In this document: piece by piece, positions 1-30,451 of the stretch | How the letters are laid out: each line of letters begins with the position of its first letter | Numbering within the stretch: position 1 is the first letter of the stretch | DNA from: a virus | Reading direction: 5' to 3' (one strand) | Virus record (IMG/VR): IMGVR_UViG_3300044491_001600 | Coordinates: 1-30,451 of that record | DNA length: 30,451 bases | Program-made: the position numbers and the translations under genes | Notes under the pieces: generated by a model | What the model was told of the DNA's origin: nothing | Databases searched by the model: none | Seen by the model: only the letters and a program-made list of their open reading frames with translations

Positions 1-1541
1 AATTTACGCATTTTTGACATAGACTCATCTTCAACACTTTCGTATTCACCGTGGTCTTTCCAATCTGCATTATCTACTAAATCTTCTATGTAACCATGGA
101 TTACGTCATCTCTGTCATCGTCCATGTGTAAATTATGATCCATTGCCCACTCTGTCATTTCTTGATCAAGTTCTTGGTCGCTTAGGCCCATTGCTTTTGC
201 TAAAGCCGGCTCACCACCTTTTTCGTATGCTGACATCAATTTATCTGCCATCATGTCTTGTTGACTTGGTTCACCAAATGGAGCACTTTCTTTCTTAGCA
301 TGTTTGTCCATTTCTTCTTGACTGGGTTCTTGTGGATCGTCATCACCTGCACCGGCATAACCTGTACCATGACAAGTAGCACAGTTTTCATCGTCACCAT
401 CACAATGGTAACATTCGCCACCTTCTTCTAATTCAGGCTCGTAGTCAGATCTAATATCTGCTAAGTCTAATGTAGGTAGTTCAGCAGTTTCTTCTTTAAC
501 TAAACCTTTTGATTTAGCAAAGTCAAGCATTTGAGTTAAACCTGCAGTTTTTTGTATTGCTCTGTTAAACTTTTCTCTAGGTGATTCTTCTTCACCTGCT
601 CTTTGAGAACTGAGCATATTAAACATTTTAATTAAAGCATCTGCTTCAGCACCACTAACTTGATGTGAATCACCATCATCAGTAGTTACAGAAGTAATTT
701 TATCAAATTTCTTAACTTTCATTATTTCAGCATCTTTACTAGCATCTTCACTGTCTGCAACTTTACCCAATTGAGTTATCATGTTCTTTTGTGCAAAACC
801 TGGCTTGTACCCATCGTCATCAGTGTCGTCTATTTCTTTACTTACGTCGTCATCATCGGAATAGTCCATTGGTGCTTCGTTAAGCATTCCTGCTAAAAAT
901 TTTAATATGTTTATGTCTTCGCTCATTTTTTTCTCTGCTTTACTTTTTAGTAAGTCAAATATACCTTGGTTAAATGTTCCCATATATTTGACAAAAATTT
1001 CTTTTTTATGTTCATTATCTGTAGCACTATTAAATGCATTTCTAAAAGCACTTGCACTTGCTACTACATCACCCTTGTCAATATTGGGTGCTACATATAT
1101 GTAACCTCTCTGCGACATTGGCAAAGCAGGATGTCTCTCTAATGTATTTATCATTTGATAGAACTTTGGTCCAGGTTCTCCGCGTACTTTCATGTCTAAA
1201 CCGGTCTCTGTATCTACGTTTGACATAGGAAATCTATCAGTGTCTTTCTCACCAACAGCAAATATAACCATAGTATTTTCTTGATCAAATGCTTTTGTAT
1301 AAGAATCCACTAAGTAAGGTACTTTTGCTTGTATGATTTTATCAGCAGGAATATCATGTAATTGTGTCATAATTTCTGCTTTTTCTTTAAAATTAAATGG
1401 TGACTTAGGCATTTCAACCTTGTCTGATGTTGCTACATATACATTAGCATCAGGAAATTGTGCCTGTAACTTTTTGTATACTTCTGCATGATGCGGTAGC
1501 ATAGGTTGGAATCTACCTGGGTATATAACTACCTTTTTCAT
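1..1541 (-). CDS. Nucleotidyltransferase-fold protein with long acidic C-terminal region (partial)
   Basis: The gene starts at the ATG complementary to 1539-1541 and stays open to the window edge, so at least 513 codons are present and the C-terminus is missing. The N-terminus has a beta strand followed by GRFQP (residues 9-13), the signature of the HIGH-type cytidylyl/adenylyltransferase fold (NadM-like). The usual H-x-G-H is degenerate: the segment reads M-L-P-H-H (residues 14-18), so the first His is Leu and only the second is in place. After about residue 190 the protein is acidic and Gln/Asp-rich and holds a zinc-knuckle-like pair, CYHC and CATC with a following HGTGY. The ATG overlaps the stop of the upstream cupin gene as ATGA, so the two are translationally coupled. 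Activity is uncertain; a virion-associated role is possible from the neighbours. The fold call is fairly secure, the substrate unknown. Confidence 0.72.
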   Translation of the reverse strand, partial: MKKVVIYPGRFQPMLPHHAEVYKKLQAQFPDANVYVATSDKVEMPKSPFNFKEKAEIMTQLHDIPADKIIQAKVPYLVDSYTKAFDQENTMVIFAVGEKDTDRFPMSNVDTETGLDMKVRGEPGPKFYQMINTLERHPALPMSQRGYIYVAPNIDKGDVVASASAFRNAFNSATDNEHKKEIFVKYMGTFNQGIFDLLKSKAEKKMSEDINILKFLAGMLNEAPMDYSDDDDVSKEIDDTDDDGYKPGFAQKNMITQLGKVADSEDASKDAEIMKVKKFDKITSVTTDDGDSHQVSGAEADALIKMFNMLSSQRAGEEESPREKFNRAIQKTAGLTQMLDFAKSKGLVKEETAELPTLDLADIRSDYEPELEEGGECYHCDGDDENCATCHGTGYAGAGDDDPQEPSQEEMDKHAKKESAPFGEPSQQDMMADKLMSAYEKGGEPALAKAMGLSDQELDQEMTEWAMDHNLHMDDDRDDVIHGYIEDLVDNADWKDHGEYESVEDESMSKMRK

Positions 1542-1765
1542 AATTCTAATATTCTAATTGTAAGTGGGGTAGCACCTTTAATCATTCTGTGTACCGTTTC
1601 TTTGTTTACGTGAATAGATGAACCTGGGCCAATTTCTCTTGGCGGCTCATTATCAAACTGGAATTGCCATCCTACACCTTCTAGTACTTTAACAAATCTT
1701 GAACATGTATGTGTATGCCATTCTAATTCTTCTGCTGGTACTGTTTGTGTAAAAGTTCTTGGCAT
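1538..1765 (-). CDS. Small single-domain cupin
   Basis: A 75-residue protein with a compact cupin pattern: HTH at residues 17-19, a V-L-E-G-V-G turn at 27-32, and a later His at 59 in T-V-H-R-M. In the classical motif a Glu follows the two His after three or four residues; here that place is Arg23, so the metal site may be incomplete or differently built. No signal peptide is present. The stop codon overlaps the start of the nucleotidyltransferase gene (ATGA), and the pair recalls the fused nucleotidyltransferase-cupin at 17486-18265. Cupins of this size often bind a metal and a small acid or sugar, but no substrate can be named. Confidence 0.7.
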   Translation of the reverse strand: MPRTFTQTVPAEELEWHTHTCSRFVKVLEGVGWQFQFDNEPPREIGPGSSIHVNKETVHRMIKGATPLTIRILEL

Positions 1766-1771
1766 TTTATT

Positions 1772-3826
1772 TTACCATTTCCTGCATGACCAGTACCTTG
1801 CTTTTGTCTTAGGTCCTGGATTATCGCAATTATGTCTTGCTCTAAAACTCTTTCTTGCTTTTGGATTACTTTTTCTAATTTTCATTGTTTTACCTTTAGC
1901 ACTACTTCCGCCGTGTCCAAAGTTTACTTTTTTTACGTTACCTGTTTTAGGGTCTTTGACATATACTTTAAACTTCTTAGTATCACCTTGCATAGGTTTG
2001 TTTAGTTTAACTTTACGTCCTTGATACTCTGCTTCGAATGTATCTTGCTCACATAAACTGTAGCCTACTACTCCGAATACATCATTGAAATTTTCATTGT
2101 CTTCTAATGTTATCTCATGAGCATCACCGTATGCTTCTTCTATAGAAGCCATTATGCCTTGATTCTTTTTAGTTTTATAACTTGGTGATGTTCTCTTCAT
2201 ATGATTCTTTCTTTGTCTCATTAGGTCTTTGCCTAACTTAGTAGTAATATCTGCTTCTTCGCCATCTTGTGACTTAAACTTTTTACTACTCTTATCGAAG
2301 TTGAATTCTTTACCACGTTGATCTTTGACTGTGTCTGCAACACCAACGTCCTTGTATGCTCTTTCAGATAGTCTAACATCATATAGCATTTTTGCAAGGT
2401 ATTTAATCATGTCAGCCATGTAAGAGTTTTCACTTTCAAGTTCTGCATGTAGTTCAGGTGCTGACATATCGGTCCAACGATTCTCATCACCTAATGCTTT
2501 TGCTAACATTTTAGCAACCATTGCCTCACCACTGTCGTCTTCTTTAACTTTTTCTTTTTCGTTACGTTCAGAATCTTTCTCTTTACGTTTTCTTTCATCT
2601 GCCGCTTTAAACATCTTATCGGCTAAATCTTTTTCAGTACTTTTACTGTAAGGTACAGATTCCTCTACACCTGCTAATCTTTTTAATTCTGCTTGTTCAT
2701 TAAATGTTTTGAAAAACTCTGCTGTATAACCAGAGGCTTCTCTTTTGCCTAACTCTGGATACATTTGTCTAAGTATGCTTGGTAATTCAAATGCATTATA
2801 TCTTCCACTTTTTACATAGTCATCATGTAAACGTGGTAATACTTTCATTATTGTTTCTTTGTCCGGTGCTGGACCTTTATTTGCTTTTGCCATTTGTCTC
2901 TCATCATGTTTGGCAATTTCTGCCCAGTTAGGTAATCCGTTGTCACGTTGAGTCATTTCGCCTTCGTCACAGCCAAATTCTCCCCAACCATAACACTCCG
3001 ATCCTTCGTTTCCATCTTCGTCCTCGTACTCGCCGTCCATGTAACCTGAACCAGCACACTCTGGACATATACCATCTTTGATTGAATCTTCTTGCCAATT
3101 TTGTGCAGTACCTAATGCATCTTTTAAGTCTCGGTACGCTTCTTGTCTTTGTTCAGCATCGTAGTAACCATCGGGGGTACCAATCATTCCGTCTTGTGAA
3201 TAATCTGCACCATCTACTTCATCTTTATTTTCGGCATGCATAGCCGCCATATGTTTTTTATATTTTGCTGAACCTTTCTTGTGTGGACTTTTGCCTTCGT
3301 CTAATCCTTCTACATGTTGCATTGCACTTTCAATAGCACTACTGCTATCTATAACATCTAATACTCTGCCACTTGCAAAGTTACCAATTGGTTGTCCACC
3401 TACTTCCATATTAGAATCTACTACTTCATCAACACTTAATGTTTCAATCTCATCATACATTTTTGCTTCTAGTTGTTCTCTAGTATCGGCAAATATCATC
3501 CAATTTTGACCACCAAATGTATCTATTAAATGATCTACTACTGCATCTTGAATAATGCTTCTTTCTTCACCTTCTTGTACACTTTCGTTCATACCTACAT
3601 AACGCCAGTTCCAAGCACCAGCACCCATGTAACCATCTCTAACATAACCTGCGAGACACATAGCCTTATCACTGCTCATGCCTTTTTCTTCAGCCCACTT
3701 CATGATGTAATATGAACGAAGTTTATCACTTACACCAGCAAATTTATCTACTATATCTTGCTGTGGTGCTGGATCGTCGCTTTCTTTGATTTTGGATGAT
3801 TCTGTTAAAAATTTGTATAACTTCAT
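1772..3826 (-). CDS. Large virion-type protein with C-terminal Arg/Cys/Trp motif
   Basis: A 684-residue hydrophilic, highly charged protein. The reading frame extends upstream to a TTG at 3838, but the ATG at 3826 is preferred: it gives MKLYKFLTE, a typical beginning for marine phage structural proteins, and has GGA at SD distance. Visible parts are a Lys/Glu-rich middle, a zinc-ribbon-like segment beginning CPECAGSGY and followed by two more Cys, and a compact basic end containing FRARHNCDNPGPK and RYWSCRKW. From memory that end motif recurs at the C-termini of several proteins in marine T4-like phages, but I cannot assign it a verified function. A late-promoter-like box lies at 3849-3856. 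It is likely a virion or prohead-associated component; no enzyme domain is recognised. Confidence 0.75.
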   Translation of the reverse strand: MKLYKFLTESSKIKESDDPAPQQDIVDKFAGVSDKLRSYYIMKWAEEKGMSSDKAMCLAGYVRDGYMGAGAWNWRYVGMNESVQEGEERSIIQDAVVDHLIDTFGGQNWMIFADTREQLEAKMYDEIETLSVDEVVDSNMEVGGQPIGNFASGRVLDVIDSSSAIESAMQHVEGLDEGKSPHKKGSAKYKKHMAAMHAENKDEVDGADYSQDGMIGTPDGYYDAEQRQEAYRDLKDALGTAQNWQEDSIKDGICPECAGSGYMDGEYEDEDGNEGSECYGWGEFGCDEGEMTQRDNGLPNWAEIAKHDERQMAKANKGPAPDKETIMKVLPRLHDDYVKSGRYNAFELPSILRQMYPELGKREASGYTAEFFKTFNEQAELKRLAGVEESVPYSKSTEKDLADKMFKAADERKRKEKDSERNEKEKVKEDDSGEAMVAKMLAKALGDENRWTDMSAPELHAELESENSYMADMIKYLAKMLYDVRLSERAYKDVGVADTVKDQRGKEFNFDKSSKKFKSQDGEEADITTKLGKDLMRQRKNHMKRTSPSYKTKKNQGIMASIEEAYGDAHEITLEDNENFNDVFGVVGYSLCEQDTFEAEYQGRKVKLNKPMQGDTKKFKVYVKDPKTGNVKKVNFGHGGSSAKGKTMKIRKSNPKARKSFRARHNCDNPGPKTKARYWSCRKW

Positions 3827-3847
3827 AGTATGTTCCAATGTTTAATA

Positions 3848-4570
3848 CTATTTATCAGATTGAATTAAATTCTTAAGATTTAAAAAGTCCTCGTATTCTC
3901 CAAATGTAACTACTAATGAGCATCTGGGAGTACTAGTATATATGGTGTGCCATTCTGCATGTGCCTCATCTATCATAATCATGCCTTTACAAGACCATCC
4001 AGCCTTATCTGATATTGTGGTCATTTCTCCAGTTTTATTATCTACCCACCTGTAAAAACCATTGGGATTGTCTACACAATAACTAAACATTAGAGTAAAA
4101 ACGCCATAGTGATCGTCTTTGTGCCAACTTAGATAGCCGTCTGGATTATATACACTAGATCTAAATCCTGCAAAGTCTTGAGAACCGTCACCCATATCCA
4201 TACCTGTAATTTCTTCAAAGCATTTAATAAAGTGTTTTCCACCAGGAGTTTTATCTGCAAAGCCATTCTTTTTGTGTTTGATTGGACCAGCGCCTGTACG
4301 TTGATTTCCGTTAGCATCAATCCAAGAATCTTGATTGACTCTACCATGGTCTTCTTTGTTTTGTGCAACTACGGTTTCATAAAATTCAATGCTAGTATAT
4401 GTTGTAGATTCTTTTTCGTAGTCTATTGAATCGTATTTTACGATTGCTTTTGATGTGTCATCGAATAACCCTAATTCCGCACTGGTGTTTAATATATCTA
4501 ATATTTTAGGGTTTCTGATATCTACTATAGAAAAAAGAGGTTCGTTATTCTTCAGATGATCTATCGACAT
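3848..4570 (-). CDS. Putative 2-oxoglutarate/Fe(II)-dependent oxygenase
   Basis: A 240-residue protein with the spacing expected of the double-stranded beta-helix oxygenases: H150-x-D152 in YLSWHKDDHYG, a distal His (H208, in EWHTIY) and an Arg (R216) eight residues later in the T-P-R-C-S-L-V-V-T-F strand that would bind the 2-oxoglutarate carboxylate. The C-terminal half is rich in beta-type segments, as expected. The substrate is unknown; phage members of this superfamily are thought to act on proteins, nucleic acids or sugars. The ATG lies inside the end of the upstream 70-residue gene (26-base overlap) and no strong SD is seen. The family call rests on the HxD...H...R pattern only. Confidence 0.65.
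   Translation of the reverse strand: MSIDHLKNNEPLFSIVDIRNPKILDILNTSAELGLFDDTSKAIVKYDSIDYEKESTTYTSIEFYETVVAQNKEDHGRVNQDSWIDANGNQRTGAGPIKHKKNGFADKTPGGKHFIKCFEEITGMDMGDGSQDFAGFRSSVYNPDGYLSWHKDDHYGVFTLMFSYCVDNPNGFYRWVDNKTGEMTTISDKAGWSCKGMIMIDEAHAEWHTIYTSTPRCSLVVTFGEYEDFLNLKNLIQSDK
3849..3856 (-). promoter_or_regulatory. T4-late-like promoter box GATAAATA
   Basis: On the minus strand this reads GATAAATA within CTGATAAATAGT, 22 bases upstream of the ATG at 3826. T4 late promoters use TATAAATA read by the phage sigma factor gp55. The same 8-mer stands in front of several other genes here. Confidence 0.5.
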
Positions 4571-4757
4571 AAACTATTTTAACTCCACGCCTAGCAAGTT
4601 CGTTGCGGCATTTTTGTTTGATTTTAGGTTTTTGCCCATTGTTGATATACTCGAATAATTCCTCTTTGGATTTGTGCTTCATGTAGTCATGTTGTGTTGT
4701 AAGTTTACCAGTTTGTCTGTCTCTAATAATAGATGTTTTTCCAAATTTTACTGGCAT
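4545..4757 (-). CDS. Small basic conserved phage protein
   Basis: A 70-residue, Lys/Arg-rich protein with the pattern KPKIKQKCRNELARRG near the C-terminus and a helix predicted around the KEELFEYIN segment. Proteins with this layout are common in marine T4-like phages, but no function is known to me. The ATG follows two bases after the stop of the 56-residue gene, with a good SD (GGGGAAG) inside that gene. Its 3' end overlaps the oxygenase gene. Confidence 0.7.
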   Translation of the reverse strand: MPVKFGKTSIIRDRQTGKLTTQHDYMKHKSKEELFEYINNGQKPKIKQKCRNELARRGVKIVYVDRSSEE

Positions 4758-4758
4758 G

Positions 4759-4929
4759 TTACTTCCCCTGTCCTCTATAAACTTTTAATTGTCTTTTCTT
4801 ACCTTTGTTCATAGTTGACGTAGCAACTTTAGTTTTTCTACCTCTGCCACCAACTCCAATAGAAGAGCATTTTCTTCCTATTCCGTTGATTAGTGATGTG
4901 TGTTTGTTTCTTCTACTTGCTTTTGCCAT
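4759..4929 (-). CDS. Very small, very basic phage protein
   Basis: A 56-residue protein starting MAKASRRNKHTSL. It is Gly/Arg/Lys/Ser-rich and contains one Cys, a short G-V-G-G-R-G-R turn and an end segment STMNKGKKRQLKVYRGQGK. The ATG begins directly after the TAA of the upstream coiled-coil gene (4930-4932). The composition suggests nucleic-acid or virion binding. Similar short proteins ending in Y-R-G-Q-G occur in marine T4-like phages to my recollection; no function can be assigned. Confidence 0.7.
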   Translation of the reverse strand: MAKASRRNKHTSLINGIGRKCSSIGVGGRGRKTKVATSTMNKGKKRQLKVYRGQGK

Positions 4930-5190
4930 TTATTTCTTTTTATTTTTTAATGTTTTTATTTCCTTTTCCAGGTCCTCTATACGTTTTGCTAAGTTTGGAT
5001 ATTGAGATAACCACTTATCTTCTTTAGTGGCAATTTCAATATCGTATCTTTCTGCAACCCATTCCATTGTACTGTCTAATTTTACTTGAAACCATACGCC
5101 GGCTTTTGTATTCTTAAACCATTGATAAAAACTACTACCGATTATACTTGATAGAATGCTTTTCAATGCTAATATGAATAACCAATACAT
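4930..5190 (-). CDS. Small membrane-anchored coiled-coil protein
   Basis: An 86-residue protein with a hydrophobic N-terminal segment (about residues 2-22, possibly one membrane pass), a central Trp-rich part, and a C-terminal Lys/Glu heptad-like helix with KRIEDLEKEIKTLKNKKK. Its stop abuts the next gene. It may be a spanin-like or assembly helper given the nearby lysozyme, but there is no lipobox or proline-rich stretch to support that. Function unknown. Confidence 0.65.
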   Translation of the reverse strand: MYWLFILALKSILSSIIGSSFYQWFKNTKAGVWFQVKLDSTMEWVAERYDIEIATKEDKWLSQYPNLAKRIEDLEKEIKTLKNKKK

Positions 5191-5196
5191 ACTTAG

Positions 5197-5649
5197 TTAC
5201 TTCCCTTTGGTATTAGAAACATTTTTGGCCTTGCCTTTGCCAAACCAGGCTTTTAAATCTTCTTCAACTGCTTCTTTCTTAACACAATTAGGAACACGTT
5301 TACCAAACATAGTCTTCATGCCTTTCTTTTGATAACCTTTCCAACATTTTTCAACTATTGTTTCTACAATACTTGGGTCTATTTCTTGTGCTGTGAATTG
5401 TTGCATCAATTCAACAATGTCATCATCGTGATCTAAAATTTTATAATCAGCATCAACTATGAGTGCTACATTGTCGTCGTAACCATGATTCTCACCACTG
5501 AGTACATGCATTCCATTACTTAATTCTATATGGTCTTCTTGGTTGACCCATTGATGAATAACTGACTCTACTTCTTTATGCGGAAGTTTACCTAACTTAG
5601 GTGCTGTATTAAGAGTAGTTATATCTTCTATGATTTCTTTTATAAGCAT
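5197..5649 (-). CDS. Conserved phage protein with C-terminal MFGK...NCV motif
   Basis: A 150-residue acidic protein. The frame extends upstream to a GTG at 5682, but the ATG at 5649 is preferred because it begins just after the stop of the preceding gene (5651-5653) and gives MLIKEIIEDI. The C-terminal part reads KKGMKTMFGKRVPNCVKKE, a short motif I recall from several virion-type proteins of marine phages. The middle, with HVLSGENHGYDDNVALIVDAD, looks like an alpha/beta core. Probably a structural or assembly protein; not recognised further. Confidence 0.65.
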   Translation of the reverse strand: MLIKEIIEDITTLNTAPKLGKLPHKEVESVIHQWVNQEDHIELSNGMHVLSGENHGYDDNVALIVDADYKILDHDDDIVELMQQFTAQEIDPSIVETIVEKCWKGYQKKGMKTMFGKRVPNCVKKEAVEEDLKAWFGKGKAKNVSNTKGK

Positions 5650-5650
5650 T

Positions 5651-6313
5651 TTACTTCTTACTGTTTCCCCAATTAGCCGCACCTTTCTTTCTGCATTCTA
5701 CTAATGCACCACTGGCGTAAGCACTTGGCCAAACTTTATATCTGGATTTGACTTTGTGGTAACAGGCATCTTTTTTGCCTTCTGCCTCATCAATGTGAAC
5801 TATATCACCTGCACATTGTGGACATTTATTAAAAGGTATATCGCCATCATACATTTCTAATTGCAATACTCCACCTTCTTTTTTATGTTTGTGATATCTT
5901 ACACTAACTTTTTTACCTATCATATCTGCTAGGTGTTTGATCATACCAATATCTTTGTATGCTTCTTTTTTAATTTCTTTTAAGATGTAGTCTATAATGT
6001 CACCTCTGTCTGCAATGTATGTGGCTTCATCCATTTGTGATCTTATGTCTAATTTTTTATCTTTTCTATCATAGTCTTTGGGAGACTTATGAGAACCAGC
6101 ACCACTTTTATTACGTGAATGCTTTGCTACTGGGTTAGGCTGATTTTTATTAGGCTGGTATGGCTTTGGCTTTTGAGGTTTATTACCCTCGCCTACTAGT
6201 CTGCCTCTCATTGGATGAGGACTTTCATTGCCTTTATTAGGTTTGATCTTTTTAGGCTTTTTTTCTTTAGCCTTTACTTGATCGGCTTCATTTAAAAAAT
6301 CAGTTATTTTCAT
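5651..6313 (-). CDS. Virion-type protein with C-terminal KVWPSAYASG motif
   Basis: A 220-residue protein with three parts: a Lys/Pro/Asn-rich disordered region (about 1-85), a helical middle (DIIDYILKEIKKEAYKDIG), and a C-terminal part with a CPQC pair followed by HKVKSRYKVWPSAYASGAL and CRKKGAANWG. That last motif is frequent at the ends of marine T4-like phage proteins, where it seems to be a small conserved domain of unknown role. The middle resembles a segment of the 684-residue protein at 1772-3826 (AYKDVG versus AYKDIG), which suggests a shared module. The start ATG overlaps the lysozyme stop by one base. Confidence 0.7.
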   Translation of the reverse strand: MKITDFLNEADQVKAKEKKPKKIKPNKGNESPHPMRGRLVGEGNKPQKPKPYQPNKNQPNPVAKHSRNKSGAGSHKSPKDYDRKDKKLDIRSQMDEATYIADRGDIIDYILKEIKKEAYKDIGMIKHLADMIGKKVSVRYHKHKKEGGVLQLEMYDGDIPFNKCPQCAGDIVHIDEAEGKKDACYHKVKSRYKVWPSAYASGALVECRKKGAANWGNSKK

Positions 6314-6783
6314 TATACGTTCTCTAATCTTTCCATTAGTCTTTCAGCACGGTTAGTTACCTGTTTGTGCCAACGGCTATCTCTGCCTTCTACTGCGGCT
6401 GTTTTCCAATCGCTTTCTAGGATAGCAGTATGCATCTTTTTAAATTTACTTAATCTTGTTCTACCCATGTTGAACATCATATTGACCAAGATTTGCTGTA
6501 CCTCGTCTGGTAAGTCTCCAAAGACCCCATCTTCGTATAATAGTTCACACTCTCCGATGGCAATGTCAAGATCTCTTTCAAAACACGCCCGTGTTCTTTC
6601 TTCACTAATTGCAGTTCCAACTGGCCTTCCGTGTTCCTCATCACTTTCGAGGATAAGGTGACCGACTCCAAAGGTGGGATACCCGAGGTGGTCGAGATAG
6701 ATTTCATGTACTACTCCTTCATCAATTTTGAGTTGTTCAAAGACCGCTTCGCGATCTAATGTTGTGTCTTTTTTAAAAAACAT
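6313..6783 (-). CDS. T4-type lysozyme (GH24 endolysin)
   Basis: A 156-residue muramidase expected to cut the beta-1,4 bond between N-acetylmuramic acid and N-acetylglucosamine in host peptidoglycan. The catalytic triad is E22, D31 and T37, with spacings (9 and 6) identical to E11/D20/T26 of T4 lysozyme. The Gly-rich FGVGHL follows at once, and the C-terminal helices carry NMMFNMG and the W-N/R-A-E-R pattern of the family. There is no signal peptide, so a holin would be needed. The ATG has a clear SD (AAAGGAA), and a late-promoter-like box (6818-6825) sits between it and an upstream terminator, fitting late expression. Confidence 0.92.
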   Translation of the reverse strand: MFFKKDTTLDREAVFEQLKIDEGVVHEIYLDHLGYPTFGVGHLILESDEEHGRPVGTAISEERTRACFERDLDIAIGECELLYEDGVFGDLPDEVQQILVNMMFNMGRTRLSKFKKMHTAILESDWKTAAVEGRDSRWHKQVTNRAERLMERLENV

Positions 6784-6817
6784 TTGAAATTCCTTTAAAA
6801 ATAATTCTATATGTTTG

Positions 6818-6825
6818 TATTTATC
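6818..6825 (-). promoter_or_regulatory. T4-late-like promoter box before lysozyme
   Basis: The minus strand reads GATAAATA, 34 bases upstream of the lysozyme ATG and just downstream of a strong terminator (6834-6864). That position makes it a good candidate for the start of the lysozyme transcript. Confidence 0.6.
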
Positions 6826-6833
6826 ACAACCAC

Positions 6834-6864
6834 AAAAAAAGGGCAGTTATTTCTAACAGCCCTT
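6834..6864 (-). terminator. Intrinsic terminator after small membrane protein gene
   Basis: On the minus strand AAGGGC pairs with GCCCTT, then after one mismatch GTTA pairs with TAAC around a GAAA loop; seven T follow. It lies 20 bases after the stop of the 75-residue membrane protein and separates it from lysozyme. Confidence 0.85.
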
Positions 6865-6883
6865 CGTACATTTAGTTATTAAA

Positions 6884-7111
6884 TTATTTGTCTTTAGACA
6901 CTAATCCAATAACAATGATGGCTACAATTAAACCTACTAAGCCACTTTCACCTAAAGATGAAACTAACGAAGTAATGTTTGCAACAACATCACCTATAAC
7001 CATAGTACTACCGAACAATAATTGTGCAATAATACCTAACCCTAGCAATGATACTAAGATGGTTGTTAAACCGGCAATAAAATCGCCAGCACTTTTTAAT
7101 ATACTATTCAT
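6884..7111 (-). CDS. Small two-helix membrane protein, holin candidate
   Basis: A 75-residue protein that is almost wholly hydrophobic: helix one about residues 10-35 (FIAGLTTILVSLLGLGIIAQ), helix two about 55-72, ending in the charged tail SKDK. Size, two helices and position immediately upstream of lysozyme would suit a holin. Against this, it has its own sigma70-like promoter and terminator, so it is transcribed separately and probably earlier than lysozyme. A good SD (AGGAGG) precedes the ATG. Membrane location is secure; function is inferred. Confidence 0.7.
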   Translation of the reverse strand: MNSILKSAGDFIAGLTTILVSLLGLGIIAQLLFGSTMVIGDVVANITSLVSSLGESGLVGLIVAIIVIGLVSKDK

Positions 7112-7145
7112 AAAAACCTCCTATGATCTTGTATATGAACTAGAT

Positions 7146-7174
7146 AGTATAACAAAGTATAGAGGTTATGTCAA
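7146..7174 (-). promoter_or_regulatory. Sigma70-like promoter for the small membrane protein
   Basis: The minus strand has TTGACA (7174-7169), 17 bases, then TATACT (7151-7146). An A-tract and GG precede the -35 box, as in several other promoters of this window. It begins right after the terminator at 7188-7214. Confidence 0.85.
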
Positions 7175-7187
7175 CCTTTTTTTAATC

Positions 7188-7214
7188 AAAAAAAACCCCC
7201 ATAAATTGGGGGCT
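7188..7214 (-). terminator. Intrinsic terminator after the 195-residue protein gene
   Basis: On the minus strand CCCCC and GGGGG are separated by seven bases and followed by eight T. It lies about 30 bases after the stop at 7245. Confidence 0.85.
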
Positions 7215-7244
7215 TTTAATATCTTCTTTGAACTCTAGTTATTT

Positions 7245-7832
7245 TTATATTCCGCCTAAGTCTGCAATTGAACCGTAATCTTTAACAGATAAGTTCTCAG
7301 TAACAACTAAAACAGTTACAGTAGCGACACCACTTGATGCACCACCCTGAGTAATTGTTGCTGTTACGTTAGCATTGGCAGTATAAATGTGCTGATAATT
7401 GCTGTGGAACTGATAAGTCTCAGTCATGTCAGCATCATCAGATGTGAATAATCTATCAGCATCACTACCATCACCAACTACTATTGCAGTTGTGTCGTTA
7501 GCACTAACCCAAGGGCTAGGTACATCAACAGTAACACTATAAATTAAAGAGTTAGCAGGACATTCAAACAATGTTGTTGTTCCTGTATTGTACGCAACTT
7601 CGGTACTAACATATTGTGCTATAGGTGATGTTGCGGCATCAAATTGACCTTTGGTCATGAATGCACTAGCCACCGTAGCATTAGCACCACGTACTTCAAC
7701 TAGAGTTGTACCATCGTTGTCAGTAAAACTAAAATAGTCATCTGTCGTGTCTGTGAGGATTTTTAATCCGCGTTTACCAAACTGTACTAAATTGCCCAGT
7801 CCTTTTAACGCAAAATTATTTATATCTGCCAT
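7245..7832 (-). CDS. Probable virion structural protein (beta-rich)
   Basis: A 195-residue protein rich in Thr, Ala, Val, Asp and Gly, with few Lys or Cys after the start. The N-terminus (about 1-60) reads like a fibre/tail-spike start, ending in FSFTDNDGTTLVEVRG, and the rest is alternating beta-type sequence ending in TVLVVTENLSV. Composition and length fit a decoration, fibre or neck protein. A late-promoter-like box at 7883-7890 and a strong terminator behind it make this a single-gene late unit. No named family is recognised. Confidence 0.65.
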   Translation of the reverse strand: MADINNFALKGLGNLVQFGKRGLKILTDTTDDYFSFTDNDGTTLVEVRGANATVASAFMTKGQFDAATSPIAQYVSTEVAYNTGTTTLFECPANSLIYSVTVDVPSPWVSANDTTAIVVGDGSDADRLFTSDDADMTETYQFHSNYQHIYTANANVTATITQGGASSGVATVTVLVVTENLSVKDYGSIADLGGI

Positions 7833-7882
7833 TTTTGGTTACTCCGTCTAATAATCGATTATGTAGACTAATCTACAATGTT

Positions 7883-7890
7883 TATTTATC
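7883..7890 (-). promoter_or_regulatory. T4-late-like promoter box
   Basis: The minus strand reads GATAAATA about 50 bases upstream of the ATG at 7832, touching the stop codon of the next gene upstream. Same 8-mer as at 3849, 6818, 11597, 13658 and 20670. Confidence 0.5.
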
Positions 7891-8606
7891 TAAAATTGCT
7901 GAATGTAACTTTGAATGCTATCTGCAATTACGGTACAGCCTAATTTGTTAGGGTGCATGTCTGTTTGGGAAATCCATGCGTCAGTATTATCCTGTATCAA
8001 TGATTGTAATGGTTTACTATTTGTAATACTATTAAAACAATACATACTCTCTGATGCTAAATCATGATTTGGTTTAATTTGTGTGGTTGGTGTTTGACTA
8101 TGTATATGTCCCCATATCACTACTGCATTAGGATTTAGTTTTTTATATGCCATTGCTGTTTTTACAGATTGCACAAACAAGTTCTCCATGCCAGTTTTAT
8201 TGTTTACAGGAAGTAAAAATTGTTGCATAAATTGTTTTGCTAGTGTTACTCTGTTGTTTCTTACGTTATCTTCACGTTCAAAGTCCTCATCACTTAAACC
8301 ATTCATGCTATGTAAAGTGCCATCTCTGGTAAAAAATGGATAACGTATATCTACAGTAAATCCAAATATCAATAATGGACTATTAAATCTAGATAAAGTT
8401 TTTAATGGTTGTAATGAAATCTCAGTATTACTTGCACCACCTCTAGATACGTTTGAAATAGGCATAGATAGTGATTTACCTAAAATGCTAGGCCAACTAT
8501 CCTCATGATGTATATCATCACCATACCTAGGACCTAATGTATAACTATCTCCACAAGCAATGATACCATCAATTTTTTCTAAATTCATGCAATTATTTAT
8601 TGACAT
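7890..8606 (-). CDS. SGNH/GDSL-type hydrolase
   Basis: A 238-residue protein from the ATG at 8606 (the frame is open further upstream, into the uvdE gene; ATG 8588 is also possible and neither has a clear SD). Block I is GDSY (residues 19-22, nucleophile Ser21), a Gly-rich block with R-G-G-A-S-N-T follows, and block V is D216-M-H218 before P-N. These are the marks of SGNH hydrolases, which act as esterases, deacetylases or lipases. No signal peptide, so it acts in the cytoplasm or on the virion, perhaps on sugar acetyl groups. A second, weakly similar SGNH protein lies at 10222-10971. It is divergent from uvdE, the two starts being 28 bases apart. Confidence 0.7.
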   Translation of the reverse strand: MSINNCMNLEKIDGIIACGDSYTLGPRYGDDIHHEDSWPSILGKSLSMPISNVSRGGASNTEISLQPLKTLSRFNSPLLIFGFTVDIRYPFFTRDGTLHSMNGLSDEDFEREDNVRNNRVTLAKQFMQQFLLPVNNKTGMENLFVQSVKTAMAYKKLNPNAVVIWGHIHSQTPTTQIKPNHDLASESMYCFNSITNSKPLQSLIQDNTDAWISQTDMHPNKLGCTVIADSIQSYIQQF

Positions 8607-8628
8607 TGCTATATCAATAGTATATAAT
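8600..8628 (+). promoter_or_regulatory. Sigma70-like promoter giving a predicted leaderless uvdE mRNA
   Basis: TTGACA (8600-8605), 17 bases, TATAAT (8623-8628): both boxes match consensus. The ATG begins at 8635, six bases after the -10 box, which is where transcription should start. Confidence 0.85.
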
Positions 8629-8634
8629 ACTGAC

Positions 8635-9687
8635 ATGTTTAATAATAGTATACAACGTATAGGTTTTTGTTGCAAGTACATGGACCCTGATCAAAGTCAG
8701 AAGCCAAAGGTACTTAAAGAGATTCAACAAAACTTTACAGAAAAAGGCACAACTGTCGCTTGGTGTAATAGACAAGAAAAGTCTATTGCTGAACAAAAAT
8801 TACTTGATGTTGTTACACATAATATGCAAAGTGCATACAACCTCGTTGAATGGGTTAGCACATTGCCCGAAAACAGGAGGATGGTGAGACTTGGAAGTAA
8901 TCAAATACCTATGGCTACTGAGCCTAATTGGCGTTACTTATGGGATGATCCAACTAACGTTAGAGTACTCGAGGCCGGATTTGCCAAGATTGGAGAACTT
9001 GCGAAGTCACGTGATGTTCGTATTAGTTTCCATCCTGGTCAATTTTGTGTGTTGGCTTCAGATAAGCCAGACGTTGTAGAACGTAGCATTGACGAATTCG
9101 AGTATCATGCCAATATGGCACGTTGGATGGGTTATGGTCAGCAGTGGCAAGACATGAAAATAAACGTACACATTAGTGGACGACAAGGTGCAGAAGGTGT
9201 AATAAAGGCTTTGCCTCGATTATCACCCGAAGCACTAAATACAATAACTATTGAGAATGATGAGATGTGTTGGGGTCTAGACGAAAGTCTCAAACTAAAA
9301 GACCATGTAGCACTTGTATTAGATATACACCATCACTGGATCAGAGATGAAGAATACATACAACCACAGGATGACAGAGTTAAAGAGGTTATCGACAGTT
9401 GGCGTGGAGTTCGCCCTGCTATGCATTATAGTTACAGTCGTGACGAGCATTTACCTGATACTGACAATACCCACGTTGGTATGCATGATATCGTGGGACT
9501 ACTTGAACAAGGTCGTAAGAAACAGAAACTAAGAGCACATTCAGATTACTATCCCAACAAGGATGCTAATCTATGGGCACTAAGTTTCATAGATCAATTC
9601 GATATTCAGTGTGAAGCAAAGGCTAAGAACTTAGCCAGTGAACAACTTTACAACTTGTACCAACAAACAGTAAACTCCGGAGTTTAA
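8635..9687 (+). CDS. uvdE: UV damage endonuclease UvdE/UvsE
   Basis: A 350-residue TIM-barrel endonuclease that nicks DNA 5' to UV photoproducts and other distorting lesions. Family features are the N-terminal RIGFCCKYMD strand, NRMVRLGSNQIP-like block (here RRMVRLGSNQIP), the metal-binding RISFHPGQFCVLAS, a VHISG block, ENDE near the middle, DIHHHW, and RAHSDYYPN near the end. The frame is open 25 codons further upstream, but ATG 8635 is chosen because the family homology starts there and the promoter at 8600-8628 would start transcripts at this base. No SD is present, consistent with a leaderless mRNA. Repair of sunlight damage fits a surface-water phage. Confidence 0.93.
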   Translation: MFNNSIQRIGFCCKYMDPDQSQKPKVLKEIQQNFTEKGTTVAWCNRQEKSIAEQKLLDVVTHNMQSAYNLVEWVSTLPENRRMVRLGSNQIPMATEPNWRYLWDDPTNVRVLEAGFAKIGELAKSRDVRISFHPGQFCVLASDKPDVVERSIDEFEYHANMARWMGYGQQWQDMKINVHISGRQGAEGVIKALPRLSPEALNTITIENDEMCWGLDESLKLKDHVALVLDIHHHWIRDEEYIQPQDDRVKEVIDSWRGVRPAMHYSYSRDEHLPDTDNTHVGMHDIVGLLEQGRKKQKLRAHSDYYPNKDANLWALSFIDQFDIQCEAKAKNLASEQLYNLYQQTVNSGV

Positions 9688-9869
9688 AAGTGTTGTACTG
9701 ACTGGGGAACGCCGAGTTCCTTTACTATATATCGCATCTTAATGAGGGGCGAAAAACATTTTTTGTCAACTGGTTCATTGCCAATCAGTTGCTAATATTT
9801 AATCATTTACTTAAAAAACGAAGTGAAATGGTTTATTTTGAGTAAATAATAGGTCATAAAGGAGAATGA
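9688..9869 (+). other. Intergenic region with two short inverted repeats
   Basis: This 182-base gap before fdxA holds GGAAC/GTTCC around a five-base loop (about 9707-9721) and CAACTG/CAGTTG with a 13-base spacer (about 9767-9791). No clear terminator T-tract and no strong promoter were found. A strong SD (GGAG) lies at 9861-9864. Confidence 0.4.
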
Positions 9870-10229
9870 ATGACTTACGTTGTAAAAGGGGAATGTGTAG
9901 ATTGTAAGCACACCGCATGTGTTAAGGTTTGCCCTGTTGATTGTTTTTTTGAAGGCGAAAATACCCTAGTCATTGATCCTGATATCTGTATTGATTGTGC
10001 AATCTGTGAACCAGAGTGCCCAGTCGATGCTATTGTAAGTGATAGGAAACTAAAACCAGAAGATCACCATTGGTTAGAATTCAACAAAAAGATGAGCCAA
10101 GACGAAAAATGGCCAGTTATTACTAAAGTAAAAGATCCTATGCCCGGACATGAAGATATAAACTATGATACCAACGAAGCATTAGACAAAGCATCTAGGA
10201 TTCCATTCAAAGACATAACTGATGAGTAA
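9870..10229 (+). CDS. fdxA: Seven-iron ferredoxin, FdxA type
   Basis: A 119-residue ferredoxin. The N-terminus has Cys9, Cys12, Cys17 and Cys21 followed by Pro, and the second group is Cys40, Cys43, Cys46 and Cys50 followed by Pro. By comparison with Azotobacter FdI, Cys9, 17 and 50 would hold a 3Fe-4S cluster and Cys21, 40, 43 and 46 a 4Fe-4S cluster. The C-terminal tail of about 60 residues with a WP-x-I-T segment is normal for FdxA. It is a soluble low-potential electron carrier. It has a strong SD (AAAGGAG) and its stop overlaps the next start by eight bases. The partner enzyme is not evident in the window; together with SufB/SufC, cytochrome c and the ferritin-like protein it is part of an iron/redox theme. 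Confidence 0.92.
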
Positions 10230-10971
10230 TAGTAGAATTTTTACGTTTGGTTGTAGTTTTACAGAATGGTATTGGCCTACTTGGGCAGACATGATTTGCT
10301 ATAACAATGATGGTTATAACTTTGGACAAAAAGGTGGTGGAATAACTCAAATACTACATAAAGTTGCTAATGCAAATCGCAAATATAATTTTACTGAACT
10401 AGACAAAATTATTATCATGTTACCTTCCTTATTTAGACTTGATACTATTAGTACCGATAACGGTGAAACTGTTTGGGTATGTCAAGGTTCTCAATTTGCA
10501 AATCCAGACGTTCCTAAAGACTGGATGCTGATGCAAAGTTTAAATGATATTATTTTCTTAAAGGAATATCTAGAAGCAAATGAATTGTGTTATTGGTTCA
10601 CAGCAATCCATGATATTTTTGATACAACCTTTGTTGAATATCAAAATTTAAATCAACAACAATTAGATCATTTGCAATATGTGTCAGAAATTATAAACTT
10701 TGAATATCCCACTATGATGGAAACTCTTGTTAGCATAGAAGGTCAATGGGGTAGTAGAGAACCACTTTACATGCATAGCGGTTCACCAGAATTGCACCCT
10801 ACTATTTTAGAACATTATAACTATGCAAACAAAATAGAAAAAGTAAATATTCAAAAAGAAGATATACTAATAGCACATCATAAAATGCTACAATTAAAAA
10901 ACGTAAATGAAATGAATGATTGGTGTAAGGAAAATTTTAATATATTTTCTACCCAAGGCTACCAAATTTAA
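10222..10971 (+). CDS. SGNH-hydrolase-like protein
   Basis: A 249-residue protein whose start, [12 protein letters not shown], gives block I of the SGNH fold with Ser12 as the likely nucleophile in G-C-S-F. A C-terminal ELHPTI with His192 may be the catalytic His. The middle is rich in aromatic residues and acidic helices. It overlaps the end of fdxA, so it is probably translated from the same message. Similar proteins are widespread in marine phages without a known substrate. It is more divergent than the SGNH protein at 7890-8606 and may not be catalytically active. Confidence 0.6.
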
Positions 10972-10985
10972 TAAATATAAAACAC

Positions 10986-11014
10986 TTGACATAGAACACA
11001 TTTTTTAGTATAAT
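10986..11014 (+). promoter_or_regulatory. Sigma70-like promoter for the SleB-type hydrolase
   Basis: TTGACA (10986-10991), 17 bases, TATAAT (11009-11014), followed by a short leader with SD AAGGAAGG before the ATG at 11037. Confidence 0.85.
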
Positions 11015-11036
11015 ATATACATAAGGAAGGTGCAAT

Positions 11037-11591
11037 ATGGAAATTACTACAATAAAAACCGTATTACTAAGCATGATGATAAATTATGCTCCGTATAACT
11101 TAAACAATATAAACGTTGATGCAGAACAGGCCTTATGCCTAGCACAGAATGTTTACCATGAAGCAAAAGGTGAAACACTAGCAGGTAAAAGTGCTGTGGC
11201 TCATGTTACACTTAACAGAGTAAAACACCCTAAGTATCCAAACAACATTTGCGATGTTGTACACCAAGCAGATTATAGAACTAAATGGAATGGTAATAAA
11301 GTTCCTGTTATTGCTAGATGTCAGTTTAGTTGGTATTGTGATGGAAAGGCTGATACTATACATATTGTTTATATGACTGGTGATAGAAAATATAAACCAA
11401 TTGGTCCAAATATGGAAGCCTGGAAACAAAGTGTGCAAGTTGCATTGTTGTCTATGAAAGGCATAACAATAGATCCAACTAGTGGTGCTACACATTATTA
11501 TAATCATAATATTAGTAGTCCAAGTTGGGGGTCAGCATATCCAGTTTCTGCACAAATTTATAACCATACATTCCTAGTACGAAACGACTAA
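11037..11591 (+). CDS. SleB-type cell-wall hydrolase
   Basis: A 184-residue protein of the SleB/CwlJ (Hydrolase_2) family, which cleaves peptidoglycan. The family core starts at about residue 30: CLAQNVYHEAKGE with Glu42 (or Glu46) as the likely catalytic acid, then AHVTLNRV, CDVV, CQFSWYCDG, and near the end GATHYYN. The first 25 residues are mildly hydrophobic and could be a weak export or arrest signal, though not a clear signal peptide. With the T4-type lysozyme this gives the phage two different muralytic enzymes; this one is under a sigma70-like promoter, so it may be made earlier, or be a virion-borne entry enzyme. Confidence 0.85.
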   Translation: MEITTIKTVLLSMMINYAPYNLNNINVDAEQALCLAQNVYHEAKGETLAGKSAVAHVTLNRVKHPKYPNNICDVVHQADYRTKWNGNKVPVIARCQFSWYCDGKADTIHIVYMTGDRKYKPIGPNMEAWKQSVQVALLSMKGITIDPTSGATHYYNHNISSPSWGSAYPVSAQIYNHTFLVRND

Positions 11592-11596
11592 TAATC

Positions 11597-11604
11597 GATA
11601 AATA
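11597..11604 (+). promoter_or_regulatory. T4-late-like promoter box before thermonuclease
   Basis: GATAAATA in the 50-base gap between the SleB gene and the thermonuclease ATG at 11642, with an SD (GGAG) just before the ATG. Confidence 0.5.
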
Positions 11605-11641
11605 CTCTTATAATGCTGGTAGGTAGCATGTAGGAGTAACG

Positions 11642-12133
11642 ATGTACGAGTATAGATGTAAAATACTCAAAGTCGTTGATGGTGACACAGTAGACGTAGA
11701 CATAGATTTAGGCTTCGGTGTGGTCCTCAGTGACGAACGAGTAAGAATTATGGGTATCGACACCCCTGAAAGTCGAACAAGCGATAAGGTTGAAAAAGTA
11801 TTTGGTTTAGCGGCCAAAGATGCTCTTAAGGCAATGCTAGGTAAAACCTCAATTCTAAAAACACAAATCAATAGAGATGGCGAAGATATGAAAGGCAAGT
11901 TCGGACGTATCCTTGGTGATTTTATTATTGACAAAGATGGCGAGCAATGTAGTGTAGTAACAGCACTAATGGACGCAGGTCATTGTGTTGATTACTATGG
12001 TGGTAGCAAAGAAGAGTTATATGAAAGACATATGGCAAACAGAACAAGACTACTTGCTGAAGGCGTAATTGATAAAAAAGAATACGACAAAGCAGTTGCC
12101 ATAATGGAAAAGCAGGCTCTTAAGAAAAAGTAG
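11642..12133 (+). CDS. Thermonuclease-family (SNase-like) nuclease
   Basis: A 163-residue calcium-dependent nuclease of the OB-fold staphylococcal nuclease family. The metal motif DGDT is at 13-16, then R35, D40 and E43 in R-I-M-G-I-D-T-P-E, matching the numbering of the S. aureus enzyme, and the second catalytic Arg is R89 in KFGRILG. All catalytic positions are intact. There is no signal peptide, so it acts in the cytoplasm or is packaged. A likely role is breakdown of host DNA or RNA, or nucleotide recycling. It may be expressed late from the box at 11597-11604. Confidence 0.9.
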   Translation: MYEYRCKILKVVDGDTVDVDIDLGFGVVLSDERVRIMGIDTPESRTSDKVEKVFGLAAKDALKAMLGKTSILKTQINRDGEDMKGKFGRILGDFIIDKDGEQCSVVTALMDAGHCVDYYGGSKEELYERHMANRTRLLAEGVIDKKEYDKAVAIMEKQALKKK

Positions 12134-12198
12134 ACCAGAAAAGTTTTAGGTTGGTTTTTGTATAGGGTAAATACTCCTATTACAAAACGGAATATATT

Positions 12199-12486
12199 AT
12201 GTTATTACAAAAACCACTAAAGCAAGGCGAAGTTGTAAGTGTTAGACTTATAACTGGCGAAGAACTAATTGGCACATTAGACGAAACAACTGACGAATAT
12301 ACAACGGTATCTAAACCAATGATTGTTTCTATGAATCAAAATGGTTACGGACTATTACCATTTATGCTCACAGTCGATCCAGACTTAAAGCATACGATAC
12401 AAGCACAGCATTGTATGAGTGTTGTAAAAACTAATGATGAAACATCAAAAGCATACGTTCAATCAACAACAAGTTTAATTGTATAA
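12199..12486 (+). CDS. LSm/SH3-barrel-like small phage protein
   Basis: A 95-residue protein with the pattern of a small beta-barrel: VVSVRLITGEELIGTLDE resembles the Sm1 strand pair, then a second set of strands with SKPMIVSM and LLPFMLTVDP. Proteins of this shape are common in marine T4-like phages. An Sm-like fold suggests RNA or protein binding, but no function has been shown to my knowledge. A degenerate late box GGTAAATA lies at 12166-12173 upstream. It is followed directly by the queD promoter. Confidence 0.6.
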   Translation: MLLQKPLKQGEVVSVRLITGEELIGTLDETTDEYTTVSKPMIVSMNQNGYGLLPFMLTVDPDLKHTIQAQHCMSVVKTNDETSKAYVQSTTSLIV

Positions 12487-12491
12487 AAAAC

Positions 12492-12519
12492 TTGACATTC
12501 ATTTAAAAACCAGTATAAT
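12492..12519 (+). promoter_or_regulatory. Sigma70-like promoter giving a predicted leaderless queD mRNA
   Basis: TTGACA (12492-12497), 16 bases, TATAAT (12514-12519), then exactly six bases before the ATG at 12526. No room for an SD. Confidence 0.85.
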
Positions 12520-12525
12520 ACACTT

Positions 12526-13011
12526 ATGAAAAGATTCTATTCAGGAAAGACATACACACATGCAACAGGACACTCTTGTGCATTTAGACAATGGAAAGCA
12601 GATAGTCATTGTAATTTAATTCACGGTTATGCATTACAGTTTGAATTCACTTTTGGTGGAGATCAACTTGATGAGCGTAATTGGATTGTAGACTTTGGTG
12701 GATTAAAGCCACTTAAAGAATGGCTCAAAGAAATGTTCGACCACACTTACTTAGTGGCTGAAGATGATCCAGAGTTAGAAACATTTAAAGAACTAGAAGC
12801 AAAAAGTTTAGTTGACTTAAGAATTGTTTCGCACACAGGTTGTGAACGATTTGCTGAAATGGCCTTTGACAAAGCAGATGAAATTGTAAATAAACTTACA
12901 GATGGAAGATGCTGGGTGCAAAGTACTACAGTAAGAGAACATGCACATAATAGTGCCACTGTTGAACTTGCTGATACACAAAGAATGCGTTTCAAAGAAA
13001 ACGCACAATAA
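12526..13011 (+). CDS. queD: 6-carboxytetrahydropterin synthase-like protein (QueD family)
   Basis: A 161-residue member of the QueD/PTPS family, which converts dihydroneopterin triphosphate to 6-carboxytetrahydropterin on the way to preQ0, the precursor of 7-deazaguanines in tRNA and in some phage DNAs. Visible are His12/His16 for zinc, catalytic Cys29, H33-G-Y35, DFGGLK, FDHTYL and a C-terminal REHAHNSA block. The usual H-G-H is H-G-Y, so one zinc ligand is replaced; I recall the HGY form in marine and alphaproteobacterial relatives, so it may be a subfamily trait. No queC, queE, folE or DNA-modifying transglycosylase is in the window. Length is normal or slightly long (E. coli about 120). 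Confidence 0.85.
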   Translation: MKRFYSGKTYTHATGHSCAFRQWKADSHCNLIHGYALQFEFTFGGDQLDERNWIVDFGGLKPLKEWLKEMFDHTYLVAEDDPELETFKELEAKSLVDLRIVSHTGCERFAEMAFDKADEIVNKLTDGRCWVQSTTVREHAHNSATVELADTQRMRFKENAQ

Positions 13012-13109
13012 TAAGAACATTAGAAATCCGTGTCCCGAAAACAGTAGGGTCCAGTATTTTGCAAAGTGCCAGTAGGCATTGTGTAGATTGACTGTAGGGG
13101 TAGTCTGAC
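13012..13109 (+). other. Intergenic region after queD with hairpins
   Basis: This gap holds a TGCC/GGCA hairpin with a four-base loop (about 13066-13077) and GGGTAG/CTACCC around a six-base loop (13098-13115). The second overlaps the stop of the converging gene and is followed on the plus strand by TCTACTTTT, so it may be a weak terminator for queD. Confidence 0.4.
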
Positions 13110-13640
13110 CTACCCTCTACTTTTATAACTTTCTGCTTCTTCTTTTGTGAGGGGAGTTAAACCAGGATTATCTGGAAATACACAACAAGGTTGTAGATTG
13201 TAAAAACTTTTATTTTCTTCACACCATTCTCTTTTAAAATACTCACCTTTTTTCATTATAATATTTAATTTATTTTCTGGTTCGTAAATAAAATCGTAGT
13301 ATCCTTTGAGTTCTTGCAACTCTGCTAATCTTTGTAATCGGTCTAAGTAATGACCATCTGGACACTTGCCAAATAAAGGAAATGCTTCTTTCCAATTATT
13401 ATCTATCATCCATTGTTCTTGTAAATCATCAGGTAGATTAAATGGTTCGTAAACTCCTAATTCAGGATAATTTGCACTCAACCAATACTTTTGATCTTCC
13501 CAGTCAGTAATAACATATTCATTACCATCAAGATATCTTGTTATAGTTCCACCACCATCTAAAGTAATATAATGCAGGTTATCGTTTATAACACACTTTA
13601 ATTCTTTAGTTTCTCTGTTATGTATCCAATTAAGTATCAT
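13110..13640 (-). CDS. Unknown phage protein
   Basis: A 176-residue acidic protein rich in aromatic residues (Trp, Tyr, Phe), starting MILNWIHNRETKEL. There are two Cys close together (PCC) near the C-terminus and no signal peptide or membrane segment. It is isolated on the minus strand between two plus-strand runs and has a perfect late-promoter box (TATAAATA, 13646-13653) only five bases before its ATG. I do not recognise the family. Confidence 0.6.
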   Translation of the reverse strand: MILNWIHNRETKELKCVINDNLHYITLDGGGTITRYLDGNEYVITDWEDQKYWLSANYPELGVYEPFNLPDDLQEQWMIDNNWKEAFPLFGKCPDGHYLDRLQRLAELQELKGYYDFIYEPENKLNIIMKKGEYFKREWCEENKSFYNLQPCCVFPDNPGLTPLTKEEAESYKSRG

Positions 13641-13645
13641 ACATG

Positions 13646-13653
13646 TATTTATA
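13646..13653 (-). promoter_or_regulatory. Perfect T4-late box TATAAATA, minus strand
   Basis: The minus strand reads TATAAATA (13653 to 13646), five bases before the ATG at 13640. It lies back to back with a plus-strand box at 13658-13665. Confidence 0.6.
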
Positions 13654-13657
13654 ATCT

Positions 13658-13665
13658 GATAAATA
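13658..13665 (+). promoter_or_regulatory. T4-late-like box GATAAATA, plus strand
   Basis: GATAAATA overlaps the first base of the first ATG (13665) of the next gene and ends eight bases before its second ATG (13674). It forms a divergent pair with the box at 13646-13653. Confidence 0.55.
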
Positions 13666-15143
13666 TGTTTACTATGTTGTTTGGTTTACTTACATTATTT
13701 ACTGCCTTAGCCATAGCCGGAGTTGCGGCTTGGTTTAGTATTGCTGGTTTAATGGCAATATTTAGTGCGGCGGCATTACCAATCGCTATAATGGCTGGAA
13801 CACTTGAAGTAGGTAAATTACTTACAGCAAGTTGGCTTTATAGGTATTGGGACGAAACAACCTTGGCTCTAAAAACGTATCTAAGTGTAGCAGTCCTTAT
13901 ACTCATGCTGATTACAAGTATGGGTATCTTTGGTTATCTTAGTAAAGCACATTTAGACCAAGCAGGTGTGGCTGGTGATGCCTTTGCTACAGTAGATCGT
14001 ATAGACGGGCAAATTGCTAGGCAAGAAAACAAAATAGACATCTTAGAAGATAGAATATTAGGTGTTGGCGGTACAGTTGACGTAAGTGAAAGTATTAAAC
14101 AACAAGAAACTATCAGAGATGGTGCATGGGAAAGAGTGCAAGGCGATATAGATTATGCACAAGGACAAATAACTAGTCTAAGAAATCAATTAGCAGTACT
14201 AGACAAAGCAGTAAATGACCTTAGAGAAAAAGGTGTAGAAGTTATTACTACTGAAGAAGGCGGAACATTTAGACGTGCTGAAACAGAAACTATAGACTAT
14301 GTTGCTCAAGCAAATACATTGTTTGAACAGCAAACACCACAACGTGATCAAATCAGAGATGATATAAAATCACAACAGAATAACATTGATAGGTATAGGG
14401 CTCAGGCACAAACAACTATTGATGATGCAAACGTAGAAATAAACAAATTGAGGAATTCAAGTACTCAATCACAAGACAACAACCTAATAAAAATTGAAGA
14501 ATATAATACAGATATTGATGAAATATACAATGTTATAGCAACACTTAAAGACGAAAAGTTTGAAGCAGAACAAGAAGTTAGAAACCTAGAAAAAGAAGTA
14601 GGACCTATAAAATATGTTGCACAATTATTATTTGGTGGTGACTCATCAGACTTACTTGACAAAGCAGTACAAGTATTCATACTTATGTTGGTATTCGTGT
14701 TCGACCCATTAGCAGTTATGCTAGTGATCGCGGCCAACCAAACCTTATTACGTTATGGCATAAACCTTGAAAAAACAGGACCAGATATGCCAAAGGATAA
14801 AGAAGACACTTCAATCGATTTAAATGATGATTGGCATGACAGTGACTTCGAAGAACAAGCAAGAGCAAAGTACGGCGATAATATGCCAGACTTACAAGAT
14901 GTACCGAGTGCAGTTGAAGATGCCGCAGTTGCAATGGCAGAAAGTGCCGCGGCCAATAATAAAAAAATAGATGAGCTCGAAGGCCTTGTTAAACAATTAC
15001 AGAAACAAAAACCAGAGAAAGTCGTTATAGAAAAGATAATAGAAAAGTCGCCTAAACTAAACATCAGACCCCCAAAAGAAATTCTTGATTTAGAAAAGAA
15101 AATAGCAAAAAGACTAGACAACGATGACTCAAAAGGAAAATAA
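13665..15143 (+). CDS. Large membrane and coiled-coil protein
   Basis: A 492-residue protein from ATG 13665 (a TTG/ATG further upstream is rejected because it overlaps the divergent promoter region; ATG 13674 is also possible, see findings). The N-terminus has several hydrophobic segments (about 1-48 and 70-95), then a long charged coiled-coil region with Q-x-x-I and R-x-x-L repeats (about 120-320), another hydrophobic segment around 335-365 with FDPLAVMLVIAANQ, and an acidic, Ala-rich tail ending in Lys/Glu repeats. Such proteins occur in marine T4-like phages without an assigned role; a membrane scaffold or septum-like assembly is conceivable. The stop lies 20 bases inside the next gene. 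Confidence 0.65.
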   Translation: MFTMLFGLLTLFTALAIAGVAAWFSIAGLMAIFSAAALPIAIMAGTLEVGKLLTASWLYRYWDETTLALKTYLSVAVLILMLITSMGIFGYLSKAHLDQAGVAGDAFATVDRIDGQIARQENKIDILEDRILGVGGTVDVSESIKQQETIRDGAWERVQGDIDYAQGQITSLRNQLAVLDKAVNDLREKGVEVITTEEGGTFRRAETETIDYVAQANTLFEQQTPQRDQIRDDIKSQQNNIDRYRAQAQTTIDDANVEINKLRNSSTQSQDNNLIKIEEYNTDIDEIYNVIATLKDEKFEAEQEVRNLEKEVGPIKYVAQLLFGGDSSDLLDKAVQVFILMLVFVFDPLAVMLVIAANQTLLRYGINLEKTGPDMPKDKEDTSIDLNDDWHDSDFEEQARAKYGDNMPDLQDVPSAVEDAAVAMAESAAANNKKIDELEGLVKQLQKQKPEKVVIEKIIEKSPKLNIRPPKEILDLEKKIAKRLDNDDSKGK

Positions 15144-15813
15144 AATACAACAGGCTCTAGATGATCTTTGGATCAGATATGGTAAAACATTATCATATCT
15201 GAATGATGCCTTGGATCAATTAGATAAAAAACCTAAAGAAGTAATTGTTGAAAAGGAGATACAAATTGAGGTCGAAAAAATTGTCGAGGTTGAACGCAAG
15301 GTCGAGGTCCCAAAGGAGGTTGTGGTCACTCGCGAAGTCGAAGTCCCCGGACCAGAGCGAATTGTTGAGGTCCCCGGACCAGAGCGGGTCGTGGAAAGAA
15401 TCGTGGAAGTCGAAGTCCCCGGACCAGAGCGAATAGTTGAAAAGATTGTTGAAGTTGAAGTTAAGTCTAGAGACAACGTTAGAGAAGTTGTTATGCCTTT
15501 ATCAAATCATCAAGAACAACTATATAGAGATCAGATCGCAAAATTAAAAGCACACAACCAAGAACTAATAAATAAATTACAGACAAAACCAGAAGTTGTA
15601 GAAAAAGATTCTTCAAAGGATTTAAGACGTTCGGCACAATTGATTTCTGCCAGTGAACTTAACAAAGAAGGATTAAGTGCAAAAGAAATATTCGAACTTT
15701 TACAGAAATACAGCGAAGAAGAATTAAATAAACAGTTGGGCTTTTGGGCAGTACCATTACCAACTAAGGACAATGATAATGATAACACTGAACCGAGGTA
15801 TTTCAAAAAATAA
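15124..15813 (+). CDS. Coiled-coil protein with VPGPER repeats
   Basis: A 229-residue protein. After a helical start, residues 38-115 are a run of Glu/Val-rich repeats of the type EKIVEVE and three copies of EVPGPER-V/I-V-E, which would give rigid extended or beta-helical rods broken by Pro-Gly-Pro. The rest is helical, with a Lys/Leu-rich coil and the end KDNDNDNTEPRYFKK. The three DNA copies of GTCCCCGGACCAGAGCG (15343, 15370, 15415) are identical and much GC-richer than the surroundings. Its start overlaps the membrane protein by 20 bases and its stop overlaps clpX by one, so the three genes form a translationally coupled block. It likely works with its membrane neighbour; the protein family is not recognised. 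Confidence 0.65.
   Translation: MTQKENKIQQALDDLWIRYGKTLSYLNDALDQLDKKPKEVIVEKEIQIEVEKIVEVERKVEVPKEVVVTREVEVPGPERIVEVPGPERVVERIVEVEVPGPERIVEKIVEVEVKSRDNVREVVMPLSNHQEQLYRDQIAKLKAHNQELINKLQTKPEVVEKDSSKDLRRSAQLISASELNKEGLSAKEIFELLQKYSEEELNKQLGFWAVPLPTKDNDNDNTEPRYFKK
15343..15431 (+). repeat. Three exact 17-base direct repeats inside the VPGPER gene
   Basis: The 17-mer GTCCCCGGACCAGAGCG starts at 15343, 15370 and 15415 and encodes V-P-G-P-E-R in frame each time. Copies are 27 and 45 bases apart (multiples of three), so slippage or recombination would keep the frame. Confidence 0.9.
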
Positions 15814-17063
15814 TGTCTGACAAAAAAGATACTAATCTTGAATGTAGTTTTTGTGGTAAAAAGCGAAACGAAGTAAAAAAACTTATAGCAGGACCAACTA
15901 GTTACATTTGTAACGAGTGTATAAACATTAGCCATAAGATTATCAATGATGTAGAAGTTGAAGAACTCAACTTAGAACATATTCCAGAACCTCAAGAAAT
16001 AAAAGATTTTTTAGATGATTATGTAATTGGCCAAGACTATGCAAAAGAAGTTTTGAGTGTAAGTGCCTACAATCATTATAAAAGAATATTATTTGATACA
16101 AAGAATGAAATAGAAAAAAGTAATTGTGTTGTAGTAGGTCCTACTGGTTCAGGTAAAACATTATTAGCACAAACACTTGCTAAAAAACTAAAGGTACCAT
16201 TTGCTATAGCAGATGCAACAACACTTACTGAAGCAGGTTATGTAGGTGAAGATGTTGAAAGTGTTATAGAAAGATTACTTAACACTTGCGACTGGAATAT
16301 AGAATTAGCAGAAAGAGGTATTGTTTTTATTGATGAAATTGATAAAAAAACTAGAAGTAGTGAATCAAATACCAGCACAAAAGATATTAGCGGAGAGGGT
16401 GTACAACAAGCATTACTAAGACTTATTGAAGGCACCACAATAAAAGTTTCAACTAATGGCTCCAAACGTATGGATGAATTTATAGAATTTAATACGCAGA
16501 ATGTATTATTTGTAGTAAGTGGTTCATTTGTTGGTTTAGAACAAGTAGTTAAAAAGAGACTGAACAAAACGTCAATTGGATTTAATAAAGCAGTTGGCGA
16601 AAAATTTCAATCAGATTCATGGTTAGAATATGTAGAACATAGAGACTTAATTGAATTTGGTTTGATTCCAGAATTTGTAGGTAGACTACCAAACTTAATA
16701 CATCTCAGAGGTTTGACTGAAGAACAAATGGTAGAAGTATTACAGAACGCAAAAGGAAGTGTACTTAAACAAATGCAAAAATTATTAGAATTTGATGATA
16801 TACAGATTGACTTTTCTAAACAATATTTAAAAGATGTGGCTAACTTAGCCATTGACAGAAAAGTAGGTGCTAGAGGGTTGAAAAGTATTATAGAATCAAG
16901 TTTACATAACATTATGTTTAGGGCACCAACCCTTAAACTAAATGGTGTAGATAAGATTAGTTTTAATAAATATCCAAAAGATCTTGACTCTTATCCAGTT
17001 TTATCGTATAATACTGGTATTAGTGAAGTAGACACAAACTATAAACTTAAAAAAATGAGGTAG
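15813..17063 (+). CDS. clpX: ClpX, ATP-dependent unfoldase
   Basis: A full-length 416-residue ClpX. Zinc domain Cys11, 14, 33, 36; Walker A GPTGSGKT (109-116); pore loop GYVG (142-145); Walker B and DE (I170-E175); ISGEGVQQALLRLIEGT; IGF (255-257), the loop that docks to ClpP; GARGLKSIIE (sensor 2). In E. coli the segment after LIEGT carries Arg-Lys-His, the loop that helps recognise ssrA tags; here it reads N-G-S-K-R-M-D-E-F, so that loop differs. ClpX unfolds tagged proteins and feeds them to ClpP; no clpP is in the window, so it would use host ClpP. It is fused in expression to the membrane/coiled-coil block upstream (TAATG overlap) and to bS21 downstream. Confidence 0.95.
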   Translation: MSDKKDTNLECSFCGKKRNEVKKLIAGPTSYICNECINISHKIINDVEVEELNLEHIPEPQEIKDFLDDYVIGQDYAKEVLSVSAYNHYKRILFDTKNEIEKSNCVVVGPTGSGKTLLAQTLAKKLKVPFAIADATTLTEAGYVGEDVESVIERLLNTCDWNIELAERGIVFIDEIDKKTRSSESNTSTKDISGEGVQQALLRLIEGTTIKVSTNGSKRMDEFIEFNTQNVLFVVSGSFVGLEQVVKKRLNKTSIGFNKAVGEKFQSDSWLEYVEHRDLIEFGLIPEFVGRLPNLIHLRGLTEEQMVEVLQNAKGSVLKQMQKLLEFDDIQIDFSKQYLKDVANLAIDRKVGARGLKSIIESSLHNIMFRAPTLKLNGVDKISFNKYPKDLDSYPVLSYNTGISEVDTNYKLKKMR

Positions 17064-17066
17064 ACA

Positions 17067-17486
17067 TTGAGTAAAAATTTTAAACAACAAGGTAAGCAAA
17101 TTACCAAAGGTTACAATAAGGACTTTAAGAAAAAGTTTGATAACAGTAAACCTAAGGAAAAAGAGTTTGATGCTAGTATTGAAGTTCGCAATGGTGATGT
17201 AAATAAAGCCATTAGAATTCTCAAGAAAAGATTAGAAAAATCTGATTTCCAAAAAGAAATTGCTAAACAGCAATATTATGAAAAGCCTTCTGTAAAAAGA
17301 AAACGTAAAAAAGACCAAGCAAAAAAACGTTGGAACAAATACGTTAGAGATGCAGAGCAACGTGGAGACTTCCACATGTATCAGCCAACTGGTACTAAGT
17401 GGATGAAGTGTAAACGTAAGAAACGTAAACACGCTCAATACAAAGAGGCTATACAACAAAGGCTTCGTTCACGTGGTGTAGGGTAA
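17067..17486 (+). CDS. rpsU: Ribosomal protein bS21 homologue with N- and C-terminal extensions
   Basis: The gene uses a TTG at 17067, chosen because GAGG stands at SD distance and the frame begins just after the clpX stop. Residues about 36-88 match bS21: E-V-R-N-G-D (like the K-V-R-E-N-E start), then a basic helix (KAIRILKKRLEKSDF), then QQYYEKPSVKRKRKKDQAKKR, the highly conserved Y-E-K-P with a Lys/Arg run. bS21 is 70 residues in E. coli and helps mRNA selection on the 30S subunit. Here it is 139 residues, with a 34-residue N-terminal and a 50-residue C-terminal basic extension ending QRLRSRGVG. Phage bS21 genes are known from marine phages and are thought to replace the host protein in ribosomes. 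The next gene starts on the last base of its stop codon. Confidence 0.85.
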   Translation: MSKNFKQQGKQITKGYNKDFKKKFDNSKPKEKEFDASIEVRNGDVNKAIRILKKRLEKSDFQKEIAKQQYYEKPSVKRKRKKDQAKKRWNKYVRDAEQRGDFHMYQPTGTKWMKCKRKKRKHAQYKEAIQQRLRSRGVG

Positions 17487-18265
17487 TGAAAATAGTTGTT
17501 GTCAGTGGAGGTTTTGATCCACTGCATTCTGGTCATATAAATCTATTAGAAAGTGCAAAAGCATTTGGTAATAAACTTGTTGTATTATGCAACAGTGATG
17601 ACTGGCTTACCAGAAAGAAGGGTCGACCTTTTTTACCTTTTGAAGAAAGATCAATTATAGTACAACGCATGGACATGGTAGACAATGTGTATGCTGTTGA
17701 CGACGAAGACGGAAGTGTAACCAAAGGACTAATACAAGTTAGAGATGCATTCGGACACGATCATGATTACATATTCTGTAACGGAGGTGACAGAGGCAAA
17801 GACAACATACCAGAAATGTCAGTAGATGGCTATGAGTTTAAGTTTAGTGTTGGTGGAGATCATAAAGCCAATAGCAGTAGTTGGATACTAAAGGAATGGA
17901 AGTACCCAACAGAACGCAGAGTATGGGGCGAGTTTAGTGACTTGTTTCAAGACTCAGCAGTTAAAGTTAAAGAGTTGGTAATTGAACCAGGCAAAGGTAT
18001 GAGTTATCAAAGACACTTTAAACGTAGTGAAATGTGGTTTGTGAGCAAAGGTGAGTGTACTGTAAAACATGGACTAGATACAAACAATCCAAAAGATTTT
18101 ACAATTACTACTTTTACAACTGATGAAGTGATTCATATTAAAAAGGGTGACTGGCATCAAATAGTAAACGAAAGTGATCAACAATGTCATATTATAGAAA
18201 TACAATATGGTGAAGAAACAACTGAAGACGACATAGAACGTCTTGAGTATTACGACGGAGAATAA
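17486..18265 (+). CDS. Nucleotidyltransferase-cupin fusion
   Basis: A 259-residue two-domain protein. The N-terminal domain (about 1-125) is a HIGH-type cytidylyl/adenylyltransferase: SGGFDPLHSGH with H14-S-G-H17, then CNSDDW and the R-x-x-I-V-Q-R-M-D segment. The C-terminal domain (about 140-250) is a cupin of the mannose-6-phosphate isomerase/ManC type, with HFKRSEMWFVSKGE and IKKGDWHQIVNES. Such a pair would suit activation of a sugar phosphate or alcohol phosphate to a CDP or ADP form with a second chemical step. Substrate unknown. It follows bS21 and overlaps the cytochrome c gene by one base. Compare the separate cupin (1538-1765) and nucleotidyltransferase (1-1541) genes. Confidence 0.85.
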   Translation: MKIVVVSGGFDPLHSGHINLLESAKAFGNKLVVLCNSDDWLTRKKGRPFLPFEERSIIVQRMDMVDNVYAVDDEDGSVTKGLIQVRDAFGHDHDYIFCNGGDRGKDNIPEMSVDGYEFKFSVGGDHKANSSSWILKEWKYPTERRVWGEFSDLFQDSAVKVKELVIEPGKGMSYQRHFKRSEMWFVSKGECTVKHGLDTNNPKDFTITTFTTDEVIHIKKGDWHQIVNESDQQCHIIEIQYGEETTEDDIERLEYYDGE

Positions 18266-18714
18266 TGAGAGAATTAGGAATGACGTTATTAGGATGTTTA
18301 GCAATAAGTGTTTTCTTTGTTGCTAAAGTATATCCAAATTTAGAATACACTGGTGCAACAAGTAATACAACTTGTACTGGACAATGCTATGTAGACTATG
18401 TAGCACTTAACGGCACACCATCTGAGATAGAGCAACGCAAACAAGCATTGGCTAACTTGGACGAGTTTAGTGATATCAGAAGTTTATGGGCAGGTTGTGC
18501 CGCATGTCACGGAGCAGAAGGACAAGGCATGGGACCATTCCCTAAACTCGCAGGACAGAGTTCAGCATACATTGTGGACAGACTTAACACTTACAAGAAC
18601 AAAGGACAAGTAGGTTCAATGAGTGCTACTATGTGGGCACAGGCAGGAATGCTTAGTGCAGACCAAATGGAACAAATAGGTAAGTTCATAGAAGCAGGCT
18701 TACCAGGAAAATAA
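18265..18714 (+). CDS. Membrane-anchored c-type cytochrome
   Basis: A 149-residue protein with an N-terminal hydrophobic segment (about 6-22) followed by an exported domain. The haem motif CAACH is at 78-82, followed by GAEGQGMGPFPKLAGQ, typical of cytochrome c4/c553-type domains; a Met in SATMWAQAGM is the likely sixth ligand. An extra Cys pair (C37, C41) lies between anchor and haem domain. It would need host haem c maturation in the periplasm and would donate or accept electrons in the respiratory chain. It is cotranscribed with the nucleotidyltransferase-cupin gene and the ferritin-like gene. Cytochrome c genes are rare in phages; the identification of the domain itself is firm. Confidence 0.88.
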   Translation: MRELGMTLLGCLAISVFFVAKVYPNLEYTGATSNTTCTGQCYVDYVALNGTPSEIEQRKQALANLDEFSDIRSLWAGCAACHGAEGQGMGPFPKLAGQSSAYIVDRLNTYKNKGQVGSMSATMWAQAGMLSADQMEQIGKFIEAGLPGK

Positions 18715-18720
18715 GGACAT

Positions 18721-19161
18721 ATGGAATTGAAAGAATTAAATGAATCTAAAGTATGCGATATACTTAATAGAATAGTGGAATTAGAAATGGCTGGTGTTGT
18801 TAGATACGCACACAGTTCACTCATGGTCAGAGGACCTAATAGAATACCAATCGTGATATTCTTACAAGAACAAGCAACTGAAAGTTTAGCACACGCCTTA
18901 CAGGCAGGCGAATTCATTACAGGCTTTGAAGGACACCCTAGTCAACGTATTGCTAACATAGAAGAAAATCATGATCATAGTGTACAGCAGATTCTACAAG
19001 AAAGCCTAGACCATGAAATAGCGGCAGTAGAAATGTACAAAGTGCTACTAGAAGAAGTAGCAGATGCTAGTATAATGTTAGAAGAATATGCTAGAGGACA
19101 AATTGGAATGGAAGAGCAACATGCTCTAGAAATTAGGAAAATGTTACAAGATTATTCATAA
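18721..19161 (+). CDS. Ferritin-like (bacterioferritin-type) protein
   Basis: A 146-residue all-helical protein resembling bacterioferritin. Helix A has LEMAGVVRYAH (Glu22), helix B ESLAHAL (Glu54, His58), helix C DHEIAAVEMY (Glu99/Glu104), helix D MEEQHAL (Glu131-x-x-His134). This is the di-iron pattern of the family, but in helix B the Glu and His are one residue further apart than the standard E-x-x-H, so the ferroxidase site needs an alignment check. It could store iron, oxidise Fe(II) or act as a carboxylate-bridged oxidase. Six bases separate it from the cytochrome gene, and its stop overlaps the next start, so it belongs to the same message. Confidence 0.8.
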   Translation: MELKELNESKVCDILNRIVELEMAGVVRYAHSSLMVRGPNRIPIVIFLQEQATESLAHALQAGEFITGFEGHPSQRIANIEENHDHSVQQILQESLDHEIAAVEMYKVLLEEVADASIMLEEYARGQIGMEEQHALEIRKMLQDYS

Positions 19162-19355
19162 TGACAGATAAAATTATCAGAGCAACAATCACAGTAGAAG
19201 TTCCTTACAGCAATGAACTACTAAACGATGGAACTAAGTTAGATAAAGAACTTAGAAAAGTTATAAACAATGCTAAATTTATTCCTTGCAAGATTAAAGC
19301 AGGTAAATTAGATTACAGTAAACGACCGGTAGTAAGAGATGAGATTACATTATAA
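19161..19355 (+). CDS. Small unknown protein
   Basis: A 64-residue protein starting MTDKIIRATITVEVPYSNEL, with a beta-type N-terminal strand, a Lys/Asp-rich helix and one Cys (C-K-I-K-A-G). It overlaps the ferritin-like gene by one base and the TagD-like gene by 17. The alternating beginning suggests a small alpha/beta domain. No family recognised. Confidence 0.55.
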   Translation: MTDKIIRATITVEVPYSNELLNDGTKLDKELRKVINNAKFIPCKIKAGKLDYSKRPVVRDEITL

Positions 19356-19776
19356 AGATTGCGGTAAGATAGGATTTACTTGTAGCACATTTGATTTGCT
19401 ACACGCAGGACATGTTACAATGTTAGAAGAAGCCAAAAGACATTGTGACTTTTTAATTGTGGGACTACAAAATGATCCAACATTAGACCGCCCAAGAAAG
19501 AATGCACCTGTACAGACAATAGTCGAAAGACAAATACAATTAGCGGCAGTTAAGTATGTAGATGAAATAGTTATTTACAACACCGAGCAAGACTTAATTG
19601 ACTTACTCCTCACATTACCAATAGACGTTCGTATATTAGGTGACGAATATAAAAACAAAGACTTTACAGGCAAAGACATTGCTAAACAACGTGGCAGTAA
19701 GATTATATACAATGGAAGAGATCATTCTTTCAGCAGTAGTAGTTTACGCAAACGTGTGGTTAAAGAAGATAGATAG
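19339..19776 (+). CDS. TagD-like cytidylyltransferase
   Basis: A 145-residue nucleotidyltransferase of the glycerol-3-phosphate/ethanolamine-phosphate cytidylyltransferase type, about the size of TagD (129-ish residues). It has STFDLLHAGH (H22-A-G-H25), the R-x-x-x-x-A-P-V-Q-T-I-V-E-R segment typical of TagD, GDEYKNKDFTG, and the end motif RDHSFSSSSLRKRV, the equivalent of R-T-x-G-I-S-T-T/S. All catalytic motifs look intact. It would use CTP to activate an alcohol phosphate, perhaps for a surface polymer or lipid. It is the third nucleotidyltransferase of this fold in the window. Confidence 0.85.
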   Translation: MRLHYKDCGKIGFTCSTFDLLHAGHVTMLEEAKRHCDFLIVGLQNDPTLDRPRKNAPVQTIVERQIQLAAVKYVDEIVIYNTEQDLIDLLLTLPIDVRILGDEYKNKDFTGKDIAKQRGSKIIYNGRDHSFSSSSLRKRVVKEDR

Positions 19777-19788
19777 GTATCACAGAGT

Positions 19789-20220
19789 ATGACACTTTTA
19801 CTGAAGTTCTTAGAGTCTATTGGTCGAAAAAGGGTAATACTAGATAGACAAAGTAACATACCATATTTAACTAGGTACTACTTGTTTTTAAAAGAACGCA
19901 AGTGGTTCCCATTTAATATATTTTTACACAACTTTCACAAGGGAGATCCAGATGATTTACATGACCATCCTTGGCCTTATTGCACTATTATCCTTAAAGG
20001 TGGGTATTGGGAGCATCAACCAACTGGCAAGCGAAAGTGGCAATCACCCGGAACTGTCCGCTTTGCTGGCAGTCGTAGCCTTCACCGCATTGAGTTGGAG
20101 CCTGGCACTGATGTATGGACTTTATTCATTCCAGGCCCCCATGTAAGAGAATGGGGTTTCATAGATAAAGGCGTTTGGAAACATCACCAAACGTACCTAG
20201 CAGAGAGATATAAAGGATAA
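19789..20220 (+). CDS. Cupin-fold protein with HDHPW motif
   Basis: A 143-residue protein with a basic N-terminal part and a cupin-like core: H58-D-H60-P-W, then a Gly-Gly turn (ILKGGYWEH), VRFAGSRSLHRIEL with a third His, and LFIPGPHVREWGF. The HxH...H set fits a metal site. Proteins with HDHPW are common in marine phages and bacteria and lack a verified function. It closes the plus-strand block that begins with the membrane protein at 13665. A sigma70-like promoter follows at 20235. Confidence 0.7.
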   Translation: MTLLLKFLESIGRKRVILDRQSNIPYLTRYYLFLKERKWFPFNIFLHNFHKGDPDDLHDHPWPYCTIILKGGYWEHQPTGKRKWQSPGTVRFAGSRSLHRIELEPGTDVWTLFIPGPHVREWGFIDKGVWKHHQTYLAERYKG

Positions 20221-20234
20221 TTTAAAATAAAAGG

Positions 20235-20262
20235 TTGACCTTGTGGATAATATGTGTATAAT
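20235..20262 (+). promoter_or_regulatory. Sigma70-like promoter (A-tract plus GGTTGAC) for the winged-helix gene
   Basis: TTGACC (20235-20240) preceded by AAAAGG, 16 bases, TATAAT (20257-20262). The leader starts with a hairpin, GTTAGA/TCTAAC (20272-20277 and 20288-20293), and ends with SD AGGAGG. Confidence 0.8.
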
Positions 20263-20319
20263 AGTATACAAGTTAGAGCAAGGGTGTTCTAACCATTAAG
20301 TTGAAAATTAGGAGGTCAT

Positions 20320-20583
20320 ATGACTACATCAACAACTAAAGAAAGCAAAGTTCTATCCGCTTTACAAGAAGGCAGAACTTTATCTTCAGCACAAATCAAA
20401 TCATTTTTTGGTGCTGGTAACCCACAAGCAGTGATCCAATCACTAAGATTCAAAGGATATCCTATCTATTTGAACACAGTGACTGACACTAAAAACAGAA
20501 GCAGAAACGTGTACAGATTAGGTACACCTTCAAGAGCTGTTATTGCCGCTGGTTATAAAGCACTAGCAAACGGATTAGTGTAA
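20320..20583 (+). CDS. Small winged-helix-like DNA-binding protein
   Basis: An 87-residue basic protein. Residues about 7-75 read as a winged helix: a first helix SKVLSALQEG, the turn LSSAQIKSFFGAGNPQAVIQSLRFKG with the recognition helix, then a beta wing YPIYLNTVTDTKNRSRNVYRLG. It is a compact single-gene unit with its own promoter, a hairpin leader and a strong terminator, so it is probably highly expressed and likely a regulator or DNA-organising protein. SD AGGAGG precedes the ATG. Target unknown. Confidence 0.75.
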   Translation: MTTSTTKESKVLSALQEGRTLSSAQIKSFFGAGNPQAVIQSLRFKGYPIYLNTVTDTKNRSRNVYRLGTPSRAVIAAGYKALANGLV

Positions 20584-20602
20584 ACTAAACTCTGTTATAT
20601 TA

Positions 20603-20626
20603 AAAGCACCTTAGGGTGCTTTTTTT
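20603..20626 (+). terminator. Intrinsic terminator after the winged-helix gene
   Basis: AAAGCACC pairs with GGTGCTTT around TTAG, followed by a run of T, 20 bases past the stop at 20583. Confidence 0.9.
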
Positions 20627-20669
20627 ATGGATTATCTAAAGAGTCTGCACAAATATCGCACAAATTATT

Positions 20670-20677
20670 GATAAATA
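20670..20677 (+). promoter_or_regulatory. T4-late-like box GATAAATA
   Basis: GATAAATA in the gap between the winged-helix terminator and the outer-membrane protein gene, about 150 bases before that ATG. It could add late expression to the gene's sigma70-like promoter. Confidence 0.4.
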
Positions 20678-20725
20678 AAAGTCTTATAATATCAAAAAAA
20701 GGTTCAAAAAACTCCCAAAAAAAGG

Positions 20726-20754
20726 TTGACCTTAGAGTCAATTTTTAGTAAAAT
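20726..20754 (+). promoter_or_regulatory. Sigma70-like promoter (A-tract plus GGTTGAC) for the outer-membrane protein
   Basis: TTGACC (20726-20731) preceded by AAAAAAAGG, 17 bases, TAAAAT (20749-20754). Start of transcription would be near 20761, at the foot of the leader hairpin. Confidence 0.75.
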
Positions 20755-20829
20755 AGAATAGTTACTGTCGCAAAAGGCCGGCTATAGTCGTCTTTAAAAT
20801 TCAGTAACGTATATAAAAAGGAGGAATAT

Positions 20830-21438
20830 ATGAAAGGTATATTCACAATAATGATAGCAACAATGCTATCGGCTCCAACTTTCGCCGCTGATATTGGTGG
20901 TAAAGTTGGTGTAGCATCTGATAATATCTTCAGAGGTGTAAACATGAGTGACGGTTTTGGATACTCTGCTCAAGGCAATTTAAGTCTTGACAATGGTATC
21001 TTTGCTGGAGCAAAAGTTATGTCTTTGAATGAAACCTCAGATTTAATGACAACTGCAATGGTTGGTTATGGTTTTAACTTAGGTGGCGTTGATATAAACG
21101 TTGCGTATGTTGATCGTGGCTATCAAGGCATTGACATTGACGGATGGGAAGAAATTGGCGTAGCCGCAAATTTTGACCTATTTGGTGTATATTACGCAAA
21201 AGGACTTGATGATGCAGGTGATTTCTACTTAGTAGAGTCAAGTGCATTAAAAGTTGTTGACGTTGCCTATGGTGACTGGGACAATGCAGGTTCTTATTGG
21301 GAAATATCTAAGTCATTTGACTTAGCCGCCGGTAGTGTAAAAGTTGGTTTTATCGACCACGATAACAACGACGAAGATCTTTTAGATAAGATACAAGACG
21401 TTGACAACTTCTATGTTGGCTACACATATAAATTCTAA
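20830..21438 (+). CDS. Outer-membrane beta-barrel protein, TorF/Gcw_chp-like
   Basis: A 202-residue exported protein. Residues 1-20 are a clear signal peptide (Lys, hydrophobic core, A-F-A-A cleavage site). The mature N-terminus, KVGVASDNIFRGVNMSDGFG, matches the S-D-x-x-F-R-G-x-x-x-S-D start of the TIGR02001/Gcw_chp putative porin family. Alternating strands follow and the protein ends in YVGYTYKF with C-terminal Phe, the BAM recognition signal. The length suits a barrel of about eight or more strands. It is expressed as an isolated unit with its own promoter, hairpin leader and terminator. The role is unknown: nutrient uptake, receptor masking (superinfection exclusion) or membrane remodelling before lysis are all possible. 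It may come from a host-like donor, but base use is like its neighbours. Confidence 0.85.
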   Translation: MKGIFTIMIATMLSAPTFAADIGGKVGVASDNIFRGVNMSDGFGYSAQGNLSLDNGIFAGAKVMSLNETSDLMTTAMVGYGFNLGGVDINVAYVDRGYQGIDIDGWEEIGVAANFDLFGVYYAKGLDDAGDFYLVESSALKVVDVAYGDWDNAGSYWEISKSFDLAAGSVKVGFIDHDNNDEDLLDKIQDVDNFYVGYTYKF

Positions 21439-21462
21439 ATCGACACCCCGATTATGAATTTG

Positions 21463-21488
21463 AATACCCTCTTCGGAGGGTATTTTTT
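21463..21488 (+). terminator. Intrinsic terminator with TTCG loop after the outer-membrane protein gene
   Basis: AATACCCTC and GAGGGTATT pair around a TTCG tetraloop, followed by a run of T. It lies 25 bases past the stop. Confidence 0.93.
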
Positions 21489-21510
21489 TGACTATATATT
21501 GTGAAAAAGG

Positions 21511-21539
21511 TTGACCTTACACACTAGATGTAGTACTAT
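21511..21539 (+). promoter_or_regulatory. Sigma70-like promoter (A-tract plus GGTTGAC)
   Basis: TTGACC (21511-21516) preceded by AAAAAGG, 17 bases, TACTAT (21534-21539), for the small membrane protein at 21575. Confidence 0.7.
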
Positions 21540-21574
21540 TATATAGTAATTAAACACATAACAGGAGTAAATTT

Positions 21575-21775
21575 ATGTTAGATATTATTAAAAAAACCTC
21601 AATTGGACTGGGTATTTTGTTCACTATGTTTGCAGTAGTGTACGGATATAACTACCTAATCAGTATGCTAGATGTGTCTAAAAACACTCAAATTGCATTG
21701 GCTTTTACACCCATATTATTGTTTGTAGCCTACACAATGGGTGATTTAAGACTACTTAATAGCAAAAAATCGTAA
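21575..21775 (+). CDS. Small two-helix membrane protein
   Basis: A 66-residue protein with two membrane segments, about residues 9-29 (GLGILFTMFAVVYGYNYLI) and 40-58 (ALAFTPILLFVAYTM), and a basic tail LNSKKS. SD AGGAG precedes the ATG. It has its own promoter directly after the outer-membrane protein's terminator, placing it among short early-type units. It could be a superinfection or membrane-modifying protein, but nothing specific is seen. Confidence 0.65.
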   Translation: MLDIIKKTSIGLGILFTMFAVVYGYNYLISMLDVSKNTQIALAFTPILLFVAYTMGDLRLLNSKKS

Positions 21776-21803
21776 AAAGTTACCAAAAAAAGTGGCAAAA
21801 AGG

Positions 21804-21832
21804 TTGACTCGTTCAGCCTTTTTTGCTATAAT
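21804..21832 (+). promoter_or_regulatory. Sigma70-like promoter (A-tract plus GGTTGAC)
   Basis: TTGACT (21804-21809) preceded by AAAAAGG, 17 bases, TATAAT (21827-21832), for the gene at 21868, which has SD AGGAG. Confidence 0.85.
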
Positions 21833-21867
21833 ATATACATAATTTAATAAAGCAGTAGGAGTTTTTT

Positions 21868-22383
21868 ATGTTAAATGTTAGAATTTTAGGCGAACAACAA
21901 GAGCCAACAATGATGATGAAAGGTCATGAAATGTATGATATACAATACAGAACCAATGACCCTGAAGCATTTGAAAAAGGTAAAAAGTTTGTAGAAGACT
22001 ATGTGTCTAAGAACTTTGGTGAACTTGGCACAGACAAGTTTTATATTATTGACGATCCAATGCAAATCACTTTAGGTGATGCTGATGGAGACAGTGGTAC
22101 GTTTTCACTTAACTCAGTTGGTCATGCATTAGAAAAAATGGGCTTCTATGGTAAAGGTGCCGCTTACAGAGATGGCATTACTTTTAGTAGCCATTTTGCT
22201 AGAGCATTTAACAGAGCAGTCAGTTCAGATGAAAACACTAACGAAGACGGTTCTGTAAACTGGAACTTTGTTGATGCTGATCTTTACAGTTCAGAGCATA
22301 GACCTAATAGTGACGACGAGTACTATAACTTGTTTAACAGTATTGCTATACAATACGAATTGTCAAATGGCATTATCCAATAA
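21868..22383 (+). CDS. Unknown acidic protein
   Basis: A 171-residue soluble, acidic protein. It begins MLNVRILGEQQEP, has an alternating alpha/beta look, and contains a Gly/Asp-rich turn (LGDADGDSGTF) that could bind a metal. No membrane segment or signal. It is the first gene behind a strong promoter and is followed by a membrane protein and a possible nuclease in the same direction. Not recognised. Confidence 0.6.
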   Translation: MLNVRILGEQQEPTMMMKGHEMYDIQYRTNDPEAFEKGKKFVEDYVSKNFGELGTDKFYIIDDPMQITLGDADGDSGTFSLNSVGHALEKMGFYGKGAAYRDGITFSSHFARAFNRAVSSDENTNEDGSVNWNFVDADLYSSEHRPNSDDEYYNLFNSIAIQYELSNGIIQ

Positions 22384-22389
22384 GGAAAA

Positions 22390-22752
22390 ATGACTAAGAA
22401 GCAAAAGCAAAAAATTCATAGTGTAGTTCAAACTACATTTAAGATAGTCGGTTGTTCTAGTTTGTTTATTGGAATGACCGTTGCACTAGGTAAAAGCAAT
22501 CCTGACATGGAAATATTTGCATACCTATCAATGATTTTTGGAACCTTGTTGATTATAATTCACAGTTTCAGAGATAACGATCATATGTACCTACTAGTAT
22601 CAAGTGCAGGCTTTTTACTAATTGGTAATGCATTTCTAGGTACAGAAACAGCACTCATGCTGATGCCTGAACTAGCAATGGCAGAAGATCAAGGGTGGTT
22701 TGCCAAATACGGTAAAGTAATAGTTGAAGTGTTAAGAACGGTGGTTAAATAA
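22390..22752 (+). CDS. Membrane protein with three or four helices
   Basis: A 120-residue protein with a basic start (MTKKQKQKIH) and hydrophobic segments about 17-34, 42-58 and 64-80, with a short mildly hydrophobic piece near 85-96, then a hydrophilic end. SD AAGGAAAA. Its stop overlaps the following gene (TAATG). Function not recognised. Confidence 0.6.
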   Translation: MTKKQKQKIHSVVQTTFKIVGCSSLFIGMTVALGKSNPDMEIFAYLSMIFGTLLIIIHSFRDNDHMYLLVSSAGFLLIGNAFLGTETALMLMPELAMAEDQGWFAKYGKVIVEVLRTVVK

Positions 22753-23492
22753 TGTTAGATAAACATGTTTTAGAAGCAATTGGTTTCGAAAGGTCTGAGG
22801 ATACTGCTGGTGATACACTAGACTTCTTTGAGGCACTTAAACATAGTCCTCAACTGCTAGACAAAGTTATTGAGTCTATAAAAACAGCAGACTTTCCATT
22901 CTACAATTTATATGCTAATTACGGTACAGGTATTGGTGAAACTGTTGAAGAAATAGTTGAAGATAAGTTTATTGATATCTTAACCAAGTCCAAACAAACC
23001 AAAGTTATCTACGAAGAGTTTTACAAAGCAAATAAATGTAAGGCTACTAACTTTGATAGGCTACTTGAGAAAGGCGACGATATGCTAAAAGTAGAAATCA
23101 AAGTTATAAGGGCGGCCAGTGGTAAGCCTAAAAACAAAAACAAGAAGTATCAGGCTATTCCTAGTCTACTTGAAGAACGTGCATTATCATTTGCAGATAT
23201 TTCGCAAAGTGGTAATGGCAGTTTTCAACAAACAAAAGCAAAAGAGTTTGACTATATTCTTTGTGTGCTAGTTTGTAAAGATCAAGTAAACATGTATCTT
23301 GTTCCTAGTGAGGACATACTTAACGGTACACTTAAAATTACTAACCAACATGCTGGTGCTATATTGGAAGATGGTACTACTAATGAAGGCCATTTATCTC
23401 TCAATGATGTTATGGCTGGCGATTACTTAGTTGGTGAGTATAAGAGTGAAAAAGAATTGTTGACAAAAGCAAAATTAGGAGTTATAATATAA
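22752..23492 (+). CDS. Possible PD-(D/E)xK nuclease
   Basis: A 246-residue protein. The central segment DDMLKVEIKVIRAASGK has the E-x-K core of restriction-like nucleases (V-E-I-K), with an Asp pair just before it, and is followed by a helix/strand with SFQQTKAKEFDYILCVLV, where Q and the D-Y-I-L strand fit the C-terminal half of the core. A nearby N-terminal ETVEEIVEDKF gives an acidic helix. Proteins of this layout are often restriction-like or repair nucleases, but the catalytic Asp before the strand is uncertain. It starts on the stop codon of the membrane gene. Nuclease role is a hypothesis. Confidence 0.5.
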   Translation: MLDKHVLEAIGFERSEDTAGDTLDFFEALKHSPQLLDKVIESIKTADFPFYNLYANYGTGIGETVEEIVEDKFIDILTKSKQTKVIYEEFYKANKCKATNFDRLLEKGDDMLKVEIKVIRAASGKPKNKNKKYQAIPSLLEERALSFADISQSGNGSFQQTKAKEFDYILCVLVCKDQVNMYLVPSEDILNGTLKITNQHAGAILEDGTTNEGHLSLNDVMAGDYLVGEYKSEKELLTKAKLGVII

Positions 23493-23494
23493 TT

Positions 23495-23941
23495 ATGACA
23501 ATGCATTTACAACAAGGCTTGAGTACTATAAATACTCGCAAACGTAAAGTTAAACTAACTAAAGCCAAATTGGCTGAGTTTGAATTACGTTGGAGAAAGC
23601 ATAACAAGTGGGCAAAGCAGAATAACATGCACGACATGAGGTATGCTACTGTCCAAGAGTACATTGATTACTGTCACGGTAATACTCCTAAAAGAGAACT
23701 TAGGGCCGATAGGTCTGTTTACAAACCACAGAAGTCATATGCTCAACAACGCATAGCAGAGTTTAATAAAAAGTATCCAAGTAGTTCTACTATTGTTTCA
23801 AAAAGCAAAGGTGACGGTGAGAACGCAGAGTGGCAGAAAGAAAAGCAAAAGATTAGTGCTACATATACTATTGCACCAGCATACAACAAAGGTGCATACC
23901 AAGTAGTACCAAAGAACGAAGTCAAACACATAGGCAAATAA
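23495..23941 (+). CDS. Conserved basic phage protein
   Basis: A 148-residue Lys/Arg-rich protein starting MTMHLQQGLSTINTRKRK, with a helical core KAKLAEFELRWRKHNKW and HDMRYATVQEYIDYCHGN, then a disordered basic tail. This start (LQxGLSTxNTRK) and the M-H-D...EYI segment recur in marine T4-like phage proteins; function unknown. It begins three bases after the preceding stop. Confidence 0.65.
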   Translation: MTMHLQQGLSTINTRKRKVKLTKAKLAEFELRWRKHNKWAKQNNMHDMRYATVQEYIDYCHGNTPKRELRADRSVYKPQKSYAQQRIAEFNKKYPSSSTIVSKSKGDGENAEWQKEKQKISATYTIAPAYNKGAYQVVPKNEVKHIGK

Positions 23942-23945
23942 GATA

Positions 23946-24104
23946 ATGTTTAACAGTATTTTAGAGAAGGTGATTATAGTGATGCTGATAAGCATAATTA
24001 TAATTGGTAGTTACATTTCGTTTAAGGCAAACAATACATTAGATGATATGCAAAAAATGTATTTTGATGATCCTCAAAACGAAGAAACAAATAATATAGC
24101 ATGA
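23946..24104 (+). CDS. Very small single-pass membrane protein
   Basis: A 52-residue protein, MFNSILEKVIIVMLISIII, with one N-terminal membrane helix (about 6-22) and a polar acidic tail. The ATG begins five bases after the preceding stop and its TGA overlaps the next start (ATGA). No strong SD of its own is seen. Function unknown. Confidence 0.5.
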   Translation: MFNSILEKVIIVMLISIIIIGSYISFKANNTLDDMQKMYFDDPQNEETNNIA

Positions 24105-24334
24105 AAAAAGAAGAACTGATAGAACTAATTAAAAATGTTCACAAGGAAGATACTCAAGGAAAAATAACAGGCGTGTTTATGGGTAGGCACGGTGAAGTTA
24201 TTACCACTGATAGTATTCGTCTAGATATGGATGGTGGCAGAATTATTTTAGCACAAGAAGGCTCAGGCCATGAGGCTAAGAATAATAGTAACTGGCAACA
24301 AGAATTAAATTTTTCGAGAAATAGAAAAGAATAA
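24101..24334 (+). CDS. Small unknown protein
   Basis: A 77-residue protein, MKKEELIELIKNVHKED, with an acidic helix, a beta-type middle (KITGVFMGRHGEVITTDSIRL) and a Gly-rich polar tail. It is coupled by ATGA to the tiny membrane gene. Not recognised. Confidence 0.55.
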   Translation: MKKEELIELIKNVHKEDTQGKITGVFMGRHGEVITTDSIRLDMDGGRIILAQEGSGHEAKNNSNWQQELNFSRNRKE

Positions 24335-24342
24335 ATAACAAT

Positions 24343-25170
24343 ATGTTGAGAAAAGATAACGAAACACATCCTTTTATAGATTTACCTGATCTAGAGTTAC
24401 CTATAAAATGGGAAGATGTTTTCGACGATCAAGATATTGATATAGCAGACGGCAGTTATCATGTAGATAAACCAACTGCTACTACAAGTTTTATGTGGTT
24501 GCCTCAACTTATTAAATCAGGTGATAGTGAACTTCCTTATCTACTAGCAGTACCTAATGGTAATAGAGTAGGTAGAACACTTTATGAATGGTTCCAAGAT
24601 ACTTTTCAAAGCAATTTTCTTGCGTCCCCACAAAGAGGACTTGGTAAAGTACATTTTCCTATAACCTTAATAAAATTTCATGGTACAACTCTTTGGCATA
24701 GAGAAGGACATCCTTACTGGGCTGATGATCAGATGCGTGAGTACTTAAACAATAGAAGTAACTTTGCATTTAATTTTCCTTTTTATGGTGAAAAAGAAGA
24801 GACTAGTGTACAATTTGCTAAAGGTTCAATTGATCTAGAAAACCTATCTAAAAAGTTACTATCAGAACATAAACAAAAACATAATTTGCTACAACAAACA
24901 GATGCAGAAGGATTAGAACCTATAACGTTAGAACACAATATACTTACAGCATCACATGGAGACTTTTTATTATCTAAAGAACATGCAGATAGTTTAAACG
25001 TGGTTGGCGAAAAAGTAAAATATGATTGTGGGTACATTATACCTCTAAGTAGTTGGCATAAGGTACATGCAAATAGTGGTAATAGATTAAGCCTAAGATT
25101 TATGGGCAACAATGATTATACATTTAGTGATATTTGTCATATGTATGATAACAATAAATTATTAAAATAA
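24343..25170 (+). CDS. Possible 2OG-oxygenase/cupin-fold protein
   Basis: A 275-residue protein. Two parts resemble a double-stranded beta-helix: TLWHREGHPYW (His pair, with a Glu between) and SSWHKVHANSGNRLSLRFMG, where a distal His is followed after about eight residues by an Arg in a beta strand, as in 2-oxoglutarate-binding oxygenases or Asp-beta-hydroxylase-like proteins. The first metal motif is not a clean H-x-D, so the call is weak. There is no signal peptide. It lies in a run of small unknown phage genes. Confidence 0.45.
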   Translation: MLRKDNETHPFIDLPDLELPIKWEDVFDDQDIDIADGSYHVDKPTATTSFMWLPQLIKSGDSELPYLLAVPNGNRVGRTLYEWFQDTFQSNFLASPQRGLGKVHFPITLIKFHGTTLWHREGHPYWADDQMREYLNNRSNFAFNFPFYGEKEETSVQFAKGSIDLENLSKKLLSEHKQKHNLLQQTDAEGLEPITLEHNILTASHGDFLLSKEHADSLNVVGEKVKYDCGYIIPLSSWHKVHANSGNRLSLRFMGNNDYTFSDICHMYDNNKLLK

Positions 25171-25171
25171 A

Positions 25172-25438
25172 ATGAGTATGAGAGATAGCAACCTATTAGA
25201 ATCTTTTGAAACAATTAAACCTGAATATGGTGGTATACAGTATGTGTACAAATTCAAGAATGGTTACGGTGCTAGTGTAATTAAACATAAATATAGTTAC
25301 GGTGGTAAGAAAGGTCTTTGGGAACTTGCCTTGCTCAAAGGTGATGATTTACATTACAACTCAGATTATCCTGATGTCAAAGGACATTTAAATGATCCTG
25401 AGGTTGACAATGAGCTCAAGTACATTGCAAACTATTAA
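25172..25438 (+). CDS. Small conserved phage protein
   Basis: An 88-residue protein with a repeated beta pattern, QYVYKFKNGYGASVIKHKYSYG and KGLWELALLKGDD, and an acidic C-terminal part. The N-G-Y-G-A-S-V-I/V signature recurs in small marine phage proteins to my knowledge; function unknown. ATG 25172 directly follows the previous stop. Confidence 0.65.
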   Translation: MSMRDSNLLESFETIKPEYGGIQYVYKFKNGYGASVIKHKYSYGGKKGLWELALLKGDDLHYNSDYPDVKGHLNDPEVDNELKYIANY

Positions 25439-25628
25439 ACATGTAGGTTACCCGGTACCAACAGAAATGTGGAACAGTATGGAAAAAGAATCTAAAGAAG
25501 ATTTTGTTAAACACCAAGCAATTAGTGATTTGTTAGATATAGATTTAACATGTCCAAATTGTAATGCAGTTCTAGTAACAGCAGAACAACGCAACAATAA
25601 GGCAAAGGAAAATGGCGACAAAAAATGA
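25410..25628 (+). CDS. Small protein with a CxxC pair
   Basis: A 72-residue protein. Two ATGs are possible; ATG 25410 is preferred because GAGG stands at SD distance, while the one at 25392 has none. There is one pair C-P-N-C near the C-terminus (LTCPNCNAVL), perhaps half of a zinc ribbon. The gene overlaps the end of the previous one by 29 bases and its own end overlaps the next by 17. Unknown. Confidence 0.55.
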   Translation: MSSSTLQTIKHVGYPVPTEMWNSMEKESKEDFVKHQAISDLLDIDLTCPNCNAVLVTAEQRNNKAKENGDKK

Positions 25629-25818
25629 TATTACTGGTGACAGTATTCAATCAAAAGTAAATAGTGATAATAAGACTTATGCAGATTCTTGGGAAAGGAT
25701 TTGGGGTAAGAAAACACCAGAAGACGAAAAGAACTTTAAACACAAACAACAAGACCTCACAGAACTTAACAGTGATGGCAATCGTGACCGTGGACGTTAT
25801 GGCGAAGACGAATCATAA
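25612..25818 (+). CDS. Small hydrophilic phage protein
   Basis: A 68-residue, very polar protein, MATKNDITGDSIQSKV, with an Asp/Arg-rich C-terminal part ending DRGRYGEDES. The KNDITGD...W-E-R-I-W-G pattern is found in small marine T4-like phage proteins by my recollection. No fold is evident. Confidence 0.6.
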   Translation: MATKNDITGDSIQSKVNSDNKTYADSWERIWGKKTPEDEKNFKHKQQDLTELNSDGNRDRGRYGEDES

Positions 25819-25823
25819 CGTTT

Positions 25824-26225
25824 ATGGCAGATAATAAAGAAAACTTCTTAAGAAATAAAATTCACCAGAATACTGTAGATTCAGTATTGTTGATTTGTGC
25901 TCCGTGCAATGATGATGCAGACTATGAATGGATAACTGAAGCAGGTATCCACAATGCTCTTTTACCTTTTAGAAAGTGGTTTGAGAGTATGGATACTGAT
26001 TATCAGTTTGAAATAAACTATGGTAATCCTTGGGATGACTCTATCATGGATGGCATGACATTGTATGTGAATGTGATTGCAAAAGCAACACTTAGAACTA
26101 GACCATGGACCAAAGAAGATATGATGATGTTTAAATTAAAGTTTAGTGACAAGTTGCCTATACATGATTTAGGTCCTTACATAGAAGAAGCACTTAGATC
26201 TGAAGAAGGTATTGATTCAAAGTAG
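25824..26225 (+). CDS. Unknown protein, converging on the minus-strand gene
   Basis: A 133-residue acidic protein with two Cys (LLICAPC) near residue 25 and Trp/Met-rich segments (WTKEDMMMFKLKF). Its last 32 bases overlap the end of the convergent gene at 26194. No family recognised. Confidence 0.6.
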   Translation: MADNKENFLRNKIHQNTVDSVLLICAPCNDDADYEWITEAGIHNALLPFRKWFESMDTDYQFEINYGNPWDDSIMDGMTLYVNVIAKATLRTRPWTKEDMMMFKLKFSDKLPIHDLGPYIEEALRSEEGIDSK

Positions 26226-27138
26226 CAATATTTTTTTCCTGGAACTCTCCCCAAAAGTAATCATAATTATAATCTAGTATATCTTGTACTGAATCATACA
26301 TTTCTTGTATTTGCTGTTTGTTACATGTAGTTAGATGTAATAAGTTTTCAAACCAATCACGTTTTTCGTCCCATAAACAATCAAATGTTTTGAATCCCAT
26401 ATCCTGTAATGCTTTGTACTTTTCTGGATGTAAATGTAAGAAAGGTCTTTTTGCTATAATAGGCTTCCAAGTTTTTTCACTTAAAAATCTATCATTGAAA
26501 GTAGTTTCCCCTACAATATAACAGAATGTATTTGCTACTACATCTTTATTACCTAAACCAGCATCAGGCGGTGATTGGTTGTTCCATTTAAATAATTGAC
26601 CGCCTTCTTCCTCTTCTCTGGTGTTACCCTCAAAGGTCATATAACGTTCACCATCATCAACAGTTACAATACCGTAATCAGTTAGGTCATGGTTTATTAT
26701 ATTATCTATTGCATGTTTTCTGTGTAAAGGTGCTTTCTTATTGAAAAACAAAAAGTGATTAAAGTCATCTTTTAAGTTTAATGGAATGGAATTTAAGTTA
26801 TAGTGTTCTCTGTCTTGTCCATACAACCATGCCCAAAAATTCCAATCACATGTAACATCACTTACACATGGTAAATGGTTAAAGTCTAACTGATCCATGA
26901 ATTCATTATTTTCTAAGTAAGTACCAGGATCTAATTGTTGTACAAGTAATCTTCTATTTGGAATAGTATCATTATACAAAAATCTATTATCTGGATCTTT
27001 CCAGTATACCGGTTTTAGTCTAAATAAATAAGTTGCATCTATAATATTCCACCCTGATAATTGGTTTTGGATGTGTTCTAATATCTGTATATTTCTATTA
27101 CCAATAGGCCCAATATGGCTATGTTTATGGAAGATCAT
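26194..27138 (-). CDS. Unknown phage protein with FLSEKTWKPI motif
   Basis: A 314-residue protein from the ATG at 27138. A TTG at 27183 is rejected because it lies inside the promoter region of the plus-strand unit. The protein is rich in Trp, Phe, Tyr and His. Near the C-terminus the block FLSEKTWKPIIAKRPFLHL is followed by K-A-L-Q-D-M-G-F-K-T-F-D. This E-K-T-x-K-P-I...G-F-K-T-F pattern is frequent in marine phage proteins and could belong to a glycosyltransferase-like fold, but I cannot confirm it. It is the only minus-strand gene in the last 13 kb and converges on 25824-26225. Confidence 0.6.
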   Translation of the reverse strand: MIFHKHSHIGPIGNRNIQILEHIQNQLSGWNIIDATYLFRLKPVYWKDPDNRFLYNDTIPNRRLLVQQLDPGTYLENNEFMDQLDFNHLPCVSDVTCDWNFWAWLYGQDREHYNLNSIPLNLKDDFNHFLFFNKKAPLHRKHAIDNIINHDLTDYGIVTVDDGERYMTFEGNTREEEEGGQLFKWNNQSPPDAGLGNKDVVANTFCYIVGETTFNDRFLSEKTWKPIIAKRPFLHLHPEKYKALQDMGFKTFDCLWDEKRDWFENLLHLTTCNKQQIQEMYDSVQDILDYNYDYFWGEFQEKNIATLNQYLLQI

Positions 27139-27169
27139 GCAAATACTTATGGTTTTTTGCAAAAATAGG

Positions 27170-27197
27170 TTGATTTTTACCAAAAAAACACTATAAT
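27170..27197 (+). promoter_or_regulatory. Sigma70-like promoter upstream of the structured RNA and hsp20
   Basis: TTGATT (27170-27175) preceded by AAAAATAGG, 16 bases, TATAAT (27192-27197). Confidence 0.75.
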
Positions 27198-27209
27198 AAG
27201 TGTAAGTTA

Positions 27210-27217
27210 TATAAATA
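27210..27217 (+). promoter_or_regulatory. Perfect T4-late box TATAAATA
   Basis: TATAAATA, identical to the T4 late promoter, 12 bases downstream of the sigma70-like -10 box. Transcripts from it would start just before the first hairpin of the candidate RNA at 27221. Confidence 0.6.
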
Positions 27218-27220
27218 ACT

Positions 27221-27600
27221 TTGCAATTTAGAAATGCAAGGGCAATAGAATCGTAAGAAACTAAAGTCTACTGTAAATCAAAATTGCCCTCGATGTGCAA
27301 ACGAAGGGAGCAATCGAAGTAAGGGCAAAAGGATCGTAAGTGAAATTTGCCTACTACGGATGAATGTAACTGGATAGTAATAAGAGGTTAGGGAAGTTAA
27401 ATCTTCAAAAGAGCTCGGTATTAAGTTACTGTACAGCTCGGGTTTAACAGACCACGTGTAGAAATACAACTTGGCCCTACCAAGTACAGACTAATAGATG
27501 GCAACACCTATTAGTAGAAAGCGAAGTTAGGGAAGGATTTAGCAGGACAGGACACACACTAACGAATGCCCTGCTAAAGACGATTTGTTTATTCGCCAAT
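27221..27600 (+). ncRNA. Candidate large structured noncoding RNA
   Basis: No gene of any size is credible in this 475-base gap on either strand. Instead it is a chain of stems: AGGGCAAT/ATTGCCCT (27239-27246 and 27283-27290); CGAT.TGC/GCA.ATCG with a bulged G (27290-27317); GGCAAA/TTTGCC (27324-27329 and 27346-27351); GTTAAA/TTTAAC enclosing GAGCT/AGCTC and CGGTA/TACTG (27396-27448); TGTA-GAAA-TACA (27457-27468); ACTTGG/CCAAGT with loop CCCTA (27469-27485); ACTAATAG/CTATTAGT with a GCAA tetraloop (27490-27515); and TTTAGCAGG/CCTGCTAAA, nine pairs (27538-27578). GCGAA (27521) can pair with TTCGC (27592). The loop CCCTA could pair with TAGGG at 27389 or 27529 as a pseudoknot. The complementarity is seen; RNA function is inferred. 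It could also be a long hsp20 leader. Confidence 0.7.
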
Positions 27601-27658
27601 TGGGTTTAAACATCTTAGGAAAATAGAATATAAACTTGCTTAATTAAAGGAGATTATC

Positions 27659-28102
27659 ATGGTAGCAAAACAACAATTCCGTGTCACGACCGACACACTT
27701 TCCCCACTTTATAAAGCCTCAATTGGCTTCGACCAACTTGTAAATGAATTCTTTAATGAACCTTCATTTGTAAATACATCTGGTTATCCCCCTTATAACA
27801 TCTCAAAAGATGCAGAAGATGTCTATGAAATTACTCTTGCTATTGCAGGATTTAAGAAAGCAGACATCGATATTGAACTTGAAGATGGCACACTAAAAAT
27901 TACTGGTAAGTCAGAAGTACTTGACAGTGACAATAGAGAATGGTTACATAAGGGTATTGCTGAAAGAAACTTCGTAAGAACTTTCAAATTAGCAGAGTAT
28001 GTAGAAGTTAAAAATGCTAAACTTGAAGACGGTATTTTGAGAATCTCATTGTTCAAGAATGTTCCTGATGCAATGAAACCACAAAAGATTTCAATCAAGT
28101 AG
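27659..28102 (+). CDS. Small heat-shock protein Hsp20
   Basis: A 147-residue alpha-crystallin-type chaperone that binds unfolding proteins without ATP. The N-terminal arm (about 1-45) has GFDQLVNEFF, as in IbpA. The crystallin domain follows: PPYNISKDAEDVYEITLAIAGF, DIDIELEDGTLKITGK, F-V-R-T-F-K-L, and DGILRISL, ending in KISIK, with an I-x-I tail. A strong SD (AAAGGAG) precedes the ATG. Small heat-shock proteins are known in T4-like marine phages. It lies directly downstream of the structured RNA and is closed by a terminator. Confidence 0.95.
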   Translation: MVAKQQFRVTTDTLSPLYKASIGFDQLVNEFFNEPSFVNTSGYPPYNISKDAEDVYEITLAIAGFKKADIDIELEDGTLKITGKSEVLDSDNREWLHKGIAERNFVRTFKLAEYVEVKNAKLEDGILRISLFKNVPDAMKPQKISIK

Positions 28103-28119
28103 ATCTATAGGTAAATATT

Positions 28120-28150
28120 GGGGAGACGGGAGATCTGTTCTCCCCTTTTT
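28120..28150 (+). terminator. Intrinsic terminator after hsp20
   Basis: GGGGAGA (28120-28126) pairs with TCTCCCC (28139-28145), loop of 12 bases, followed by TTTTT. Confidence 0.88.
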
Positions 28151-28163
28151 ATTGAGTAGATTT

Positions 28164-28367
28164 ATGGCAAAGAAAGACAAGAGACGAACTATAGTATATA
28201 TGATCCCAGAAGGTGAAACTAGAAATAGTCACACCTACCATTACACCGCAATTAAAACAAAAAGGTTGACAATTGAAAATATTAAGTTAAAATTAAAGAA
28301 GTTTAATCCAGTAAAGCAAAAACATGAATGGTTCATAGAAACAAAATTACCACCACACAGTAAATAG
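28164..28367 (+). CDS. rpmG: Ribosomal protein bL33 homologue
   Basis: A 67-residue basic protein from ATG 28164 (the frame extends to a TTG at 28152, but MAKKDKRR is the family-like start). It matches bL33: a strand R-T-I-V-Y-M, then H-Y-T-A-I-K-T-K-R, then LKLKKFNPVKQKHEWFIETK, equivalent to the L-x-L-K-K-F/Y-x-P-x-x-x-x-H-x-x-x-x-E-x-K core of the 50S protein. The zinc-binding Cys pairs of some bL33 are absent, as in the Cys-less class. It follows the hsp20 terminator, and the clpS gene starts three bases after its stop. Together with bS21 it gives the phage one protein for each ribosomal subunit. Confidence 0.8.
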   Translation: MAKKDKRRTIVYMIPEGETRNSHTYHYTAIKTKRLTIENIKLKLKKFNPVKQKHEWFIETKLPPHSK

Positions 28368-28370
28368 TAT

Positions 28371-28670
28371 ATGTCAAAACAACAAACAAAGACTAAGGTT
28401 AGAACAGAGTTACGATATCCTTCTAACTATAATGTAATCATATTTAACGATGATTTTACACCTATGGATTTTGTAATTAGAATCCTAGTAGAAATTTTTA
28501 ATAAAAATCTTAATACAGCAAAAGATCAAACAATGCTTGTTCACAACAAAGGAAGTGCTATTGCTGGTACATACAATCATGAGATTGCAGATCAAAAATG
28601 TACTGAAGCCATTGCTATAAGTAGAGCATCAGGACACCCTTTGCAACTTAAAGTTGAACGAGTAGAATGA
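28371..28670 (+). CDS. clpS: ClpS, N-degron adaptor
   Basis: A 99-residue ClpS. The binding-pocket residues known from E. coli are all in place at a constant offset: Asn26, Asp27 (E. coli 34, 35), Thr30, Met32 (40) and His58 (66), in [13 protein letters not shown] and [10 protein letters not shown]. The C-terminal Y-N-H-E-I-A-D-x-K-C-T-E-A...S-G-H-P-L-Q-L is typical. ClpS delivers proteins with bulky hydrophobic N-terminal residues to ClpA and switches off ssrA delivery. No clpA is seen in the window. The ATGA overlap couples it to sufB. The N-terminal extension is short, which matters because that arm acts on ClpA. Confidence 0.93.
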
Positions 28671-30112
28671 CAGTAGAAAATTTAAATCAAACCAAATACA
28701 AAGAAGGCTTTAGTACCGAAACTGATTCGGTGAGTTTGCCTCCAGGTCTCGATGAGTCCACTATAAGAAACATTAGTGCAATCAAAGAAGAGCCCGAATG
28801 GCTATTGGAATTCAGATTAAAAGCATTTAAACGTTGGCAAGAAATGACTGAGCCTGATTGGAGTGAATTAGATTATGATCCAATTGACTATCAGGCACTC
28901 AGTTATTATTCAGCACCTAAAAGCAGAAACAAAGATGATATCCCACAAGAGATATTAGATACGTTTGATAAACTAGGTGTGCCATTACATGAACGTGATG
29001 CACTATTGGGCATAGATAAAGACTCTAGTGTTATTCCTACAGTGGCCATTGACGCAGTATTTGATAGTGTCAGTGTTGCCACAACATTTAAAGCAGAACT
29101 AGAAAAGTATGGTATTGTATTTGGTAGCATCAGTGAAGCAATACAATCACACCCAGACTTAGTTAGAAAGTATTTAGGTAGTGTAATACCTTATACAGAC
29201 AATTACTTTGCTACATTAAATTCTGCTGTATTCACAGACGGTACATTTTGTTATATACCACCAGGTGTAAGATGCCCTATGGAACTTAACACATATTTCC
29301 GTATAAACGCTCGTAATACAGGGCAGTTTGAACGCACACTGATTATAGCAGACGCGGACAGTTACGTTAGTTACTTAGAAGGGTGTACAGCACCAGCATA
29401 CGATGAAAACACGTTACATGCGGCGTGTGTAGAGCTAGTGACTATGGATAATGCTGAGATAAAATATTCAACAGTACAGAATTGGTATCCAGGAGACGAG
29501 AATGGTGTAGGTGGTGTATATAATTTTGTAACAAAACGTGCAAAGTGTGAAGGCAAGAATTCAAAAGTAAGTTGGACACAGGTTGAAACTGGTTCAGCAG
29601 TAACTTGGAAATACCCAAGTTGTATATTAAAAGGTGAAGGAAGTGTAGGAGAGTTTTTTAGTGTTGCTGTTACTAAAGGAAAACAACAAGCAGACACAGG
29701 AACTAAAATGATTCACTTAGGTAAGAACACCAAGAGTACCATTATATCCAAAGGTATTAGTTTTGGCGATAGTACAAATACATATAGAGGTTCTGTAAAA
29801 GTAAACCCAGGTGCTCACAATGCCAGGAACTATACCAAGTGTGACAGTTTAATGCTACAAGATAGTAGAGCCCTCACATTACCTTATGTCACATGTCAAA
29901 ACGAATCTGCTATTTTAGAGCATGAAGCAAGTGCTGGTAAAATTAGTGAAGAGCAAATGTATTATTTGCAAAGTAGAGGATTAAGTGAAGATGATGCAAT
30001 GAACTTAATTGTAAATGGTTTTTGTAAGGATGTTTTTCAAAAACTTCCTTTAGAGTTTGCCGCTGAGGCAAATGGTTTATTAGGTGTTACATTAGAAGGA
30101 GCAGTAGGATGA
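28667..30112 (+). CDS. sufB: SufB, Fe-S cluster assembly scaffold
   Basis: A full-length 481-residue SufB (E. coli 495). It is the scaffold of the SufBC2D complex, on which Fe-S clusters are built. Visible are [17 protein letters not shown], the beta-helix core with GCTAPAY, ELVTM and [10 protein letters not shown], then the conserved CDSLM (Cys392, equivalent to Cys405) and LEHEAS with His419-Glu420 (equivalent to 433-434), and the end [17 protein letters not shown]. All residues known to matter for cluster assembly appear present. The gene overlaps clpS by ATGA and is followed by a 52-residue gene that overlaps its stop, then by sufC. Confidence 0.96.
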
Positions 30113-30267
30113 GTTGGCAAGTTGTTACAACACATTTTGAAGGTGATAAAATATCGTATAGAGCAGTTCAATATAATGAGGCTCAGGTCATTGTAAAGGA
30201 GAGAAAATTTCTCACCGAAGAAGATGCAAATAATTATATTTTAAAATTGACAAGTGAAGAGAAATAG
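30109..30267 (+). CDS. Small unknown protein between sufB and sufC
   Basis: A 52-residue protein, [20 protein letters not shown], with an alternating beta-type beginning and a Lys/Glu-rich end. The ATG overlaps the sufB stop (ATGA) and the last 21 bases hold the sufC promoter -35 box. Not a known Suf protein. The segment [10 protein letters not shown] resembles a small beta hairpin. No function assigned. Confidence 0.55.
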
Positions 30268-30275
30268 TATATAAT
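30247..30275 (+). promoter_or_regulatory. Sigma70-like promoter giving a predicted leaderless sufC mRNA
   Basis: TTGACA (30247-30252), 17 bases, TATAAT (30270-30275), then six bases before the sufC ATG. The -35 box lies inside the preceding 52-residue gene. Confidence 0.85.
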
Positions 30276-30281
30276 AACCTT

Positions 30282-30451
30282 ATGTTAAAACTACAAAATT
30301 TTAGTATTAAAGATATATTCAGCAATGTTGATATTACCTTTGAAGAAGGTAAAACCTATGTTGTTATGGGTTCTAATGGTGTAGGTAAAAGTACATTGTT
30401 ACATGGTATTATGGGAAGACCTGACTTAGATGTGTCTGGTGATGTAGAGTT
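30282..30451 (+). CDS. sufC: SufC, ABC-type ATPase of the SUF complex (partial)
   Basis: The first 56 residues of SufC, open at the window edge. It starts MLKLQNFSIKDIFSNV and has Walker A GSNGVGKS (30-37; usual form GPNGSGKS) and then LLHGIMGRPDLDVSGDVE, the SufC-type continuation I-M-G-x-P...S-G. SufC hydrolyses ATP to drive the SufBCD scaffold. Signature C, Walker B and H-loop lie beyond the window. It has its own promoter (30247-30275) and no leader. SufD, SufS or SufE may follow outside the window. Confidence 0.92.
   Translation, partial: MLKLQNFSIKDIFSNVDITFEEGKTYVVMGSNGVGKSTLLHGIMGRPDLDVSGDVE

Follow-up and report, generated by a model that had tools for sequence, protein, structure and literature searches.

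The gene-free stretch upstream of hsp20 in the virus record IMGVR_UViG_3300044491_001600 is a 5' leader of about 440 nt, belongs to the mRNA of a marine phage hsp20 gene and is a folded RNA. The whole record of 30,451 bases is referred to here as the window. The leader begins with the promoter and late box (27170-27217) and ends at the start of hsp20 (27659), and its structure, its conservation and its linkage to hsp20 were established computationally. It is considered likely that this leader acts in cis, by a ROSE-like translational repression of hsp20 to which a single clade has added an ornate extension.

Locus and extent of the leader

The stretch lies between a minus-strand gene and hsp20, and the features of the locus are collected in Table 1. 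The sigma70-like promoter and the perfect late box that the earlier note had reported were both present. Most long-leader homologues had the same -35/-10 pair about 40 nt ahead of the late box, promoter and late box being kept together at similar spacing in most of them, and ATAAAT marked the 5' edge in every long leader that was complete at that end. The claim that the stretch holds no gene was confirmed as well: the longest plus-strand ATG frame inside the window leader has 10 codons, and the homologues keep the stems, not a frame. As to the range first proposed, 27221-27600, the feature is real and its end had to be moved, since a border at 27600 splits hairpin I and omits the Shine-Dalgarno hairpin. 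Downstream of hsp20 the window encodes a ClpS adaptor (28371-28670) and a SufB/D-like FeS-assembly protein (28667-30112), and elsewhere a ClpX-type AAA protein with a zinc finger (15813-17063). The order hsp20 then clpS was also observed in Pseudomonas phage Callisto.

Table 1. Positions in the window of the leader elements and the adjoining genes
Feature	Position	Strand	Composition	Basis or remark
Minus-strand gene, function unassigned	26194-27183	-		Upstream neighbour of the gene-free stretch
Sigma70-like promoter	27170-27197	+	TTGATT (27170-27175), 16 nt spacer, TATAAT (27192-27197)	Sequence
T4-type late box	27210-27217	+	TATAAATA	Sequence; 5' edge of the leader
Module A hairpin	27235-27275	+	UGCA/UGUA, GGGC/GUCU, UAG/CUA; GUAA loop 27253-27256	Alignment A3
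Module A', second A-type hairpin	27319-27357	+	GUA/UAC, GGGC/GCCU; GUAA loop	Row 17 of A3, aligned with module A
Module C	27396-27448	+	GUUAAAUC/GGUUUAAC and GAGCU/AGCUC; UUCAAAA internal loop	Alignment A4; optional in relatives
Hairpin with GAAA tetraloop	27456-27468	+	Tetraloop 27461-27464	Sequence; GUUUA-GAAA-UAAAC at the same place in L043
Module D	27475-27532	+	Closing helix CCCUA (27475-27479)/UAGGG (27528-27532)	Alignment A2
Module D inner hairpin	27491-27497, 27508-27514	+	CUAAUAG/CUAUUAG; GCAA loop 27501-27504	
Module E	27538-27578	+	Nine-pair stem UUUAGCAGG/CCUGCUAAA (27538-27546 with 27570-27578); conserved 23-nt loop with ACACACUAAC	Alignment A2
Hairpin I	27586-27612	+	UGUUUAUUC, bulged G 27595, CC, AAUU loop, GG, GUUUAAACA	Covaries in A2 (helix 5)
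Hairpin II	27635-27652	+	CUUGCU (27635-27640) with Shine-Dalgarno AGGAG (27648-27652); cap U27641-A27647	Core invariant, cap covaries
hsp20, 147 aa	27659-28102	+		mRNA bears the leader; PHROG 432 E 5e-38, Pfam HSP20 E 1e-18

Homologues were sought in IMG/VR by means of the Hsp20 protein, an alignment of Hsp20 and four DNA motifs taken from the leader. These searches yielded about 24 distinct long leaders, from related marine phage sequences, with lengths of about 260-560 nt measured from the late box. All verified copies stood directly upstream of hsp20 and behind a late box. This linkage, together with the conserved hairpin that sequesters the Shine-Dalgarno sequence at the 3' end, upheld the earlier proposal of a 5' regulatory leader of hsp20. 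The leaders of L005-L007 and L045-L049, whose Hsp20 proteins are about 49-75% identical, were found without modules A-E and with the last ~75 nt kept. Neither a blastn search of annotated phages nor an exact search of GTDB genomes with the module E motif gave a match. A weak second match of the model within the window (26541-26654, minus strand, E 0.07) was taken as chance.

Covariation and the upstream modules

That the stretch is structured above chance, as had been suggested, was borne out by the comparative evidence, the z-score of the single-sequence fold being modest (-2.03; 5 of 100 shuffles). The 3' domain of 22 leaders was aligned with MAFFT on sequence alone (alignment A2), and one structure of 38 pairs was tested. 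Standard pairs were formed by 87.8% of the cells, as compared with 74.2% after shuffling and at most 53.1% with the partners slid, the slid controls somewhat favouring the structure because it was drawn after viewing the same sequences. Double-changed cells numbered 127, against 40.7 in the shuffled alignments, and compensatory changes on both sides were detected in 26 of the 38 proposed pairs. Since the structure had been proposed after inspection of the sequences, a phylogeny-aware, R-scape-style null was added, in which the inferred substitutions are replayed along the tree. Under this null, significant pairs were obtained: nine of the 38 modelled pairs at E < 0.05 and, when all 16,290 column pairs were considered, only three, two of them in the closing helix of module D and one capping the Shine-Dalgarno hairpin. 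The latter pair lay outside the 38-pair model when it was found significant.

The comparative evidence is decisive for a folded RNA, for which the z-score by itself is insufficient. A chance fold of AT-rich intergenic DNA, which a z-score of this size might allow, was refuted by covariation far above shuffles, slides and the tree-based null, and it retains a negligible probability. For hairpin I an H-type pseudoknot (GCGAA with UUCGC) was also considered and dropped by eye; it pairs poorly in L002 and L039 and has no compensatory change, while the nested hairpin covaries. Another candidate pseudoknot, noted by eye, would join the loop of module E to the D/E junction (AGUGU with ACACU).

Both GNRA-type loops and the nine-pair stem described in the earlier note were present (Table 1). 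Its loop-to-TAGGG pseudoknot proved to be a nested helix, the one that closes module D, with double changes in all five pairs (A2); in module E they were seen in all six modelled pairs (A2). Module A was supported by 17 sequences (A3), with 90.5% of the cells paired and 14 double-changed cells versus 3.9 after shuffling, and module C by 10 sequences (A4), with 92.4% paired and 12 double-changed cells versus 4.7. Module A' occupies the position that is held by module B in most relatives, where the outer stem of B paired better with its own flanks than with swapped ones (32 of 10,000 permutations). The motif of module C was present in 11 IMG/VR contigs. Several copies of it (L032:2689-2793, L102:13632-13751 and others) displayed near-symmetric doubled UUCAAAA/G internal loops flanking a GUGCUC/GAGCAC stem, the second loop copy being replaced in the window and in L043. 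The UUCAAAA of this module presumably agrees with the T-loop consensus.

The loop motif of module E was specific to hsp20 leaders in IMG/VR, one chance match aside. Two types of this loop exist, each with its own conserved sequence, and they appear swapped, as if by recombination, between phages with near-identical Hsp20 (window 27547-27569; L119, L123, L132, L133 versus L102, L105). The motif RAUCGUAAGWGAAA was seen on two hairpins of the extension. Close relatives differ by gain, loss and exchange of modules A, B or A', C, D and E, as in L025 and L030, which have common flanks and of which only L025 carries module C; these modules were found in a small set of phages only. The proposed Rfam search matched no known family to the ornate part, and no family was obtained for the upstream modules at either gathering or permissive thresholds. 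This upstream part is a new clade-specific set of ornate domains.

The earlier note had spoken of a new ornate phage RNA, which stands for the upstream domains as structure and not for a separate RNA. If modules A-E were a trans-acting or structural RNA in the manner of GOLLD and ROOL, cut or terminated before hsp20, their GNRA loops, the conservation of their loop sequences and the size and covariation of their structure would be accounted for, as would a gain and loss of modules that is independent of hsp20. Such an origin is unlikely: the promoters read directly into hsp20, and in the searched collections the modules were not found away from the gene, chance motif matches aside. As the linkage to hsp20 is constant, a cis role is favoured, and the extension most likely acts on the folding, the stability or the protein binding of the hsp20 message. 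It provides well-delimited, covarying new RNA domains with natural deletion forms (L005-L007), and because of these forms its role is directly testable.

A relic of a self-splicing intron or another mobile ribozyme, also raised in the earlier note, would fit the insertion of modules into a leader of which relatives (L005-L007, L045-L049) have a short form. No group I or group II match rose above noise, group I reaching 7.2 bits where the cut-off is 50; no ORF remnant is present, structural selection still acts on the domains, the 3' domain included, and the leader continues directly into the hsp20 start. This origin is highly improbable. Intron relic, tmRNA and chance folding were rejected or strongly disfavoured.

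The two-hairpin element and probable control of hsp20

The most interpretable part of the leader, a ROSE-like element, was absent from the earlier account. Hairpin I follows one plan in about 40 distinct phage leaders: the stem varies, the bulged G is conserved, and CC/GG and a short loop complete the hairpin. The CUUGCU/AGGAG core of hairpin II was found in 22 of 22 long leaders. Covariation was read from the capping pair, because an invariant core cannot covary: this pair was U-A in 13 of the 22 long leaders, A-U in nine and unpaired in none. In a wider set of 68 leaders, which takes in E. coli ibpB and at least one stray, it was paired in 64 against 45.8 expected (0 of 20,000 shuffles). The spacing from CUUGCU, or CUCGCU in most of the sampled cyanophages, to AGGAG was usually 4-8 nt.

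A search of 17 phage records (2.6 Mb) with CUYGCU-N4-8-AGGAG gave 24 matches, of which 17 were at hsp20, one per record, one was at groES and six were elsewhere. Among the sampled reference phages the element preceded hsp20 in 11 of 13, including 10 of 10 Kyanoviridae. The element is shortened to CTTGCGTAAAGGAG in Pseudomonas phage Callisto and was absent from the hsp20 leader of Vibrio phage PWH3a-P1. Hairpin I and CUUGCU/AGGAG were also detected before groES in three phage contigs (L050:830-902, L064:956-1028, L073:929-1001), and it may be that the two-hairpin element is a general mark of phage chaperone genes. A CUUGCU...AGGAG leader was observed ahead of a short frame too (L058:2715-2787; L017 near 3797, minus strand). 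Pfam gave no match for the L058 frame; at a guess, the frame behind these leaders could be phasin-like.

The leader would be transcribed both from the host-type promoter and from the late phage promoter. The first hairpin and the weak hairpin II that follows it, which make up the last 75 nt, would exert a ROSE-like translational control, in which the pairing of CUUGCU with AGGAG may limit the entry of ribosomes until hairpin II opens. Warming would be the most likely trigger of this opening. A thermodynamic proof of a thermometer was sought and not obtained: the predicted stability of hairpin II was marginal (-2.6 kcal/mol at 5 °C and 0 at 37 °C), and the Shine-Dalgarno accessibility at hsp20 was not below that of other genes in the window, in an energy model that gives no credit to the non-canonical pairs used by ROSE hairpins.

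Such accessibility would also be expected if the leader, instead of repressing, gave highly expressed genes strong translation initiation; the presence of the same two hairpins before groES and the short unassigned frame, all of them possibly highly expressed, would fit this too. This function is quite improbable, as the motif occurs about once per phage genome, at hsp20, and not at capsid or other late genes, and the pair that closes off the Shine-Dalgarno sequence covaries.

A second layer of control may be added by binding of Hsp20 to its own leader. In E. coli, translation of IbpA is repressed by IbpA itself, which binds its ROSE leader through R93 and for this also needs R97, K98 and the aromatic Y34 (PMC10474464). 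It is possible, with some doubt, that phage Hsp20 likewise binds and represses its leader, that unfolded phage or host protein releases it and that the ornate domains are part of the binding platform; this would be compatible with a ROSE-like repression. The window Hsp20 retains the equivalents of R93, R97 and Y34. However, it has T at the K98 equivalent, where charge is needed in E. coli (PMC10474464), and the same residues occur in phages that lack the ornate modules, which leaves modules A-E unexplained.

If the element before hsp20 and groES is indeed ROSE-like, phages would run their chaperone supply by RNA thermometers, and phage production would be tied to water temperature. Relatives of Hsp20 were found in 508 reference phage records, mostly of cyanophages. 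We suggest only tentatively that the extension represents a novel type of phage sensor RNA, for a protein or a metabolite, set on a ROSE-like thermometer and combining temperature with an infection-specific signal, and that the two-hairpin element is a standard, undescribed part of the chaperone genes of tailed phages. In the literature searched there was no relevant paper on RNA thermometers in cyanophages or phage-encoded heat-shock genes, and none on translational control of phage hsp20.

Comparison with known RNA families

The view that the stretch is neither tmRNA nor tRNA was sustained, with no Rfam match at gathering in the window, the models of GOLLD, ROOL, HEARO, tmRNA, RNase P and group I intron included, and no tmRNA or tRNA found there by ARAGORN. 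A permissive Rfam search of 27100-27700, with E up to 5, returned one chance sRNA match. With GOLLD and ROOL (PMC12286853) the leader shares the character of a large, multi-domain structured RNA with GNRA loops in a phage setting, but it is fused to hsp20, shorter and modular, and has no match in Rfam 15.

ROSE-like thermometers are defined by a U(U/C)GCU motif in the 3' hairpin that pairs imperfectly with the Shine-Dalgarno sequence; a short form with two hairpins, that of Pseudomonas ibpA, is thermoresponsive by experiment (PMC3669281). In the phage leader, which forms the 5' UTR of a small heat-shock gene, U(U/C)GCU faces the Shine-Dalgarno sequence in the 3'-most hairpin, and at least one more hairpin precedes this one. 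The positive control, E. coli ibpA, was recovered as ROSE_2 (RF01832) at 100 bits. With this leader the phage leaders have in common a CUCGCU-N-AGGAG core before an IbpA-type gene; they differ from it in lacking a sequence match and in the hairpins upstream of the core. The E. coli ibpB leader (L124) also carries CUCGCU...AGGAG and has no Rfam match at gathering; part of the class appears to escape the present ROSE models.

ROSE_3 (RF02523) was the top Rfam match for the short leader L045 (E 0.16, 16.7 bits) and for cyanophage S-RIM44 (E 0.031, 18.9 bits), the alignment of the latter spanning both hairpins including the unpaired G. All scores were below the gathering cut-off of 43 bits, and the window copy was the weakest of those scored (10.2 bits), so the window element was not filed under RF02523. 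The phage element may nonetheless work like ROSE_3. As in ROSE_3 and Pseudomonas ibpA (PMC3669281), a small heat-shock gene is immediately preceded by two hairpins, hairpin I has an unpaired G beside CC/GG, and in hairpin II U(U/C)GCU faces the Shine-Dalgarno sequence; the short phage leaders, of about 70-90 nt, are also similar in length. Unlike these forms, the phage elements are AU-rich, score below the cut-off, stand behind T4-type late boxes and also occur at groES, and the clade of the window has added 200-480 nt of other structure.
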